A stretch of DNA of 64,000 bases from Bifidobacterium breve (lineage in GTDB: Bacteria; Actinomycetota; Actinomycetes; Nanopelagicales; Nanopelagicaceae). The position numbers were made by a program, and so were the translations under genes. Location: positions 62,001-126,000 of the forward strand of contig CAMCVO010000001.1 of assembly GCA_945881945.1 (NCBI GenBank), given 5' to 3'. The notes beneath the pieces are model-generated. The model saw nothing but the letters and a program-made list of their open reading frames with translations, did not search any database and was not told the origin of the DNA. Below, piece by piece: positions 1-64,000 of this stretch (its first letter is position 1; each line of letters begins with the position of its first letter).

Positions 1-1
1 T

Positions 2-1222
2 GTCTTAGCCATGTCGGCTACACCAATTCCTAGGACCTTGGAAATGGCAATTACTGGCATTAGAGAGATGTCAAACATAACAACACCGCCAGAAGAGCGG
101 CACCCAGTGTTAACTTATGTTGGACCATATGATGACAAGCAGGTAAGTGCGGCAATTAACCGTGAGTTGCTTCGAGATGGTCAAATATTTTTCATTCATA
201 ATCGCGTTGAGAGCATTGATGCAGTTGCTGAGCGTCTAAAGAAACTAGTACCGGAAGTAAAAATTGGCATTGCTCATGGTCAAATGAACGAGCGGACATT
301 GGAAGAGGTAATTTTTTCTTTTTGGAATCGAGACTTTGATCTATTGCTTTGCACAACAATTATTGAGAGCGGAATTGATATTCCGAATGCAAACACCTTG
401 ATTGTTGATCGGTCAGATTTATTTGGTTTATCACAACTGCATCAACTTCGAGGTCGGGTTGGTAGAAGCCGAGAGCGTGCTTATGCCTACTTTCTATATC
501 CAACAGAGCAACCAATCACAGAATTAGCACATGATCGTTTAACCACGATCGCCACAAATACCGACCTAGGAGCTGGGATGCAAGTGGCACTTAAAGATTT
601 GGAGATTAGAGGAGCGGGAAATCTTTTAGGTGGTGAGCAATCAGGACATATTGCTGAAGTTGGTTTTGATTTATATATGAGAATGGTCGCCGATGCTGTA
701 GAAGAGTTTAAGACCGGCTACTTTGAAGATAAACCAAAAAATAGTGAATGCAAAGTTGAGTTACCAATTAATGCTCATTTGCCGGTGGCTTACATAGAAT
801 CGGAAAGATTAAGACTTGATCTATATCGTCGGATTGCAGATGCTCACAATGATGAGGAGTTGGCCGACATCAATGCTGAGTTAGTTGATCGCTTTGGGCC
901 CATTCCTAACCCAGCCCAAGAGTTGTTGGCAGTTGCATCTCTAAGATTATTTGCAAAAAGTTTGGGTCTTACCGATGTTGCAATCTCTGGAAAGAATCTG
1001 CGTCTTACTCCGGTATCTCTTCCTGAATCAGCTCAAATTAAGTTGACTCGTCTGTATCCAGGATCAATATATAAAAATGCGACCCAAATCCTATTAGTAG
1101 CAAGGCCAGTCAGCCCCAATTGGATAGAAAGTGCATCGGTAGGAGATACTTCTACCCTTGCATGGGTTAGATCCGTACTTAATGAACTAATCCAGCCTTT
1201 AAAACTTAGCGGGCAAAGCTAA
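2..1222 (+). CDS. mfd: Transcription-repair coupling factor Mfd, C-terminal part
   Basis: This is the C-terminal third of Mfd, the SF2 translocase that removes stalled RNA polymerase and recruits UvrA. The reading frame is open from base 2, so the gene begins before the window. The first residues carry helicase motif III (SATPIPRT). Motifs V and VI follow ([15 protein letters not shown], then [16 protein letters not shown]), and then the TRG region. The last roughly 180 residues match the TRCF C-terminal domain, including [20 protein letters not shown] lipoprotein gene and mazG follow, the usual actinobacterial order. The Met at base 11 is internal, not the start. Confidence 0.96.
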
Positions 1223-1240
1223 GGCAGAACGGGGATAAAA

Positions 1241-1840
1241 TTGTTTAAGAAATTGGTCTCATCAATACTTCTAGTTGTACTTCTAACTGGCTGCTCAAGT
1301 ATGAGCTCTGGCGTGAAGGTAGGAGATCAAGAGTTCACCTCAGCTTCAATTCAAAAGTCAGTAGATGAAATTTTAGCGGCTCGCAAAACTGTTGATACAT
1401 CACAAATGAAATTAGTTAACGGTCTGGATTTACTCCGAGATCAAGCCCAATTTTTTGTTGTTAAAACTCTCATGGATCAAATTGCGATAGATCTGTCTGT
1501 GGATGTATCCCTTGCAGATGTTGCAGCTCGAAGAACAGATGTTATCGCTAGATTAGCTAGTCCAGCTGAGCTACCTGCCGCCCTAGTCAGTGCAAATCTT
1601 CCAGCATCAAATCTTGATCCATACTTGAGGGTGCTAATTATTTCTGAAAGACTCCAAGATAATTTTGTTAAATCTGGAGCCCCAGAAAGTGAGTTACCAC
1701 TCTATATTGATAAATTAGTTGTTGACACTGCCAATAAATTGGGCGTAAAAGTAAATCCAAAATATGGCAAGTGGAATGCTAAAATCGCATCAATTGAAGC
1801 CAGCGATGTAACCGATGGCGCAGTAGTACCTCTTCCATAA
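1241..1840 (+). CDS. SurA N-terminal-domain-like lipoprotein
   Basis: Probable membrane-anchored lipoprotein of 199 residues. It has a basic N-terminus, a hydrophobic stretch and a lipobox ending LTGC with Cys18. The rest is mostly helical and resembles the chaperone part of SurA/PrsA-type proteins. No parvulin PPIase domain is visible, so a role in folding exported proteins is inferred from position and fold type. Actinobacteria commonly carry such a gene between mfd and mazG. The start is TTG, 18 bp after mfd, with a GGGGA ribosome site just upstream. Confidence 0.7.
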   Translation: MFKKLVSSILLVVLLTGCSSMSSGVKVGDQEFTSASIQKSVDEILAARKTVDTSQMKLVNGLDLLRDQAQFFVVKTLMDQIAIDLSVDVSLADVAARRTDVIARLASPAELPAALVSANLPASNLDPYLRVLIISERLQDNFVKSGAPESELPLYIDKLVVDTANKLGVKVNPKYGKWNAKIASIEASDVTDGAVVPLP

Positions 1841-1848
1841 ATAAAATA

Positions 1849-2493
1849 ATGAGTTCTGAGCTAGTCAGACTTCGCGAAGTAATGAATAAACTTCGCTCAC
1901 CGGGTGGTTGTCCTTGGGATGCCGAACAAGACCATGCATCACTTCTAAAGTATCTTTTAGAGGAATCATATGAATTCATTGAATCAGTTGAGAATAATGA
2001 CCGGCAATCTATGCAAGAGGAGTTGGGCGATCTTCTTTTGCAAGTTTATTTTCATTCTAGAATGGCTGAGGAAGATGCAAAACAACCGTTTGACATTGAG
2101 GATGTAGCGAAATCAGTCACCGACAAATTAATTAGGCGCCATCCACATGTTTTTGGAGGGCAGCCTGGTGGTACCAGTGAAGATGTTTTAGAGAATTGGG
2201 AGAAGCAAAAAGCAGCTGAAAAAGGTAGAACTTCAGCAATTGATGGTGTCCCACTTGCTCAACCAGCATTATCGCTGGCGACAAAAGTAATATACCGTCT
2301 GAATAAATTAAATTATGATCTGCCAATTTCCAAGCCAATCTCACTTGCAAGTGAGATTGATCAGGATCAGTTTGGTCAGATACTTCTTGGATTAATCACC
2401 CAAGCAGTTGAAAGAGGATTAGATCCTGAGGCAGCACTTCGAAGCGCCACCAAAGCTCTGATTACTCAGATTCAAGAGCATGAGACAAGGTAG
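1849..2493 (+). CDS. mazG: MazG nucleoside triphosphate pyrophosphohydrolase
   Basis: MazG hydrolyses (d)NTPs to the monophosphate and pyrophosphate, cleaning the nucleotide pool. The opening residues (LREVMNKLRSPGGCPWDAEQ) are the family signature. The metal-binding helices with acidic residues follow (LEESYEFIE, then EELGDLLLQVYFHSRM), and then RRHPHVFG. At 214 residues it has one full MazG domain and a shortened C-terminal half compared with the roughly 263-residue E. coli protein, as in other actinobacteria. It starts 8 bp after the lipoprotein gene and is probably co-transcribed. Confidence 0.93.
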   Translation: MSSELVRLREVMNKLRSPGGCPWDAEQDHASLLKYLLEESYEFIESVENNDRQSMQEELGDLLLQVYFHSRMAEEDAKQPFDIEDVAKSVTDKLIRRHPHVFGGQPGGTSEDVLENWEKQKAAEKGRTSAIDGVPLAQPALSLATKVIYRLNKLNYDLPISKPISLASEIDQDQFGQILLGLITQAVERGLDPEAALRSATKALITQIQEHETR

Positions 2494-2530
2494 AATTCAC
2501 ATGCTTGTTTCAATTATCAAAAACAGTTAG

Positions 2531-3817
<1,287 letters not shown>

Positions 3818-3822
3818 TTTAG

Positions 3823-4275
3823 TTGGCAAAAAATAAATTCTTTGCAGCGGGCTTGATATCGGGCTCGCGCAAAAGTATCAAGTTAGGCCTTAAAAAACAT
3901 GGGTTATCCAATCGAGCATTGATCGTTGGAATAGTTTTGTTTGTCGTTGCAATTACCTTAGCCCCACCTATTCAAAATTACTTTACCCAGCGTGCCCAGA
4001 TAAATGCTTTAAAAACCCAAATCTCAGATAACCAAGCAATGTTAGATAAGGCAGTAACTGAGTTGGCTCAATGGGATGATCCTGAGTTTGTCGCAAGCCA
4101 AGCAAGGTCCCGACTATATTTTGTTTTTCCAGGAGAGCGTCAATACATCGTGGTTGGTAATGAAGAGATTGAAAATAGTGAGCAACAGACAAAAGTCTCT
4201 GAACAACTTCCTATTGGAATACCTTGGTATTCAAGGTTGATATCTTCGATCACAAGTACAAATGTAAGCAACTAA
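3823..4275 (+). CDS. Septum formation initiator (DivIC/FtsB-like)
   Basis: Small bitopic division protein of 150 residues. It has a basic cytoplasmic N-terminus, one membrane segment (about residues 31-50), then a coiled coil (about 52-80) and the conserved WDDPEFVASQARSRLYFVFPGE block typical of the DivIC/FtsB family. These proteins join FtsL and FtsQ at the divisome and help activate septal wall synthesis. The start is TTG. Its ribosome site AGGAGGTGA at 3809-3817 is nearly perfect and contains the eno stop codon. The eno-divIC-DUF501-ppx order is standard in actinobacteria. Confidence 0.9.
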   Translation: MAKNKFFAAGLISGSRKSIKLGLKKHGLSNRALIVGIVLFVVAITLAPPIQNYFTQRAQINALKTQISDNQAMLDKAVTELAQWDDPEFVASQARSRLYFVFPGERQYIVVGNEEIENSEQQTKVSEQLPIGIPWYSRLISSITSTNVSN

Positions 4276-4276
4276 A

Positions 4277-4834
4277 ATGGTTAAGCCAGCAAATGCATTT
4301 GAGGCCGAAGCACCAACGGAAAAAGATTTGAAGACTGTTGCCGCACAACTTGGCAGAGAGCCAAGAGATGTTTCAGCTATTGCACACCGTTGTCCATGTG
4401 GTGAACCAGATGTTGTTCAAACACCACCACGATTAGCCGATGGCACACCATTTCCAACTTTCTACTATGCCACCTGCCCAAAACTAACTGGTGCAATTTC
4501 AACTTTAGAAAGCTCTGGGTTAATGGCGCAAATGAATGATCGCCTGCAAAGTGACCCAAAATTAGCTGGAGATTATTTGGCCGCACATGTTGATTATGAG
4601 GCAGCTAGAAGTGCAGTTGCTAAGCAAGTGAATTTAGAGGTGCCAGAGATTAAAGGTGTGACAGCTGGTGGAATGCCAGATCGAGTTAAATGTTTGCACT
4701 CACTTATTGCGCATGCATTAGCTGCTGGAAGTGATGTTAATCCACTTGGGGATGAGGCATTGATTGCACTTGAATCTTGGTGGTTAAGTAAACCATGTAG
4801 CGAAATTAGTAATTTACTAGGTGAGGACAAATAG
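4277..4834 (+). CDS. DUF501 family protein
   Basis: Conserved actinobacterial protein of 185 residues with unknown function, nearly always found between the divIC-like gene and ppx. The core is visible: QLGREPRDVSAIAHRCPCGEP, then TPFPTFYYATCPKLTGAISTLES. The Cys residues in RCPCG and ATCP could bind metal or act in redox chemistry, but that is speculation. It begins 1 bp after the upstream stop and touches ppx downstream, so it belongs to the eno operon. Confidence 0.88.
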   Translation: MVKPANAFEAEAPTEKDLKTVAAQLGREPRDVSAIAHRCPCGEPDVVQTPPRLADGTPFPTFYYATCPKLTGAISTLESSGLMAQMNDRLQSDPKLAGDYLAAHVDYEAARSAVAKQVNLEVPEIKGVTAGGMPDRVKCLHSLIAHALAAGSDVNPLGDEALIALESWWLSKPCSEISNLLGEDK

Positions 4835-5749
4835 TTGAGTCGAGTGGCAGCAATTGATTGTGGCACCAATTCTATTAGGCTTTTGATCGCCGACATTACT
4901 GGAGGTAATTTCAAAGAGGTAGTGCGAACCATGGAAATCGTGCGCCTTGGTCAAGGTGTAGACCAGAACAAATCATTTCACCTAGATGCTATTTCTAGAA
5001 CTCTCGCTGCTGTTGAGAAATTTGCGCAATTAATTGCAAGCAAAGGTGTAGAAAAAATAAGATTTTGTGCAACTAGTGCAACTCGCGACGCAAGTAATCG
5101 TCAGTTATTCACTAATGGTGTTAAGAAAATCCTAGGCACTGAGGTTGAAGTAATTCCAGGAGAAGAAGAGGCTGCACTTTCATTTATTGGAGCCACTAAA
5201 GAGTTGTCTAAAAATGATGGGCCATTTTTAGTAGTTGATATAGGTGGTGGATCAACCGAGTTTGTCTTTGGTAATGAAAAAGTAGATTTTGCAAAGAGTG
5301 TAAATATTGGTTGTGTGCGGATGAGTGAGCGCCACCTAAGTTTACAACCACCAACTATTGAACAAATTGCTGAAGCAATAATTGATATTGATCTTGCAAT
5401 CACCCAAGCTGCAAAAGTAGTGCCCATATCACAGGCTAAATCTTTAGTGGCAGTTGCAGGCACTGCAACCACTGTTGCAGCAGCTGCTTTAAAGTTGGAC
5501 AAGTATGACCGATATTTAATTCACCTTTCTAGAATTTCTGCCCCATCTGTTCATCAAGTCGCTGCAATGCTGCAAGCTATGAGTAAAGATCAAATTGCTG
5601 CCTTGGGATATATGCATCCAGGCAGAGTCGATGTGATAACTGCAGGTGCGTTAGTTTTATCCCGAATCATGGCCGCTACTGGGGCCAGTGAATTCATCGC
5701 ATCTGAGTCAGATATCTTGGATGGTATTGCTTGGTCACTTTCAAAGTAA
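4835..5749 (+). CDS. ppx: Exopolyphosphatase / pppGpp phosphatase (Ppx/GppA)
   Basis: ASKHA-fold phosphatase that removes phosphate from polyphosphate or pppGpp. The N-terminal nucleotide-binding loop (AAIDCGTNSIRLLIAD) and the second loop (VVDIGGGSTEFVFG) are intact, as are ATSATRDASN and the GTATTVAA segment. At 304 residues it is the short, single-module form. The start is TTG directly after the DUF501 stop, with GAGG about 8 nt upstream. It ends the eno operon before a tRNA gene with its own promoter. Confidence 0.92.
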   Translation: MSRVAAIDCGTNSIRLLIADITGGNFKEVVRTMEIVRLGQGVDQNKSFHLDAISRTLAAVEKFAQLIASKGVEKIRFCATSATRDASNRQLFTNGVKKILGTEVEVIPGEEEAALSFIGATKELSKNDGPFLVVDIGGGSTEFVFGNEKVDFAKSVNIGCVRMSERHLSLQPPTIEQIAEAIIDIDLAITQAAKVVPISQAKSLVAVAGTATTVAAAALKLDKYDRYLIHLSRISAPSVHQVAAMLQAMSKDQIAALGYMHPGRVDVITAGALVLSRIMAATGASEFIASESDILDGIAWSLSK

Positions 5750-5767
5750 GCGAAGAATTGGCTGGAT

Positions 5768-5794
5768 TTGGTGGTTAAAAAAGACGGGTAGATT
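5768..5794 (+). promoter_or_regulatory. Probable promoter of the tRNA gene
   Basis: A -10 hexamer TAGATT at 5789-5794 has a -35-like TTGGTG at 5768-5773 (15 bp spacing; TTTGGT one base earlier gives 16). The predicted start near 5801 falls at the first bases of the inverted repeat that flanks the tRNA. Confidence 0.45.
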
Positions 5795-5799
5795 TACCC

Positions 5800-5906
5800 C
5801 TGAAGATTCGCCCCTGTAGCCCAATGGCAGAGGCATGCGACTTAAAATCGCACAAGTGTGGGTTCGACCCCCACCGGGGGCACGCTCAATAGCTGCGAAT
5901 CTTCAG
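5800..5906 (+). repeat. Perfect 11-bp inverted repeat flanking the tRNA
   Basis: CTGAAGATTCG at 5800-5810 is exactly complementary to CGAATCTTCAG at 5896-5906. In the precursor RNA the 5' leader could pair with the 3' trailer and clamp the tRNA. The repeat overlaps only the first tRNA base. It may guide processing or stabilise the transcript. Confidence 0.7.
5810..5882 (+). tRNA. tRNA with UAA anticodon (Leu by decoding), short variable loop
   Basis: A complete 73-nt cloverleaf. The acceptor stem is GCCCCTG with CGGGGGC (one U-G pair). The D arm carries the GG pair. The anticodon stem is TGCGA/TCGCA with 7-nt loop CTTAAAA, giving anticodon UAA. The variable loop is only 5 nt (CAAGT), and the T arm is GTGGG-TTCGACC-CCCAC. 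The discriminator is A and no CCA is encoded. UAA reads the leucine codon UUA, but leucine tRNAs normally have a long variable arm. The decoding assignment follows the anticodon; the amino acid actually attached is uncertain. Confidence 0.85.
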
Positions 5907-5944
5907 CAAAGATTAAGTCAGATTTTGCCCAAAGCAATAGCCTA

Positions 5945-5971
5945 GGGAATTAGAAAAGATTAATATTTGTT
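5945..5971 (+). promoter_or_regulatory. Sigma-R/sigma-H type promoter of the BI-1 family gene
   Basis: GGGAAT (5945-5950), 18 bp, then GTT (5969-5971). This is an exact match to the GGAAT-N18-GTT consensus known for sigma-R of Streptomyces. It points at the gene starting at 6030 and leaves a leader of about 50 nt that contains a good ribosome site. Confidence 0.65.
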
Positions 5972-6029
5972 CACTACCTAAGTAACTAAATTAGTTCTAC
6001 CCAAAAGTTACTTCTATAGAAGGAGAAGA

Positions 6030-6800
6030 ATGAGAAGCTCAAACCCTGTACTTGGCAAGGCATTTAATCAACCTACAAATATGCAGGTTGATCAACTAGA
6101 GCAAAGTTATAACGCTCCAGCTGCCTCATCAATACGAACAGGTCGCATGACAATTGAAGATGTTGTTGCGAAAACTGGATTTTTATTTGCGATATTAGTT
6201 GTTGTTGGTGCGTTTGCTTGGAATGCAAATCTTGGCATGGGCGCAATACTCATTGGCTTCCTAGGTGGTTTTGCCCTAGCCATGGTAATTAGTTTTAGTA
6301 AGAACATTAAGCCAGGGTTAGTTGTTACATATGCTGCCCTAGAGGGGTTGGCCCTTGGAACACTAAGCAGCTACTACGAAACAGTCTCTCCTGGAATTGT
6401 TAGCCAAGCAGTAATTGGCACAATCGCAGCATTTGCTGGAGTACTAGTTATGTATCGCAACGGCACACTTCGTGCCACACCACAATTTACCCGTGCATTA
6501 ATTGGTGCAGCAATTGGCTACTTCCTATTGGCATTGGTTTCACTTGTGGCGTCATTCTTTGGAGTCGGTGAAGGTTATGGTTTCTACGGTGTCTCAGGGC
6601 TTGGCTTACTACTTGCAGTAGCTGGTGTAGCAATTGCAAGCCTTTTCTTAGTTCTAGATTTTGATCAAATTCAAAAAGGTGTTACAGCTGGTGTTCCAGA
6701 GAAGGAATCTTGGCGAGCATCCTTTGGTTTGATGGTTACTGTGGTCTGGCTATACCTAGAGATCTTGCGACTAATCTCAATTCTTCGCGGCGACCGCTAA
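6030..6800 (+). CDS. Bax inhibitor-1/YccA family membrane protein
   Basis: Integral membrane protein of 256 residues with a soluble N-terminal stretch of about 50 residues (MRSSNPVLGKAF is typical of the actinobacterial members) and about seven membrane segments. The family includes calcium-leak channels and YccA, which modulates FtsH; the actinobacterial function is not known. The late acidic segment VLDFDQIQKGV matches the family's conserved aspartates. AAGGAG lies 6-7 nt before ATG. The upstream sigma-R type promoter suggests induction by thiol oxidation. A strong terminator follows the stop codon. Confidence 0.88.
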   Translation: MRSSNPVLGKAFNQPTNMQVDQLEQSYNAPAASSIRTGRMTIEDVVAKTGFLFAILVVVGAFAWNANLGMGAILIGFLGGFALAMVISFSKNIKPGLVVTYAALEGLALGTLSSYYETVSPGIVSQAVIGTIAAFAGVLVMYRNGTLRATPQFTRALIGAAIGYFLLALVSLVASFFGVGEGYGFYGVSGLGLLLAVAGVAIASLFLVLDFDQIQKGVTAGVPEKESWRASFGLMVTVVWLYLEILRLISILRGDR

Positions 6801-6813
6801 ACAATAAGCATCT

Positions 6814-6851
6814 AACAGGAGCTGTGAGAAATCACAGCTCCTGTTTATTTT
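6814..6851 (+). terminator. Intrinsic terminator after the BI-1 family gene
   Basis: A perfect 14-bp stem (AACAGGAGCTGTGA with TCACAGCTCCTGTT) closes a GAAA tetraloop and is followed by TATTTTTG. The 3' arm contains the stop codon of the convergent MFS gene, so it could also insulate that gene, although there is no T-run on that side. Confidence 0.9.
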
Positions 6852-8076
6852 TGTCTGGAATTAAGTCGTTTTCCATATGAGCCAGCCTGGTTTCAGGAAG
6901 AAATACCGCCAGCAGAATAGCAATTGCCCAAATACCTGCTGAAACCAAAAATGCGGCCTGGTAACTAAAATTATCTGTTAGAAAGCCAACTATAACTGGA
7001 CCAAAAATCATGCCGGCATCACCGGCCATTTGCCAAACTGCAATTACTTGGCCCCCACGACCTTTAATTAGGTCCCCCACGACACTTCCTGGCGCAGTTC
7101 CTACATATGCCCCACCTAATCCAAATAAAGCCATAGAGATAAAATAAAGAGTTGTGTTAGTTGTAAATGCCAACATAAGTATTCCAAACAACACAAATGC
7201 ACTACCAAATAAAAAGGCCGCTTTTCTTCCATTCTTGTCGGAGTACTTGCCTGCCATCAACATAAAGGCGCCCTGTACAAGTGCCCCAATAGTCAATCCC
7301 AGACCAGCTATTGCAGCTGTGGAATTTAATTTCTCAGTGACAAAGATTGGAAGAATTGAAGATCTTAAGCCAAACAAAATCCAATTATTTATAAAGGCAA
7401 GAACTAACGCAATCTGGTAGGGTCGTAATTGAAAAGCCTGACTTAATGTAGTTTGACCGATGAGAGATGTTGGGGCATCAACTTTTTTACCCAGTCGCTT
7501 TTCACTCAAGAATACCAACGCAATAATTCCAGCGATAGCTAAGGTAATTGCGTATACGAAAAAGGGAGCGCGCAAAGAGATAGCCGATAGAATTCCGCCA
7601 AAGGCTGGCCCGGTAATGCTGCCTAGTAAAAAACCACCGTTAAAAAGAGATTGTGCTCGGCCCCGAATATCATCAGTTACTGAACGCATCAAAAGGGAAC
7701 CGGCCGATACTGAAAACATTGAAGAACCAAGGCCACCGAGAGATCTAAAAATGAGCATTTGATCATAATTTTGCGACAAAGCGGTAAGTATCGTAAAAAA
7801 CGAAACCATGAACAAACCAAAACCTAAAACTGCACGTTCACCAAACTTATCAACCAAGCGACCAGAAACCAGTCCGGATGAGAATCTTACAATTGCAAAG
7901 CTTGAAATTATCAATCCAATTGCAGTTTTACTTACTCCAAAAGAAGCTGCAAAAATTGGGATTGCTGGAATTATCAAACCAAATCCGACAGCAACAAAAA
8001 ATGAAACTGATGAGAGTATTGAAACCTCTCGCGGTAAATTGGCAAATGGATTGCTGATTAGTTTTGCAGTTTTTAT
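6832..8076 (-). CDS. MFS drug/metabolite exporter (12 TM)
   Basis: Major facilitator with about 12 membrane segments, motif A (SGRLVDKFGERAVLG) and a repeat-like motif AGKYSDKNGRKAAFLFG at mid-protein. It resembles the MdtG/YajR type of exporter. The first standard start codon (TTG at 7977) lies in the middle of TM1 and would delete half of it. The frame continues 33 codons upstream, encoding KTAKLISNPFANLP and then the rest of TM1. The first codon after the TAA of the upstream exporter is ATA, so I place the start there (8074-8076). That start is non-canonical and unproven. Substrate unknown. Confidence 0.75.
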   Translation of the reverse strand: MKTAKLISNPFANLPREVSILSSVSFFVAVGFGLIIPAIPIFAASFGVSKTAIGLIISSFAIVRFSSGLVSGRLVDKFGERAVLGFGLFMVSFFTILTALSQNYDQMLIFRSLGGLGSSMFSVSAGSLLMRSVTDDIRGRAQSLFNGGFLLGSITGPAFGGILSAISLRAPFFVYAITLAIAGIIALVFLSEKRLGKKVDAPTSLIGQTTLSQAFQLRPYQIALVLAFINNWILFGLRSSILPIFVTEKLNSTAAIAGLGLTIGALVQGAFMLMAGKYSDKNGRKAAFLFGSAFVLFGILMLAFTTNTTLYFISMALFGLGGAYVGTAPGSVVGDLIKGRGGQVIAVWQMAGDAGMIFGPVIVGFLTDNFSYQAAFLVSAGIWAIAILLAVFLPETRLAHMENDLIPDKNKQEL

Positions 8077-9687
8077 TTAACCTACCGCCTCACCGTTAGC
8101 TTCCGCCCTTGCTGCCGAATGGTCAGCTCCAGACTTAAGAGGTTTTTCCCTTAAAAAGAAGGTAAGTATAAATCCGATGAAGGTAATTGGAACTGCTGCA
8201 AGGAAAACTATCCTAAATGTTTGAGCAAAACTGCCAAGCACTACTTCTTGAAGGGCTAGTGGAAGTGTTGAAATTATTGATGTATTGACAGTAATTACTT
8301 CAACATCTAGCGGATTGAATCCAGCCATTGCTTGTGGGTCGCTCTCCTGCAATTTTGTTAGATTCTCCTGAAGATAATGCGCAATTCGATTACTAAAAAT
8401 TGTGCCAAATATTGCAGTACCAAATGCACCACCAAGAGATCTAAAAAAAGTATTTGAGGAGGTAACTATTCCCATGTCTTTGAACTCAACATCATTTTGC
8501 AATGCAATCAAAATTGTTTGCATAGAAAGTCCTAGTCCACCACCAAGCAGAATTGCATAAATTGATAGTGACAGAAAGGATGTGTCCTCGCTTAGCGTGG
8601 CCATCAGAATTAGTCCTAGCGTCATCATGGCCGTGCCAACAATTGGAAAAATTCTGTATTTACCAGTGAGAGAAATTCGTTTACCACTAAAGATTGACAT
8701 AGACACAATACCCATCATCAGTGGGATTAGTTTTAATCCAGCCTCTGTTGCAGAGTTACCTTTTACAATTTGTAGATAAAGAGGCAGCATAACAATTGCG
8801 CCAAACATTCCTGCTCCAATAATAAAACCGATTAGAGAGGTGAGTGAGAAAGTATGATTTTTAAATAGCCGCATCGGTAAAATTGGCTCGACTGCTCGAC
8901 GCTCTTGCCAGATAAACAATAGGGTCAAAGCGGTACCTAAAATCATTGTGGTAATGGTTCGATTATCTGTCCAACCATTTTCTGGCCCATAAACTGAGGC
9001 TGACATCAGCAGGGAACAAACTGCTAGGACTAAAATTAGAGCACCAAAGTAATCAACTTTGTGCTCGCGCTTAACCTTTGGGATGTGTAGTACAGCTGAA
9101 GTAATTATCAATGCCAAAATGCCAAAAGGTAGATTAATATAAAAAATCCAGCGCCAACCCGATATGCCAAATATAGCTTCCTTGTCTGAAAAGAAGCCTC
9201 CTAAGAGCGGGCCTGCTACAGATGCCAATCCCCAGACAGCACCAAAGTAACCCACATATTTACCTCGCTCGCGGGGTGAAACAATGTCACCAATAATTAC
9301 AAATGTGAGTGCCATTAAGCCGCCGGCACCTAGTCCTTGCAGGGCTCTAGTGAATATAAGTTGAGTCATATTTTGTGAAGCACCAGCTAGAAGTGACCCG
9401 ATTAAGAATGTAATAATGGCAAATTGAAAGACAGGTCGCCTTCCGTAAAGATCTGAGATTTTTCCATATAGCGGCGTAGAAGCAGTTGAAGTTAACAGGT
9501 ACGCAGTAACCACCCAGGTGTAATGGTTTAAGCCATCAAACTCTTCCACAATACTTTTTAAGGCTGTAGAGACAATTGTTTGGTCTAAAGCAGCCAGCAA
9601 TAATCCGGTCATTAAACCACTGAGCACCACCAGGATTTCTTTGTGGGTTAATGGTCCAATTTCTGCATTTTTTACTGGCTTCTTCAC
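8077..9687 (-). CDS. DHA2-family MFS multidrug exporter (14 TM)
   Basis: EmrB/QacA-type drug:H+ antiporter of 536 residues with about 14 membrane segments. Visible motifs are [10 protein letters not shown] in TM1 (motif D1), [13 protein letters not shown] (motif A) and [21 protein letters not shown] (region of motifs B and C). The start is GTG. It lies upstream of, and in the same frame as, the 12-TM exporter, separated by a single TAA. It is divergent from the DrrA-like gene across 95 bp, so the four genes make a small export cluster. No dedicated regulator gene is adjacent. Substrate unknown. Confidence 0.9.
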
Positions 9688-9769
9688 TTTAGATTAACCA
9701 CCCTAATTTTAAGTACATTTGAAAAATCGCCTAAATGCGTAAGAGTTATAGATTACTCTCTTTCTTTGT

Positions 9770-9775
9770 TAGTAT
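9770..9775 (+). promoter_or_regulatory. -10 element of the drrA-like gene (near-leaderless)
   Basis: TAGTAT lies 7 nt before the ATG, and no ribosome site fits between. Transcription would start at or one base before the start codon. Confidence 0.45.
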
Positions 9776-9782
9776 CTAATTC

Positions 9783-10775
9783 ATGAAAGCAGTTATTGCC
9801 GAAAATTTAGTTAAGACCTATAACAAAGGCTCAGTTAAAGCATTAGATGGATTAAATCTAGATGTTGAAGAAGGAACTGTTCTAGGTGTGCTTGGACCAA
9901 ATGGTGCTGGCAAAACAACCTCAGTTAGAATTTTAGCCACACTTTTATCACCTGATTCTGGTCGAGCTTTTGTAGCAGGAATTGATGTTTTAAAACATCC
10001 AGATGAGGTAAGAAAAATTATTGGTTTATCAGGTCAATATGCCGCAGTTGATGAGACATTAACTGGTTGGGACAACTTGATTATGTTTGGCCGGCTTTAT
10101 CACTTATCAGCGAAAGCTGCGAAAGATCGGGCAGTTGAATTATTGGAGCAGTTCTCACTAACAGATGCAGCAAAGCGGCCGATTAGAACCTACTCAGGAG
10201 GCATGAGACGCAGATTAGATTTAGCAGCATCTTTAATTATTCGACCAAAGGTTTTATTTTTAGATGAGCCAACTACTGGATTAGATCCAAGAGGCAGGCA
10301 GGATATGTGGGGTGTAATTGATGATTTGGTTAAAGGTGGTGTAACACTGCTCTTAACAACACAGTATTTAGAAGAAGCCGATCACTTAGCTGATGAAATA
10401 GCAGTGATTGATCATGGCAAAGTGATTGCCCGCGGTACCTCTGATTCCCTTAAGCGTGAGGTGGGAGGCGAGCGGTTAGAGATAGTTGTTGAAAATGAAT
10501 ATGTTGCAGCAGTTAAGGAAATCGTTGCGAAGGTTAGTGGAGGTGCAATTAATGTGGATGAGGGCCTGCGCCAGATTTCAGCTCCAGTTACTACCGGAAG
10601 CAAAGCATTAATTGAAGCGGCAAAAATGTTGGATGAACAAGGTATTCACCCATTAGATATTGGCTTAAAACGCCCCTCATTAGATGATGTCTTTTTATCT
10701 TTGACTGGTCATGTGGCTGAAGAGAAGGTGGTAGAAGAGGATTTAACAACTAAGGGTAGGAGGCGAGGAAAATGA
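9783..10775 (+). CDS. DrrA-type ABC exporter ATPase
   Basis: ATP-binding subunit of a daunorubicin-resistance type exporter, 330 residues. Walker A GPNGAGKTTS (about residues 39-48), Q-loop GLSGQYAAVDE, signature YSGGMRRRLDLA, Walker B VLFLDEPTTGLDP and the switch H-loop (LLLTTQYLEEADHLAD, with Q in place of H as is common in DrrA proteins) are all present. The C-terminal extension of about 110 residues is the DrrA-specific domain. It overlaps its permease by 4 nt (ATGA), so the two are coupled. The exported compound is unknown. Confidence 0.92.
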   Translation: MKAVIAENLVKTYNKGSVKALDGLNLDVEEGTVLGVLGPNGAGKTTSVRILATLLSPDSGRAFVAGIDVLKHPDEVRKIIGLSGQYAAVDETLTGWDNLIMFGRLYHLSAKAAKDRAVELLEQFSLTDAAKRPIRTYSGGMRRRLDLAASLIIRPKVLFLDEPTTGLDPRGRQDMWGVIDDLVKGGVTLLLTTQYLEEADHLADEIAVIDHGKVIARGTSDSLKREVGGERLEIVVENEYVAAVKEIVAKVSGGAINVDEGLRQISAPVTTGSKALIEAAKMLDEQGIHPLDIGLKRPSLDDVFLSLTGHVAEEKVVEEDLTTKGRRRGK

Positions 10776-11569
10776 TTAATTTCATCTCGGATGCAGCGGT
10801 AATTACTAAGCGGCAGCTTCAACAATTAACCAGAGTGCCTGAACTTTTGTTGTTCTCCACAATTCAGCCAATTATGTTTGTGTTGTTATTTAGGTATGTA
10901 TTTGGCGGTTCGATTGATACTGGCCAACCTGGCGGTTATGTGCAATTACTAATGCCTGGCATATTTGTTCAAACTGTTGCATTCACACTAGCTGGCACAG
11001 CGGTTGGTTTAGCTGCCGATATGCAAAAAGGCTTAATTGATCGTTTTAGATCACTGCCAATATCTAGATCAGCCGTTGTAATTGGTCGAACTCTTGGCGA
11101 TGGTGCGTTGAATATTGTCGTACTTACTGCGATGGGGATTACTGGATTTATTGTTGGTTGGCGACCAACCTCATCAGTTTTTGAAGTGATATTAGGATTT
11201 ATCTTTTTACTTGTTTTTGGCTTTGCAATGTCTTGGATTGGTGTCTTAATTGGCTTATCAGTTCGTGAAGAGCGAGTTGCTACCAACGCCACATTCATTG
11301 TGGTCTTCCCGCTAACTTTTTTATCAAATGCTTTTGCGCCAACAACTGGCATGCCAAGGCCGCTGCAATATATTGCAGAGTGGAATCCAGTCTCAACAAT
11401 GGTGGCAGGCTGCCGGGAATTATTTGGTCTTGAGAATCAATTTGGCGCAACCGCTGGATCATTCCCAAGTGAAAATCCATTGCAGATGTCAATTGTTTAT
11501 ATGATTCTAATAATGGCCATCTTTATTCCTCTTAGTATTAGAAAATACAATAACGCTGCTAAGAAGTAA
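10772..11569 (+). CDS. DrrB-type ABC exporter permease
   Basis: ABC-2 family membrane subunit of 265 residues with six predicted membrane segments. Family features include QPIMFVLLFRYVFGG near the N-terminus and the conserved FLSNAFAPTTGMPRPLQYIAEWNPVS segment with TMPxxLQ-like residues before the last helices. It pairs with the overlapping ATPase to make a half-transporter dimer. It is convergent with greA, with 1 bp between the stop codons. Confidence 0.9.
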   Translation: MINFISDAAVITKRQLQQLTRVPELLLFSTIQPIMFVLLFRYVFGGSIDTGQPGGYVQLLMPGIFVQTVAFTLAGTAVGLAADMQKGLIDRFRSLPISRSAVVIGRTLGDGALNIVVLTAMGITGFIVGWRPTSSVFEVILGFIFLLVFGFAMSWIGVLIGLSVREERVATNATFIVVFPLTFLSNAFAPTTGMPRPLQYIAEWNPVSTMVAGCRELFGLENQFGATAGSFPSENPLQMSIVYMILIMAIFIPLSIRKYNNAAKK

Positions 11570-11570
11570 G

Positions 11571-12053
11571 TTAGCTAAAAAGTTTTGCCTCTAGTACAGC
11601 AACCTTTATCTGTTTTCCATTTGGCGCAGTGTAATTAACGCTCTGCCCAATCTTTGCGCCAAGGACGGCAGCTCCAAGTGGAGATTTTTCAGAGTAGACG
11701 TCAACATCACCAGATGAAATCTCTCTAGACCCAAGTAAAAACTTAAGTTCATCACCTGCAATATCAACTGTTACTAACATGCCCAGACCAACTACACCTG
11801 ATTCACCAGCAGGTGGTGTACCAATATGAGCATGCTCCAACATATGTTTTAGTTGACGAATTCGTCCTTCAATCTTTCCTTGTTCCTCTCGAGCTGCGTG
11901 GTAACCACCATTTTCTTTTAAGTCACCTTCAGCCCTTGCTGTTTCTATTTTCTTAATAATCTCAGCACGAAGTGGACCCTCTAACTGCGCAAGCTCTGCT
12001 GTTAGACGATCTGCTGCTTCCTGGGTAAGCCAGGTCTGAGTCGGTTGGTTCAT
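11571..12053 (-). CDS. greA: Transcription elongation factor GreA
   Basis: GreA enters the RNA polymerase secondary channel and stimulates cleavage of backtracked RNA. The 160-residue protein has the N-terminal coiled coil (about residues 10-80) with the tip acids in RAEGDLKENGGYHAAREEQG, and a C-terminal FKBP-like domain (VYSEKSPLGAAVLGAKIGQ). The tip motif is intact. A TAACCT -10-like hexamer lies 9 nt upstream of ATG. Confidence 0.96.
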   Translation of the reverse strand: MNQPTQTWLTQEAADRLTAELAQLEGPLRAEIIKKIETARAEGDLKENGGYHAAREEQGKIEGRIRQLKHMLEHAHIGTPPAGESGVVGLGMLVTVDIAGDELKFLLGSREISSGDVDVYSEKSPLGAAVLGAKIGQSVNYTAPNGKQIKVAVLEAKLFS

Positions 12054-12065
12054 AAGTGGGAAAGG

Positions 12066-12470
12066 TTACTGGCAACTGGCAATTCCTGCATTTACCGCAG
12101 GTAATCGGGTAGCGATCTCAACTGTGCGCAGATTGCCACCGGCAAGTAGTGAACCAGCTGGCATCAAATCTGCCACCTGTCCAACAGTGTTCTTATCAAT
12201 ATCTCTTGCTACTAATGAACAACTATGATCTTTAGTTAGATCTCGAACTGTAATTTTATAAGAAATGGAGATGCGTTGTTCATCAATAACTTTAAATGAG
12301 ATTAATTCAGATCTTAGATCTGGATTTGCGGCGTTAAAGCCACTCCAAATAAACCAAGAAGCGGTGATACTTAGTAAAATCCCAGCAATAAAAAAACGGC
12401 TGTTTTTACCACCAGCTATGCCATATCTAGCCCGTAGCGCTGGATCGGTATGTACTTTGGGATGCATCAC
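12066..12470 (-). CDS. DUF4307 membrane protein
   Basis: Protein of 134 residues with a short cytoplasmic N-terminus (DPALRARYG is the family's signature), one membrane helix (about residues 27-45) and an extracytoplasmic beta-rich domain with two Cys. Function unknown. It commonly neighbours greA in actinobacteria. I chose the GTG at 12470 rather than the ATG one codon later because a TACAAT hexamer sits exactly 6 nt upstream of it. Confidence 0.82.
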   Translation of the reverse strand: MMHPKVHTDPALRARYGIAGGKNSRFFIAGILLSITASWFIWSGFNAANPDLRSELISFKVIDEQRISISYKITVRDLTKDHSCSLVARDIDKNTVGQVADLMPAGSLLAGGNLRTVEIATRLPAVNAGIASCQ

Positions 12471-12476
12471 ACTCTT

Positions 12477-12482
12477 ATTGTA
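12477..12482 (-). promoter_or_regulatory. -10 element of the DUF4307 gene (leaderless)
   Basis: TACAAT followed by 6 nt (AAGAGT) and GTG. Initiation would fall on the start codon itself. Confidence 0.5.
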
Positions 12483-12522
12483 GATCTAATTGCTTAAGGG
12501 TTAAGTAGGCTTATCTCACCGA

Positions 12523-12675
12523 ATGAAGGGTGAAATTGTGGAAGAGGTATCAAGTTTTGATATGGGTGTGGCTGGCTCCTTGACCATGATTTTTTTATCA
12601 CTGGCAATGTTGGCATTAATGATTAGTTTTTATCGCAGGTATAAGAGATTAGTTGACCGTAAAGATCAAGAGTAG
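12523..12675 (+). CDS. Small single-pass membrane protein
   Basis: A 50-codon ORF encoding an acidic N-terminus (KGEIVEEVSSFD), one hydrophobic helix (about residues 15-36) and a basic tail (YRRYKRLVDRKDQE), an N-out/C-in topology by charge. I do not recognise a family. An alternative GTG start at 12538 has AAGGGTG about 6 nt upstream and may be the true start. The gene lies between DUF4307 and the SURF1 family gene and ends 12 bp before the latter, so it may be co-transcribed with it. Confidence 0.6.
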   Translation: MKGEIVEEVSSFDMGVAGSLTMIFLSLAMLALMISFYRRYKRLVDRKDQE

Positions 12676-12687
12676 TTTTAAAAACTC

Positions 12688-13440
12688 ATGAAATCAGCAG
12701 TCAGTAAAGCTGGCCTAGTTTTAATCTGGCTCTCTTTAATTTATGCCTGCTATGAATTAGGTGTTTGGCAATTGAACCGAGCACAAGCCCTAAATGTAGT
12801 CACCGCCCCAAAACCTGATCAGCCGCTGATACCACTAAATGAGGTTTCATCTGCTGGTAAGAACATGCCGATAAAGGCGGTTAACCGAATAGTTTCTGCA
12901 ACAGGAAATTATGCCAACTCATATATTGCTAAGGATCAAAAGATCTCTGAAGCGCAGATTGCAGATTTTGATGTGAGGATTCTTAAACTAAACACTGGCC
13001 ATGGCGTACTAGTGGTGCGAGAGGTATTTACTCAAGCTCTCGATCAGGTGGCAGGTGAGGTTTCAATTACTGGCCGGCTATATCCAAGGCAAAATGTTGA
13101 TCGCGCCTTTGGCCAACCAGGTGAGCTCTCTCGAATTGATCCGGCATTAGTTGTAAGTAAAGAAAACCCATTTTTATATGATGGCTACATAATCCTACGA
13201 AGTGAGATTAATGCTACTAATCAACTCAGTGATTTAACTTTGGTGCCATCACCACAAATCTCTGAACGCTTACCTGGCTTTTATTGGCAACACATCTCAT
13301 ATGTAGTGGTGTGGTGGTTTATGGGAGTACTACTGTTGATTGCACCAATCTTTCCACAGTTTAGGCTTAATGCAGAAAAAGTTGGTGATAGCTCAGATAG
13401 AAAAGTTAACAAAAAAAGGAAGGCGGGCATAAAAAAGTGA
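12688..13440 (+). CDS. SURF1 family protein
   Basis: Membrane protein of 250 residues with the SURF1 layout: an N-terminal helix ending in YELGVWQLNRAQ (the family's xGxWQxxR motif), a periplasmic beta-rich domain with VREVFTQ and VSITGRLYP, and a C-terminal helix after FYWQHISYVVVWWFMG. SURF1 proteins help assemble cytochrome c oxidase; that role is inferred here, since no cox gene is in the window. It overlaps the DUF3817 gene by 4 nt. Confidence 0.85.
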   Translation: MKSAVSKAGLVLIWLSLIYACYELGVWQLNRAQALNVVTAPKPDQPLIPLNEVSSAGKNMPIKAVNRIVSATGNYANSYIAKDQKISEAQIADFDVRILKLNTGHGVLVVREVFTQALDQVAGEVSITGRLYPRQNVDRAFGQPGELSRIDPALVVSKENPFLYDGYIILRSEINATNQLSDLTLVPSPQISERLPGFYWQHISYVVVWWFMGVLLLIAPIFPQFRLNAEKVGDSSDRKVNKKRKAGIKK

Positions 13441-13736
13441 ACAGGATTATTTTCTTCTTCCGGTTTTGGGCCCTTTGGGCTGGGGTTATGTCGCTGTTGC
13501 TCTGGTTTTTATATATGCCAGCTAAGTACTTAGTAAGTGATAAGAATTTTTATGAACAGTTCATTTGGATACCAATTGTGCATGGCTTTACCTACCCGGT
13601 TTATCTAGTTGCAGCCTTAATACTTTGCGTGGCAAAGCGAAAATCATTGCTAAGCACTGGCCTATTTCTATTAGCTGGTACCTTGCCGGTGGCATCAATT
13701 TGGATTGAGCGACGGGTTAAATCCGGCCGTTGGTAG
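13437..13736 (+). CDS. DUF3817 membrane protein
   Basis: Protein of 99 residues with three predicted membrane helices and the family pattern FRFWALWAGVMSLLLWFLYMP..., then WIPIVHGFTYPVYLVAALIL with a conserved His-Gly. DUF3817 domains often follow SURF1 genes in actinobacteria, and a respiratory role is likely but unproven. The GTG start overlaps the SURF1 stop. Confidence 0.82.
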   Translation: MNRIIFFFRFWALWAGVMSLLLWFLYMPAKYLVSDKNFYEQFIWIPIVHGFTYPVYLVAALILCVAKRKSLLSTGLFLLAGTLPVASIWIERRVKSGRW

Positions 13737-13865
13737 GGTGATCCTTTATCTAAACTTAACCTTTAAAGCTTGCGTGTTGCCACTACTTCTTAAGGTTGGT
13801 TATTTACCCTTTACCTATTCTTCCAAAACCAATGAGCACAACTAAAGAGATTGTGAAGATCGTAA

Positions 13866-15218
13866 TTGGCCAGTGAATCTATTGTTCTAAAGTCAGTCGC
13901 CGCCCAGCCACAACCTGCTCGCATTACCTATGTGCTAGATACCTCTGTATTACTTGCAGATCCTGTGGCGTTAACAAGATTTGCCGAACATGAGGTAATC
14001 ATTCCAATTACAGTAATTGGTGAGTTAGAGATTAAACGAGATCACCCAGAGCTTGGTTACTTCGCCCGGGCAGCACTTCGCACCCTTGATGATCTTCGGG
14101 TTAAAAGCGGGAGATTAGATCAGCCAATTGGAATTAATGATGATGGTGGCACACTTTCAGTTGAGTTAAATCATGCCGATGCTTCAAAGTTACCAGCTGG
14201 CTTTTTAAGAGATGGTTCAAATGATTCAAGAATTCTTGCAATTGCAAAAAACTTAATGTCTGATGGTCGAAAGGTAGTTTTAGTAACTAAGGATTTACCG
14301 CTTCGAGTTAAGGCATCCTCTGTTGGCGTTGAGGCGCAGGAGTATCGCGCAGAGCTGGCTAGCACCAGTGGCTGGAGCGGGATGGCAGAGGAGAGTGTTG
14401 GCTCCACAGTAATTGACTGCCTTTATGAGAATGAAAAGATTTCACATGAGATTGCAAAAAACTATCCTTGTCACACCGGGATTGTGCTTGCCTCAGAAAA
14501 AGGAAGTGCGCTAGCTCGAGTTACACCAGATAAGCATCTGCAATTAGTTCGAGGTGACCGCAGCGCATTTGGATTACATGGCAGGAGTGCTGAACAAAGA
14601 GTCGCCTTAGATATTTTGTTAGATCCTGAGATAGGCATTGTCTCCTTAGGGGGCAGGGCTGGTACTGGAAAAAGTGCCTTGGCATTATCTGCCGGTTTAG
14701 AGGCGGTGTTGGAGAAGCGATTACATAAAAAGGTAGTTATCTTCCGGCCCCTATACGCAGTTGGTGGCCAAGAGCTTGGTTATTTACCTGGAACTGAAAA
14801 TGAAAAGATGTCGCCCTGGGCCCAGGCAGTTTTTGACACCTTAGGGGCATTGGTTAGCCAGCAGGTTTTAGATGAGGTGGTGCAGCGAGGGCTAATTGAG
14901 GTGCTGCCATTGACCCATATCCGTGGCCGCTCACTTCATGACTCATTTGTAATTGTTGATGAGGCCCAATCCTTAGAACGTGGAGTGCTGCTGACTGTGC
15001 TCTCTCGAATTGGCCAGGGCTCTAGAGTTATTCTCACCCATGACATCGCCCAACGGGACAATCTTCGGGTGGGCCGCCATGACGGGGTGGTTGCTGTGGT
15101 TGAATCCCTAAAGGGGCATCCGCTCTTTGCCCATATCACCTTGACTCGAAGTGAGAGATCTCAGATTGCAGCATTGGTTACTGAGCTGCTTGAGGAGCCA
15201 ATTAACTTCACCAGCTGA
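13866..15218 (+). CDS. PhoH family protein with N-terminal PIN domain (PhoH2-like)
   Basis: Fusion of a PIN-type RNase domain and a PhoH ATPase, 450 residues. The PIN part (about 17-165) shows acidic residues in [34 protein letters not shown] and [11 protein letters not shown]. The PhoH part has Walker [12 protein letters not shown] (about 261-271) and Walker [13 protein letters not shown], followed by [13 protein letters not shown]. Mycobacterial PhoH2 of this architecture is an RNA helicase/RNase. TTG is the only start after an in-frame stop at 13863. The 129 bp before it hold no other signal I recognise. Confidence 0.9.
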
Positions 15219-15346
15219 TTTTCACCCTCACTACGACATAAGGGGTAAATCGGACTTCATAGTGCCTGACCTGCGGTTTTAGTACTTAGATTACCTGTGA
15301 ATATAAACATAATCTCGCCACACGGCTCTATAAAGTTGCCCCTGCT

Positions 15347-15382
15347 ACCCCCAGATGACACTCTAAAGCGGTTCTGAGGGGT
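15347..15382 (+). other. Hairpin in the leader of the secreted transglycosylase-like gene
   Basis: ACCCCCAGA (15347-15355) pairs with TCTGAGGGGT (15373-15382) with one bulged A. It lies about 40 nt before the start codon, inside the 205-bp gap after phoH. A possible promoter is TTAGTA (15279-15284), 17 bp, TATAAA (15302-15307). I could not match the leader to a known riboswitch. Confidence 0.4.
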
Positions 15383-15423
15383 CAAAAATGGCCAATTGGA
15401 AGAGATGAAGGAAGGGGTTAGAG

Positions 15424-16023
15424 ATGGTTAAGCAGCTTTTACTACCGCACTTGCAGCTTCGCCGCATCTCGATCTCTGCTGCCCTTCTGGCTTTTTTCCT
15501 GTTGATCGCAGAGCCTGCCTACGCCTCAAGCAACCTAACCTCATCGGTGAGTATTGGCTCAGTTCAAGCCTCACTTGAGATCTCTGAGCCAGTGGCGGCT
15601 GAGGAGGAGTTTGATCCAAACCCCTCTCTACTAGAGCTAGATGCGATTAAGACTGTTGATGCCTCAGCTATGGCTTTAGTTTCAGTAGCTGCTCGCCAGG
15701 TTGATCTTGCCCGCCAAGCAGAGGGTGCTAAAGCTGTCGCCCAAGAGATAATCGCTGCCAAATACACCTGGTCAGCAAAACAATTTCCCTGCCTAGAACA
15801 ACTTTGGACTAAAGAGAGTAATTGGAATTACAAGGCACGCAATCGAGTATCAGGTGCACATGGAATTCCGCAAGCACTTCCGGCCACCAAGATGGAGGTA
15901 GTTGGAACTGATTGGCGGACTAATCCAGTAACCCAAATTACCTGGGGACTTAAATATATTAAAGAGCGTTATAACACCCCATGTGCTGCGTGGAGCAAAT
16001 TCAAGCGTTCTAATTGGTATTAA
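15424..16023 (+). CDS. Secreted lytic transglycosylase-like protein
   Basis: Exported protein of 199 residues. It has a long signal peptide (basic start, hydrophobic segment about 18-30, cleavage after AYA near residue 34), a Glu/Ala-rich helical linker (about 35-110), and a C-terminal goose-lysozyme/SLT-like domain. The putative catalytic Glu is in CLEQLWTKESNWNYKARN, followed by GAHGIPQALPATKM and ITWGLKYIKERY. It probably cleaves peptidoglycan at the cell surface. A ribosome site (AAGGAAGGGG) precedes ATG. A weak A6/T6 palindrome follows the stop. Confidence 0.85.
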   Translation: MVKQLLLPHLQLRRISISAALLAFFLLIAEPAYASSNLTSSVSIGSVQASLEISEPVAAEEEFDPNPSLLELDAIKTVDASAMALVSVAARQVDLARQAEGAKAVAQEIIAAKYTWSAKQFPCLEQLWTKESNWNYKARNRVSGAHGIPQALPATKMEVVGTDWRTNPVTQITWGLKYIKERYNTPCAAWSKFKRSNWY

Positions 16024-16035
16024 AAAAACTTTTTT

Positions 16036-17718
16036 CTAGTTAGGTTTCCTACCAATACTTAATGGTTTTCTAGTTTGGGCATAAAAATCATTACCCTTAT
16101 CATCAATAATTATAAATGCTGGAAAATTCTCTACCTCAATCTTCCAAACCGCTTCCATACCCAACTCTTCATAATCTAAAACCTCAACTTTTTTTATACA
16201 ATCTTGGGCAAGCCGGGCAGCTGGGCCACCAATTGATCCTAAATAAAATCCGCCATACTTCTTACAAGCACTCGCCACCTGCTCAGATCTATTTCCCTTT
16301 GCCAACATAATTAATGAACCACCTGCGGCTTGAAATTGCTCAACATAGGAGTCCATTCGACCAGCAGTTGTTGGTCCAAATGAGCCAGAGGCGTAACCAG
16401 CTGGGGTCTTTGCCGGACCTGCGTAGTAGACAGCGTGATTTTTTAAATACTCAGGCATTGGTTTTCCACTATCTAGCAGCTCTTTTATTTTGGAGTGCGC
16501 TAAATCTCTAGCAACTACCAATGTGCCAGTTAGTAATACCCGGGTTTTAACTGGATGCTTTGATAATTGGGTTAATACATCAGCCATTTTCGCAGTTAAA
16601 TCAATATGAATCTCAGGCCCATCTAACTCCTCATCTGTAGTAGCGGGCAGATAATGAGCAGGCTCGGTTTCAAGTTTTTCAATAAATACACCATCTTTAT
16701 TGATTTTTGCCTTCACCTGTCGATCTGCTGAACAGGAGACAGCAATTGCAATTGGCAGTGAGGCACCATGGCGTGGCAATCTAACTACCCGCACATCATG
16801 ACAAAAGTATTTGCCACCAAATTGTGCACCGATACCAATATTTTGAGTGAGCTTTAGGATCTCTTTTTCTAACTCTAAATCTCTAAAGCCATGGCCAGTT
16901 TTAGCATCCCCCTTAGTTGGTAATGAGTCCAAGTACTTTGTGCTGGCTAACTTGGCAGTCTTAACTGTGTACTCAGCACTTGTGCCACCAATTACTACAA
17001 CTAGGTGATAAGGCGGACATGCAGAGGTACCAAGTGAGCGCAATTTTTCATCCAACCAATTCATAAATGAGGTGGGGTTTAATACCGCCTTGGTCTCTTG
17101 ATATAAAAATGATTTATTGGCGCTGCCACCACCTTTGGCAATAAATAAGAAGTTGTACTCATTTGGGTGATCGGTATCTGAGTAGATCTCAATTTGGGCT
17201 GGCAGATTATTTCCAGTGTTTTTCTCCTCCCAGGTGGTAACTGGTGCAAGTTGGGAGTAGCGCAAATTTAATTTAGTAAAGGCATCATAAACACCACGTG
17301 AGATTGAAATTTCATCTTTCTCATCAGTTAAAACCTGTTGTCCTTTTTTACCCATCACTATTGCCGTACCGGTGTCTTGGCACATTGGTAGCACCCCACC
17401 AGCAGAGATGTTGGCATTTTTTAATAGATCAGTTGCGACAAATCGATCATTAGGTGAGCTCTCTGGATCCTTCAAAATATTAGCTAATTGCTCAAGGTGT
17501 TCACTTCGCAGGTAATGAGAAATATCATGCAATGCTACTTCGGTTAGATTTGAAATAGCCTGCTTGGACACCTTTAAAAATTCCTTGCCATCGGCGGTGA
17601 AGGTACTTACACCCTCAGTTGCGATACGTCGGTACTCAGTTGTATCTGGCCCAACCGGCAGTAGATCTTGGTAGGTGAACTCTGGTGCCATGGGGCTAAA
17701 TCTACTGTCTTGGATCAT
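16036..17718 (-). CDS. Fumarate hydratase, class I (4Fe-4S)
   Basis: Class I fumarase interconverts fumarate and malate in the TCA cycle and uses an oxygen-sensitive 4Fe-4S cluster. At 560 residues it is the single-chain form with alpha and beta parts. Candidate cluster cysteines lie in [24 protein letters not shown] and [11 protein letters not shown]. The C-terminal part shows [15 protein letters not shown] and [18 protein letters not shown] chose ATG at 17718 over the TTG one codon upstream because a TATCCT hexamer lies 5 nt before it. It is head-to-head with ispH, another 4Fe-4S enzyme. Confidence 0.94.
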
Positions 17719-17722
17719 CAAT

Positions 17723-17729
17723 TAGGATA
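17723..17729. promoter_or_regulatory. Overlapping divergent -10 elements for fum and ispH
   Basis: On the plus strand TAGGAT (17723-17728) lies 6 nt before the ispH ATG. On the minus strand TATCCT (17724-17729) lies 5 nt before the fumarase ATG. The two hexamers share the bases AGGAT. Only 16 bp separate the two start codons, so both mRNAs should be leaderless. Confidence 0.6.
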
Positions 17730-17734
17730 AGCAC

Positions 17735-18700
17735 ATGAGCGCAGACACTAAAAAGCGAGTATTACTTGCAGCACCTCGTGGCTACTGCGCTGGCGTTGAT
17801 CGCGCAGTAATTACTGTCGAAAAAGCTTTAGATCTATATGGCGCTCCAGTTTATGTTCGCAAGCAGATTGTTCATAACAAACATGTTGTTCAAACCTTAG
17901 AGGCACGGGGTGCGATCTTTGTTGATGAAACTGATGAGGTGCCAGAGGGAAAGATTGTGGTCTTCTCCGCCCACGGTGTATCGCCAGCGGTTCATCAAAG
18001 CGCGGCAACTCGAAATCTAAAAACAATTGATGCCACCTGTCCACTTGTAACTAAGGTCCATCATGAGGCGAGGAGATTTGCCTCTGATGATTATGACATT
18101 TTGTTAATTGGTCATGAGGGGCATGAAGAGGTTGATGGCACAGCAGGTGAAGCCCCAGGCCATATCCAATTAGTTGATGGCATAGATAGCATTAAAAATA
18201 TAAAGGTGCGGGATGAAAACAAGGTAGCTTGGCTATCACAAACTACTTTAAGTGTGGATGAAACCTTAGCTACCGTGGCAGAGCTTCGTAAGAGATTTCC
18301 AAATCTAATTGATCCTCCAAGTGATGACATTTGTTATGCTACCCAAAACCGACAGGTGGCAATTAAAGAGATCGCACCACAAGCGGATTTAGTTTTAATT
18401 GTTGGTTCAACTAACTCTTCAAACTCAGTTCGATTAGTTGAGGTCTCACTTGAGTATGGTGCTAAAGCTGCCTACCTAATTGATTACGCAGCCGAGGCAA
18501 AAGAGGAGTGGTTAAACGGAGTAACAACTATTGGTGTTTCAAGTGGTGCATCGGTGCCAGAGATTTTAGTTAAGGATTTACTCACCTGGCTGGCCGAGCG
18601 TGGCTTTGGTGAGGTTGAAACAATTACCGCAACTGAGGAGCATCTACTGTTTGCAATTCCACCTGAGCTTCGGAAAGATTTAAAAGCTGCTGGAAAGTGA
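17735..18700 (+). CDS. ispH: 4-hydroxy-3-methylbut-2-enyl diphosphate reductase IspH
   Basis: Last enzyme of the MEP isoprenoid pathway, making IPP and DMAPP. It is 321 residues. The three cluster-binding cysteines are visible in [25 protein letters not shown] and [11 protein letters not shown]. The catalytic Glu/Thr loop ([10 protein letters not shown]) and the conserved His motifs ([27 protein letters not shown]) are intact. Its 3' end overlaps the converging membrane-protein gene by 21 bp. Confidence 0.97.
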
Positions 18701-19102
18701 TTGGCTATCTAGATTTCGCTCTTTTTTAAACCAGATAAACCAAGCAACCGCTGCCCCACTTAGTAGATAAAAAGATACTGAAGCCAAACCTGCGACCAAG
18801 TCGATAAGTAATTCAGTTGGTGCAAAGGAACCACCACCAAGAGTTGGCATCAAAATAATTGAGGAGATCAAGAGCGATACTGGTGGCGCTACTGCGGTCA
18901 CATAAGCAGTTCCAGCTCTGCCTAAGTAGATTGCGCCAAAGAATGCGATCCAGATGGCTAAGCAGGTGATGATGCCAAGTGAGTTACGAAATAAAATCTC
19001 CACCGCTTGAAATAAAAAGATCACTAAAAACTGCAAAATTACTACCCCAGGCTTAGTTAATCCTGGCCCCTTGATGGGTGAATTAATTGGCAGATTACTC
19101 AT
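18680..19102 (-). CDS. Four-TM membrane protein (possibly DUF6542)
   Basis: Protein of 140 residues with a short hydrophilic N-terminus rich in Pro/Gly and four predicted membrane helices. The pattern [24 protein letters not shown]-like in the second helix and its position between ispH and rmuC resemble the actinobacterial DUF6542 proteins, but I am not certain of the family. Function unknown. ATG directly follows the rmuC stop (TAAATG), so the two are co-translated. Confidence 0.65.
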
Positions 19103-20248
19103 TTACTTTTCCCCTTCAATCTCTTCCACCTCAATAAAATCATCATCGGCAGATATTGCCTTTAACTCTCTAACCTCACCAGGAGATTCTGGATACTCAA
19201 TTGCTAATTTATCCTTATCTCCAGTTACACCTAAGTTATGAATGCGCCGGGCAGGGCTTAACACTGTTCGCTCAGCGGTTGGAATTAAATCCTCATACGC
19301 TTTTGCAGTTGAGGAGATTGCTTTACCAACTGCCACAATTTTGCCATGCAAAAGTGTGATGTTCTTTAAGAAGGTATTTGCCACCTTTTGTATCTCATCT
19401 GCGTTATCAGCTAATTTATTTCTAGTAAATATATAACCAATGGTGCGAAGTAGGGCCATCATTGAGGTTGGGGTAGCAATAGTTACATTAACTTTAAAAG
19501 CTTTCTCTAGCATTGATGGATCAATTCTTAATGCCTCAGCTAACAAGGTTTCAAATGGCAGGAATAAAACTACAAAATCAGGTGAGCCCTGGGATTTGTG
19601 GTAACCGCGCTTGGCTAACGCCTCCACATGTTTTAACAAATCTTTACTATGTTGAGCCAAATACTCATCTCGCTGACTTTGCTCTTCAGTACCAAAGGCA
19701 TCTAAGAAGCGATCAAATGGAAATTTAGAGTCAATAAATATGGCGCTACCACCTGGCATCTTTACTGTGATATCTGGAATTCCAGATGAATCAGCATCGG
19801 TGGTAGATTTTTGCCGGCTGTACTCATGACCTTCGCGCAATCCAGCAGATTGTAAAAGTAACTCTAACTGCGCCTCACCAAACTTACCTCTGCTTTGGGT
19901 ATTAGATAAGGCCCCAGCAATCTTTTTTGTTTCATCAAAGATTGACTCACTAGCTCGTCTCATCTCATTAATTGTGGTTTCAAGTTTGGCCTCTGCTTGG
20001 GTTCGAATCCGATTAGCCTCAACTGATTGGGTGGAGAGTTTTTCAACTGTTGATTTCATGGCATTTAACTCAGCAGTTAACTTAATTGAGTTCTCGGTCT
20101 TACTTCGCTCATCAGCTAGCTGCTTTTTGTAATCATCCAGCAGGGTGCTATCGCCGCCATTGTTTTTATTTCGTAGGGCATTAAATAGGTATCCGATTGC
20201 TACTCCGGCAGTCAGGCCGATAAGCAGTGAGATGATCGAGGCGGGCAT
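19103..20248 (-). CDS. rmuC: RmuC family DNA recombination protein
   Basis: RmuC limits inversions at short inverted repeats and is thought to be a PD-(D/E)XK-type nuclease anchored in the membrane. The 381-residue protein has an N-terminal helix (about 4-22), a coiled coil (about 35-110), and the conserved core: RGKFGEAQLELLLQSAGL, DITVKMPGGSAIFIDSKFPFDRF and FVVLFLPFETLLAEAL. The D...D-x-K triad is visible in PDITV and IFIDSKF. The start is ATG at 20248, with a CACTAT -10-like hexamer 6 nt upstream. Confidence 0.92.
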   Translation of the reverse strand: MPASIISLLIGLTAGVAIGYLFNALRNKNNGGDSTLLDDYKKQLADERSKTENSIKLTAELNAMKSTVEKLSTQSVEANRIRTQAEAKLETTINEMRRASESIFDETKKIAGALSNTQSRGKFGEAQLELLLQSAGLREGHEYSRQKSTTDADSSGIPDITVKMPGGSAIFIDSKFPFDRFLDAFGTEEQSQRDEYLAQHSKDLLKHVEALAKRGYHKSQGSPDFVVLFLPFETLLAEALRIDPSMLEKAFKVNVTIATPTSMMALLRTIGYIFTRNKLADNADEIQKVANTFLKNITLLHGKIVAVGKAISSTAKAYEDLIPTAERTVLSPARRIHNLGVTGDKDKLAIEYPESPGEVRELKAISADDDFIEVEEIEGEK

Positions 20249-20299
20249 GGGGTTATAGTGGCAGGAAGTTCTGACAATCTTGCGTAGGCTTAACCCCTT

Positions 20300-21373
20300 G
20301 TGAGCCTTTCAATCGGAATCGTCGGCCTGCCAAATGTGGGTAAATCCACCCTGTTTAATGCGCTGACCAAAAACAATGTCTTAGCTGCTAACTACCCCTT
20401 TGCCACCATTGAACCCAATGTTGGTGTGGTGGGTGTGCCAGATGAACGCCTTGCTGTCTTAGCCAAAATATTCACCTCCGAAAAAATCCTGCCAGCTGCG
20501 GTCTCATTTGTTGATATCGCCGGAATTGTTAAAGGTGCCTCAGAGGGAGCTGGGCTAGGTAATAAATTCCTAGCAAATATCAGAGAGTCAGATGCGATCT
20601 GCCAAGTAATTAGAGTTTTCAAAGATGGGGATGTAGTCCATGTTGATGGAAATGTTGATCCTAAAAAAGATATGGAGACAATTAATACTGAGCTTTGCTT
20701 AGCAGATCTACAAACCTTAGAAAAAGCTATCCCACGTCTGGAAAAAGAGGTTAGAACTGTTAAAGAAAAGGCGCCAGTATTAGCTGCGGCAAATGAGGCA
20801 GCTGCAGTTTTAAACAATGGCCAACTTCTGCGAGGCAGCAAGGTAGATATTGCAGCCATTTCAGAGTTGCAGTTATTAACTGCTAAACCATTTTTATATG
20901 TATTTAATGTTGATGCCGCTGAGTTAGCAGATAGCAAATTACGAGATGAGTTAGCAGCTCTAGTAAAGCCAGCAGAGGCGATCTTTTTAGATGCAAAGAC
21001 TGAGGCAGAGCTAGCTGATTTAGATGAGGTAGATGCGCTGGAATTGCTCAAAACAATTGGTTTAACCGAGCCAGGATTAACCACATTAGCAAGAGTTGGT
21101 TTTAATACATTAGGATTACAGACATATCTGACCGCAGGGCCTAAAGAGGCCAGAGCGTGGACGATTCATAAAGGTGATACTGCCCCAGCTGCAGCTGGAG
21201 TAATTCACACTGATTTTCAAAAAGGATTTATCAAGGCAGAGGTTGTGGCCTTTGATGATTTAGTAGCTGCTGGATCAATGGTGCAAGCCCGCGCCAATGG
21301 CAAGGTGCGAATGGAAGGTAAGGATTACGTGATGGCCGATGGTGATGTAGTGGAGTTTAGGTTTAATGTCTAA
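20300..21373 (+). CDS. ychF: Redox-regulated ATPase YchF
   Basis: Obg-family P-loop protein that prefers ATP and binds ribosomes, linked to stress and translation control. It is 357 residues. G1 is GLPNVGKST (about 8-16), the switch region is NYPFATIEPNVGVV, G3 is VDIAGIVKGASEGAGLGN, and the altered G4 is NVDAAE. The C-terminal TGS domain ends the protein (AWTIHKGDTAPAAAGVIHTDF, then VMADGDVVEFRF). The start is GTG, with TAGGCT 9 nt upstream. The stop overlaps the typA start by 8 bp. Confidence 0.97.
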   Translation: MSLSIGIVGLPNVGKSTLFNALTKNNVLAANYPFATIEPNVGVVGVPDERLAVLAKIFTSEKILPAAVSFVDIAGIVKGASEGAGLGNKFLANIRESDAICQVIRVFKDGDVVHVDGNVDPKKDMETINTELCLADLQTLEKAIPRLEKEVRTVKEKAPVLAAANEAAAVLNNGQLLRGSKVDIAAISELQLLTAKPFLYVFNVDAAELADSKLRDELAALVKPAEAIFLDAKTEAELADLDEVDALELLKTIGLTEPGLTTLARVGFNTLGLQTYLTAGPKEARAWTIHKGDTAPAAAGVIHTDFQKGFIKAEVVAFDDLVAAGSMVQARANGKVRMEGKDYVMADGDVVEFRFNV

Positions 21374-23264
21374 AAAACAAGCGCACTTAAAAGATTTGCC
21401 AGTTAAAAAACGAGAAGATCTTCGTAACGTAGCAATTATTGCTCACGTAGATCATGGCAAGACAACTTTAGTTGATGCCATGCTTTGGCAATCTGGTGCA
21501 TTTGCCGCGCATAAAAAGCAAGATGAAGGCCAAGATCGCATGATGGATTCCATGGATCTAGAGCGGGAAAAAGGAATTACTATTTTGGCAAAAAATACTG
21601 CGGTAAAACGTGGGCAAACCATTGTAAATATCATCGATACTCCAGGACACGCTGATTTTGGTGGCGAGGTAGAGCGCGGATTAGAGATGGTCGATGGCGT
21701 AATTTTGTTAGTTGATGCCTCAGAGGGTCCATTGCCACAAACACGATTTGTACTTCGCAAAGCACTGCAAAAAAATCTGCCAGTAATTTTAGTAATTAAC
21801 AAAGTTGATCGACCAGATTCTCGAATTGCAGAGGTTGTTGATGAGGCTTACGCACTCTTTTTAGATTTAGATGCCAATGAGGATCAGATTGAGTTTCCAA
21901 TTGTTTACGCATCTGCCAAAGCTGGTAAAGCATCCCTTGATCGACCAGCAGATGGTGGCATGCCAAATAAAGAGAACTTAGATGTTTTATTTGACACAAT
22001 ATTTTCTGCTATTCCAGCACCGGAATACCATGAGGGTGCACCACTGCAAGCACATGTAACAAACCTTGATTCATCTCCTTTCTTAGGTCGTCTTGCATTA
22101 TGTCGAGTTCGGGAAGGTGTTATAAAGAAGGGTCAATCAGTAATGTGGATTAAAACTGATGGCTCAACTGAGCGAGTAAAGGTTTCAGAGTTATTAATTA
22201 CTGAAGCTCTAGAGCGAGTGCCAGCACTTGAGGCCCACCCAGGTGACATTATTGCGGTGGCTGGAATTGAAACTATTACCTTAGGTGAAACACTTGCTGA
22301 TTTAGAAAATCCTCATGCGCTGCCATTAATCACCGTTGATGAGCCAAGTATCTCTATGACTATTGGTATTAATACCTCACCCCTTGCCGGAAAAAGTGGC
22401 AATAAGTTAACCGCTCGACAAGTTAAGGGCCGGCTTGATTCCGAGTTGGTTGGAAATGTATCTCTTCGAATATTAAATACTGATCGCCCAGATACCTGGG
22501 AGGTGCAGGGAAGAGGTGAGTTACAACTTGCAGTATTAGTTGAGATTATGAAGCGAGAAGGTTTTGAGTTAACAGTTGGTAAGCCACAGGTTGTTACCAA
22601 GATGGTGGATGGCAAGATTCATGAGCCAATGGAGCGGTTATCAATTGATGCACCTGAGGAGTATTTAGGTGTGATTACCCAGTTGATGGCACTTCGTAAA
22701 GGGCGAATGGAGCAGATGGTTAACCATGGCACTAGTTGGATAAGGCTTGATTACCGAGTTCCATCCCGTGGCTTAATTGGTTTTAGAACTGAGTTTTTAA
22801 CTGAGACACGTGGAACTGGATTACTTCACCATGTATTTGATGGTTATGAGGCATGGCATGGTGAGCTGCGCACTCGCTCAACTGGATCATTAGTTTCAGA
22901 TCGAATGGGATCAGTTACCAGCTACGCCCTTTATGGCACTCAAGATCGCGGCTCAATATTTGTTGAACCAGGGGATGAGGTTTATGAGGGAATGGTTATT
23001 GGTGAGAACTCACGAAGTGAAGATATGGATGTTAACTGCGTAAGGGAGAAGAAGTTAACAAATATGCGAGCCTCCGGTACTGATGAATCAGAGCGATTAA
23101 TTCCGGCAAAGAAATTAAATATGGAGGGCGCGCTTGAATTTTGTCGTGAGGATGAGTGTGTTGAGGTAACCCCGGCGGTAGTTCGAATTCGTAAGGTAAT
23201 TTTGGATGGATCAACTAGGGCTCGAATCACCTCAAAGGCAAAGCGAACCAACGAGAATTCATAA
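21366..23264 (+). CDS. typA: Ribosome-associated GTPase TypA/BipA
   Basis: Translational GTPase related to EF-G that assists 50S assembly and stress growth. It is full length at 632 residues. G1 is HVDHGKTTLVDAML (about 26-39), then REKGITILAKNT, G3 DTPGHADFGGEVER and G4 NKVDRPDSR. The BipA-specific C-terminal part shows YRVPSRGLIGFRTEFLTETRG and DGYEAWHGELRTRSTGSLVSD. It is translationally coupled to ychF by the 8-bp overlap, an unusual but plausible pairing. Confidence 0.97.
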   Translation: MSKKQAHLKDLPVKKREDLRNVAIIAHVDHGKTTLVDAMLWQSGAFAAHKKQDEGQDRMMDSMDLEREKGITILAKNTAVKRGQTIVNIIDTPGHADFGGEVERGLEMVDGVILLVDASEGPLPQTRFVLRKALQKNLPVILVINKVDRPDSRIAEVVDEAYALFLDLDANEDQIEFPIVYASAKAGKASLDRPADGGMPNKENLDVLFDTIFSAIPAPEYHEGAPLQAHVTNLDSSPFLGRLALCRVREGVIKKGQSVMWIKTDGSTERVKVSELLITEALERVPALEAHPGDIIAVAGIETITLGETLADLENPHALPLITVDEPSISMTIGINTSPLAGKSGNKLTARQVKGRLDSELVGNVSLRILNTDRPDTWEVQGRGELQLAVLVEIMKREGFELTVGKPQVVTKMVDGKIHEPMERLSIDAPEEYLGVITQLMALRKGRMEQMVNHGTSWIRLDYRVPSRGLIGFRTEFLTETRGTGLLHHVFDGYEAWHGELRTRSTGSLVSDRMGSVTSYALYGTQDRGSIFVEPGDEVYEGMVIGENSRSEDMDVNCVREKKLTNMRASGTDESERLIPAKKLNMEGALEFCREDECVEVTPAVVRIRKVILDGSTRARITSKAKRTNENS

Positions 23265-23317
23265 CCATTATTGGGTAATAAAGCGGTAATGTCAGAGCTG
23301 CCTTGTTAAATTAGGCT

Positions 23318-26300
23318 GTGGCCAGTGCAAAAAGTAGTATCGAGTTAAATCTAGTTAGAGCTACACAAACTAATTCTGCGATACCAAATGAGAGATTAAC
23401 CTCTGAGCAATTAAAGATAATAAATCACAGCGGCTCAAGATTATTAGTTCTAGGCCAGGCAGGTAGTGGCAAAACCACCACATTAATTGCTGCAATCGCA
23501 CACCGCATTTCCCAAGGTGTTAATCCAAATGCAATCTTGGCAATTACCTATGGCAGAGAAAGCGCTAGCAAATTACGAGATCAAATCGCCTCAGCTAACC
23601 CAACTTTGCACACAGTGGCTGAACCAATTGCTCGAACCTTTCACTCAATTGCATTTATGATTTTAAATGATCCAATTAATATCGAAAGTGCTGGTGAAAA
23701 AAGATTTGTGCTGCTATCTGGCGCAGAACAGGATGCTCAGATAAGGCAGCTATTGGAGTTAGATGCTGCAAATCCAGGTAGTACTTTGTGGCCAGCGGAG
23801 TTGATCCCAGCCCTTACCACCAGAGGTTTTGCTAAAGAGGTGCGCGAATTTATAAGTCGAGCTACCGAACGGGGCAGCTCACCTGAAGAGTTAGCCTCCT
23901 TTGCTAAAAAGTATGATCAAAAGTATTGGCCAGCTATCTGTGAGTTTTGGCAAAAGTATAAAGATGCGATGGCATTACGTGATGGCACTACCTCACACTC
24001 ATTTAATCGAGTAGACCCTAGTGAAATTATAGTTTTAGCAGCTGAAAAACTTGAGGCCAACCCAAAATTGTTAGAGAAGTATCGCAAGATCTTTGAAGTT
24101 ATTTATGTTGATGAGTTTCAAGAGTCAGATCGTGCCCAGCGTAAATTGCTGCAACTACTTAGCTCACAAGAGTTGGTGATATTTGCCGATTCAGAGAGTG
24201 CGGTAGGAAGATTTAGGGGAGCAGATCCAGATAATTTAATTAATGATTTAGATAACTTTGAGATTAAAAATAAGATCACTTTGCAAATTAGATTACGAGA
24301 TAATCCTGCGCAAGAGGTGGTGCTGCTAAGTAGTGTTAGCGAAGAGGCAAATTTTATTGCCCATCAATTTAGATCAGCTCACCTAACTTTAGGAATCCCC
24401 TGGTCTGAGATGGCGGTAATTGTTAGATCCCCTGGTGCTCAAATAAACGCCCTACAACGTGCCTTTGCTATGAACTCAATTCCAGTTGAGATAGATGCAC
24501 AAGCTCTCTCCCTCGGAGATAACCCAGCGATTAAACCAATTATTACCATCGCGCAAATTGCAGTTGGTCAATTAAAACTAATTGCTAGCAATTGGGATCA
24601 AATTGAGGAGTTGTTAAAGAGTGAGTTTGCTGGCGCTGATGCCATCTCAATTAGGCAGATGCGAATTGCCCTAACTAAGGCGCAAAAAGGTGATCAGGTT
24701 AAAAACTCAACTGAGTTGATTTTAGATGCACTCACCGCACCAACTGCTGATCTGCCATGGGAGGAGTTAACTAGCCTTAAGCGAATAAATGATTTAATTA
24801 AAGAGGGGAGGAAAATATTAAGTAAGTCATCTGATATTTCAGATCTTTTATGGAGTATTTGGAGTAATGGCAAAAATTTTGAGGGTGAATTAATCTCACA
24901 AAGTTGGCAGCAGACAGCACTTGCTGGTGGCACAAGAGGTGGCGTAGCTGATCAAAATCTAGATGCGGTAATTACCTTATTTGAAGTTGCTAGAAGATTT
25001 AGCCAGCGCCTGCCTGGTGCTAAGCCATCCTTATTTATAGATCAACTATTGGGAGAGAAGATTCTCTCCGACAGCATTACTGCAACTGCTCAGCGCGGTG
25101 AGGTAGTTAAGGTTTTAACTGTTCACTCCGCCAAAGGTTTAGAGTGGCAATTTGTTGCCTTAGCTGGCATGCAAGAGGGTAGTTGGCCTAATTTAAAGCA
25201 ACGCGGCTCCTTACTTGGTAGTGAGCGGTTGGTTGAGATATTCAGGCATGGCATAAGTAATGCTCAGCAGTTAGATGCTATTTCAGCAGCTGGCTTATCC
25301 CAGGATGAGAAGAGATTGTTGAATGTTGCATTAAGTAGAGCAAGTAAAAAGGTGTTAATTACTGCCGTAGCTCATGAAGATAATCAGCCCTCTAGATACT
25401 TTGAGCAGTTAGCACCGGAAGATATTCAATTTTCACAAACTCAAAGATCTATTACCCAACCGGCATTAGTGGCAGCACTTCGGCGAATGGCAACCGTTGC
25501 AAGCAAAGAAGATGTTGAATTTGCTGCCCGGGCGTTAAAAACCTTAGCTGCTAATGGAGTTAGAGCAGCTGATCCAAAAAATTGGGTAGGTATTGCACCT
25601 GCTTCAACGCAGTCGCCAGTAATTGCTGAAAATGAACAACTTCGAATCTCACCTAGCTCACTTGAAAGCTTTACTGAGTGCGGATTGAAGTGGATGTTAG
25701 AACAAAGTGGTGGCAAAGATGCTGATTCCACCGCACAAGTTCTTGGCTCTGCTATCCATGTAATTGCTGCCCAATTAAAAGATCAACCTGATCTTTCCTT
25801 AGAACAATTAGAGGCAAAGTTAAAGGGTGCTTGGTCATTAATTGATATGAATAAAGGCTGGATTAAAGATTACGAGTACCGCCGGGCTGCGCTAATGTTG
25901 CAAAAGTTTTATGGCTGGCACTTGAGTAACAAAAATAAGCTAATTGGGGTTGAAGAAAAATTTGAATTTAAGTTAGGAAATGCGATTGTTTCTGGCTCCA
26001 TAGATAGAGTGGAGTTAACAACTGAAGGCAAATATTACATTGTTGATTTAAAGACTGGCGCTACCCCCATCTCTTATGAGGATGCACAAAGTAATAAGCA
26101 ATTACAAAGTTACCAACTAGCTGTTGTTAATGATGGCTTTAAAAATAAGTTAGAGCACCAAGAGGTGGATGGTGCGCAATTAATCTTTGTTGGCGACCAT
26201 AAAGGCAAAGAAGCAAAGCCAAGACCGCAGGATCCAGTCGATGCTAAAGCGGTAAGTGATCAGATTGAAGAGATTGCAATCAAAATGAGTGATAAAAGTT

Positions 26301-26392
26301 TTGTGGCAATTATTAATGACCGTTGTCGAAGCTGTGCGGTTAAATCATCTTGCCCAATTCAACCTGCAGGTAAATCGGTGATTCAATCATGA
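23318..26392 (+). CDS. adnA: AdnA-like helicase-nuclease subunit
   Basis: First subunit of the AdnAB motor-nuclease that resects double-strand breaks in actinobacteria. The 1024-residue protein has an N-terminal UvrD-like motor with Walker A GQAGSGKTTT (46-55). Motif II is DEFQESDR and motif III (FADSESAVGRFRG) is poorly conserved, so this is probably the weaker motor. The C-terminal RecB-type nuclease has VSGSIDRVEL and YIVDLKTG. Cysteines in FTECGLKW and RCRSCAVKSSCP fit a 4Fe-4S cluster. The start is GTG with TAAATT 5 nt upstream. It overlaps adnB by 4 nt. Confidence 0.88.
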   Translation: MASAKSSIELNLVRATQTNSAIPNERLTSEQLKIINHSGSRLLVLGQAGSGKTTTLIAAIAHRISQGVNPNAILAITYGRESASKLRDQIASANPTLHTVAEPIARTFHSIAFMILNDPINIESAGEKRFVLLSGAEQDAQIRQLLELDAANPGSTLWPAELIPALTTRGFAKEVREFISRATERGSSPEELASFAKKYDQKYWPAICEFWQKYKDAMALRDGTTSHSFNRVDPSEIIVLAAEKLEANPKLLEKYRKIFEVIYVDEFQESDRAQRKLLQLLSSQELVIFADSESAVGRFRGADPDNLINDLDNFEIKNKITLQIRLRDNPAQEVVLLSSVSEEANFIAHQFRSAHLTLGIPWSEMAVIVRSPGAQINALQRAFAMNSIPVEIDAQALSLGDNPAIKPIITIAQIAVGQLKLIASNWDQIEELLKSEFAGADAISIRQMRIALTKAQKGDQVKNSTELILDALTAPTADLPWEELTSLKRINDLIKEGRKILSKSSDISDLLWSIWSNGKNFEGELISQSWQQTALAGGTRGGVADQNLDAVITLFEVARRFSQRLPGAKPSLFIDQLLGEKILSDSITATAQRGEVVKVLTVHSAKGLEWQFVALAGMQEGSWPNLKQRGSLLGSERLVEIFRHGISNAQQLDAISAAGLSQDEKRLLNVALSRASKKVLITAVAHEDNQPSRYFEQLAPEDIQFSQTQRSITQPALVAALRRMATVASKEDVEFAARALKTLAANGVRAADPKNWVGIAPASTQSPVIAENEQLRISPSSLESFTECGLKWMLEQSGGKDADSTAQVLGSAIHVIAAQLKDQPDLSLEQLEAKLKGAWSLIDMNKGWIKDYEYRRAALMLQKFYGWHLSNKNKLIGVEEKFEFKLGNAIVSGSIDRVELTTEGKYYIVDLKTGATPISYEDAQSNKQLQSYQLAVVNDGFKNKLEHQEVDGAQLIFVGDHKGKEAKPRPQDPVDAKAVSDQIEEIAIKMSDKSFVAIINDRCRSCAVKSSCPIQPAGKSVIQS

Positions 26393-29300
26393 CAATTAAG
26401 TACTCCGCACTTGAGATTGCAAAGAAAATATCTGCAATAGATCCTGCCTTTAGAGTGCCAACTGCTGAACAGATTCCAATTATTGAATCGCCCCTTACCC
26501 CAGCAGTGGTGATTGCAGGTGCTGGCTCTGGCAAAACTGAAACAATGAGTCAGCGCGTTTTATTCTTAGTAGCAAATTCAATTATTACTCCTAATCAATT
26601 ATTAGGTTTAACCTTTACTAGAAAGGCAGCTGGTGAGTTAGGAAAACGAGTTAAGTACCGACTTCGTCAATTGAAAAAGGCAGGTTTGTTACCAGATCAT
26701 TTAGATGAGTCTGAGTTAACTGTCTCTACCTATCACTCCTACGCCGGTAAAGTATTAGCAGATCATGCAATTCGAATCGGCATCGATGCTGATGCAGATC
26801 CAATTGGTGAGGCAGCAGCTTGGCAGATCGCCTTTGAAGAGGTGACTAGATTTTCTGGTAATGATTTACCAATCAATGGCTCAACTGCTTCTGTTGTGCA
26901 AGAGGTGATGGATTTATCAACTGGTCTAGCTGAAAATGATCGAAGCGCTGAGGAGATCATTGATTACACCCAAAAATTACTTTCCCAAATCTCACAATTT
27001 AGCGACCGCCAAACCATACCTGTTGTTGAGTTTAAAGAGGAGCTAAAGCAGCGGCTTGCGATTTTGCCAATAGTTGCCGCCTTTGATCATCGGCGAAAAG
27101 AAAGTGGCTTATTAACCTTTAATGATCATATGTCTATCGCTGCCAGATTAGTTAGCCAAAGTAAGGCAAGCCATAGTGATGATATCGGTGAGATTGAACG
27201 AGGTAAGTACAAGGTGGTACTACTAGATGAGTACCAAGATACTTCCTTTAATCAAATCAAATTTCTATCAAATCTTTATGGCAATAATCATCCAGTAACA
27301 GCAGTTGGTGACCCTAATCAGGCTATCTATGGCTGGCGCAGTGCTAGCTCTGAAACTCTAGATACCTTTTCACAATCTTTTAATAGTAAAGCATTGCGAT
27401 TTAATTTATTAACTACTTGGCGAAATGATCATGCGGTATTAGATCTTGCTAATGTGGTAATTGATCAAATCTCAACTGAAAAACAGATAGCGAAATTAAC
27501 CGCTCGGCCTAATGCTAAAACAGGTGAGGTAATTTGCGCTGTCTATGAAACACAGGCTCAAGAGGGTTCAGAGATAGCTGCATATTTTGCTACAAAATGG
27601 TTTGAAAAAGAGCGGGAGAATCTACCTGCTGATAAGAAATCAACCTTTGCAGTATTAGTTAGAAGTAGGTCTCAGATTGATTTGATTCAATCGGCCTTCA
27701 ACGAATTAAATATTCCAACTGATGTAGTTGGTGTTGGTGGCTTGATTAATACACCAGAGGTGGCTGACATCATTGCCCTCCTTCGCACCTTGACGATGCC
27801 TGAGTCTGGCACTGCGCTAATGAGGTTATTAACTGGTCCCCATTTAAATCTTGGGGCCAGAGATCTAATGGCGTTAGGTAGTTTTACAAAAGCTTTTGCT
27901 AGAGATAATGATTTCTCAAGGGGTGCGCAGTTAAAGCAAGCACTTGAGGAGGATATTGAGGTAGTTGCAACAGCAGATGAGTTTGCTACTGGCTCCATTA
28001 TTGAATCATTAGAGCAATTACTAATACTTACCCCTGCGCAATTAAACATGTATCAAAAAACACCAGAATTTAGTGCAGAAGGATTAGCTAGATTAAGAAA
28101 ATTCTCACTCTCACTTCGTTCACTGCGCCGTAATCTAAATGGTTCGATAACTGAGGCAATTATTGAGGCCTCGCAGTTTTTATCTTTAGACACTGAAGTT
28201 TTAGTAAGGGATGGCTGGCAAAATGGCCGAAGAAATATTGATCGCTTCTTAGATGAGGCGGCAAGGTTTCAGAAAAATGGCGGTGGCTTATTTAACTTCT
28301 TGCAATGGCTAAAGATTGCCCAAGATGCTGAAGGCGGCCTTAAGCCAGCTGAGGTTGATGTTAGAAGTGATGCAGTTCAGATATTAACCATCCATGCGGC
28401 AAAGGGTGCTGAATGGGATTATGTTGCGATACCAGGTTTAGCTGAGAAAAACTTTCCAAATATTGGTAAAAAATCAGATAACTGGATTACAAATGCCGGC
28501 AGTATTCCAGTGAGTATGCGTGGTGATTATCAGCAACTACCTTCAATTAACTTTGATAACTTTTCAACAAATAAAAATTTAAAGGATGGAATTGAAAGCT
28601 TTAGTGATCAATGGAAATCTCGCAAGGCAATGGAGGAGATGCGTCTGGCATATGTGGCTATTACCCGAGCAAAGCAGGGATTAATTTGCACTACCTCTCA
28701 CTTTAGAACTGGTGAAAATGCGGTAGCGCCAAGTCGATTATTTCAACTATTTGCTAATGCGCTAGGAAGTATTCCAGGTGGCAAGGTAATTGCTGATGAA
28801 CTAATTCCAGCTGGCATTAATCCAATGAAGGAAAATCCAATTACTGCTTACTGGCCAAGCCAAAGTAAAGAGGTAACAAAACTACGCGAAGTAGCTTCAG
28901 TAGTTGAAGTCAGTGAACCCTTTACTAAAAATGAGGTTGAACAGATAATAAAAAGCTCAGCAGATGAGGAGAAGGTTAGTTTATTGACCGATTTAGGGAT
29001 GATAATTAATGAGATTCAATCTAAAAGTAGTAAGCAAAATATTGTTTTACCAACTCGATTATCAGTATCAACGCTGCTCTATCTTGCAAATGATCCACAG
29101 GAATTAGCACTTAGGTTAAGAAGACCAATGCCAAATCACATTGATAAATACGCAAGGCGTGGAACAGAGTTTCACCTATGGCTTGAAAATCACTTTAAGC
29201 ACCCATCTTTGATCTCAATGGATGAGTTATTTAATAATGATTTATCAAGTGATCTCATGCAGGATGCACCCCTTGATAAGTTACAAAATGCCTGGCTGAG

Positions 29301-29649
29301 TAGTGATTGGGCTAATCGAGAGCCCGTTGCTGTTGAGGTTGGATTTGAAACCATGATTGATACCACGCTAATTCGAGGAAGAATTGATGCGGTGTATCAG
29401 ACAACTGCTGATCATTATGAGGTTGTGGATTGGAAAACTGGAAAGGTTAAATCAGGGCAGGATCTACAAACTGCTGCAATTCAACTTGCCATGTATCGAC
29501 TGGCCTATTCAAAACTTAAGAGTGTGCCAATCGAAAATATTTCAGCAGCTTTTCATTATGTAATTGATAATGAAACAGTTAGACCAGCTGATATTTTGAA
29601 TGAATCAGAGTTGATTGGCTTGGTCAGCAAAATTCCAATTCAGATCTGA
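26389..29649 (+). CDS. adnB: AdnB-like helicase-nuclease subunit
   Basis: Second AdnAB subunit, 1086 residues, probably the main 3'-5' translocase. Walker A AGAGSGKTET (43-52), motif Ia TFTRKAAGEL, motif II LLDEYQDTS, motif III AVGDPNQAIYGWRSAS, motif V ILTIHAAKGAEWDYVAIPG and motif VI AYVAITRAKQ are all canonical. The C-terminal RecB-like nuclease has ARRGTEFHLWLE, RGRIDAVYQ and YEVVDWKTGK with the D...D-x-K residues. It ends 10 bp into the converging EEP-family gene. Confidence 0.9.
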   Translation: MTIKYSALEIAKKISAIDPAFRVPTAEQIPIIESPLTPAVVIAGAGSGKTETMSQRVLFLVANSIITPNQLLGLTFTRKAAGELGKRVKYRLRQLKKAGLLPDHLDESELTVSTYHSYAGKVLADHAIRIGIDADADPIGEAAAWQIAFEEVTRFSGNDLPINGSTASVVQEVMDLSTGLAENDRSAEEIIDYTQKLLSQISQFSDRQTIPVVEFKEELKQRLAILPIVAAFDHRRKESGLLTFNDHMSIAARLVSQSKASHSDDIGEIERGKYKVVLLDEYQDTSFNQIKFLSNLYGNNHPVTAVGDPNQAIYGWRSASSETLDTFSQSFNSKALRFNLLTTWRNDHAVLDLANVVIDQISTEKQIAKLTARPNAKTGEVICAVYETQAQEGSEIAAYFATKWFEKERENLPADKKSTFAVLVRSRSQIDLIQSAFNELNIPTDVVGVGGLINTPEVADIIALLRTLTMPESGTALMRLLTGPHLNLGARDLMALGSFTKAFARDNDFSRGAQLKQALEEDIEVVATADEFATGSIIESLEQLLILTPAQLNMYQKTPEFSAEGLARLRKFSLSLRSLRRNLNGSITEAIIEASQFLSLDTEVLVRDGWQNGRRNIDRFLDEAARFQKNGGGLFNFLQWLKIAQDAEGGLKPAEVDVRSDAVQILTIHAAKGAEWDYVAIPGLAEKNFPNIGKKSDNWITNAGSIPVSMRGDYQQLPSINFDNFSTNKNLKDGIESFSDQWKSRKAMEEMRLAYVAITRAKQGLICTTSHFRTGENAVAPSRLFQLFANALGSIPGGKVIADELIPAGINPMKENPITAYWPSQSKEVTKLREVASVVEVSEPFTKNEVEQIIKSSADEEKVSLLTDLGMIINEIQSKSSKQNIVLPTRLSVSTLLYLANDPQELALRLRRPMPNHIDKYARRGTEFHLWLENHFKHPSLISMDELFNNDLSSDLMQDAPLDKLQNAWLSSDWANREPVAVEVGFETMIDTTLIRGRIDAVYQTTADHYEVVDWKTGKVKSGQDLQTAAIQLAMYRLAYSKLKSVPIENISAAFHYVIDNETVRPADILNESELIGLVSKIPIQI

Positions 29650-30491
29650 ATCTCTACCCCAAGTGGGGTGTGATCTGATATTCCAGTGGCAGTTGATTTA
29701 ATCGGTTTAATACTTGAAATACTTTTAAGCTCACTTTTACGAAGCATGATGTAATCAAATTGAATCTTTGGTTTCCAACTTGGATATGTAGCTTGAGAGA
29801 TTAATGATTTAAAACCACTCAATTTACTTGGTAAATTTGCCGGAAGGTTTAAATCACCAGTTAGCAAAGCTAATCCAGGTAGTTTTCTTAGATATGAAGA
29901 GAGCTTATTTAATTGAAACACATTCACGCCAGGCACAAAGGAGAGGTGAGTCGTTGCAATTGTGTATCCATTTTCAAGTTCGGCGATTAGTGCAACTCTT
30001 GGCTCATCTTTTACGTAGATAAACCTAACTCCTTTTCCATTATTTTTAGGAATTAGTAGTGGCATTCCTACGATAGATCTTCCTAGTTTTTTAACGTAGA
30101 GCTTTTTAATTGGCCAATTAGTAGCAAGAGCAATTCCATAACTTGCCTTAGGATTTTTATCTAGAGAGCTTTGGGTGATAATTGAATTTTTTAAATCTTT
30201 AACACTGCGCCATTTCTCACCTGGTGTTCCAATTAAAGTTGGTAGGTATGCCCAATACTTAAGTTGCATGCTTTGAGCAACCAACTTGGTCTGATTAGTT
30301 AGTTCAGATCTTGATTGAAAGTAATCCACCTCTTGTAGAGCTATGAAATTTGGTTGTAATTCATCTGCAACTCTTTTAGCTGCACTTACTAGCTCTGCCT
30401 GCCAATCTTGCGAGTTAGTTGGTGGGATTTTCTGGCCATGTAAAAGATTCCATGAGATCACTCTCATCCTTTGAGCGGGGGCGACAACCAT
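29640..30491 (-). CDS. Endonuclease/exonuclease/phosphatase family protein
   Basis: EEP-fold hydrolase of 283 residues. Typical motifs are RVISWNLLHG at the start, FIALQEVD with the metal-binding Glu, TTHLSF, LLTGDLNLP with Asp-Leu-Asn, and ISDHTPLGVEI at the C-terminus with the catalytic Asp-His. There is no signal peptide. Substrates of this fold include DNA, phospholipids and phosphate esters, so the specific reaction is open. The ATG at 30491 is supported by TAGCCT exactly 6 nt upstream. An internal ATG (residue 9) is an alternative. Confidence 0.85.
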   Translation of the reverse strand: MVVAPAQRMRVISWNLLHGQKIPPTNSQDWQAELVSAAKRVADELQPNFIALQEVDYFQSRSELTNQTKLVAQSMQLKYWAYLPTLIGTPGEKWRSVKDLKNSIITQSSLDKNPKASYGIALATNWPIKKLYVKKLGRSIVGMPLLIPKNNGKGVRFIYVKDEPRVALIAELENGYTIATTHLSFVPGVNVFQLNKLSSYLRKLPGLALLTGDLNLPANLPSKLSGFKSLISQATYPSWKPKIQFDYIMLRKSELKSISSIKPIKSTATGISDHTPLGVEIQI

Positions 30492-30497
30492 GACGAC

Positions 30498-30510
30498 AGG
30501 CTAGTAGGGT
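30498..30510. promoter_or_regulatory. Back-to-back leaderless promoters for the EEP gene and nudC
   Basis: Minus strand: TAGCCT (30498-30503) lies 6 nt before ATG 30491. Plus strand: TAGGGT (30505-30510) lies 6 nt before GTG 30517. The two hexamers are 1 bp apart in a 25-bp intergenic space, leaving no room for ribosome sites. Confidence 0.58.
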
Positions 30511-30516
30511 CAGACG

Positions 30517-31437
30517 GTGATGGCACCGCATAAACCACTAAATCTTCCATTGGCAGCAGCTGAGGTCGATCGTGCTGCCCATTTACGCAGTGATCTGACT
30601 TATTTAAATTCAGCTTGGGCGCAGGCATCAATTCTTTTATTTTCAGATGAAAAATTTGCCACTGAAAAAGATCAACTTCTTTTCACCGCTGGACAATCAT
30701 TGGGTACTTATCAAGATCAAAGTGATTACTTCTTGGGGGTTAAGGATTCAAAACCATTTTTTGTTCGCCACTTAACAAGTGATCACGGCTTAAGTAATGA
30801 GTTCAAAACTTTGCGCGAGGTGGGTGCTTTTTTATCAGCGCGAGATATTGGATTGGCAGTTCATGCCCAAGGGCTTGCTAATTGGCATAAAAAACATCCA
30901 AGATGCGCCATATGTGGTGAAAAAACAGTTGTGGTGTTAGCAGGAGCGGTAAGAAGATGTCCGGCAGATCAGAGTGAGCATTACCCACGCACTGATAGCG
31001 CGATAATTGTTTTGGTAAAAGATGATCAAGATCGAGTCTTGTTGGGCAGACAAAAGGTTTGGCCAAAAAATAGATTTTCAACCTTTGCCGGCTTTGTCGA
31101 GCCGGGTGAATCATTTGAAAATTGTGTCACTCGAGAGGTAATGGAGGAGGCAGGGGTAAAACTAAAAGAGATTAATTATCTTGGCTCCCAACCTTGGCCA
31201 TTTCCGGCATCATTAATGATTGCATTTGAGGCAATAACTACTACACCTGAATTAGCTCGCCCTGATGGTGAGGAGATTGAGGAGATTCGCTGGTTTACTC
31301 GAGATGAGATGAAGAGTGCGATTGCTGAAAAAACTTTAATTCTCCCTCTTGAAATTAGTGTGGCCAGGCAGATGATTAAAGCTTGGTATGGAAAAGGTGC
31401 TGAAACTGATTTAGTTGGTAATCAATCATGGCGATAG
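30517..31437 (+). CDS. nudC: NADH pyrophosphatase / RNA deNADding enzyme NudC
   Basis: Nudix hydrolase that cleaves NADH and NAD-capped RNA. It is 306 residues. The Nudix box (GFVEPGESFENCVTREVMEEAGV) and the NudC-specific SQPWPFPASLMIAF are intact, preceded by EHYPRTDSAIIVLV. The zinc ribbon shows CAICGEK and RRCP, but the usual fourth Cys is absent (PADQSE), so zinc binding may be altered. The GTG at 30517 is supported by TAGGGT 6 nt upstream; ATG is the next codon. It overlaps the helicase gene by 10 bp, the same order as in mycobacteria. Confidence 0.93.
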   Translation: MMAPHKPLNLPLAAAEVDRAAHLRSDLTYLNSAWAQASILLFSDEKFATEKDQLLFTAGQSLGTYQDQSDYFLGVKDSKPFFVRHLTSDHGLSNEFKTLREVGAFLSARDIGLAVHAQGLANWHKKHPRCAICGEKTVVVLAGAVRRCPADQSEHYPRTDSAIIVLVKDDQDRVLLGRQKVWPKNRFSTFAGFVEPGESFENCVTREVMEEAGVKLKEINYLGSQPWPFPASLMIAFEAITTTPELARPDGEEIEEIRWFTRDEMKSAIAEKTLILPLEISVARQMIKAWYGKGAETDLVGNQSWR

Positions 31438-33071
31438 ATGATGCCGCAATATTGGCGCAGCTAGATCCAGATCAACTTGCTGTAGTAAAAGCTATTACTG
31501 GTCCTGTTTGTGTAATTGCAGGTGCTGGCACAGGAAAAACCCGAGTAATTACCAATCGAATTGCATATGCAATCAACTCTGGCGTTACAGATCCCACAAA
31601 GGTTTTAGCACTTACCTTCACCGCAAAAGCAGCTGGTGAGATGCGTGCAAGATTGCGCTCCCTTGGTGTGCCAAATGCCACAGCTAGAACCTTTCACTCA
31701 GCTGCACTTAAACAACTTTTGTATTTTTGGCCCTACGCATTTGGTGGCCAATTTCCATCGCTATTAACCACAAAATCTGGATTTATCAGTCAAGCAATTA
31801 CAAGGGCAGAGGTAGCAATTCCTGCCCAGGTAAATGCACTTCGCGAAATAGCAAGTGAAATTGAGTGGGCAAAGGTTCTTGAGATCTCTCCAGATAATTA
31901 CCAAGAAGAGGCGATTGCTAATAATCGATTAGTTAGGTTGCCTAATAGCAAAGGTGAATCTGAAAATCTCTCCATGGTTGCCCAAGTTTATGAAGCTTAT
32001 GAATCATTAAAAAAACAGGAGCGCACCTTAGATTTTGAGGATGTCTTACTGCTAACTGTTGGAATGTTAGAGGAGGATCGTGGAGTTCGAGAGCGGATAC
32101 AAGATCAGTATCGCTACTTCACCGTGGATGAGTATCAAGATGTCTCACCCCTGCAACAGCGATTACTTAATCTTTGGCTGGGAAATCGTCAGGAGATCTG
32201 CGTTGTGGGTGATGCGGCCCAAACTATTTACTCATTTGCCGGAGCTACCTCAAACTTCTTACTTAACTTCCAAAATAGATTTCCTAATGCACAAGTTTTT
32301 CGACTATCTCGTGGGTATCGCTCCACCCCTGAGATCATCAATACCGCTAACTCCATTTTGCAGGCTGCAAATCTAGTTTCAGATCATGGCAGTCAGCTGC
32401 AATCTGTAAATGCCCATGGCGATAAACCAGTTGTAAATGGATTTAATACCTCCCAGGATGAGATCTCATATGTGGCCTCTGAGGTGGCAAGGTGTATTTC
32501 ACAAGGGGTTTATTCCTCTGACATTGCAGTATTGGCTAGAACTAATGCTCAACTAGATCAGGTAAAGGCAGCATTAAATAATGCCAAGATCCCAAGTCAG
32601 ATTAGATCCGGTGAGCGATTTTTTGATCGCACCGATGTTCGGGATGTTATGCGAATTATTAGAAGCGCCTCAGTTTTGCCCTCTGAAGGTGGGGATTGGT
32701 ACTCCGATTTAGTAGCTGTTTTAAGACCCTTTGGCGAGGCAGATTTTGTGATCGCATTTTTAAGGTTAGCAAAGAGCATTCAAGAAAATGGTGGAACAAA
32801 TATGCGTGCATTTTTGCGTGAGATTGAGGATCGATCTGAACAAAACAATCCACCAACCTTGCCCGGGGTTACCTTGGCAACTCTGCATGCAGCCAAAGGG
32901 TTGGAGTGGAGTCAACTATTTTTAATTGGGGTTTCAGATGGGGTGCTACCAATGGGTAATGATTTAAATGAGGAGCGCAGGTTGTTTTATGTGGGAGTTA
33001 CGCGGGCAAAGGAGCGAATTCAAATTACCTATGCCGGCAAACCCAGCGTATTTCTAGCCCATTTTAATTAA
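31428..33071 (+). CDS. UvrD2-like ATP-dependent DNA helicase
   Basis: SF1A helicase, 3'-5' polarity by family, 547 residues. Walker A AGAGTGKTRV (31-40), motif Ia LTFTAKAAGEM, motif II TVDEYQDVSPLQ, motif III CVVGDAAQTIYSFAGA, motif IV RLSRGYRST, motif V LATLHAAKGLEW and motif VI RLFYVGVTRAKERI are all present. Mycobacterial UvrD2 is about 700 residues, with a tetracysteine and HRDC region after the motor. Here the protein stops soon after motif VI, so that part is missing. Position between nudC and whiB7 supports orthology. Confidence 0.9.
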   Translation: MAIDDAAILAQLDPDQLAVVKAITGPVCVIAGAGTGKTRVITNRIAYAINSGVTDPTKVLALTFTAKAAGEMRARLRSLGVPNATARTFHSAALKQLLYFWPYAFGGQFPSLLTTKSGFISQAITRAEVAIPAQVNALREIASEIEWAKVLEISPDNYQEEAIANNRLVRLPNSKGESENLSMVAQVYEAYESLKKQERTLDFEDVLLLTVGMLEEDRGVRERIQDQYRYFTVDEYQDVSPLQQRLLNLWLGNRQEICVVGDAAQTIYSFAGATSNFLLNFQNRFPNAQVFRLSRGYRSTPEIINTANSILQAANLVSDHGSQLQSVNAHGDKPVVNGFNTSQDEISYVASEVARCISQGVYSSDIAVLARTNAQLDQVKAALNNAKIPSQIRSGERFFDRTDVRDVMRIIRSASVLPSEGGDWYSDLVAVLRPFGEADFVIAFLRLAKSIQENGGTNMRAFLREIEDRSEQNNPPTLPGVTLATLHAAKGLEWSQLFLIGVSDGVLPMGNDLNEERRLFYVGVTRAKERIQITYAGKPSVFLAHFN

Positions 33072-33096
33072 GTTGCATCAAAGATAGTTGATGCCT

Positions 33097-33102
33097 TACT
33101 CT
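33097..33102 (+). promoter_or_regulatory. -10 element of the whiB7 leader
   Basis: TACTCT followed by 6 nt (TGCCAA) and the ATG of the upstream ORF. This predicts that the whiB7 transcript begins at the first base of the uORF. Confidence 0.55.
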
Positions 33103-33108
33103 TGCCAA

Positions 33109-33288
33109 ATGGCAAAAGTAGTTAAATCAAATACAGCAGTTGCACCTATTGCAGCTACTGCTAATTGGTATGCCATCACATCAATCACGGCGAAATCTTC
33201 ATATCGCTCAGATTGGTCAAATAAGCGCTCTAATAAGGGTTTTTATACCTTTACATCAGATCGCACCCCTGGGAGCTATATCGGCTAA
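33109..33288 (+). CDS. Upstream ORF in the whiB7 leader
   Basis: A 59-codon ORF starting MAKVVKSNTAVAPI and ending DRTPGSYIG, rich in Ser, Thr, Lys and Tyr, with no recognised family. It starts 6 nt after a -10 hexamer, so it would be translated leaderlessly. Its stop codon lies in the loop of a hairpin (33276-33299) and 16 bp before a strong intrinsic terminator. whiB7 genes in mycobacteria are known to have such a translated leader controlling attenuation. I infer the same role here. An ATG at 33091 in the same frame would precede the promoter and is unlikely. Confidence 0.6.
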   Translation: MAKVVKSNTAVAPIAATANWYAITSITAKSSYRSDWSNKRSNKGFYTFTSDRTPGSYIG

Positions 33289-33304
33289 GGTCGAGATAGA
33301 AGCC

Positions 33305-33346
33305 AAGGGGCCCGCGAATCTAATGATTCGGGGCCCTTTTTCTTTT
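33305..33346 (+). terminator. Intrinsic terminator/attenuator before whiB7
   Basis: AAGGGGCCC and GAATC pair with GATTC and GGGGCCCTT around a TAAT loop, with one bulged G, followed by TTTTTCTTTT. It stands about 90 bp before the whiB7 start. CCCCTGG at 33266-33272 inside the uORF could pair with CCAAGGGG at 33303-33310 and open the terminator. Confidence 0.85.
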
Positions 33347-33436
33347 ATCCAATAACTTCTAACCACCGCCAAATAACTGGCAAAGAAAAACCGCACCAAA
33401 CTAAATGAAAGATAACCGAAAGGAAAGGTGAGAACG

Positions 33437-33904
33437 ATGACCGTTCTCTTCAGCGAACTACTTGTACCAGGTTGGGCACAAGGCCCAACTGCCAAAATTG
33501 GATTAGGTGATGTCACCTGGGCTTACGAGGATGCCCCAGTGATCTCCTACACCGATTACACCGCCAACTCAACAGCAAATATTGCTAACCAGAGTTATCA
33601 GGCAAAGGTGGCATACAAGCGCGCAGATAATCCTTTCGCACCTGATACAAATCAGGCTCCTAAGATTTCCAGCCTGCCCTGCCACTCGTCAGATCCTGAG
33701 CTCTTCTTCAGCGAGCAAGCGGCAGTTATCGCCCAAGCAAAGGCCTTATGTAGCAGCTGTCCAATGAAGGCTAAGTGTTTACAAGGCGCCCTTTCTAGGG
33801 CTGAACCTGTTGGGGTATGGGGAGGAGAGTTATTTGATGAAGGTCAGGTAATTCAAAGCAAACGAAGCCCAGGCCGTCCAGCAAAGGTGGCACAAGCTAG
33901 TTAA
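33437..33904 (+). CDS. whiB7: WhiB7 transcriptional regulator
   Basis: Fe-S cluster regulator that binds the housekeeping sigma factor and activates intrinsic antibiotic-resistance genes. The four cluster cysteines are in LPCHSSDPELFF and LCSSCPMKAKC. The G(V)WGG turn (EPVGVWGGELFDEG) and a C-terminal AT-hook (SPGRPAK) are diagnostic of WhiB7. At 155 residues it has about 65 extra N-terminal residues compared with the roughly 92-residue M. tuberculosis protein. I chose ATG 33437, which has AGGAAAGGTG about 6 nt upstream, over the earlier in-frame GTG 33428 that lies within that ribosome site. Confidence 0.93.
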   Translation: MTVLFSELLVPGWAQGPTAKIGLGDVTWAYEDAPVISYTDYTANSTANIANQSYQAKVAYKRADNPFAPDTNQAPKISSLPCHSSDPELFFSEQAAVIAQAKALCSSCPMKAKCLQGALSRAEPVGVWGGELFDEGQVIQSKRSPGRPAKVAQAS

Positions 33905-33946
33905 GTTTAAAAAGTTAATTACAACTGTTAACTAGAAAGGGTTAAC

Positions 33947-33992
33947 AAAAAAGCGGTGAGGTTGGTTTTTAACCGACCTCACCGCTTTTACT
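33947..33992 (+). terminator. Intrinsic terminator after whiB7
   Basis: AAAAGCGGTGAGGT pairs with ACCTCACCGCTTTT (one mismatch region), with an inner GGTT/AACC stem, ending in TTTTACTTTT. The A-run on the 5' side makes it usable in both directions, serving the converging DUF5679 gene. Just upstream, TGTTAAC and GTTAACA form a smaller inverted repeat (33926-33947). Confidence 0.85.
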
Positions 33993-34012
33993 TTTGGTTA
34001 CTTGCTTATTTA

Positions 34013-34171
34013 TTAAGCCTTACCAAGAATACGATTTACCTTTGTGCCACAAACTGGGCAGATTCCTTGTGCCATACGGCGACCAGAATCAGAGACCTTT
34101 ACATGTCCTTCAAAGGAGCGCTTCTCTTTGCACTTAACGCAGTAAGCCTCACCCTTGTACTCTTCAGCCAT
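34013..34171 (-). CDS. DUF5679 small zinc-ribbon protein
   Basis: Protein of 52 residues with two CxxC pairs (YCVKCKEK and ICPVCGTK), typical of a small zinc ribbon, and a basic centre (VKVSDSGRRMAQG). Function unknown. It is widespread in actinobacteria near whiB7/uvrD2. The ATG at 34171 is chosen because GGAGGA lies about 6 nt upstream; longer frames upstream are not family-like. The 158-bp space to the next gene contains two small hairpins: CATGC/GCATG at about 34203-34224 and CACCA/TGGTG at about 34240-34256. Confidence 0.85.
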   Translation of the reverse strand: MAEEYKGEAYCVKCKEKRSFEGHVKVSDSGRRMAQGICPVCGTKVNRILGKA

Positions 34172-34329
34172 TTTCTTCCTCCATCCGCCGCACTCTAGGG
34201 AGCATGCTGGCAAGTTCCGGCATGTGAGTACGAATAGCAACACCATACCCCTTGTGGTGCGCTCAGTTGGGGTTTTCCACGCTTAAAATCCTAAATATTA
34301 AGTCAAAAGGTTAGAAATGAGGGGTAAAA

Positions 34330-34962
34330 CTAGATATTTACCGCAGGGATTACACCAGAACCACCACTTTGGCTGCCAAGTTCAAACCCCTCTAAAAATG
34401 CCTCGGCTTTGCCTTGATCTGTGAAGCGATTTAAATAACTGTAAAAATTTTGGTCATGGCCTGGAACTATTAAATGAATTAGCTCATGAAAGATTATGTA
34501 ATCCAAAACATATTGTGGTGCACCAATTAGTCGATCTGAGATGCGAATTGTTCGATCAACTGTGGTGCAAGATCCCCATCTCTCACTCATATTGCGCCAA
34601 TTAATACTTGCTGGCTTTACCTGTGCCTCAGGCAGATACTTTTCTAATAACTCAAGGCCTATCTGCATAAGTTGTGAGTCGGTTTTGCGAGATCTAGCCT
34701 CCCTACGCAAGACCATAGCGATCATCTCTGGAATTATTTCAATCTCCTGTCGCCGGCTCATTTTGGCTGGAATATGAATCTCAATCACTCCGCCCTGACG
34801 AAAGGCGCTTATGCTGCGCCGCCTTCGCTCCTTTCGGATTACTCGATGCGCCGGCAGGTCAGTAGGTAGTGCTGGGGTATTTTGGCTTCGACGCTTGGAA
34901 ATTTGGGCAACAGGAGGCAGTAGATCACCAAAGAGGATCTCCTGCTCAAAGTTATCCACCAT
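34330..34962 (-). CDS. YgjP/DUF45-type M48 metallopeptidase
   Basis: Zinc metallopeptidase-like protein of 210 residues. The HExxH motif is in YIIFHELIHLIVPGHDQNFY, with the third ligand region downstream. The preceding NWRNMSERWGSCT segment is the family signature. The N-terminal about 70 residues are basic and variable (KERRRRSISAFRQGGVIEIHIP). No signal peptide, so cytoplasmic. Proteolytic activity is inferred. It lies in the conserved block downstream of the DUF2342 gene. An upstream copy of the start region forms a 6-codon mini-ORF (34962-34982) whose stop overlaps this ATG (TAATG). Confidence 0.85.
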   Translation of the reverse strand: MVDNFEQEILFGDLLPPVAQISKRRSQNTPALPTDLPAHRVIRKERRRRSISAFRQGGVIEIHIPAKMSRRQEIEIIPEMIAMVLRREARSRKTDSQLMQIGLELLEKYLPEAQVKPASINWRNMSERWGSCTTVDRTIRISDRLIGAPQYVLDYIIFHELIHLIVPGHDQNFYSYLNRFTDQGKAEAFLEGFELGSQSGGSGVIPAVNI

Positions 34963-35219
34963 TACCTCTTCTTATCCACCATAATTGTGGGTGTCTCCAC
35001 AGGTTAATCCACAGCAGGTGGTGCAATTTTACGCAATGATCCTCCAGCGGGTGACCCTGCCATACCGTATTGGCTAAAGCTTTTTTGTTTTATGTAAAAA
35101 GAGCGCTGCTAGGAGCTAATAATCTTTTAAAAATAATTTTTTAAAACACCATTCTAAGTTGATTCTCACCTTTTATTCCCATAGGTTTGCGCCACGAAGT
35201 CCTCGGATAACCGTTTCAT

Positions 35220-35283
35220 ATCTGCAAGGGGAAGGCAGATAAGAAATTGTGCGCCCGGGGATTTCGCTTTTAGATCTGCCTTC
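35220..35283 (-). repeat. Competing inverted repeats in the DUF2342-metallopeptidase gap
   Basis: The 321-bp gap 34963-35283 has no gene I can support. ATCTGC (35220-35225), GGCAGAT (35234-35240) and ATCTGCC (35274-35280) allow two exclusive hairpins; the longer uses AAGGCAGAT/ATCTGCCTT. A palindrome of A and T (TTTTAAAAATAATTTTTTAAAA) spans about 35125-35148. Neither is followed by a clear T-run. Confidence 0.4.
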
Positions 35284-36603
35284 TTAAATCAATCCCGATA
35301 GATCATCTGGCACGGTGACGCTATTTAAAAAGCCTTTTACATCAGCTAAATCTTCTGGCATTGGCAGGAAGGCTGGATCCTCCCAGCACTTATCTCTACC
35401 ATCAGAGCCTCTTAAAGTTTTAACCTCACTCCAAAATGCAGATGCTTCTCGCATCTTTCTCGGTGATACCTCTACTGCCAGTAAGTTTGCAAATAATTGT
35501 TGCATTGGTGCATTTGTTGCCCGCCGACGTCTGGAGTTTTCAATCAATGCCGAAAATGCTGGAATACGTTCAGCCGCAACTTGGGAAATTACATGATCAA
35601 TCCAGCCCTCAATTAATGCCAGCGTCATCTCTAATTTAGTTAAAGCCAGCTCTTGCGCTGGTGTTTGTTGCGGCGTAAACAAGCCAGCATTTAATGCCAA
35701 ATTAATTGATTGGGGATTGTTTATATCAATCTCACCACTTGTCATTGCCTCCTCTGCCTGCCGGGTTATTGATTCGACATCAATTGTGATGCCCTTGCCG
35801 TAGGCGGTGATTAAATCCTTTATGTAGTTTTGCAACCATGGGGTATTGGCAAATAAACGTGCCGCAGCGCTCTCGCGCAAGGATAAGTAAATTGCTACCT
35901 GCTCCTGATCAATACCTACGCCATCAGACCACTCAGCAATATTTTGTGGAATCAAGTGTGAGCCAGAGTCTGCTTTTAGCAGAGGAATAGCAACATCATT
36001 TGCTCCAGTAATGGAGTTGGCTAACAAGCCAATGGTCTGGCCTAATTGGGTTTCAATCAGATTGCCCATCAAGCCACGTAAAACCTGGGCAAGCATTAAC
36101 TTCATTGCCTCCTGCTGGGCCTGTGTTTGCTCACCAGATCCCATAAATTCAATTGGTAGAGGGTTATTTGTTGTAGCTATGACATTACCAAGAGCATCTG
36201 CCATTCCAACTGCCAGCGGTTCAATTACGCTCTGCCAGCCCTGCGCTGAATCCTCCAACCAATCACGTTTGGACCAGGCACTTTGGCTAGGCACCACCGC
36301 TGCTGGAAATAAAATCTCAGCATCCAGCCAGAGATTTGCAAGTTGAAGTGACTGAGCGCATTGATTCTGGTCGGCAGTTCCAGTTGGTAGATCACCTTTT
36401 GCTGTAATAATTTTCTTTGCAATCTCGCGCAAATTTGCTGTAGTAATCAAACTTTGGCCTGGACCAGTATTTTTTGATCGCATACTTTCAAAAAAAGATT
36501 TAGCACCAGCAAGTTCGTTTGCTTCAATGCCCATTTCTGAGAATTTCTTCAATAGCGCATCAAAGTCAGGCTGACCGTCATTTGGTAAAAAGCCGAAACT
36601 CAT
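35284..36603 (-). CDS. DUF2342 family zinc metalloprotease-like protein
   Basis: Actinobacterial protein of 439 residues from the DUF2342 family, described as zinc-dependent metalloproteases of unknown target. Family landmarks are FGFLPNDGQPDFDALLKKFSEMG at the start, QVAIYLSLRESAAARLFANTPWL in the middle, and MTLALIEGWIDHVISQVAAERIP near the end. Family members I recall have a His after REAA in the middle segment. Here the stretch reads RESAAARLF with no His, so the active site may be degenerate. It lies in the conserved order whiB7-DUF5679-metallopeptidase-DUF2342-PDZ/Lon-UPF0182. Confidence 0.82.
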   Translation of the reverse strand: MSFGFLPNDGQPDFDALLKKFSEMGIEANELAGAKSFFESMRSKNTGPGQSLITTANLREIAKKIITAKGDLPTGTADQNQCAQSLQLANLWLDAEILFPAAVVPSQSAWSKRDWLEDSAQGWQSVIEPLAVGMADALGNVIATTNNPLPIEFMGSGEQTQAQQEAMKLMLAQVLRGLMGNLIETQLGQTIGLLANSITGANDVAIPLLKADSGSHLIPQNIAEWSDGVGIDQEQVAIYLSLRESAAARLFANTPWLQNYIKDLITAYGKGITIDVESITRQAEEAMTSGEIDINNPQSINLALNAGLFTPQQTPAQELALTKLEMTLALIEGWIDHVISQVAAERIPAFSALIENSRRRRATNAPMQQLFANLLAVEVSPRKMREASAFWSEVKTLRGSDGRDKCWEDPAFLPMPEDLADVKGFLNSVTVPDDLSGLI

Positions 36604-36684
36604 TTCTTTAACCTGCCCTTGGCTGTAGATCGATGGATTGCTGCTGGTAGAACAATAATGCCACCTATTTTCTTCCCCGCTGAT

Positions 36685-36690
36685 TAAGAT
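36685..36690 (+). promoter_or_regulatory. -10 element of the small protein upstream of PDZ-Lon (leaderless)
   Basis: TAAGAT, 6 nt (GGGGTT), then ATG 36697. This supports the small ORF as a real gene and as the head of the PDZ-Lon transcript. Confidence 0.55.
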
Positions 36691-36696
36691 GGGGTT

Positions 36697-36873
36697 ATGA
36701 GTTCAAGTGCGGCCTCTGCCCTGATTTGGTTACTTATCCCTATCGTGGCAGTCTTTTGTGCAATTATTTATGGGGTTTGGATTTCTAAATACAAGTCTAA
36801 GTTTGATAACCAAACCAGTCGATCTGTGAATAACTTCAAAAAATTTCAAAATACTTTTCGTCCTAAAAATTAG
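36697..36873 (+). CDS. Small single-pass membrane protein
   Basis: A 58-residue protein: SSSAASA, one hydrophobic helix (about residues 8-29, IWLLIPIVAVFCAIIYGVWIS), then a basic, Asn/Phe-rich tail (KYKSKFDN ... NNFKKFQNTFRPKN). No family recognised. The start is fixed by a TAAGAT hexamer 6 nt before ATG. It stands 18 bp before the PDZ-Lon gene and is probably co-transcribed, so it may be an accessory to that membrane protease. Confidence 0.68.
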   Translation: MSSSAASALIWLLIPIVAVFCAIIYGVWISKYKSKFDNQTSRSVNNFKKFQNTFRPKN

Positions 36874-36891
36874 TTTAGCGAAATTAACTAA

Positions 36892-37953
36892 ATGAGATCT
36901 TTGCTGCCAACAAGAGGCTACGTTCCAAAACCCACAAAGGCATTACTCACACTTTTAATCTTAGGCTCACTCTTCTTGCCAGCCCCATTTGTTATTTTAG
37001 CTCCTGGGGATCCACAAAATGTCCTTGGGTCGGCAATAAAAATCTCTGGCACTCAAACTTATCCAACAACTGGCAAGCTTTCAGTTACTGCGGTGATGAT
37101 TACTGATCCAGATTCATACATAACAGCTTTTGATATTTTTTATGGATGGGTAGATAAAAATAGAGCAGTTCTGCCACGAGAGCGGGTATATCCAGATGGT
37201 GAAACTGCTGCTGAAGCAGTTCGCGAAGGCGCCGCTGAAATGAGCAGCTCGCAGGTAAACGCCACCGCTGCCGCCCTTTCCTACCTGGGATATCAAATTC
37301 CATCAAAATTGATGGTGGTTGGTATCAATGAACAAACTAATGCATACCAGGTGGTTTTGATCAATGATCAGATACTTTCAATTGATCAGATTAAACTTAA
37401 TAATACTAATGATCTTTTGCGATACCTAGATGGGAAAAAAGCAGGAGAGAAAGTTTCTTTGGAAATAAGCCGCATCGGTGTTGGTGTAATAAAAAAGAGC
37501 ATCGATCTATCTCCAAGAGAGGATGAGTCAGCCTTTATCGGTATCAATATTCAAGAACAATTTGATTTTCCATTTGATGTAAAGATAAGGCTGGCAGAGA
37601 CAGGTGGACCAAGCGGTGGTTTGATTTTTGCACTTGGCATAGTTGAGAAGTTAACTCAAGTAGATTTAATTCGTTCTCGAAATATTGCAGGCACTGGAAC
37701 GATTACAACTAATGGGTTAGTTGGGCCAATTGGTGGCATTGCCGAAAAAATTATTGGTGCTCAAAATGATGGCGTAGATCTATTTTTTACCCCAATAAAT
37801 AATTGCCAGGATATAAACAATCCTGACCAATTAGGGGCCGGCCAGGGGGGTAAGGGTATGAAAATTGTGCCGGTTGCCACACTCGCTGAGGCGATTGAAG
37901 TATTAAAACTACCTGAGAATGCCAAGCTTCCCAGCTGTAAAAGCTATGCCTAG
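36892..37953 (+). CDS. PDZ domain-containing Lon-like membrane protease (YlbL type)
   Basis: Membrane-anchored serine protease of 353 residues. It has one N-terminal membrane helix (about 17-36), a PDZ domain (about 150-215, VLINDQILSIDQIKLNNTNDLL), and a C-terminal Lon-type protease domain. The Ser-Lys dyad is visible: Ser in TGGPSGGLIFALGIVEK and Lys in GPIGGIAEKIIGAQ. Homologues in Bacillus and mycobacteria act in cell-envelope quality control. It lies between a small membrane protein and the UPF0182 gene. Confidence 0.92.
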   Translation: MRSLLPTRGYVPKPTKALLTLLILGSLFLPAPFVILAPGDPQNVLGSAIKISGTQTYPTTGKLSVTAVMITDPDSYITAFDIFYGWVDKNRAVLPRERVYPDGETAAEAVREGAAEMSSSQVNATAAALSYLGYQIPSKLMVVGINEQTNAYQVVLINDQILSIDQIKLNNTNDLLRYLDGKKAGEKVSLEISRIGVGVIKKSIDLSPREDESAFIGINIQEQFDFPFDVKIRLAETGGPSGGLIFALGIVEKLTQVDLIRSRNIAGTGTITTNGLVGPIGGIAEKIIGAQNDGVDLFFTPINNCQDINNPDQLGAGQGGKGMKIVPVATLAEAIEVLKLPENAKLPSCKSYA

Positions 37954-37960
37954 GAGTGGC

Positions 37961-37966
37961 TAAGAT
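37961..37966 (+). promoter_or_regulatory. -10 element of the UPF0182 gene (leaderless)
   Basis: TAAGAT, 6 nt (CTGCGC), then ATG 37973. It lies in the 19-bp space after the PDZ-Lon stop, so UPF0182 may be transcribed separately. An AGGAG at 37952-37956 is too far from ATG to act. Confidence 0.5.
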
Positions 37967-37972
37967 CTGCGC

Positions 37973-40894
37973 ATGAGTAATTCTGGTTTTGGTGGGGGCG
38001 GCTTTAACCGCAACAACAATCCATTTGGTGGCAGCGGCATTGGCGGAAATTTCCCAAATCCATTTGCCAATCGTGGCGAGGGTAAAAGAAGAATTAGTCC
38101 ACTGACAATTACTTTTATTGTGATTTTTATTTTGGCTAGCATATTAGTTTCCTTGAGTGGTTTCTATGCTGATTTGCTCTGGTTTCGCTCTGTTGGCTTT
38201 GTTGATGTTTGGCAAACCTCATTATTTACCAAAATATATTTGTTCATAGGCTTTGGTTTAATCACTGCCGCAGTTATCTCACTTAATATTTATTTTGCCT
38301 TTAAAAAGCGTCCAATTTATGTGCCAGTAACAGTTGAAGCTGAAAGTTTAGAAAGATATCGTGCTCAATTAGAGCCAATTCGTAAATTGGTAGCGATTGG
38401 AACATTCCTAGCAATCTTTTATTTTGCTGGAAGTGCTGGGTCAAGATTTTGGCAAACCTGGTTACTTTTCAGAAATTCGACAGAGTTTGGTCAGGTTGAT
38501 CCACAATTTGGTCTTGATATCTCATTTTTTGCCTTCAAACTTCCGATGTGGCAAGCCTTAATTGGTTGGGGCATTTCAACAATAGTTCTAGCAATAATTG
38601 CCGCAGCAGCGGTGCATTACATTTATGGTGGCATAAGACCGCAGGTAAAGGAAGAGCGCACAACTGTTGCAGCCAGAGTTCAACTTTCAATCTTGCTTGG
38701 TCTATTAGTACTGCTTAAGGCAGTTGCATATTGGTTTGATCGTTACGCATTGAGTTTAAAAGAGGGAAGATTAATTACTGGTCTTACCTACAGCGATGTC
38801 AACGCATTACTGCCTGCTAAATCAATTTTGGCAGCAATTGCAGTTATCTGTTCACTTTTGTTCTTTGCAAATATAGTTAGAAAATCTTGGCTGCTGCCAA
38901 CTGCAGGTGTGGCTCTGATGGTAATTGCATCAGTATTAATTGCTGGCGTATATCCAGCAGCTATTCAGCAATTCCAAGTTAAGCCATCTGAATCAAGTAA
39001 AGAGGCACCATTTATTCAACGAAATATTGATGCCACAAGAGCTGCATATGGTTTATCAGATGTTGTAGTTAAAGATTATCAAGCAATTATCTCCACCTCA
39101 GCAGGCCAACTTGCAAATGATGCTGCCACGATTGCAAATATTCGATTGATGGATCCAAATGTGTTGTCTGCAACTTTCAGGCAGCTACAGCAGATAAAGC
39201 CATATTATGCTTTTGCTGATTCATTAGATATTGACCGTTACAAGATTGATGGTAAAGAGCGAGATGTAGTTGTTGCAGTCCGTGAATTAAATATTGATGG
39301 TAATCCATCTCGAAACTGGATTAATGATCACTTGGTTTATACCCATGGTTTTGGAATGGTTGCTGCCTATGGAAATACTGTTGATGCCGATGGCAAACCA
39401 TCCTTTGTAATTGGAGATATCCCTCCAACTAAGGGATTAGGTGAGTTCCAACCTAGAGTTTATTTCGGTGAAAATGTTCCTGATTACTCAATTATTGGTG
39501 GACCAGCAGCAAGTAATCCAGTTGAACTTGATTATCCAGATGATAATTCACCAAATGGTCAAAAGAATTACACATACACTGGTGAGGGTGGCGTGCCAAT
39601 GGGCTCACTCTTTACTCGGTTGTTATTTGCGATTAAATACCAAGAACAAAGAATTGTTCTATCCAATCTGATTAACTCTGAATCTAAAATATTATTTAAC
39701 AGAAATCCACGTGAGCGAGTAGCCAAGGTTGCTCCTTGGCTCACCCTAGATGGCGATCCATATCCAGCAATTATTGATGGAAAAATTCTTTGGATTATTG
39801 ATGGTTATACAACAAGTGCTGGGTATCCAAACTCAAGGGTTGTAAACCTTGCAAACACTGGGGATGCATTAACTAGTAGATCCAACGCAGTTTTATCCTT
39901 GGATGATCGAAATGTGAATTACATACGAAACTCAGTCAAGGCAACTGTTGATGCCTACGATGGCACCGTTTCTTTATACCAATGGGATGCGAAAGATCCA
40001 GTACTTGCTACTTGGAGCAAAGCATTTCCAGGAAGTGTGAAGCCAAGGAGTGAGATTTCACCTGATTTACTATCCCATATTAGATATCCAGAGGATATGT
40101 TCCGTGTGCAACGAGATATTCTCAGTGCCTACCATGTAACAACTGCAGATGCCTTTTATGGCGGACAAGATTTTTGGCGAGTACCGCTAGATCCATCAAG
40201 TTTTGGTGCAAACTCTGCAAACCAACCTCCTTACTACCTGACTATGCAAATTCCAGGACAAAGTAAGCCAACCTTCTCCCTTTACACACCATTTGTACCA
40301 AGAGGTGGTCGTGAAAACTTAACCGCCTTAGCAGTAGTTAACGCCGACGCCGGTGATGAGTATGGCAAGATCACAGTTTTACAACTACCACGTTCAACAA
40401 ACGTGCCAGGTCCATCTCAGGTGGCATCCAACTTTGAGGCAAAACCTGAGGTTGCAACATCCCTATCTTTGCTTCGCCAAGGTGGAGCTGATGTAGTACT
40501 TGGTAATTTGTTAACTCTTCCAGTTGGTAAGGGCTTGCTTTATGTACAGCCAGTTTATGTACGAGCAACTGGTAACACCGCTGCCTATCCATTATTACAA
40601 AGAGTTTTAGTCTCCTTCGGAGATCAAATTGGATTTAGCGAAACCTTACAAGGTGCGTTAGATCAGGTATTTGGTGGCGATTCTGGAACGGATGCATCCA
40701 ATAATCAACCAAACACACCTGTTAATGAAGGTGCTGGAACTAGCCAAGCAATTAGATCAGCAATTGCTTCACTACAATCTGCGTTTTCAGATCTTGAAGC
40801 GGCACAAAAACGTTTAGATGGTGCTGCTGAAGATCGAGCAAGAGCTAGAGTTAAAGCAGCAATTGCAGCATTAATCTCTGCACAAAATAGATAA
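37973..40894 (+). CDS. UPF0182 family large membrane protein
   Basis: Protein of 973 residues with a Gly/Asn-rich N-terminus (GFGGGGFNRNNN), about seven membrane helices in the first roughly 320 residues, and a large extracytoplasmic domain, ending in an Ala-rich coiled region (AIASLQSAFSDLEAAQKRLDGA). Family signatures are DLLWFRSVGFVDVWQT, PFIQRNIDATRAAYGL and RYPEDMFRVQRDIL. The family is near-universal in actinobacteria and its function is unknown; partners are probably the PDZ-Lon protease next door. Full length. Confidence 0.93.
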   Translation: MSNSGFGGGGFNRNNNPFGGSGIGGNFPNPFANRGEGKRRISPLTITFIVIFILASILVSLSGFYADLLWFRSVGFVDVWQTSLFTKIYLFIGFGLITAAVISLNIYFAFKKRPIYVPVTVEAESLERYRAQLEPIRKLVAIGTFLAIFYFAGSAGSRFWQTWLLFRNSTEFGQVDPQFGLDISFFAFKLPMWQALIGWGISTIVLAIIAAAAVHYIYGGIRPQVKEERTTVAARVQLSILLGLLVLLKAVAYWFDRYALSLKEGRLITGLTYSDVNALLPAKSILAAIAVICSLLFFANIVRKSWLLPTAGVALMVIASVLIAGVYPAAIQQFQVKPSESSKEAPFIQRNIDATRAAYGLSDVVVKDYQAIISTSAGQLANDAATIANIRLMDPNVLSATFRQLQQIKPYYAFADSLDIDRYKIDGKERDVVVAVRELNIDGNPSRNWINDHLVYTHGFGMVAAYGNTVDADGKPSFVIGDIPPTKGLGEFQPRVYFGENVPDYSIIGGPAASNPVELDYPDDNSPNGQKNYTYTGEGGVPMGSLFTRLLFAIKYQEQRIVLSNLINSESKILFNRNPRERVAKVAPWLTLDGDPYPAIIDGKILWIIDGYTTSAGYPNSRVVNLANTGDALTSRSNAVLSLDDRNVNYIRNSVKATVDAYDGTVSLYQWDAKDPVLATWSKAFPGSVKPRSEISPDLLSHIRYPEDMFRVQRDILSAYHVTTADAFYGGQDFWRVPLDPSSFGANSANQPPYYLTMQIPGQSKPTFSLYTPFVPRGGRENLTALAVVNADAGDEYGKITVLQLPRSTNVPGPSQVASNFEAKPEVATSLSLLRQGGADVVLGNLLTLPVGKGLLYVQPVYVRATGNTAAYPLLQRVLVSFGDQIGFSETLQGALDQVFGGDSGTDASNNQPNTPVNEGAGTSQAIRSAIASLQSAFSDLEAAQKRLDGAAEDRARARVKAAIAALISAQNR

Positions 40895-40907
40895 CAAATT
40901 CATTTAT

Positions 40908-40936
40908 TTGGGTTAAATGCCCATCTCCTCTAAGAT
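40908..40936 (+). promoter_or_regulatory. Promoter of the initiator tRNA gene
   Basis: TTGGGT (-35, 40908-40913), 17 bp, TAAGAT (-10, 40931-40936). Transcription would begin about 5 nt before the tRNA. Confidence 0.7.
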
Positions 40937-40948
40937 TTATTCACCGAC

Positions 40949-41024
<76 letters not shown>

Positions 41025-41028
41025 ATCC

Positions 41029-43332
41029 TTACTTAATACGTAAGCTATTTAAGACTACAAATAAAGATGATAGCGACATTGCAGCTGCTGCATACATAGG
41101 CGATAAATTGCCACTGGCAGCAACTGGAATAAAGGCTACGTTGTAGAAAAAAGCCCAACCTAAATTTGATTTGATTACCTTCACACTCTTTTTAGATATC
41201 GCCAGTGCATCTAGTACAGCAATTAATGAAGGCCTAATTAAAGTTATATCAGCAGCTGCAATCGCTGTTTCAGTTCCCGATCCCATGGCAATGCTTAGAT
41301 CAGCTTTAGCAATTGCTGCTGCATCATTAATTCCATCACCAATCATTAGTACCTTGCCTTTTTGCTGCAAATTTTCAACAAATGCTAATTTATCTTCAGG
41401 GGTTGCAGAGGCAAAAATGTGGTCAATTGGAATACCCACTGCAGATCCCATTGATATGCCAGCAGTCTCGTTATCACCAGTCACAAGCCAAGTATTGATT
41501 CCTGAGTTTTGCAATCTTTCAACTGCCTGCTTGCTCTCTGGCTTAATTAGATCACCAACCTCAAATACGCCATAAGCCAAACCATCAATAGCCAGGATTG
41601 CAACTGAGTTAGCTCGTTGATTAGCAGCCTCAATTGCTTGGGTGAGTTTTGGTGCAAACTCAGTGGTCGCTCTTGCAATGGAAATTGCAGAACCAATCAA
41701 AACCGCCTTTGATGCAGAGGTGGCAGATGATGGGATACGGGCTGCAACTCCAGCACCTGGTGTGTGTTCAAAATCTGACACATCTACCTTGGTAACACCT
41801 TGTTTTAGAAGTGATACTGAAATTGCTTTAGCAATTGGATGTGAATCTAAACTTTCGATCGATAATGCATATGAAAGCAGTTGTGAGGCTGAAAGGGCTG
41901 TGCTTTCTGTAGTGAGTGGATTATTAATTAGAGTTATCTCAAGTAGCACCATCTGCCCAGTGGTAATGGTGCCTGTCTTATCAAATACAGCATCGGTAAT
42001 TCCAACAGCCTTTTCAATAGAGCGTGGGGATCTAAGAACAATTCCCGATTTTGCAGCTTTACCAGTTGCCACCATAAGTGCAATTGGTGTTGCTAGTCCT
42101 AGTGCACACGGGCAGGCAATCACTAAAACTGCCACTGCTGCTGTAACTGACTTAACAAGCTCTGCGCCGGTGAAGTGCCAGGCGATGAAAGTAATGATAG
42201 ATAGTAATAAAACTGAAGGTACAAAGACCTTGCTTATCTTGTCTGCCAACTGTTGAGCAGGTGCTTTTTCGGATTGCGCAGCCAAAACCATTCGAGTGAT
42301 TCGAGCTAATTCAGTGTCAGATCCAATTCGGGTAGCTTTTACTAAAATATTTCCATTGTTATTTACTGAACCAGCAAAAACGAAATCATCCACTCCAACC
42401 TCAATTGGCGTTACCTCACCGGTTAAAAAGGCGTTATTGATGGTGGAGTAACCAGAGATTACTTGCCCGTCAGTTGCAATGCGATCGCCAGGCTTTACTA
42501 CAAAAACATCGCCAACCTGAAGTTGATCAATAGGAATTACGATATTTCCATTCACGCCCTGAACTTCAACCTCGCCAGCGGAAAGCTTGAACAGTTCAGC
42601 TAATGCAGAGCCAGCCTTACGTTTGGCACGATGTTCTAGGTAGCGCCCTAACATTACAAAAAATATTACTGAGGCAGAAACCTCTGCATACACATTAGGC
42701 ATTCCATCTGTAGATTTATAGGTAGCTAGTGAGTAAATACTCCAGCCAAGTGCAATCAGAGAGCCAAGTGAAACCAATGTATCCATCGTGGGGCTAGCTA
42801 TATTTTTAAGCGCAGCCCGGTGTATCGGCCAAGCTAAAATTAAAACTACACAGATAGAAAGAAGTATTACAAGCCAGATTGAAATTGATGCAGTTGGATA
42901 GTTAATTGTGACTGAGGTAGCAAAAGTGGCTAGAAAGTCATTGGCATAATCAACCAGCGAAAGTAAGGATTTATCTAAATCTTGGTGCAAACTATCAATC
43001 ATTGAGATTGCAATTATTGGCACTGTGAAGATAAAAGTAATCAAAAGCCTTATCCCCAGGTAATTGGACTTCTCAAAGGATTCGCGCTCGCCTTTAAAAG
43101 CAGATGCTTCATAGCCAGCTGATTTGATTGCTTGAATTAAATCTTTCTCTGAAACATTAAGAGGTGCAATTATGTGAGCAGATTCCATAGCCAAATTAAC
43201 GGCTGCCCGAACTCCGGCTATTTTATTTAGCGATTTTTCGACTGAGCCAACGCAGGATGAACAGGTCATGCCCGTAACTGAGAGATTTACTTGTCTGGTC
43301 TTAATATTTTTATCGACTAGATCATTGCTCAT
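41029..43332 (-). CDS. Copper-exporting P1B-type ATPase
   Basis: Cu(+) efflux pump of 767 residues. Order: one heavy-metal domain (GMTCSSCVGSVEKSL, about 20-34), eight membrane helices, the TGE motif (FLTGEVTPIE), the CPC ion site in VIACPCALGLATP, DKTGT phosphorylation site, the HP motif (SLDSHPIAKAI) and GDGINDAAAIAKADLSIAMG. The C-terminal YN and MSxSS residues (AFFYNVAF, AMSLSSLF) indicate Cu(+). The start is ATG 43332, with TAATCT 7 nt upstream; the 20-codon extension upstream lies outside the heavy-metal domain. No copper regulator gene is adjacent. Confidence 0.94.
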   Translation of the reverse strand: MSNDLVDKNIKTRQVNLSVTGMTCSSCVGSVEKSLNKIAGVRAAVNLAMESAHIIAPLNVSEKDLIQAIKSAGYEASAFKGERESFEKSNYLGIRLLITFIFTVPIIAISMIDSLHQDLDKSLLSLVDYANDFLATFATSVTINYPTASISIWLVILLSICVVLILAWPIHRAALKNIASPTMDTLVSLGSLIALGWSIYSLATYKSTDGMPNVYAEVSASVIFFVMLGRYLEHRAKRKAGSALAELFKLSAGEVEVQGVNGNIVIPIDQLQVGDVFVVKPGDRIATDGQVISGYSTINNAFLTGEVTPIEVGVDDFVFAGSVNNNGNILVKATRIGSDTELARITRMVLAAQSEKAPAQQLADKISKVFVPSVLLLSIITFIAWHFTGAELVKSVTAAVAVLVIACPCALGLATPIALMVATGKAAKSGIVLRSPRSIEKAVGITDAVFDKTGTITTGQMVLLEITLINNPLTTESTALSASQLLSYALSIESLDSHPIAKAISVSLLKQGVTKVDVSDFEHTPGAGVAARIPSSATSASKAVLIGSAISIARATTEFAPKLTQAIEAANQRANSVAILAIDGLAYGVFEVGDLIKPESKQAVERLQNSGINTWLVTGDNETAGISMGSAVGIPIDHIFASATPEDKLAFVENLQQKGKVLMIGDGINDAAAIAKADLSIAMGSGTETAIAAADITLIRPSLIAVLDALAISKKSVKVIKSNLGWAFFYNVAFIPVAASGNLSPMYAAAAMSLSSLFVVLNSLRIK

Positions 43333-43339
43333 GAAGATC

Positions 43340-43345
43340 AGATTA
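43340..43345 (-). promoter_or_regulatory. -10 element of the copper ATPase gene (near-leaderless)
   Basis: TAATCT, 7 nt, then ATG 43332, in the 25-bp gap after the rsgA stop. Confidence 0.45.
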
Positions 43346-43357
43346 CTCTTACTTTTA

Positions 43358-44410
43358 CTACCCAGCAGACAAAACTCTGCGAAGGCTGGCAAGCCTTGCC
43401 AGGTTTTGTTCGGTAAAGGAAGGCCAGTGATTTAATGCACAATCTACTTCGTTGTGCGTACAATTTTTTTGGCAGTTTGAAATAGCCTCACGAAATTCAG
43501 GAAATGATGAGATAACTCGTGCAGGTTGAATGTGGGCGATACCAAATGAGCGAACTCCAGGTGTATCAATAACCCAGCCAAAATCTGCTCCATCAAGGGA
43601 TGATGAAAGTGGCAGCGCAATTGCACTAGAGGTGGTGTGACGGCCACGTCCAGTTACTTCATTAACATCACCAGTTGCACGGTCAATTTTTTCAAACAAA
43701 GATTCTGAAGCACGATTTGTCGAGCTAGCCAGTAGGTTATTTACTAAGGTTGACTTTCCAACACCAGAATGACCAAGTAGCACTGTAGTTTTGCCTAGCA
43801 GCACCTTTTGTAACGCAGTCAAATCAGATGATTTATCTATCTTAAATACCAAAATCTCTAAATCTTTATAGATCTGTAAGAAGTCATCACCATCGGCTAA
43901 ATCTTTTTTGGTCATAACAATTATTGGCGTTATCCCTTGATCATATGCAACTGCTAGCGCTCTATCTACTAATCCAACTCTAGGTTCTGGATTGGCAGCC
44001 GCAATGACAATTGCCATTTGATCAATATTTGCCACAATCACCCGCTCATCATTGGCGTGATCATCAATACTTCTAGTTAATGAATTTTTTCTAGGAAGTA
44101 CTGTTACAACTCTGGCTAATGAACCTTCATCACCGGAAATATCGCCAACAATAGAGACTAGATCGCCAACTACAACTGATTTCTTCCCCAGCTCCCTAGC
44201 TTTCATTGCAGTAATAACTTTTTTACCATCTGGGCCTTCTACTAGACATTTAACTCGACCCCGATCAACTTCAATTATGGTTGCAGTTTGGGCTGTTGAA
44301 TAATCAGGTCGGTCTTTGGTTCTAGGACGTGCTTTATTACTTGTTCCAAATTGGCGTGACTTATTTATGCGCACATCATCTTCATCCCAATTGCTTCTTG
44401 ATCTAACCAT
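43358..44410 (-). CDS. rsgA: Ribosome small-subunit GTPase RsgA
   Basis: Circularly permuted GTPase that checks late 30S assembly. The 350-residue protein has an OB-fold (about 40-110), then the GTPase motifs in permuted order: G4 VMTKKDLAD, G1 GHSGVGKST, G3 DTPGVRSFG. It ends with a zinc knuckle CQKNCTHNEVDC. Start ATG 44410 is chosen because it overlaps the aroA stop by 8 bp (ATGGTTAG) and begins the MVRSRSNWDEDDVR region. The longer frame upstream would run inside aroA. Coupled to aroA. Confidence 0.93.
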   Translation of the reverse strand: MVRSRSNWDEDDVRINKSRQFGTSNKARPRTKDRPDYSTAQTATIIEVDRGRVKCLVEGPDGKKVITAMKARELGKKSVVVGDLVSIVGDISGDEGSLARVVTVLPRKNSLTRSIDDHANDERVIVANIDQMAIVIAAANPEPRVGLVDRALAVAYDQGITPIIVMTKKDLADGDDFLQIYKDLEILVFKIDKSSDLTALQKVLLGKTTVLLGHSGVGKSTLVNNLLASSTNRASESLFEKIDRATGDVNEVTGRGRHTTSSAIALPLSSSLDGADFGWVIDTPGVRSFGIAHIQPARVISSFPEFREAISNCQKNCTHNEVDCALNHWPSFTEQNLARLASLRRVLSAG

Positions 44411-45698
44411 CAAGCATCCCCTGCCACATGCCTGGAAAGTCTGACAAGGTTTTTTGTGTAGTTTCAATATTCTCAACGATTACCCCTTCAACAGCCAAAC
44501 CAATAATCGCCCCAGCAGTAGCCATGCGATGATCTTCATAGCTGCGCCAAATTTGAGATGCATTCATTTTGCCCGGTTTAATAACTAGATCTCCTGGCCC
44601 TTCAATAACTGAGCCACCTAAGTTATTGATCTCATTAGCGAGTGCTGCCAGTCGATCAGTTTCATGCAAACGTAGATGAGATATTCCTCTTAATGCTGAG
44701 GGTGTTGTTGCTAAAGATGCAATGGCAGCAATACTTGGTGTTAATTCACCAACATCTCCAAGATCAATATCTATTCCATGTATTTTTCCACTACCGGTAA
44801 TAGTTAAGCTGGAAGCATTGAGTTCTACTTTGGCTCCCATCTTGGTAAAGATAGAACGCAATTGATCACCAGGCTGAGTTGTACTTAGGGGCCAATGCCT
44901 GACTTGCACACTTCCACCGCAGATCATGGCAGCGGCCATAAATGGTGCAGCGTTGGATAAGTCTGGTTCAATTACTAAGTCCTGACCAATCAGCTGACAA
45001 GGTGTGACACTCCAACTTGATGAGGTGCGTTGCACGGTTGCGCCGAATTTTTCTAGCATTTGAATTGTCATTTCAATATGTGGAGCAGATGGCAGGGACG
45101 GGCCGATATTTTTAATTGTTATACCCTCTTGGGTAGCTGGTGCTACTAAAAGCAGAGCCGAAACAAATTGACTTGATGCGCTGGCATCAATTTCAACAGT
45201 TCCGCCCTTAATCTTTCCATCCCCGTTAATTGTTATCGGTAATTTGTATTTGTTGTTGTGCTCAACTGAGACTCCAAGCTGCTTCAAGGCAGTAAGCACT
45301 GGTGCAATTGGGCGTTGGTGAGATCTTTCATCGCCATCAAAATAAATTAAGCCAGTTGCAAGAGCGGCTATTGGCGGTAGGAAGCGCATGACAGTTCCAG
45401 CATTTCCAACATCTATTTGAGCTGGCCCCATTAATTTGCCAGGAATTACTTGATAATCAAAGCCCTGATCAGTTTTTATTTGCTCAATCTTGCATCCTAA
45501 ACTTTGTAAACCTTTAACCATCAAATCAGTATCACGAGAAGAAAGTGGTTTTCGGATCCTTGATGGTGTTGTCGATAGAGCGGCCAGAATCAAAGCCCGG
45601 TTAGTTGCTGATTTTGATCCGGGGATGTTAACTGTGGCTGATATTGGCTTACTTGCAGCGGTTAATCCACTGCGAAAAGGAGCGCTCCAGTTACTCAT
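44403..45698 (-). CDS. aroA: 3-phosphoshikimate 1-carboxyvinyltransferase (EPSP synthase)
   Basis: Sixth step of the shikimate pathway, adding an enolpyruvyl group from PEP. It is 431 residues. The N-terminal VNIPGSKSATNRALILAAL and the GNAGTVMRFLPPIAAL loop are clear, and LSNAAPFMAAAMICGG and LRLHETDRLAAL lie in the C-terminal half. By the LGNAGT-type loop it resembles the glyphosate-sensitive class I. The ATG at 45698 (MSNWSAPF) has TAGACT 7 nt upstream. It is divergent from sigR across 104 bp. Confidence 0.94.
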   Translation of the reverse strand: MSNWSAPFRSGLTAASKPISATVNIPGSKSATNRALILAALSTTPSRIRKPLSSRDTDLMVKGLQSLGCKIEQIKTDQGFDYQVIPGKLMGPAQIDVGNAGTVMRFLPPIAALATGLIYFDGDERSHQRPIAPVLTALKQLGVSVEHNNKYKLPITINGDGKIKGGTVEIDASASSQFVSALLLVAPATQEGITIKNIGPSLPSAPHIEMTIQMLEKFGATVQRTSSSWSVTPCQLIGQDLVIEPDLSNAAPFMAAAMICGGSVQVRHWPLSTTQPGDQLRSIFTKMGAKVELNASSLTITGSGKIHGIDIDLGDVGELTPSIAAIASLATTPSALRGISHLRLHETDRLAALANEINNLGGSVIEGPGDLVIKPGKMNASQIWRSYEDHRMATAGAIIGLAVEGVIVENIETTQKTLSDFPGMWQGMLDG

Positions 45699-45705
45699 AT
45701 GTCCC

Positions 45706-45711
45706 AGTCTA
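45706..45711 (-). promoter_or_regulatory. -10 element of aroA (near-leaderless)
   Basis: TAGACT, 7 nt (GGGACAT), then ATG 45698. GGGA in the spacer could also act as a weak ribosome site if the transcript starts further upstream. Confidence 0.42.
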
Positions 45712-45767
45712 CCTTCCGTCATCTAAATCAAATTGGGCATTTGTACTGATAAACCCGCATCTCACCA

Positions 45768-45794
45768 GGGAATAAACCTTTGGTTAGAAGGGTT
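45768..45794 (+). promoter_or_regulatory. Sigma-R/sigma-H type autoregulatory promoter of sigR
   Basis: GGGAAT (45768-45773), 18 bp, GTT (45792-45794). An exact match to GGAAT-N18-GTT. The start codon is only 8 nt downstream of GTT, so the mRNA would be nearly leaderless. Autoregulation is the rule for sigma-R family factors. Confidence 0.78.
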
Positions 45795-45802
45795 TTACCT
45801 CT

Positions 45803-46513
45803 ATGCATGCATTACGTCCATCAACTGGGCAAACTAAAAATTATCTAGTTATTGATAAGACCCCCTTCGAGGTAGCCTTGTCCCAAATGAACAACGAAGA
45901 TTTACTGCCGGCGATTATTGATCGAAGCAAAGAGAGTTTAGAACAGCGCAAATCTAGATTCGAAAGAGATGCCCTGGTATTTACATCTCAGCTATATGGC
46001 GCCGCACTTCGTTATACAAAAAATACACATGATGCTCAAGATTTAGTGCAAGACACTTATGCAAAGGCGTTTACAAGTTTTCACCAATTTGAACCTGGCA
46101 CAAATCTCAAAGCATGGTTGTACAGAATTCTCACCACTACATTTATAAATAATTATCGTAAAGATCAGCGCAGGCCTCAGATTTCAGCAGGTGAAATAGA
46201 GGACTGGCAAATAGCAGATGCCTCATCCCATACAAGTGATCAAGGCAAATCTGCAGAGGATGAAGTTTTAGAAAATATTGCTGACAAGGATGTTAAAGAG
46301 GCCTTAGCTGCTATGCCAGAGGATTTTCGAATGGCAGTTTACCTCTCTGATATGGAAGGTTTTTCCTACAAAGAGGTAGCTGAGATAACAGGAGTACCAA
46401 CCGGCACAGTTATGTCCAGGCTACATCGAGGAAGAAAGCTACTGCGGACATCACTTTCTGCTTACGCAACTGAGCGCGGCTTTGGTAATAAAAAAGAAGG
46501 TGGCAAAAAATGA
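45803..46513 (+). CDS. sigR: ECF sigma factor, SigR/SigH family
   Basis: Group IV sigma factor for disulfide stress, 236 residues. Region 2 (about 50-115) has [35 protein letters not shown] and [19 protein letters not shown]. Region 4 (about 165-220) has [41 protein letters not shown]. The linker is acidic. The first 28 residues precede a second possible start (Met29). Streptomyces SigR has a longer, unstable isoform made from an upstream start, so this region is worth noting. The anti-sigma gene overlaps by 4 nt. Confidence 0.93.
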
Positions 46514-46911
46514 GTTTTTCAAATAATGATTTCATGCCATGTGAGCAAGTTCTACCAAACATAGTTTTATACATTGATCATGAGATATTTGATGATCAAC
46601 AACTTAACGCTGTCGAGCTGCACTTTGGTACATGCACAGATTGCCGAGATCAAATGGAACAAGAGAGCGCTGCGCTACTTTTGATGAAAAGCCTTTTATG
46701 TAATGCCCTAAATGAAGAACTACCAGAGAGTTTATGTGATCGCATAAATCAGCAAACTGAGGATTTATACATTCAAATGAAGCAAGGCTCCCAATCAAGT
46801 GGTATTACTGAAATTACCTATACCCAAACCACTTATACGGAGATTACCTCTGATGGTGCAACTCAAATTGAAATAACTAGCGAAATACGCAGGGAGTTCC
46901 CGCAAGAGTAA
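46510..46911 (+). CDS. rsrA: Zinc-containing anti-sigma factor, RsrA type
   Basis: Redox-sensing anti-sigma factor of 133 residues. The ZAS motif H-x3-C-x2-C is at His38, Cys42, Cys45 ([10 protein letters not shown]), and Cys11 matches the redox-active residue of Streptomyces RsrA (C11, H37, C41, C44). Further cysteines at 64 and 76 may also take part. Oxidation of these should expel zinc and free SigR. The last about 35 residues are an unusual Thr/Ile-rich tail ([18 protein letters not shown]). It is coupled to sigR through ATGA. Confidence 0.9.
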
Positions 46912-46923
46912 TTAACTAATCAC

Positions 46924-46929
46924 TAATCT
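46924..46929 (+). promoter_or_regulatory. -10 element of the thioesterase gene (near-leaderless)
   Basis: TAATCT, 7 nt (TCTGATT), then ATG 46937, in the 25-bp gap after rsrA. Confidence 0.42.
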
Positions 46930-46936
46930 TCTGATT

Positions 46937-47389
46937 ATGAAAGCAGAGCAGGTAATCGGTGCAATTGGAATGGCCAGCATGTCTATCAGACCTGGCGACA
47001 CATCAGTTGCGCAAGGGATTAATGATCTGCCAGTTATTGGTTCAAACCAAATACTTGGGTTAGTTGAAAGTGCATGTAGTACTGCAATTATTGAGTTTTT
47101 AGATTTTGGTGAAACCACCGTTACATCATCTTCTGAATTAGATATTAAAGGAGCAGCTGGGGTAGGTAGTGAAATACATGCCACCGCTAGATGTCTTGGT
47201 TTAGCAGATAACGTTTTAAAATTTGAAGTTGAGGTTCATCAGAACTCTAGATTAGTTGCCACCGGTTTAATCACAAGAAAATTTGTGGAAAGAGTTTCAT
47301 TCATGGCAAGGGTTGCTGCCGAAACAATTGTTGCCGATAAGGCCACTTACTCAAACAATGAAAAAATCGCTAGCAGTTTAAACTTCTAA
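46937..47389 (+). CDS. Hotdog-fold thioesterase (FlK-like)
   Basis: Single-domain hotdog protein of 150 residues. The pattern VIGSNQILGLVESACSTAIIEFLDFGETTVTSSSELDIKG, then GSEIHATARCLG and KFEVEVHQNSRLVATG, resembles fluoroacetyl-CoA thioesterase FlK and related housekeeping acyl-CoA thioesterases, with a Glu (LVES) and Thr/Ser near the expected active site. Substrate unknown. It follows rsrA but seems to have its own -10 hexamer. Its last codons encode the sodN terminator on the other strand. Confidence 0.8.
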   Translation: MKAEQVIGAIGMASMSIRPGDTSVAQGINDLPVIGSNQILGLVESACSTAIIEFLDFGETTVTSSSELDIKGAAGVGSEIHATARCLGLADNVLKFEVEVHQNSRLVATGLITRKFVERVSFMARVAAETIVADKATYSNNEKIASSLNF

Positions 47390-47402
47390 ACCACTAGCGA
47401 TT
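47365..47402 (-). terminator. Terminator of sodN inside the thioesterase 3' end
   Basis: AATCGCTAG (47365-47373) and CTAGCGATT (47394-47402) pair perfectly, with an inner GTTTA/TAAAC stem. On the minus strand the stem is followed by TTTTTT, so it ends sodN transcription. It covers the thioesterase stop codon; on the plus strand only a poor T-run follows. Confidence 0.85.
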
Positions 47403-47412
47403 AGAAAAATAC

Positions 47413-47820
47413 TTATTTTTTAGTAGCCCAGAAAATTTCAGCAATCTCATCAATTTTGCCGATCAGTTTTTCAGCAACTGCAACATCATTGGTGCCTTTG
47501 CTTCCACCAGCACCGGCTAATTTGGTAGCCTCATTAAATAATGAGTGCAGCTGTGGATACGCCTCAAAATGATTTGGCTTGAAGTAATCTGTCCAAAGTA
47601 CCCACAGGTGGTGCTTTACTAACTCAGAACGCTCTTCTTTGATAGCAACTGCACGGGCTTTGAAATCAGTATCACTGCTGGCTGCATACTTTTCCATGCA
47701 TGCCTTAACAGATTGGGCCTCAATTTTTGCCTGTGCTGGATCATAAACACCACATGGCAAATCACAATGCGCAAAAACTGTCTGCTTTGGTTTTACAAAC
47801 TTAATTAAAGATTTAAGCAT
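47413..47820 (-). CDS. sodN: Nickel superoxide dismutase
   Basis: NiSOD dismutates superoxide using one nickel bound by the N-terminal hook. The precursor is 135 residues. A 17-residue leader (MLKSLIKFVKPKQTVFA) precedes HCDLPCGVYDPAQAKIEAQ, whose His1, Cys2 and Cys6 bind nickel after cleavage. The helical domain follows, with HHLWVLWTDYFKPNHFEAYPQLH. AAGGAG lies 5-6 nt before ATG. It is divergent from its processing peptidase sodX, and the two share a 49-bp intergenic region. Confidence 0.96.
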   Translation of the reverse strand: MLKSLIKFVKPKQTVFAHCDLPCGVYDPAQAKIEAQSVKACMEKYAASSDTDFKARAVAIKEERSELVKHHLWVLWTDYFKPNHFEAYPQLHSLFNEATKLAGAGGSKGTNDVAVAEKLIGKIDEIAEIFWATKK

Positions 47821-47855
47821 CTCTCTCCTTGGTTTATTAAAACTAATCTCTTAGT

Positions 47856-47869
47856 GGGAGAATACTCCC
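47856..47869. promoter_or_regulatory. Palindrome in the sodN-sodX intergenic region
   Basis: GGGAG-AATA-CTCCC ends on the base before the sodX ATG. It overlaps a GAGAAT hexamer (47858-47863) placed 6 nt before that ATG and, on the other strand, a TATTCT. It could be an operator for both genes. It does not resemble the TTGC-N-GCAA type site known for Nur. Confidence 0.4.
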
Positions 47870-48187
47870 ATGTTTGGATTAACCAGGGTAGTAGTTGCTG
47901 GCAACTCAATGTCGCCTACCTTCAACCAAGGAGATTGGTTGCTTGTTCGTAAGATAAGTGGCCAGAAACACAGATTAAGGATTGGAAAACTTTATTTAGT
48001 TGCTGACCCTGTAAGACCTGGCGTGGCTTTGTTAAAGCGGCTTAAAGATAGCCAGACGGAGCATGGAGTAATTCGGTACTGGGTGGAGGGAGATAATCCG
48101 GCTAGCACTGATTCTAAGAATTGGGGCTGGATTGAATCTGAGCAAATCTTGGGAAAAGTTTTAATCCGTTATAAACGAGGGGATTAA
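47870..48187 (+). CDS. sodX: Nickel-SOD maturation protease SodX (S26 family)
   Basis: Small signal-peptidase-like protease of 105 residues that removes the NiSOD leader so that His1 becomes the N-terminus. The catalytic Ser is in AGNSMSPTF and the Lys in ALLKRLKD, followed by VEGDNPASTDSKNWGWI, the S26 box E. It has no obvious membrane helix, as usual for SodX. Its stop overlaps the kgd stop by 3 bp, tail to tail. Confidence 0.93.
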   Translation: MFGLTRVVVAGNSMSPTFNQGDWLLVRKISGQKHRLRIGKLYLVADPVRPGVALLKRLKDSQTEHGVIRYWVEGDNPASTDSKNWGWIESEQILGKVLIRYKRGD

Positions 48188-51100
48188 CGAGTAAAGGCTT
48201 CAGTCATTAAAGCCTTCTCTTCCTCTTCATGTAGATGATGATTTCCAGTAGCTGGACTTGCAGTGGCACGTCTGGAGACTCGTCGCAAACTTCTTCCCGC
48301 TAGCTCTTCATGCGCAGCAAAAGCCTCAGTAGTAGTTAATGCCACAAATGGCCATGGACCTTGATTTGCTGGCTCATCTTGTACCCAAAGCAATGTTGCC
48401 TTTGGATGTAATTTAGCCTGCGCAATAATCTCATCAACTGGCAATGGATAAAGTTGTTCAACTCTTACTATGGCGGTGGAGAACTCATTTAGTTTCTCTC
48501 GTTCTGCAATTAAGTCGTAGTAAACTTTTCCAGAGGTAAAGATTAACCGTGTTGCATTACTTACCTTCAGATCTGGAATTACCGGTTTAAATGTGCCAGA
48601 TGTAAAATCTGTTAGACCGCTGGCAGCAGCTTTTAATCTCAACATGGATTTAGGTTCAAAAACAATTAATGGTCTTCTTGCTGGATTCTTCATGTGCCAG
48701 CGCAGTAAATGAAAGTAAGAGGCAGGAGTTGATGGTTGAGCAACTGTCATATTTTGCTCAGCACATAGTGCTAAGAATCTCTCTATTCGCCCTGATGAAT
48801 GGTCTGGACCTTGTCCTTCATAGCCATGTGGCAAAAGCAGCACCACAGATGAGCGCTCGCCCCATTTTTGAAGTGCTGATGAAATAAATTCATCAACAAT
48901 AGTTTGTGCACCATTTGCAAAATCACCAAATTGCGCCTCCCAAATTACTAGAGCATTTTCACGCTCTACTGAGTAGCCATACTCAAATCCCATAACGGCA
49001 TACTCTGACAAAAGCGAGTCATAAATATGGAATTGATTTGGATCCTTCACGAGAGTTCTAAGTGGGAAGAAATCCGCGCCCGTTTCCTTATCAACAATTA
49101 CCGCATGGCGATTGCTAAATGTGCCACGGCGAACATCTTGCCCACTCATTCTAATTTGATGACCTTCTAGAAGGAGTGATCCAAAGGCGAACATTTCACC
49201 AGCTGCCCAGTCGACTGTGCCCTCTGTGAGCATTTCAGTGCGCTTTAATAGTTGCGGAAGCAATTTTGGATGGACTGTAAAGTTACTTGGAGTTGCAGAT
49301 TGAGTAGCAGCGATACTGCTCAATACAGATTCTGAAACTGCAGTATTAACTGTTTCAGGAGCAGGCACTACCGGTGCCTTCCAGTTTGGATCACTTTGTG
49401 GCTCAGTGTTATGAACCGCTGTAAATACACCTTCTAGTTGTTGCTGGTAGTCACGCAATACCTCTTCGGCCTCTTCCACAGTTATGTCACCGCGACCGAT
49501 TAATGCTTCAGTATAAAGTTTTCTAGTTGAGCGTTTGGCATCTACTAATTTATACATTACTGGCTGAGTAAAGCTTGGCTCATCACCCTCATTATGCCCA
49601 CGTCTGCGGTAGCAGATTAGATCAATCACAACATCCTTATTAAATGCCTGTCGATACTCAAACGCCAGTCTGGCAATTCGGACACAAGCCTCAGGGTCAT
49701 CACCGTTAACATGAAATACCGGGGCCTGAATCATCTTTGCGATATCTGTTGAATAAGTAGAAGAACGTGCTGCATGTGGTGAGGTAGTAAATCCAACCTG
49801 ATTATTAATCACAACATGAATAGTTCCGCCAGTGCGGTATCCCTTTAATAATGAAAGTGAGAGGGTTTCAGAAACCACTCCTTGACCAGCAAATGCTGCA
49901 TCACCATGTAGAAGAATTGGTAAAACTGGAAATGAACTCTGCTCATCTACTGAAGTATCACCGGATGCAGCCCTTAATTTATCTTGCTTAGCTCTAACAA
50001 TTCCTTCCAGAACCGGATTTACTGCCTCAAGGTGTGAGGGATTTGCTGCTAAATAAATCTTTGTAGTCGCACCACTTTCAGCGGTAAATACACCCTTTGT
50101 GCCAAGGTGATACTTAACATCGCCAGAACCATGCACCTCATTGTCATGATAATTTCCTTCAAACTCCTGAAAAATCTGTCCATATGACTTACCTGCAATA
50201 TTTGCCAAAACATTAAGTCGACCACGATGGGGCATACCAATGCAAACCTCATCTAACTTACTTTCAGCCGCTGATGAAATCATGGCATCAAGTAAAGGAA
50301 TTACTGATTCACCACCTTCTAATGAAAATCTCTTTTGACCAACATATTTTGTTTGCAAGAAAGATTCAAAAGCTTCAGCCGAGTTGAGTTTACGTAAAAT
50401 TCTAAGTTGCTCTTCACGAGCAGTTCGGGGGGCACCTACCTCTATTCGTTCTTGAATCCACGTGCGCTCTGCTGGATTTGCAATGTACATATACTCCACA
50501 CCAATTGTGCGGCAGTAGGAGTCTCGCAATATGCCAAGGATTCGACGTAACTTCATACTTGATTTCGCACCAAAATCATCTGTTGCAAACTCGCGATCTA
50601 GGTCCCAAAGAGATAAACCATGTGTAACTACATCTAAGTCTGGGTGTGATCTTTGAACATAAGTTAGTGGATCTACATCTGCCATTAAATGACCGGTGGT
50701 GCGATATGCATCAATTAGTTTTTGAACCTTAGCTGTTTTAACTGATTCATCAGCCTTGGCATCTTGCATATCTACTACCCAGCGAACTGGTACATAAGGA
50801 ATTCGAAGAGCTTCAAAGATTTCGTCATAGAAATTCTCTTCGCCCAACAAGATTTCATGAATTCTTCGCAAGAAATCACCAGATTGAGCACCTTGAATGA
50901 TTCTATGATCGTAGGTGCTGGTAAGTGTTACTACCTTGCTAATTCCGAGCTCTGACAAAGTTTGTTCATTGGCACCATGGAACTCAGCTGGATAATCAAG
51001 GGCGCCAACACCAAGAATCATTCCTTGGCCCTGCACCAATCTTGGTACCGAGTGCACGGTACCGATAGTTCCCGGATTAGTCAGTGAAATAGTTGTGCCA

Positions 51101-51939
51101 GCAAAGTCTTCAACTGTTAAAGAACCACCGCGAGCTTTTCGCACCGTATCTTCATAAGCAGACCAGAACTGAGCAAAATCTAAATCTTCACAACCTTTAA
51201 TTGATGGCACAAGTAACTGGCGGGAGCCATCTGGTTTTGCTAAATCAATTGCTATTCCTAAATTGATATGTTCAGGATGGCCTATTGCCGGCTTACCATC
51301 TTGTGCAGTAAAGAACGCATTCATCTCCGGCATTGCACGGATCGCCTTTATCATTGCGTAACCAATTAGGTGAGTAAATGAAACCTTGCCACCACGACCA
51401 CGTTTTAAATGGTTATTGATTACGGTTCGATTATCGATCATAAGTTTTGCAGGCACAGCGCGAACACTTGTAGCTGTTGGTACGGTTAATGAACCCTCCA
51501 TTGATTGCACAACTCTGGCTGCCACACCTCGTAATGGTTCAACTGATGAGGCACCTGGTGTAATCAAAGTTGGAATTGGTTTCACAACTGGATCAGCTGG
51601 TTTAAGTGCTGTATTAGCAACTTGAATTGGTTCAATTTTTTCAACAGGAGCTGGTGTAACAATTTGTGGAGCGGCAACAGTTGGCACAACTGGAGCAGTT
51701 TTTGCTAATTGTGCTTTAGGAATTGGTGGTGTTCCTGGTTTTGCTGCTGGCGTTGCTGAAATTACTGTGCCATTTAGAGATGAGTTACCTTTAAAATCTG
51801 CAAAAAAATCCCACCAAGCTTTATCAACTGATCCAGGATCTGCTTGGTATCTTTCATACATCTCTTGGACTAACCACTCGTTAGGTCCAAAGGAGCCACC
51901 AAAGTGATTTGCGGGCGTATTGGCTCCGACTTCGCTCAC
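48184..51939 (-). CDS. kgd: Multifunctional 2-oxoglutarate decarboxylase/dehydrogenase Kgd (E1-E2 fusion)
   Basis: Actinobacterial fusion, 1251 residues, of a succinyltransferase (E2) core to the thiamine-dependent E1 of 2-oxoglutarate dehydrogenase. The first about 45 residues are the E1 N-terminal segment (NEWLVQEMYERYQADPG). An Ala/Pro linker follows (about 60-130). The E2 domain (about 140-370) has VSFTHLIGYAMIKAIRAMPEMN and the HRIIQGAQSGDF active site. The E1 part has GMPHRGRLNVLANI, HGDAAFAGQGVVSE and RRGHNEGDEP. No lipoyl domain is present, as usual. The start is GTG with GGGAGAG upstream. Confidence 0.96.
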   Translation of the reverse strand: MSEVGANTPANHFGGSFGPNEWLVQEMYERYQADPGSVDKAWWDFFADFKGNSSLNGTVISATPAAKPGTPPIPKAQLAKTAPVVPTVAAPQIVTPAPVEKIEPIQVANTALKPADPVVKPIPTLITPGASSVEPLRGVAARVVQSMEGSLTVPTATSVRAVPAKLMIDNRTVINNHLKRGRGGKVSFTHLIGYAMIKAIRAMPEMNAFFTAQDGKPAIGHPEHINLGIAIDLAKPDGSRQLLVPSIKGCEDLDFAQFWSAYEDTVRKARGGSLTVEDFAGTTISLTNPGTIGTVHSVPRLVQGQGMILGVGALDYPAEFHGANEQTLSELGISKVVTLTSTYDHRIIQGAQSGDFLRRIHEILLGEENFYDEIFEALRIPYVPVRWVVDMQDAKADESVKTAKVQKLIDAYRTTGHLMADVDPLTYVQRSHPDLDVVTHGLSLWDLDREFATDDFGAKSSMKLRRILGILRDSYCRTIGVEYMYIANPAERTWIQERIEVGAPRTAREEQLRILRKLNSAEAFESFLQTKYVGQKRFSLEGGESVIPLLDAMISSAAESKLDEVCIGMPHRGRLNVLANIAGKSYGQIFQEFEGNYHDNEVHGSGDVKYHLGTKGVFTAESGATTKIYLAANPSHLEAVNPVLEGIVRAKQDKLRAASGDTSVDEQSSFPVLPILLHGDAAFAGQGVVSETLSLSLLKGYRTGGTIHVVINNQVGFTTSPHAARSSTYSTDIAKMIQAPVFHVNGDDPEACVRIARLAFEYRQAFNKDVVIDLICYRRRGHNEGDEPSFTQPVMYKLVDAKRSTRKLYTEALIGRGDITVEEAEEVLRDYQQQLEGVFTAVHNTEPQSDPNWKAPVVPAPETVNTAVSESVLSSIAATQSATPSNFTVHPKLLPQLLKRTEMLTEGTVDWAAGEMFAFGSLLLEGHQIRMSGQDVRRGTFSNRHAVIVDKETGADFFPLRTLVKDPNQFHIYDSLLSEYAVMGFEYGYSVERENALVIWEAQFGDFANGAQTIVDEFISSALQKWGERSSVVLLLPHGYEGQGPDHSSGRIERFLALCAEQNMTVAQPSTPASYFHLLRWHMKNPARRPLIVFEPKSMLRLKAAASGLTDFTSGTFKPVIPDLKVSNATRLIFTSGKVYYDLIAEREKLNEFSTAIVRVEQLYPLPVDEIIAQAKLHPKATLLWVQDEPANQGPWPFVALTTTEAFAAHEELAGRSLRRVSRRATASPATGNHHLHEEEEKALMTEAFTR

Positions 51940-51987
51940 TTATGCTCTCCCTATTTAGACCATGCTCCGTTGCTCGATCTGAGGATA

Positions 51988-52016
51988 ATCTTAACTCCAA
52001 GCCAGCGCTGGCTAAA
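51988..52016 (-). promoter_or_regulatory. Candidate kgd promoter with palindrome in the spacer
   Basis: Minus strand: TTTAGC (52011-52016), 17 bp, TAAGAT (51988-51993). A perfect 14-bp palindrome AGCCAGCGCTGGCT occupies 52000-52013, between and overlapping the -35. A protein bound there would block RNA polymerase. The leader to the GTG would be about 42 nt. Confidence 0.5.
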
Positions 52017-52105
52017 CCGGTGGAGCCGATTGTTTTAAGTGAAAGTGGCCACCAGCACATAAATAACTGTGGCAATTAGGCATAAACAACGGCAAGGTTG
52101 CGCCC

Positions 52106-52834
52106 ATGAGTACAGATCAAAAATGGGCAATTGTTACCGGTGGATCACGGGGCCTGGGCTATGAAACTGCAAAAGGGTTAATTGAGTCAGGAATTTTTGT
52201 TTATTTAATTGGTAAAGATGCCTCTCGAGTGAAGGAGAGTGCGCAAAAGTTAGGTTGCCAGTATCGAGCAGTGGATGTGGCCGATAGTGAAAAATTTCGC
52301 CAAACTTTAATTAATATAACTAATGATGCAACTGAAAAAGGTTTTGCTGAGTTAGATGTTTTAGTTCTAGCCCATGGCGTAATGAGTGAGAAAATGTCTA
52401 AAACTCTACGAACAACAGATGAAGAGTGGCGAAGAGTTTTATCAATTAACTTAGATGCAGTTTTTACCGCAATCAATCAATTGGCACCAGCTATGGCTGA
52501 AGCTAGAAAAGGTAGAGTTGTTGTTTACTCCGCTTGCCTAGGAAGAATGTCTGGCCCTGGCACACAAGGTGGTCTTGCGCCTTATCGAATTAGCAAGGCT
52601 GGTGTTAACGCTTTGGTTAAAAACCTCTCATATGAAACTGGTTTAGGTGCGCGTGGATTTTTAGTTGATGCCATTTGTCCTAATCACTCACGAACAGATA
52701 TGGGTGGTCCAGATGCCCCACGGAGCGCGGCAGAGGGGGCTGAAACAGCAATCTGGCTTGCAACTAGATCTTTTGATCCAGCAGTTGATAAGACTGGTTT
52801 GCTTTGGGAGGATCGCAAGATAGTTGAGTGGTAG
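52106..52834 (+). CDS. Short-chain dehydrogenase/reductase
   Basis: Classical SDR of 242 residues. The cofactor loop is TGGSRGLG (about 11-18), followed by VDVADSEKF, LAHGVMSE in place of NNAG, the catalytic Ser in VVYSACLGRMSG, and YRISKAG with Tyr and Lys. The altered NAG motif (AHG) is seen in some subfamilies. Substrate unknown. AAGGTT lies 6 nt before ATG, a weak leaderless -10 candidate. It is divergent from kgd. Confidence 0.87.
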   Translation: MSTDQKWAIVTGGSRGLGYETAKGLIESGIFVYLIGKDASRVKESAQKLGCQYRAVDVADSEKFRQTLINITNDATEKGFAELDVLVLAHGVMSEKMSKTLRTTDEEWRRVLSINLDAVFTAINQLAPAMAEARKGRVVVYSACLGRMSGPGTQGGLAPYRISKAGVNALVKNLSYETGLGARGFLVDAICPNHSRTDMGGPDAPRSAAEGAETAIWLATRSFDPAVDKTGLLWEDRKIVEW

Positions 52835-53209
52835 TTACTCTGAATAGCCAAGCGCAGATGAGATTAAGGTAGCACCGGCTAAAAGAGCTAAGGGGATTCC
52901 AACTAAATAAAGTTTTCCGGTAATCATGTAGTAAGAAACTCCAAGTGCGATCAAATTAGCTAGTACGGCCGGCGCTCTTCCAAATGATTTTTGTTTATCA
53001 AAACCTCTAGCTGAAAACCAAAGTCCAACACCAGCGAGAGTTCCAAAAATAATCTCAGCAGATAGTGCAGCAGGCGCACTTACATCGGAGATGAAGGGTG
53101 CAAGCAGCAGGTAAATAGCTACCCCAAAAAGTATTAGAGACTCAAATTTAAGTAAATAACTTGCACGAATGCGAGAGCGCTCAGTTGAAAAAACTCTTTT
53201 CATATCCAT
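52835..53209 (-). CDS. Four-TM membrane protein of unknown function
   Basis: Protein of 124 residues with a basic N-terminus (MKRVFSTERSRIRASYLLKFE) and four predicted membrane helices. No conserved catalytic motif is seen and I do not recognise the family. The start ATG 53209 is supported by TAGTAT exactly 6 nt upstream; a second ATG is two codons later. It is convergent with the SDR with no gap, and divergent from the degenerate GGDEF gene. Confidence 0.7.
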   Translation of the reverse strand: MDMKRVFSTERSRIRASYLLKFESLILFGVAIYLLLAPFISDVSAPAALSAEIIFGTLAGVGLWFSARGFDKQKSFGRAPAVLANLIALGVSYYMITGKLYLVGIPLALLAGATLISSALGYSE

Positions 53210-53215
53210 ATTTAA

Positions 53216-53221
53216 ATACTA
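53216..53221 (-). promoter_or_regulatory. -10 element of the four-TM protein gene (leaderless)
   Basis: TAGTAT, 6 nt (TTAAAT), then ATG 53209. A TACCCT on the plus strand (53220-53225) overlaps it and could serve the divergent gene at 53237. Confidence 0.5.
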
Positions 53222-53236
53222 CCCTTTCTAACTACT

Positions 53237-53725
53237 ATGAATAAGTATGAAGAGGTAGTTCAATCAATATTCCTCTCTAACGATGGCCAAATTGACCTAT
53301 TAACTGGTGCCCTGGCTCCCGACCAATTTGATCAAATTGCAAAACGAGATCTAGCGATATCTGATCGCAATTCCTCGCAAACTGCCATTATCTCTGTTGT
53401 ATTAAATTTGCAACAGTATCTGCCGGCTATCTATGCAGCTGAATTAGACAAGATGAAGAGTGACATCGAGAGTGAGTTAGTGAAATTATACTTTGAATTA
53501 AAAAACATATTTCGTCAAACAGATTGTATTTGTCGTGTTTCTAAACTAGGTTTTTGGATTTTATTAAATGGTAGTAGTGAGGAAGATACTAAGCAGTTAA
53601 TTGAACGTACCAATAAATTACTTCCAGAGTTTGTGCAGATTAACCCTTGCCAACGACTAAAGGATGAAAAGCTTTTAGATTGGTATCAGCGCATAGATAA
53701 GCTTCATTTTAACAACGATAAGTGA
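53237..53725 (+). CDS. Degenerate GGDEF-like protein
   Basis: Protein of 162 residues, no signal or membrane helix. The layout follows a GGDEF domain: DLLTGALAPDQFDQIAKRDL aligns with the DxLTGLxNRxxFxxxL entry, then a hydrophobic strand (AIISVVLNLQQY), then IFRQTDCICRVSKLGFWILLNGSSEED at the RxxD...RxGGDEFxxLLP position. The GGDEF motif reads SKLGF, so cyclase activity is not expected. It might bind nucleotide or act as a scaffold. It stands just before tadA. Moderate confidence in the family, since no alignment could be run. Confidence 0.55.
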   Translation: MNKYEEVVQSIFLSNDGQIDLLTGALAPDQFDQIAKRDLAISDRNSSQTAIISVVLNLQQYLPAIYAAELDKMKSDIESELVKLYFELKNIFRQTDCICRVSKLGFWILLNGSSEEDTKQLIERTNKLLPEFVQINPCQRLKDEKLLDWYQRIDKLHFNNDK

Positions 53726-53800
53726 CCACCTAATCACCAAAGGTGAGTAGTAATACACAGCACCTGCCTTACAACTGCTGCTGCCATAAATACTTAGCAG

Positions 53801-54823
53801 GTGAATCTAAATACAAATCAATTAGAAAGTTTTGGACCACTTGCAGATCTCATTCAAGATGAGAGCATCGAGGAGATTTGGATTAACTCTCCCAGTCGGG
53901 TATTTATCGCAAAAGCAGGTAAAAGTGAGCTGACAAATCTTGTATTAACCAAAGAGATTGTGCAGGACATAATTGAAAGATTGTTAATCTGGGGTGGGCG
54001 CCGGTTAGATGTTAGCAACCCATTTGTAGATGCGCGCTTACCAGATGGCAGCAGACTTCATGTTGCAATACCCGAGATTACTGCTTCGCATTGGGCAGTA
54101 AATATCAGAAAACATATAAATCAGGGCAATACCTTAGAAGATCTTGTAAAAATAGATTCAATTAGTAATGAGATATTAGAACTGCTAGATCAAGCAGTTT
54201 TTGCTGGATTAAACCTATTAGTTAGCGGTGGCACCCAAGCAGGGAAAACTACATTTTTAAGTGCATTAATTAGTCGCATTCCGGTGAATCAGAGAGTAAT
54301 AACAATCGAGGAGGTGTTTGAGTTAAAACCAAATTTGCCTGATTGGATTGCTCTTCAAACTAGAACCGCTAATTTAGAAGGTGATGGTGAGATATCGCTA
54401 CGAAGATTGATTAAAGAATCATTACGGATGCGGCCTAGCAGAATTATTGTAGGTGAGGTTAGAGAGGCGGAAGCCTTGGATTTGTTAATTGCTCTTAACT
54501 CAGGGCTGCCTGGAATGGCCACCTTACATGCGAACTCTGCAAGAGGTGCCATTAATAAGCTTCAATTACTTCCACTATTAGCTGGAGAAAACATCTCGCA
54601 AAGTTTTATTACCCCTACCATTGCCAGCAGTATTGATTTAGTAATTCAATGCTCGATTGATACAACTGGACAGCGACGAGTTAGCGAGATTGCCTGCGTC
54701 ACTGGCAGATCTGAAGCAGGAAATATTGAAATTGAAAGCTTATTCACATGGAATGGCAAAAAGTATGTTTCAGGTTTAGGGAATTTTACTAATCTACTAA
54801 ATAAGCGAAGCAGGGTAAATTAA
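53801..54823 (+). CDS. tadA: TadA/CpaF-type secretion ATPase
   Basis: Motor ATPase of type IV Tad (Flp) pilus or secretion systems, 340 residues. Walker A is VSGGTQAGKTTFLSAL (about 142-157), the Asp box is ITIEEVFEL, Walker B is RIIVGEVREAEALDLLIAL, and the His box is GMATLHANSARGA. It lacks the roughly 100-residue N-terminal extension of typical CpaF. The GTG start lies in an inverted repeat (CACCTGC 53761-53767 with GCAGGTG 53797-53803) that could hide the start codon. tadB and tadC follow with 2-bp spacing or overlap. Confidence 0.88.
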   Translation: MNLNTNQLESFGPLADLIQDESIEEIWINSPSRVFIAKAGKSELTNLVLTKEIVQDIIERLLIWGGRRLDVSNPFVDARLPDGSRLHVAIPEITASHWAVNIRKHINQGNTLEDLVKIDSISNEILELLDQAVFAGLNLLVSGGTQAGKTTFLSALISRIPVNQRVITIEEVFELKPNLPDWIALQTRTANLEGDGEISLRRLIKESLRMRPSRIIVGEVREAEALDLLIALNSGLPGMATLHANSARGAINKLQLLPLLAGENISQSFITPTIASSIDLVIQCSIDTTGQRRVSEIACVTGRSEAGNIEIESLFTWNGKKYVSGLGNFTNLLNKRSRVN

Positions 54824-54825
54824 GT

Positions 54826-55485
54826 ATGCAAAGCTTAACTTTCTGGCTGCTACTTACTTTCTTAATGGGAGCAACCTTGTATGTTTTCAAGGTCGCTAAG
54901 CAAAAACGTCTAGCGTTAAGTAGAGCCAATGCCTGGCCAGAGGTATTGGACTTGATTATCTCTGCACTTCAATCTAGTGCATCAATTACGGAGAGCTTGG
55001 CGAACTTGGGCAAAGTAGGTCCACTTTCAATTCGTCCAGATTTTGCTCAGTTTGCTGAGAATGTATCAACAGGGATGAGGTTTGAGGTAGAACTTAGCAA
55101 ACTTAAGGCGAAATTCTCTGATCCCATTTCAGATCAACTTTGTGAGGCGTTATATTTCGCAGCTAAATTTGGAAGTAGAAACACTGTAAGGGTTCTGCGG
55201 GAGTTATCAGAGTATGTATCAACTGATCTGGCGGTGCGGGCTGAGATAAATACTAGATTTGGTTGGATTAGAAACTCAGCCAACTTAGCTGCCCTAGCAC
55301 CTTGGCTACTCTTACTAATTCTAAGAACTCAAGAAAATGCCAGAGTTGCTTATCAACAAAATATTGGGCAATTCTTAATGGTGATTGGCGTGCTTGCAAC
55401 CGCTCTTGCCTATCTATGGATGAACAAGATTGCCCAACTACCCAAGAGTAAGCGCTTATTGACACTAGCGTTAGATGAGAAATGA
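54826..55485 (+). CDS. tadB: TadB-like type II secretion F-domain protein
   Basis: Inner-membrane platform protein of 219 residues. It has an N-terminal helix (about 3-21), a GspF cytoplasmic domain (PEVLDLIISALQSSASITESLANLGKVGP, then ALYFAAKFGSRNTVRVLRELSEYV), and two C-terminal helices (about 154-200). It is shorter than usual TadB (about 300), with a reduced N-terminal membrane region. It overlaps tadC by 4 nt. Confidence 0.85.
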   Translation: MQSLTFWLLLTFLMGATLYVFKVAKQKRLALSRANAWPEVLDLIISALQSSASITESLANLGKVGPLSIRPDFAQFAENVSTGMRFEVELSKLKAKFSDPISDQLCEALYFAAKFGSRNTVRVLRELSEYVSTDLAVRAEINTRFGWIRNSANLAALAPWLLLLILRTQENARVAYQQNIGQFLMVIGVLATALAYLWMNKIAQLPKSKRLLTLALDEK

Positions 55486-56099
55486 CAAACCTTAATCTTT
55501 ATATATTTATATTGATCGCACCTGCATTGCTATTTTCATTGCGAATCATTCTAGTTGAGGTGGCTGCATTAATCTCAGTATCAAACTATGCAGATCAGAT
55601 CTTTTGGTTGAAAAAAATAATAAATAAAATAACTGGGAGTGAAGTTAAGCAAAGTGAGATTAATGAAGAGTTGGTAATCATTTTACAGATGATTTCAATT
55701 ATGATCTCAGCTGGTGAGAGTCCTATGACTGCTTTGAAATATGTATCCAATCGATCTGATGGTTATCTACCAAAGCTCATCAATAAAAGTTTTGAAAAGT
55801 ACTCTACCGGGGTAAATCTGACGCAAACTTTAGAGTTTATTGCTGCTGCAACTCACTCAACACAGGTAAGGCGATTGACTAACTCAATTCAAATAGCAGT
55901 TGAGCGAGGCACGCCAATTTTGGATGTCTTAAACAATCAAATTCTGGCGTTAAACAAGCAGATAAACCTGGAGTTATTAAGGAGGTCAGGCAAGAGCGAG
56001 ATTGCCTTATTAATACCGGTGGTCTTTTTAATCCTGCCAGTATCAATTAGTTTTGCAATTTGGCCCTCCCTCTATGGCTTAAACCAAGCGGGGTTTTAG
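55482..56099 (+). CDS. tadC: TadC-like type II secretion F-domain protein
   Basis: Second platform protein, 205 residues. It has an N-terminal helix (about 5-30), a GspF domain (ELVIILQMISIMISAGESPMTALKYVSN, then RRLTNSIQIAVERGTPILDVLNNQ), and a C-terminal helix ending IPVVFLILPVSISFAIWPSL, which is the TadC signature. No Flp pilin, TadE/TadG pseudopilin, TadZ or prepilin peptidase gene follows; argG begins 22 bp later. Confidence 0.85.
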   Translation: MTNLNLYIFILIAPALLFSLRIILVEVAALISVSNYADQIFWLKKIINKITGSEVKQSEINEELVIILQMISIMISAGESPMTALKYVSNRSDGYLPKLINKSFEKYSTGVNLTQTLEFIAAATHSTQVRRLTNSIQIAVERGTPILDVLNNQILALNKQINLELLRRSGKSEIALLIPVVFLILPVSISFAIWPSLYGLNQAGF

Positions 56100-56109
56100 T
56101 TGTAAAGGT

Positions 56110-57459
<1,350 letters not shown>

Positions 57460-57470
57460 TTGGCTTGCTT

Positions 57471-58520
57471 TTAACTCTCCTGCAAAGTCGTTGGTGTTCC
57501 ATGAACTCCCTTAAGGTCACCGCTTAATTTATAACCAATTCCACCTCTACTAACTGGTCTCTTAGCTTTACTCCAGTCAGGTGGAACTATTCCAAGGACG
57601 CCTTTTTGGAAATCATCAAATGCTTTCAAAACTTCAGTTTTTGTATTCATAACAAATGGGCCCATCCAAGCAACTGGTTCTTTGATCGGTAGCCCACCCA
57701 GAATCAATACATCTAAAGTTGGCGCACGAGACTCTTGAGTTAAATCTGCTGCAATCACTATCTCATCACCATCACGATAGGTAACAAGCTGTCCAGTTTT
57801 AATTGAATGTTTCTCATCTCCTACAGTGCCAAAACCATTTAGAACATAAGCCAGTGCGTTGTATGCAGGATTCCAAGGCAATCTCAACTCTGAGCCAGGT
57901 TGTAATGTTGCATGCACCAAAGTGATTGGTGTTTGGGTTGCACCCGGTCCGCTATGACCTGCAACCTCTCCAGCAATAACTCTAAGGAGGGCACCGCCAT
58001 CTGCTGAGGAAAGCAGTGCTACATCTGAAGCTCTTAAATCTTGATAGGCAGGTGGTGACCACTTTTTTGCAGCTGGCAGATTCACCCAAAGCTGAAAACC
58101 ATGAAACAAACCACCACTGACAACTAAATGTTCTGGTGGAGTTTCGATATGCAAAATTCCTGCACCAGCTGTCATCCACTGAGTATCACCATCAGAGATT
58201 GTTCCGCCGCCACCATGATTGTCGTAATGATCAAAGATGCCATCAATTATGTAGGTAACTGTTTCAAATCCACGATGTGGGTGCCAAGGAGTTCCCTTTG
58301 GTTCACCAGGTGCGTACTCAACCTCACCCATTTGATCTAAGTGAATAAATGGATCTAAATCTGCTAAGTCAACTCCAGCAAATGCTCTTCTTACCGGAAA
58401 ACCTTCACCCTCATGGCCTTGCGGTGCGGTGGTAATACTTTTTACTCGACGCGCACGAGCAGCTGGCTTAGCTACAACTCTTGGCAGGACGGTTATATCT
58501 TTAACGGTAACAGCTGGCAA
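57471..58520 (-). CDS. Pirin family bicupin protein
   Basis: Pirin-like metal-binding bicupin of 349 residues. The N-terminal cupin has the metal ligands in TPWHPHRGFETVTYIIDG (two His), HYDNHGGGGTI and MTAGAGILHIETP. The C-terminal cupin (about 175-300) is the usual regulatory half. Family members are quercetin dioxygenases or redox sensors; activity here is unknown. The TTG start has AGGAG 5 nt upstream. A perfect sigma-R type promoter stands 37 nt before it, suggesting induction by thiol oxidation. Confidence 0.9.
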   Translation of the reverse strand: MPAVTVKDITVLPRVVAKPAARARRVKSITTAPQGHEGEGFPVRRAFAGVDLADLDPFIHLDQMGEVEYAPGEPKGTPWHPHRGFETVTYIIDGIFDHYDNHGGGGTISDGDTQWMTAGAGILHIETPPEHLVVSGGLFHGFQLWVNLPAAKKWSPPAYQDLRASDVALLSSADGGALLRVIAGEVAGHSGPGATQTPITLVHATLQPGSELRLPWNPAYNALAYVLNGFGTVGDEKHSIKTGQLVTYRDGDEIVIAADLTQESRAPTLDVLILGGLPIKEPVAWMGPFVMNTKTEVLKAFDDFQKGVLGIVPPDWSKAKRPVSRGGIGYKLSGDLKGVHGTPTTLQES

Positions 58521-58557
58521 TTTTTCTCCTAAATTAATTAATTCACTTTCATACTAT

Positions 58558-58583
58558 AACTAAATAATAGCGGGAATTATTCC
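58558..58583 (-). promoter_or_regulatory. Sigma-R/sigma-H type promoter of the pirin gene
   Basis: Minus strand: GGAAT (58579-58583), 18 bp, GTT (58558-58560). An exact match to GGAAT-N18-GTT, directly after the pntB stop codon and pointing at the pirin gene. Confidence 0.68.
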
Positions 58584-59969
58584 TTATAAACCTTTTAATG
58601 AGCTAACCACTTTTGTTAGCGAATCCTTTGCATCACCAAAGAGTAATGTGGTTTTTGGCTCGTATAAGAGTTCATTTTCAATACCGGCAAATCCAGGACG
58701 CATAGATCGTTTGAGGAAGATCACATTTGCTGCAAGCGCTACATCCAAAATTGGCATGCCATATATTGGACAGCCAGGTGTGGTTTTGGCTGCTGGATTA
58801 ACAACATCATTCGCACCAACAACTAGCACCACATCAGTTTGAGGGAAAGTTGGATTTATCTCTTCCATTTCTACCAATTGTTCATATGGAACATTTGCTT
58901 CTGCTAGCAGTACATTCATATGTCCTGGCATGCGACCTGCAACTGGGTGAATACCGTATGCAACCTCAACTCCCTTGGAAGCAAGTAAATCTGCCAACTC
59001 TCTAACTGTGTGCTGAGCTTGGGCAACTGCTAATCCAAATCCCGGAACTATTACAACTCGTTGCGCATAATTAAGAAGAATTGCTACATCTTCTGCTGAC
59101 CCAGATTTAACTGGGCGAGCATCTACTTGGCCAGTTTGCGCAGTTGCCTTGGCGGTAAATGCACCAAACAAAGTTCCAAACAGGGATCTTCCCATTGCCT
59201 CTGCCATTAATCTAGTCAAAATAGTTCCAGATGCACCAACTAAGGTTCCAGCAACAATTAACACAGTAGTTTGCAATACATATCCTGATGCGGCAACAGT
59301 TAAGCCAGTAAATGCATTAAGTAATGAAATAACTATTGGTACATCTGCGCCACCAACTGGTAGCACAAAGAGGACACCAAAGAATAATGAGAGCACACCA
59401 TTTACTAACAGTGGGGTTGTTCCACCACTTGTAATTACCCAAACACCACTTGCTAGTACACCAATTAGTGTTAACGCAATGATCTGGCGTCCAAATGGGA
59501 AAATTACCGGTCTTGTTGTCATTAGCTCTTGTAACTTAAGGAAAGTAATTATTGATCCAGAGAATGAGACACAACCAACTATTACGGTAAATACTGTTGC
59601 CACTACAACTGCCGTGGTTGCATCTTCACCAAGTTTTAAGTACTCAACAATTGCCACTAAGGCTGCTGCTCCACCACCAACACCATTAAATAACGCGACA
59701 AGCTGTGGCATCTGCGTCATCTGCACCTTGCGGGCTGCTGGTACACCAACAATCACACCAAAAGCGATAGCTACCAAAATTAAGGTTTGGTTATTAAGTG
59801 CTTGGCCCCCATTGGCATAAAAGAAAACGATTAGGGTTGCAATAGTTGCACCAAGTGCACCAATTAAATTGCCGCGTCTGGCAGATTTTGGAGATGAGAG
59901 TCCTTTCAGCGCCAAGATAAAGCAAACTGCTGCGACTAAACCGATTAGGTCATAAAGGTTACGACTCAT
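58584..59969 (-). CDS. pntB: NAD(P) transhydrogenase beta subunit
   Basis: Proton-translocating transhydrogenase subunit, 461 residues, coupling hydride transfer from NADH to NADP+ with proton entry. About nine membrane helices occupy the first 260 residues. The C-terminal NADP(H)-binding domain III has VIVPGFGLAVAQAQHTVREL, YGIHPVAGRMPGHMNVLLAEANVPYE and VVLVVGANDVVNPAA. It overlaps pntAb by 4 nt. It supplies NADPH, the reductant that thiol systems use. Confidence 0.95.
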   Translation of the reverse strand: MSRNLYDLIGLVAAVCFILALKGLSSPKSARRGNLIGALGATIATLIVFFYANGGQALNNQTLILVAIAFGVIVGVPAARKVQMTQMPQLVALFNGVGGGAAALVAIVEYLKLGEDATTAVVVATVFTVIVGCVSFSGSIITFLKLQELMTTRPVIFPFGRQIIALTLIGVLASGVWVITSGGTTPLLVNGVLSLFFGVLFVLPVGGADVPIVISLLNAFTGLTVAASGYVLQTTVLIVAGTLVGASGTILTRLMAEAMGRSLFGTLFGAFTAKATAQTGQVDARPVKSGSAEDVAILLNYAQRVVIVPGFGLAVAQAQHTVRELADLLASKGVEVAYGIHPVAGRMPGHMNVLLAEANVPYEQLVEMEEINPTFPQTDVVLVVGANDVVNPAAKTTPGCPIYGMPILDVALAANVIFLKRSMRPGFAGIENELLYEPKTTLLFGDAKDSLTKVVSSLKGL

Positions 59970-60292
59970 TTGTCACTACCTTGATCCTTTTTTGGTTTGG
60001 CTTTGCCTTTAAACATCTGCAGCATTCGATCAGTCACCACAAATCCGCCGACCATATTTATAGTTGCAAGCACCACTGCTGTTATAGCAAGTGAAATCTC
60101 AAGTGTGGTTTTAGCATGATCTGCAACCACAATTGCACCAACCAAGATAACTCCGTGAATCGCATTAGCACCACTCATCAACGGCGTGTGCAAGGTGGTT
60201 GAAACTTTTGATACCACTTCGAACCCTACAAATACCGAAAGAATAAAGATTGCTAGCAAGGCAAGTTCATTGCTCATTAACTCAGAGGCCAT
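59966..60292 (-). CDS. pntAb: NAD(P) transhydrogenase alpha subunit, membrane part
   Basis: Short membrane subunit of 108 residues corresponding to the C-terminal part of E. coli PntA. It has three predicted helices (about 11-27, 42-58, 66-90) and the conserved STTLHTPLMSGANAIHGVI. The basic tail is cytoplasmic. The split into pntAa and pntAb is typical for actinobacteria and alpha-proteobacteria. It is coupled to neighbours by overlapping start and stop codons on both sides. Confidence 0.94.
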   Translation of the reverse strand: MASELMSNELALLAIFILSVFVGFEVVSKVSTTLHTPLMSGANAIHGVILVGAIVVADHAKTTLEISLAITAVVLATINMVGGFVVTDRMLQMFKGKAKPKKDQGSDK

Positions 60293-61416
60293 TACTTACC
60301 CTTCTCTCGTTTTTGCCCATTATGGGTAAGTGTTGCTGAATCAATAATCTCATCTGAAAAGTCAGGCTCTATTACTCCTGTTGGCTTACCGTCAACATTT
60401 TTTGCCATCAACAAAAGTAGGTTTACAACGTTTCGTGAGAACAACATTGAAGCATGGAATGCCAACTGACTTGGAACATCTTTGCCGCCCCAAATCTTTA
60501 CCCCACCTGATGTGGTAACAATTTCACCGGCAACAGATCCTTCAACATTTCCACCACTTTCAGCTGCTAAATCAACAACTACTGAACCAGCTGTCATTTG
60601 GGAAACCATTTGCGCAGTCACTAACATTGGCGCCGTTCTACCTGGCACCGCCGCTGTTGTGATTAGTACATCTGCAGATGCGATATATGGCGATAACAAC
60701 TCCCGTTGCTTATTTGCACGCTCTTGTGTCATCTCTCGGGCATAGCCACCCGCGCCCTCTAATGCTTCAAGCTCTAAGGTGATGAACTTTGCTCCCATAG
60801 ATTTAACTTCATCAGCTGAGGCTGGACGAACATCATATGCTGATACCACCGCACCTAATCTCTTAGCAGTTGCAATTGCTTGTAGACCTGCAACGCCAGC
60901 ACCTAACACCACAACCTTGGCAGGAGTAACAGTTCCTGCAGCTGTCATTAATAGCGGAAAGAATTTTGGCGATAGCTCTGCTGCTACCAACGAAGCTTTG
61001 TATCCAGCACAGAGTGCTTGAGAGGTTAGAGCATCCATGGATTGAGCACGAGAGATTCTTGGCACCATCTCTAATGAAATTGCTGTAACTCCAGCGCCAA
61101 CTGCAGCATCTATTACATCTGCAGCAGTTGTGGGGGATAAAAAGGAGATAGTGATAGCACCTTTTTTCAATGATTTTATTTGATTAACTGTCAATGGTTG
61201 TACTGATAAGACCACATCACTTGCAGTTAACACATCACCAGTTTTGATCTGAGCGCCTGCATCAAGGAATTGTTTATCAGAGTATTCGGCAGCAACACCA
61301 GCGTTTGATTCAATTACTACTTCAAGACCTGCTTTAGTTAATTTAGAAATGATATCTGGCACCAAGGCAACTCGTTTTTCACCCTGTTTGGTTTCCTTAG
61401 GCACTGCAATTCGCAT
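60292..61416 (-). CDS. pntAa: NAD(P) transhydrogenase alpha subunit, NAD-binding part
   Basis: Soluble domain I of the transhydrogenase, 374 residues. The N-terminus (RIAVPKETKQGEKRVALVP) and the Rossmann loop (VVVLGAGVAGLQAIATAKRLGA) are typical, as are YDVRPASADEVKSMGAKF and the mobile-loop region REMTQERANKQRELL. ATG 61416 has TAAAGT exactly 6 nt upstream. It is the first gene of the pntAa-pntAb-pntB operon and begins 25 bp after the argF stop. Confidence 0.95.
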   Translation of the reverse strand: MRIAVPKETKQGEKRVALVPDIISKLTKAGLEVVIESNAGVAAEYSDKQFLDAGAQIKTGDVLTASDVVLSVQPLTVNQIKSLKKGAITISFLSPTTAADVIDAAVGAGVTAISLEMVPRISRAQSMDALTSQALCAGYKASLVAAELSPKFFPLLMTAAGTVTPAKVVVLGAGVAGLQAIATAKRLGAVVSAYDVRPASADEVKSMGAKFITLELEALEGAGGYAREMTQERANKQRELLSPYIASADVLITTAAVPGRTAPMLVTAQMVSQMTAGSVVVDLAAESGGNVEGSVAGEIVTTSGGVKIWGGKDVPSQLAFHASMLFSRNVVNLLLLMAKNVDGKPTGVIEPDFSDEIIDSATLTHNGQKREKGK

Positions 61417-61422
61417 TTGCTT

Positions 61423-61428
61423 ACTTTA
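61423..61428 (-). promoter_or_regulatory. -10 element of the pnt operon (leaderless)
   Basis: TAAAGT, 6 nt (AAGCAA), then ATG 61416. Confidence 0.5.
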
Positions 61429-61441
61429 CCTAACCCTTACT

Positions 61442-62395
61442 TTACTTATTACCAACCAAATCACCTTTGGTAAGGTGATAAAGCAAGGCTTGAATCGTAG
61501 TTCTTCGGTGGTATGCCTGGCGCCAAACAACAGATTTTTCGCCATCAATTACCTCTGCAGAAACCTCTTCCCCGCGATGAGCTGGCAGGCAATGCATGAA
61601 TATTGAATCAGCCACCGTTAATTTCATTAAATCACTGGTAACAGCGTAGGGAGTTAGCGCTGCAATTTTTTCGCTGCGATCTGCTTCAGAATCTCCCATA
61701 GACATCCAGACATCGGTGTAGATAACACTGGCCCCAGCAGCAGCAGCTTTTGGATCAGTTAACACTTCAACCCTACCGCCAGAACTTTCAGCAATTTTTT
61801 TGGCCTCAGCAACCACCGATTGTTTTGGCGCCCACTTACCAGTTGGGGTTGCAACCTCAACATGTGCTCCCATTCTTGCACCCATAATCAACCAAGCCGC
61901 CGCCACATTATTTCCATCTCCGATATATACAAATTTACGACCAGTTAAATTCTTACCAAATTTTTCTCTAATTGTTACCCAATCAGCTAACAATTGAGTT
62001 GGGTGGTCATCATCGGTTAATGCATTAATTACGGGGATGCTGGCATATTTGCCAAGCTCTTCAACATCGGATTGAGCAAAAGTTCTTACAATTAATGCAC
62101 TGCAAAATCCAGAAATTATTTTTGCGGTATCAGATATTGTCTCTCCTCGACCAATTTGTAGATCATCAGAACGTAAAAAAATGGGGGATCCACCTAAGTG
62201 CGCAACTGCAGTCTCAGATGCAATGCGCGTTCTGGTTGAGGACTTAGTCATATAAATTGCCACAGTTTGTTTGGCCAAAGTTTTCTTCGCACGCAGCGGT
62301 TTTTCAGCAAACTTTCTGGCGGTAGTTAGAAGCTTCTCAATATCTGCCTTAGACAGATCTGAGGTACGCAAGAGATCCTTAAGTGGCCTGCTCAT
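61442..62395 (-). CDS. argF: Ornithine carbamoyltransferase
   Basis: Makes citrulline from ornithine and carbamoyl phosphate. It is 317 residues. The carbamoyl phosphate loop is KSSTRTRIASE (about 51-61), followed by HPTQLLADW, and the ornithine/catalytic segment is DSIFMHCLPAHRGEEV. Binding residues DVWMSMG (the SMG loop) are present, confirming OTC and not aspartate carbamoyltransferase. ATG 62395 has TACCAT exactly 6 nt upstream. Confidence 0.96.
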   Translation of the reverse strand: MSRPLKDLLRTSDLSKADIEKLLTTARKFAEKPLRAKKTLAKQTVAIYMTKSSTRTRIASETAVAHLGGSPIFLRSDDLQIGRGETISDTAKIISGFCSALIVRTFAQSDVEELGKYASIPVINALTDDDHPTQLLADWVTIREKFGKNLTGRKFVYIGDGNNVAAAWLIMGARMGAHVEVATPTGKWAPKQSVVAEAKKIAESSGGRVEVLTDPKAAAAGASVIYTDVWMSMGDSEADRSEKIAALTPYAVTSDLMKLTVADSIFMHCLPAHRGEEVSAEVIDGEKSVVWRQAYHRRTTIQALLYHLTKGDLVGNK

Positions 62396-62401
62396 TGGTA
62401 A

Positions 62402-62429
62402 ATGGTAGGCGATAAAATTGGATTAGGAT
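62402..62429. promoter_or_regulatory. Divergent leaderless promoters of argF and DUF3039
   Basis: Minus strand: TACCAT (62402-62407), 6 nt before the argF ATG. Plus strand: TAGGAT (62424-62429), 6 nt before the DUF3039 ATG. The 40-bp space has no Shine-Dalgarno for either gene. Confidence 0.58.
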
Positions 62430-62435
62430 TTGGCC

Positions 62436-62687
62436 ATGGGCTTTCTTGATGATTTACGAGGCAAATCAGGCAAAACTGGCTTGCTGGAAAAAGAAGTTTT
62501 AGCACCTACCGATGAGGGGGATCATGAACGGTTCTCCCATTATGTTGATAAAAACAAGATCACAGAGTCTGCAGTTACCGGCAAGCCAGTTCGTGCTTTA
62601 TGTGGGAAAAAATGGATTCCAAATCGCGATCCGCAAAAATTCCCTGTGTGTCCAACATGTAAAGAGATTCACGCCCGCTTAAAGTAA
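62436..62687 (+). CDS. DUF3039 family protein
   Basis: Protein of 83 residues with an acidic middle (PTDEGDHERFSHYVDKNKI) and a zinc-ribbon-like C-terminal half (RALCGKKWIPNRDPQKFPVCPTCKEIH). Common in actinobacteria, function unknown. ATG 62436 is chosen because TAGGAT lies exactly 6 nt before it; the TTG two codons earlier would lie inside the promoter spacer. Confidence 0.86.
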   Translation: MGFLDDLRGKSGKTGLLEKEVLAPTDEGDHERFSHYVDKNKITESAVTGKPVRALCGKKWIPNRDPQKFPVCPTCKEIHARLK

Positions 62688-62705
62688 TTTCTCAGTTAAA
62701 ACCGA

Positions 62706-62711
62706 TACCCT
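62706..62711 (+). promoter_or_regulatory. -10 element of the GH18 gene (near-leaderless)
   Basis: TACCCT, 7 nt (AAAATTC), then ATG 62719; no ribosome site fits. Confidence 0.45.
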
Positions 62712-62718
62712 AAAATTC

Positions 62719-64000
62719 ATGAGGGCACGGAAAATATTAATTACGACAGCTGTACTCTCACTTATATTCTCAACCCTGACTCCAGCATCTGCAAATAACC
62801 CACCTCGTCGAATTCTTTCAGGTTGGTTGCCAGATTATTCATTATCAAGAAATCTTCCAACAGTTGAGGGCAACTTAGATTTAATCCGGGATATATCTCC
62901 ATTTTGGTATGGCTTAACTGGCGCCACAACGATAAAAGATAAGTACGCACTAGGTAGATACACAACTCCGAAGGCCACAGTGATTGCTAGATTGAAATCA
63001 AATGGTTTGGTTTTACTACCAACAATAACTGATGATACAAAGAAGTTAGTTCTTGCAGGTTTGTTAGCAAATTCAACTACCAGATCAAGTATCGTGCAAT
63101 CCATAAAAGAATTAGTACTGCGGCATAATTATGATGGTATTGATTTAGATTTCGAAGTTTTTTACACTCAAGACGGTAGATCAACATGGGCAACAACAAA
63201 GCCAAATTGGATCGCATTTATAAAAGAGTTATCAGCAGAGTTGCGCCAGCAAGGAAAACTTCTTTCAGTAACAACACCACCAGACTTTGCACCTGAAACT
63301 AAGCGAGCAGGTAATTGGGTTTTCTCTTGGGCTGAAATTGGACCATATATTGATCGATTAAGAATTATGGCTTATGACTTTTCAACTGTAAGTCCGGGTC
63401 CAATTGGACCACTGCCTTGGAGTGAAGATGCGGTTAAGTATGCGGTAACTCAGATGCCAGCCTCTAAAGTATTTTTAGGCATTCCTGGATATGGCCGAGA
63501 TTGGATTACAAAAGTAGAGGGAGTATGTCCAAAAGATTTTGCTAGCTCGGTAGTAGTTGGTGCAAAGGCTGCTGTAGTGATGCGATCAGCGGTGGAGCTT
63601 GCAACAAGTAATAACGCCACAATTACCTATAACCCAACACATGCTGAATCAACCTTTACCTATAAAAAAACCTATGTTGATCCAACTAACTCAGCTAGCT
63701 TTTGCACCGCCTCAAGAACAGTGTGGTTTCCAGATGAAAAAAGCTACACCGCAAGAAGTAATTTAGTTGGCAAGTATCGAATCGGTGGGATTGCAGTTTG
63801 GACATTTGGTATGGAAAATACTGCAGCGATTGCAGCAGTTAGAGATATAGCTAAATCAATTGCACCTGATCAGGTGGTAGGCACAATTGCTACTGATTTA
63901 GAGCAAATCGCCTACGGTTCAGTGTTTAATCTAACTGGCACATTTAAACTGCCAGATAAATCCCCTATCCCTTCGCTAAATGTCAGATTTGAAATTAAAA
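62719..64000 (+). CDS. Secreted GH18 family glycoside hydrolase, 3' end outside window
   Basis: Exported protein, at least 427 residues with no stop before the window ends. The signal peptide runs from MRARKILIT to about residue 25 (PASA, then NNPPRR). The GH18 barrel has the catalytic DxxDxDxE motif in YDGIDLDFEVFY, preceded by SSIVQSIKELVLRHN, and later RLRIMAYDF and FLGIPGYGRDW. Family members cleave chitin or peptidoglycan-type GlcNAc links, or act on spore walls. After about residue 375 a new domain appears to begin (FNLTGTFKLPDKSPIPSLNV), perhaps an Ig-like or surface domain. Confidence 0.9.
   Translation, partial: MRARKILITTAVLSLIFSTLTPASANNPPRRILSGWLPDYSLSRNLPTVEGNLDLIRDISPFWYGLTGATTIKDKYALGRYTTPKATVIARLKSNGLVLLPTITDDTKKLVLAGLLANSTTRSSIVQSIKELVLRHNYDGIDLDFEVFYTQDGRSTWATTKPNWIAFIKELSAELRQQGKLLSVTTPPDFAPETKRAGNWVFSWAEIGPYIDRLRIMAYDFSTVSPGPIGPLPWSEDAVKYAVTQMPASKVFLGIPGYGRDWITKVEGVCPKDFASSVVVGAKAAVVMRSAVELATSNNATITYNPTHAESTFTYKKTYVDPTNSASFCTASRTVWFPDEKSYTARSNLVGKYRIGGIAVWTFGMENTAAIAAVRDIAKSIAPDQVVGTIATDLEQIAYGSVFNLTGTFKLPDKSPIPSLNVRFEIK

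Follow-up and report, generated by a model that had tools for sequence, protein, structure and literature searches.

A conserved SigR-type promoter motif precedes the BI-1 family gene of Planktophila-type actinobacteria

The window, i.e. the whole stretch of 64,000 nucleotides analyzed here, comes from a freshwater actinobacterium of the acI type and encodes a BI-1 family membrane protein whose gene, very probably, is turned on by SigR, the thiol-stress sigma factor. With good confidence, the BI-1 gene of this Planktophila-type genome can be assigned to a SigR regulon of small size together with sigR-rsrA, trxB, dnaK, and a pirin gene. The first-pass annotation had placed BI-1 in this regulon, and the assignment is supported because sigR-rsrA is present in the genome, the motif recurs at the canonical targets trxB, dnaK, and sigR itself, and the site is conserved in 20 of 20 same-genus orthologues.

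The site, GGGAAT-N18-GTT, is located between tRNA-Leu and the BI-1 start codon at positions 5945-5971 (+) and is directed toward the gene. The exact, correctly oriented GGAAT-N18-GTT that the first-pass annotation had reported in the 147-bp spacer before BI-1 was confirmed at 5946-5971 (+), where the sequence reads GGAATTAGAAAAGATTAATATTTGTT; the G at 5945 extends the core to GGGAAT-N18-GTT. The -35 element GGGAAT (5945-5950, +) is an exact match, and its GGAAT is invariant in 20/20 same-genus loci. The -10 element GTT (5969-5971, +) follows at the exact N18 spacing and is likewise invariant (20/20). The end of GTT is separated by 58 bp from the BI-1 ATG at 6030, which is preceded by a Shine-Dalgarno sequence AAGGAG (6020-6025, +) lying in the conserved AAGGAGAA. 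Core, spacing, intergenic place, orientation, and conservation of the BI-1 site are those of a SigR/SigH (ECF) promoter on sequence, the published SigR consensus being GGAAT-N18-19-GTT (PMC9205884). Immediately upstream of the spacer, ARAGORN identified tRNA-Leu(taa) at 5810-5883 (+). This tRNA has only 74 nt and a short variable loop, whereas typical leucine tRNAs are long-armed; in several further genera, a similar tRNA likewise lies 5' of BI-1 (L033, L035, L037, and L038, all of this family).

Support for the BI-1 site rests on conservation, and counts alone are insufficient. GGAAT-N18-GTT occurs four times in the window, at 5946(+), 6704(+), 45769(+), and 58583-58558(-), compared with 2.33 expected, in agreement with the earlier estimate of about two random matches per 64 kb; four or more matches were obtained in 22 of 100 shuffles. 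The match at 6704-6729 (+) falls inside the BI-1 coding sequence and was rejected as a chance occurrence. The other three are indeed intergenic and correctly oriented, before BI-1, sigR, and the pirin gene, as had been claimed, but as statistical proof they are weak by themselves given the figures for the window and for the whole genome (1.1 Mb, low GC), in which 45 matches stand against 52 for the reversed pattern. The stricter GGGAAT form has two matches in the window, those of BI-1 and sigR, versus ~0.5 expected, with ~0.0005 expected per single 147-bp spacer on the correct strand, and a longer K-GGAAT form was near background in four genomes. No excess of the motif over chance level was detected by counting in the window, the genome, or three complete relatives. 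Motif count was dropped as evidence, since the frequency equals the chance level.

Loss of the site from close relatives, which had been named as grounds for refutation, was not the case. All 20 same-genus BI-1 orthologues (Planktophila/acI type) with a readable upstream region keep the site in the same place. When the ends of the spacer, i.e. the tRNA flank and the ribosome-binding site, are set aside, the tRNA-to-start region of these 20 genomes is diverged and has hardly any long invariant block besides GGAAT and TTAATATTTGTT. The latter block (5960-5971, +) is invariant in 11 of 12 columns and conserved to at least 90% in the remaining one, while the 9 bp between GGAAT and TTAATATTTGTT vary freely. 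The BI-1 site also occurs in SCGC single-cell genomes and in records under the names Candidatus Planktophila and Nanopelagicaceae. Several genera elsewhere in the family (G032, G033, G031, G035, and others) lack it. In a sister group (L248, L252, L254, L255, L256, L258, and L030 of G026), GGGAAG replaces GGGAAT as the -35 element at the same promoter position, and a TAGAAT/TAATAT-like sequence is located just 5' of TTGTT.

The window also encodes the presumed regulator. The sigR gene at 45803-46513 (+) encodes an ECF sigma factor scoring 282 bits against TIGR02947 (SigH_actino), above the cut-off of 251.55, and is followed by a gene for an RsrA-like zinc anti-sigma factor (46510-46911, +), which scores 31.6 bits against TIGR03988 (antisig_RsrA), below the cut-off of 62.5. 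C11, HxxxCxxC, and a Cys on the C-terminal side are kept in relatives of the RsrA-like protein. An exact GGGAAT-N18-GTT at 45768-45794 (+), consistent with autoregulation, precedes sigR and is kept in every same-genus locus for which the true sigR start was reached; the spacer there varies freely. No more than 8 nt separate its GTT from the ATG, so that the sigR mRNA probably has little or no leader. The SigR protein of the window carries an N-terminal extension of ~43 aa.

Regions around GGGAAT-N18-GTT matches were read in four same-genus genomes. The matches that were common to the genomes and preceded a gene start were those of sigR, BI-1, trxB (108 bp upstream, in the terminal part of the ORF ahead of it), and dnaK (~131 bp upstream); the other GGGAAT matches were mostly within ORFs, were not common to the genomes, and were discarded. 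The pirin-family gene (57471-58520, -; PF02678 E=4e-29, PF05726 E=1e-25) is preceded by GGAAT-N18-GTT at 58558-58583 (-), with an orthologous GGGAAT site in another genome (G014, L087). The genes trxB and sigR itself are classic SigR targets (PMC9205884, PMC4921905), and dnaK is a SigH target in mycobacteria (PMC4803200) and a SigH/SigE target in Corynebacterium (PMC10012870). At dnaK (L073, L078, L081, and L089), the SigR-type site is followed by CTTGAG...CTCAAG repeats resembling an HspR (HAIR) operator, which suggests combined control of dnaK by SigR and HspR. A second ECF-type sigma factor of ~320-465 aa, in which the sigma domain is joined to a transmembrane helix and an extracytoplasmic portion (G000:C12:16400-16600; L268, L269, and L270), is encoded in 4/4 Planktophila-type genomes checked. 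The idea of SigR as the sole ECF factor was accordingly dropped.

BI-1 upstream regions were then compared across the class. A start codon was identifiable for 127 of them, and 200 bp upstream were scanned; twelve loci of family f20 and three others are omitted from this number for want of a start motif. The f-handles denote families of the class, and names such as mycobacteria-like are tentative, drawn from genome size or synteny. GGAA(T/C)-N17-19-GTT was found in 79/127 upstream regions and 13/27 families, versus a dinucleotide-shuffle mean of 2.4. Near this spacing, all 14 GGAAT pairs are at N18, and the GGAAC pairs divide between N18 (52) and N19 (14). Among the 127 regions, no pair was spaced by 15-17 or 20-22, the reversed pattern was not seen, and the antisense orientation occurred once. 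On both strands of 30 class loci, 13 of 16 matches fell in BI-1 upstream regions. The site is present in f17 (18/18), f4 (17/18), f9 (5/5), f28 (4/4), f13 (3/3), f26 (9/12), f19 (10/17), and f35 (2/6), and was not found in the upstream regions of f20 (0/8) and f32 (0/4). BI-1 appears to be an ECF stress gene of wide occurrence in actinobacteria, which is new here.

The sites differ in the bases by which sigma factors are told apart. According to PMC10012870, GGAAT marks SigH-only and GGAAC SigH/SigE promoters in Corynebacterium. In M. tuberculosis, a purine as sixth base directs a promoter to SigH and a pyrimidine to SigE (PMC4803200). In f4, f17, and f28, 39/39 BI-1 sites are GGAAC plus pyrimidine with C before GTT, whereas GGAAC plus purine predominates in f9, f18, and f26. 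Most f19 sites (7/10) and all of the Planktophila genus are GGAAT. By the published base rules, the BI-1 promoters of f4, f17, and f28 look SigE-type, and those of several other families look SigR/SigH-type. Across Actinobacteria, BI-1 would thus often be under an ECF stress promoter, of the SigR/SigH type in some families and of the SigE type in others. The proposal of SigR control is supported for the Planktophila genus; control in the class appears broader, being SigE-type in mycobacteria-like and Pseudonocardia-like families.

The order echA8(-) echA9(-) BI-1(+) is kept in most f4 loci examined, and the f4 echA8 neighbor matches structures named echA8. This order is presumably that of Rv1070c-Rv1071c-Rv1072 in M. 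tuberculosis, and by synteny we take the mycobacterial BI-1 gene to be Rv1072. PMC10100808 cites rv1072-rv1073 as direct SigE targets, which provides independent experimental support for a BI-1 gene in an ECF stress regulon. The paper on the M. tuberculosis SigH regulon does not mention rv1072 in its main text, which agrees with SigE rather than SigH control there. Nothing relevant on BI-1 and SigR in Streptomyces or Corynebacterium was retrieved from the literature texts searched, and a BI-1 gene may stand as an "integral membrane protein" SigR target in earlier supplementary regulon lists.

It is possible, at somewhat below even likelihood, that two promoters overlap before BI-1 of Planktophila, with a sigma-A -10 element TAATAT (5961-5966) giving basal and SigR giving stress-induced transcription. 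In the BI-1 spacer, TTAATATT is near-invariant in 20/20, a constraint that the freely varying sigR spacer lacks. A TANNNT lies 0-2 nt before GTT in 20/20 sites of the genus, in 3/5 other sites of the family, and in 6/10 f19 sites, but adjoins GTT in no f4, f17, or f26 site, and the GGGAAG genus retains TAGAAT/TAATAT at this place. However, no recognizable -35 TTGACA is found at the right distance from TAATAT, which could also merely be a favorable melting sequence for SigR. In the Streptomyces-like family f19 (L101, L154, L156, and L158), the BI-1 site often reads GGAATCAC-N-TAGCGTGTT, with TAGCGT abutting GTT, suggesting an overlapping housekeeping -10 element there.

It is unlikely that an ECF factor other than SigR, e.g. 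the membrane-fused ECF-type sigma, is the main one to recognize the BI-1 site. Such a factor was found in all four genomes checked, and the base after GGAAT is a pyrimidine in 20/20 BI-1 sites of the genus and A in the sigR and dnaK sites; moreover, mycobacterial BI-1 sites are SigE-like. Nevertheless, the core motif is shared with sigR, trxB, and dnaK, classic SigR targets, and GGGAAT-N18-GTT is the known SigR/SigH signature. Chance-level frequency in window and genome and absence from some relatives are what would be seen if the match were fortuitous and BI-1 constitutive and unrelated to SigR. This reading is very improbable in view of the 20/20 conservation on a diverged background and the class-wide enrichment at the exact ECF spacing.

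The BI-1 gene (6030-6800, +) encodes 256 aa with matches to BaxI_1 (PF12811, E=3e-73) and PF01027 (E=1.6e-13). A sequence search of the PDB with the protein gave no match. Its predicted structure (pLDDT 81) has the multi-helix BI-1/YetJ fold, and a fold search of the PDB returned B. subtilis YetJ as best match (E=1.9e-5, probability 1.00, TM-score up to 0.84 by target length), the sole solved structure matched at E < 0.001. An acidic pair, D210 and E244, is invariant in BI-1 and, lying at matching motifs, may correspond to YetJ D171/D195. The window protein contains no cysteine and thus cannot be a thiol enzyme in its own right. FtsH is bound and inhibited by YccA, and TMBIM5, a mitochondrial relative, serves both as an inhibitor of the m-AAA protease and as a Ca2+/H+ exchanger (PMC9379554); YetJ is described as a Ca2+ homeostasis protein and YccA as an FtsH substrate (PMC7876416). 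Most likely, BI-1 would serve in membrane quality control or ion balance, in the manner of YccA (FtsH modulator) or YetJ (pH-gated Ca2+ leak), and we infer a role in thiol or envelope stress.

Under SigR control, thiol-oxidizing stress would cause the zinc anti-sigma factor RsrA, presumed to be redox-controlled, to release SigR. The freed SigR would bring RNA polymerase to GGGAAT-N18-GTT at 5945-5971, and BI-1 would be transcribed along with sigR-rsrA, trxB, dnaK, and the pirin gene. The protein would then be made when proteins and membranes suffer damage. In the most economical model, stress sigma factors would raise BI-1, by which membrane proteolysis or ion balance would be adjusted. More tentatively, BI-1 might be a core actinobacterial stress gene whose control has passed between SigE (envelope) and SigR/SigH (thiol), the gene staying in the stress response and its product coupling both kinds of stress to proteolysis at the membrane or to ion leakage, with a housekeeping -10 overlapping the ECF -10 in the Planktophila and Streptomyces-like lineages. 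Bacterial BI-1 proteins are widespread and have rarely been assigned a stress or a regulator. SigR/SigH/SigE promoters give actinobacterial BI-1 a context that is testable in tractable laboratory species by exposure to diamide or envelope stress. A link is also made between the BI-1 family and Rv1072, an uncharacterized SigE target of mycobacteria, and the motif sites provide a first outline of the SigR regulon in the abundant freshwater acI actinobacteria.

Among characterized BI-1 family members, B. subtilis YetJ and E. coli YccA are the points of comparison: the predicted fold of the window protein resembles YetJ, and its invariant acidic pair D210/E244 may have a counterpart there. Unlike them, the window protein belongs to the actinobacterial PF12811 branch, has a long N-terminal tail, and is known here from sequence and predicted fold. 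The regulatory pair is like SigR/RsrA of S. coelicolor, which PMC9205884 and PMC4921905 describe as an autoregulated ECF sigma factor and zinc anti-sigma factor with GGAAT-N18-19-GTT promoters and trxB as target. The ~43-aa extension recalls SigR', the longer, unstable S. coelicolor isoform made from the autoregulated promoter. The Planktophila-type genome is far smaller, and its regulon is probably small; the S. coelicolor main texts searched do not name BI-1 among the SigR targets. In the M. tuberculosis SigE regulon, rv1072 (BI-1 by synteny) is cited as directly SigE-regulated (PMC10100808), and the f4 sites are GGAAC(C/T)-N18/19-CGTT. The surface-stress -35 element there is GGAACY, compared with GGGAAT in the window, and Rv1072 is not discussed as BI-1 in the texts searched. 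In C. glutamicum, the SigH and SigH/SigE regulons include four putative membrane proteins among the targets (PMC10012870), and the GGAAT/GGAAC split between SigH and SigH/SigE promoters described there is mirrored among the BI-1 promoters analyzed here.
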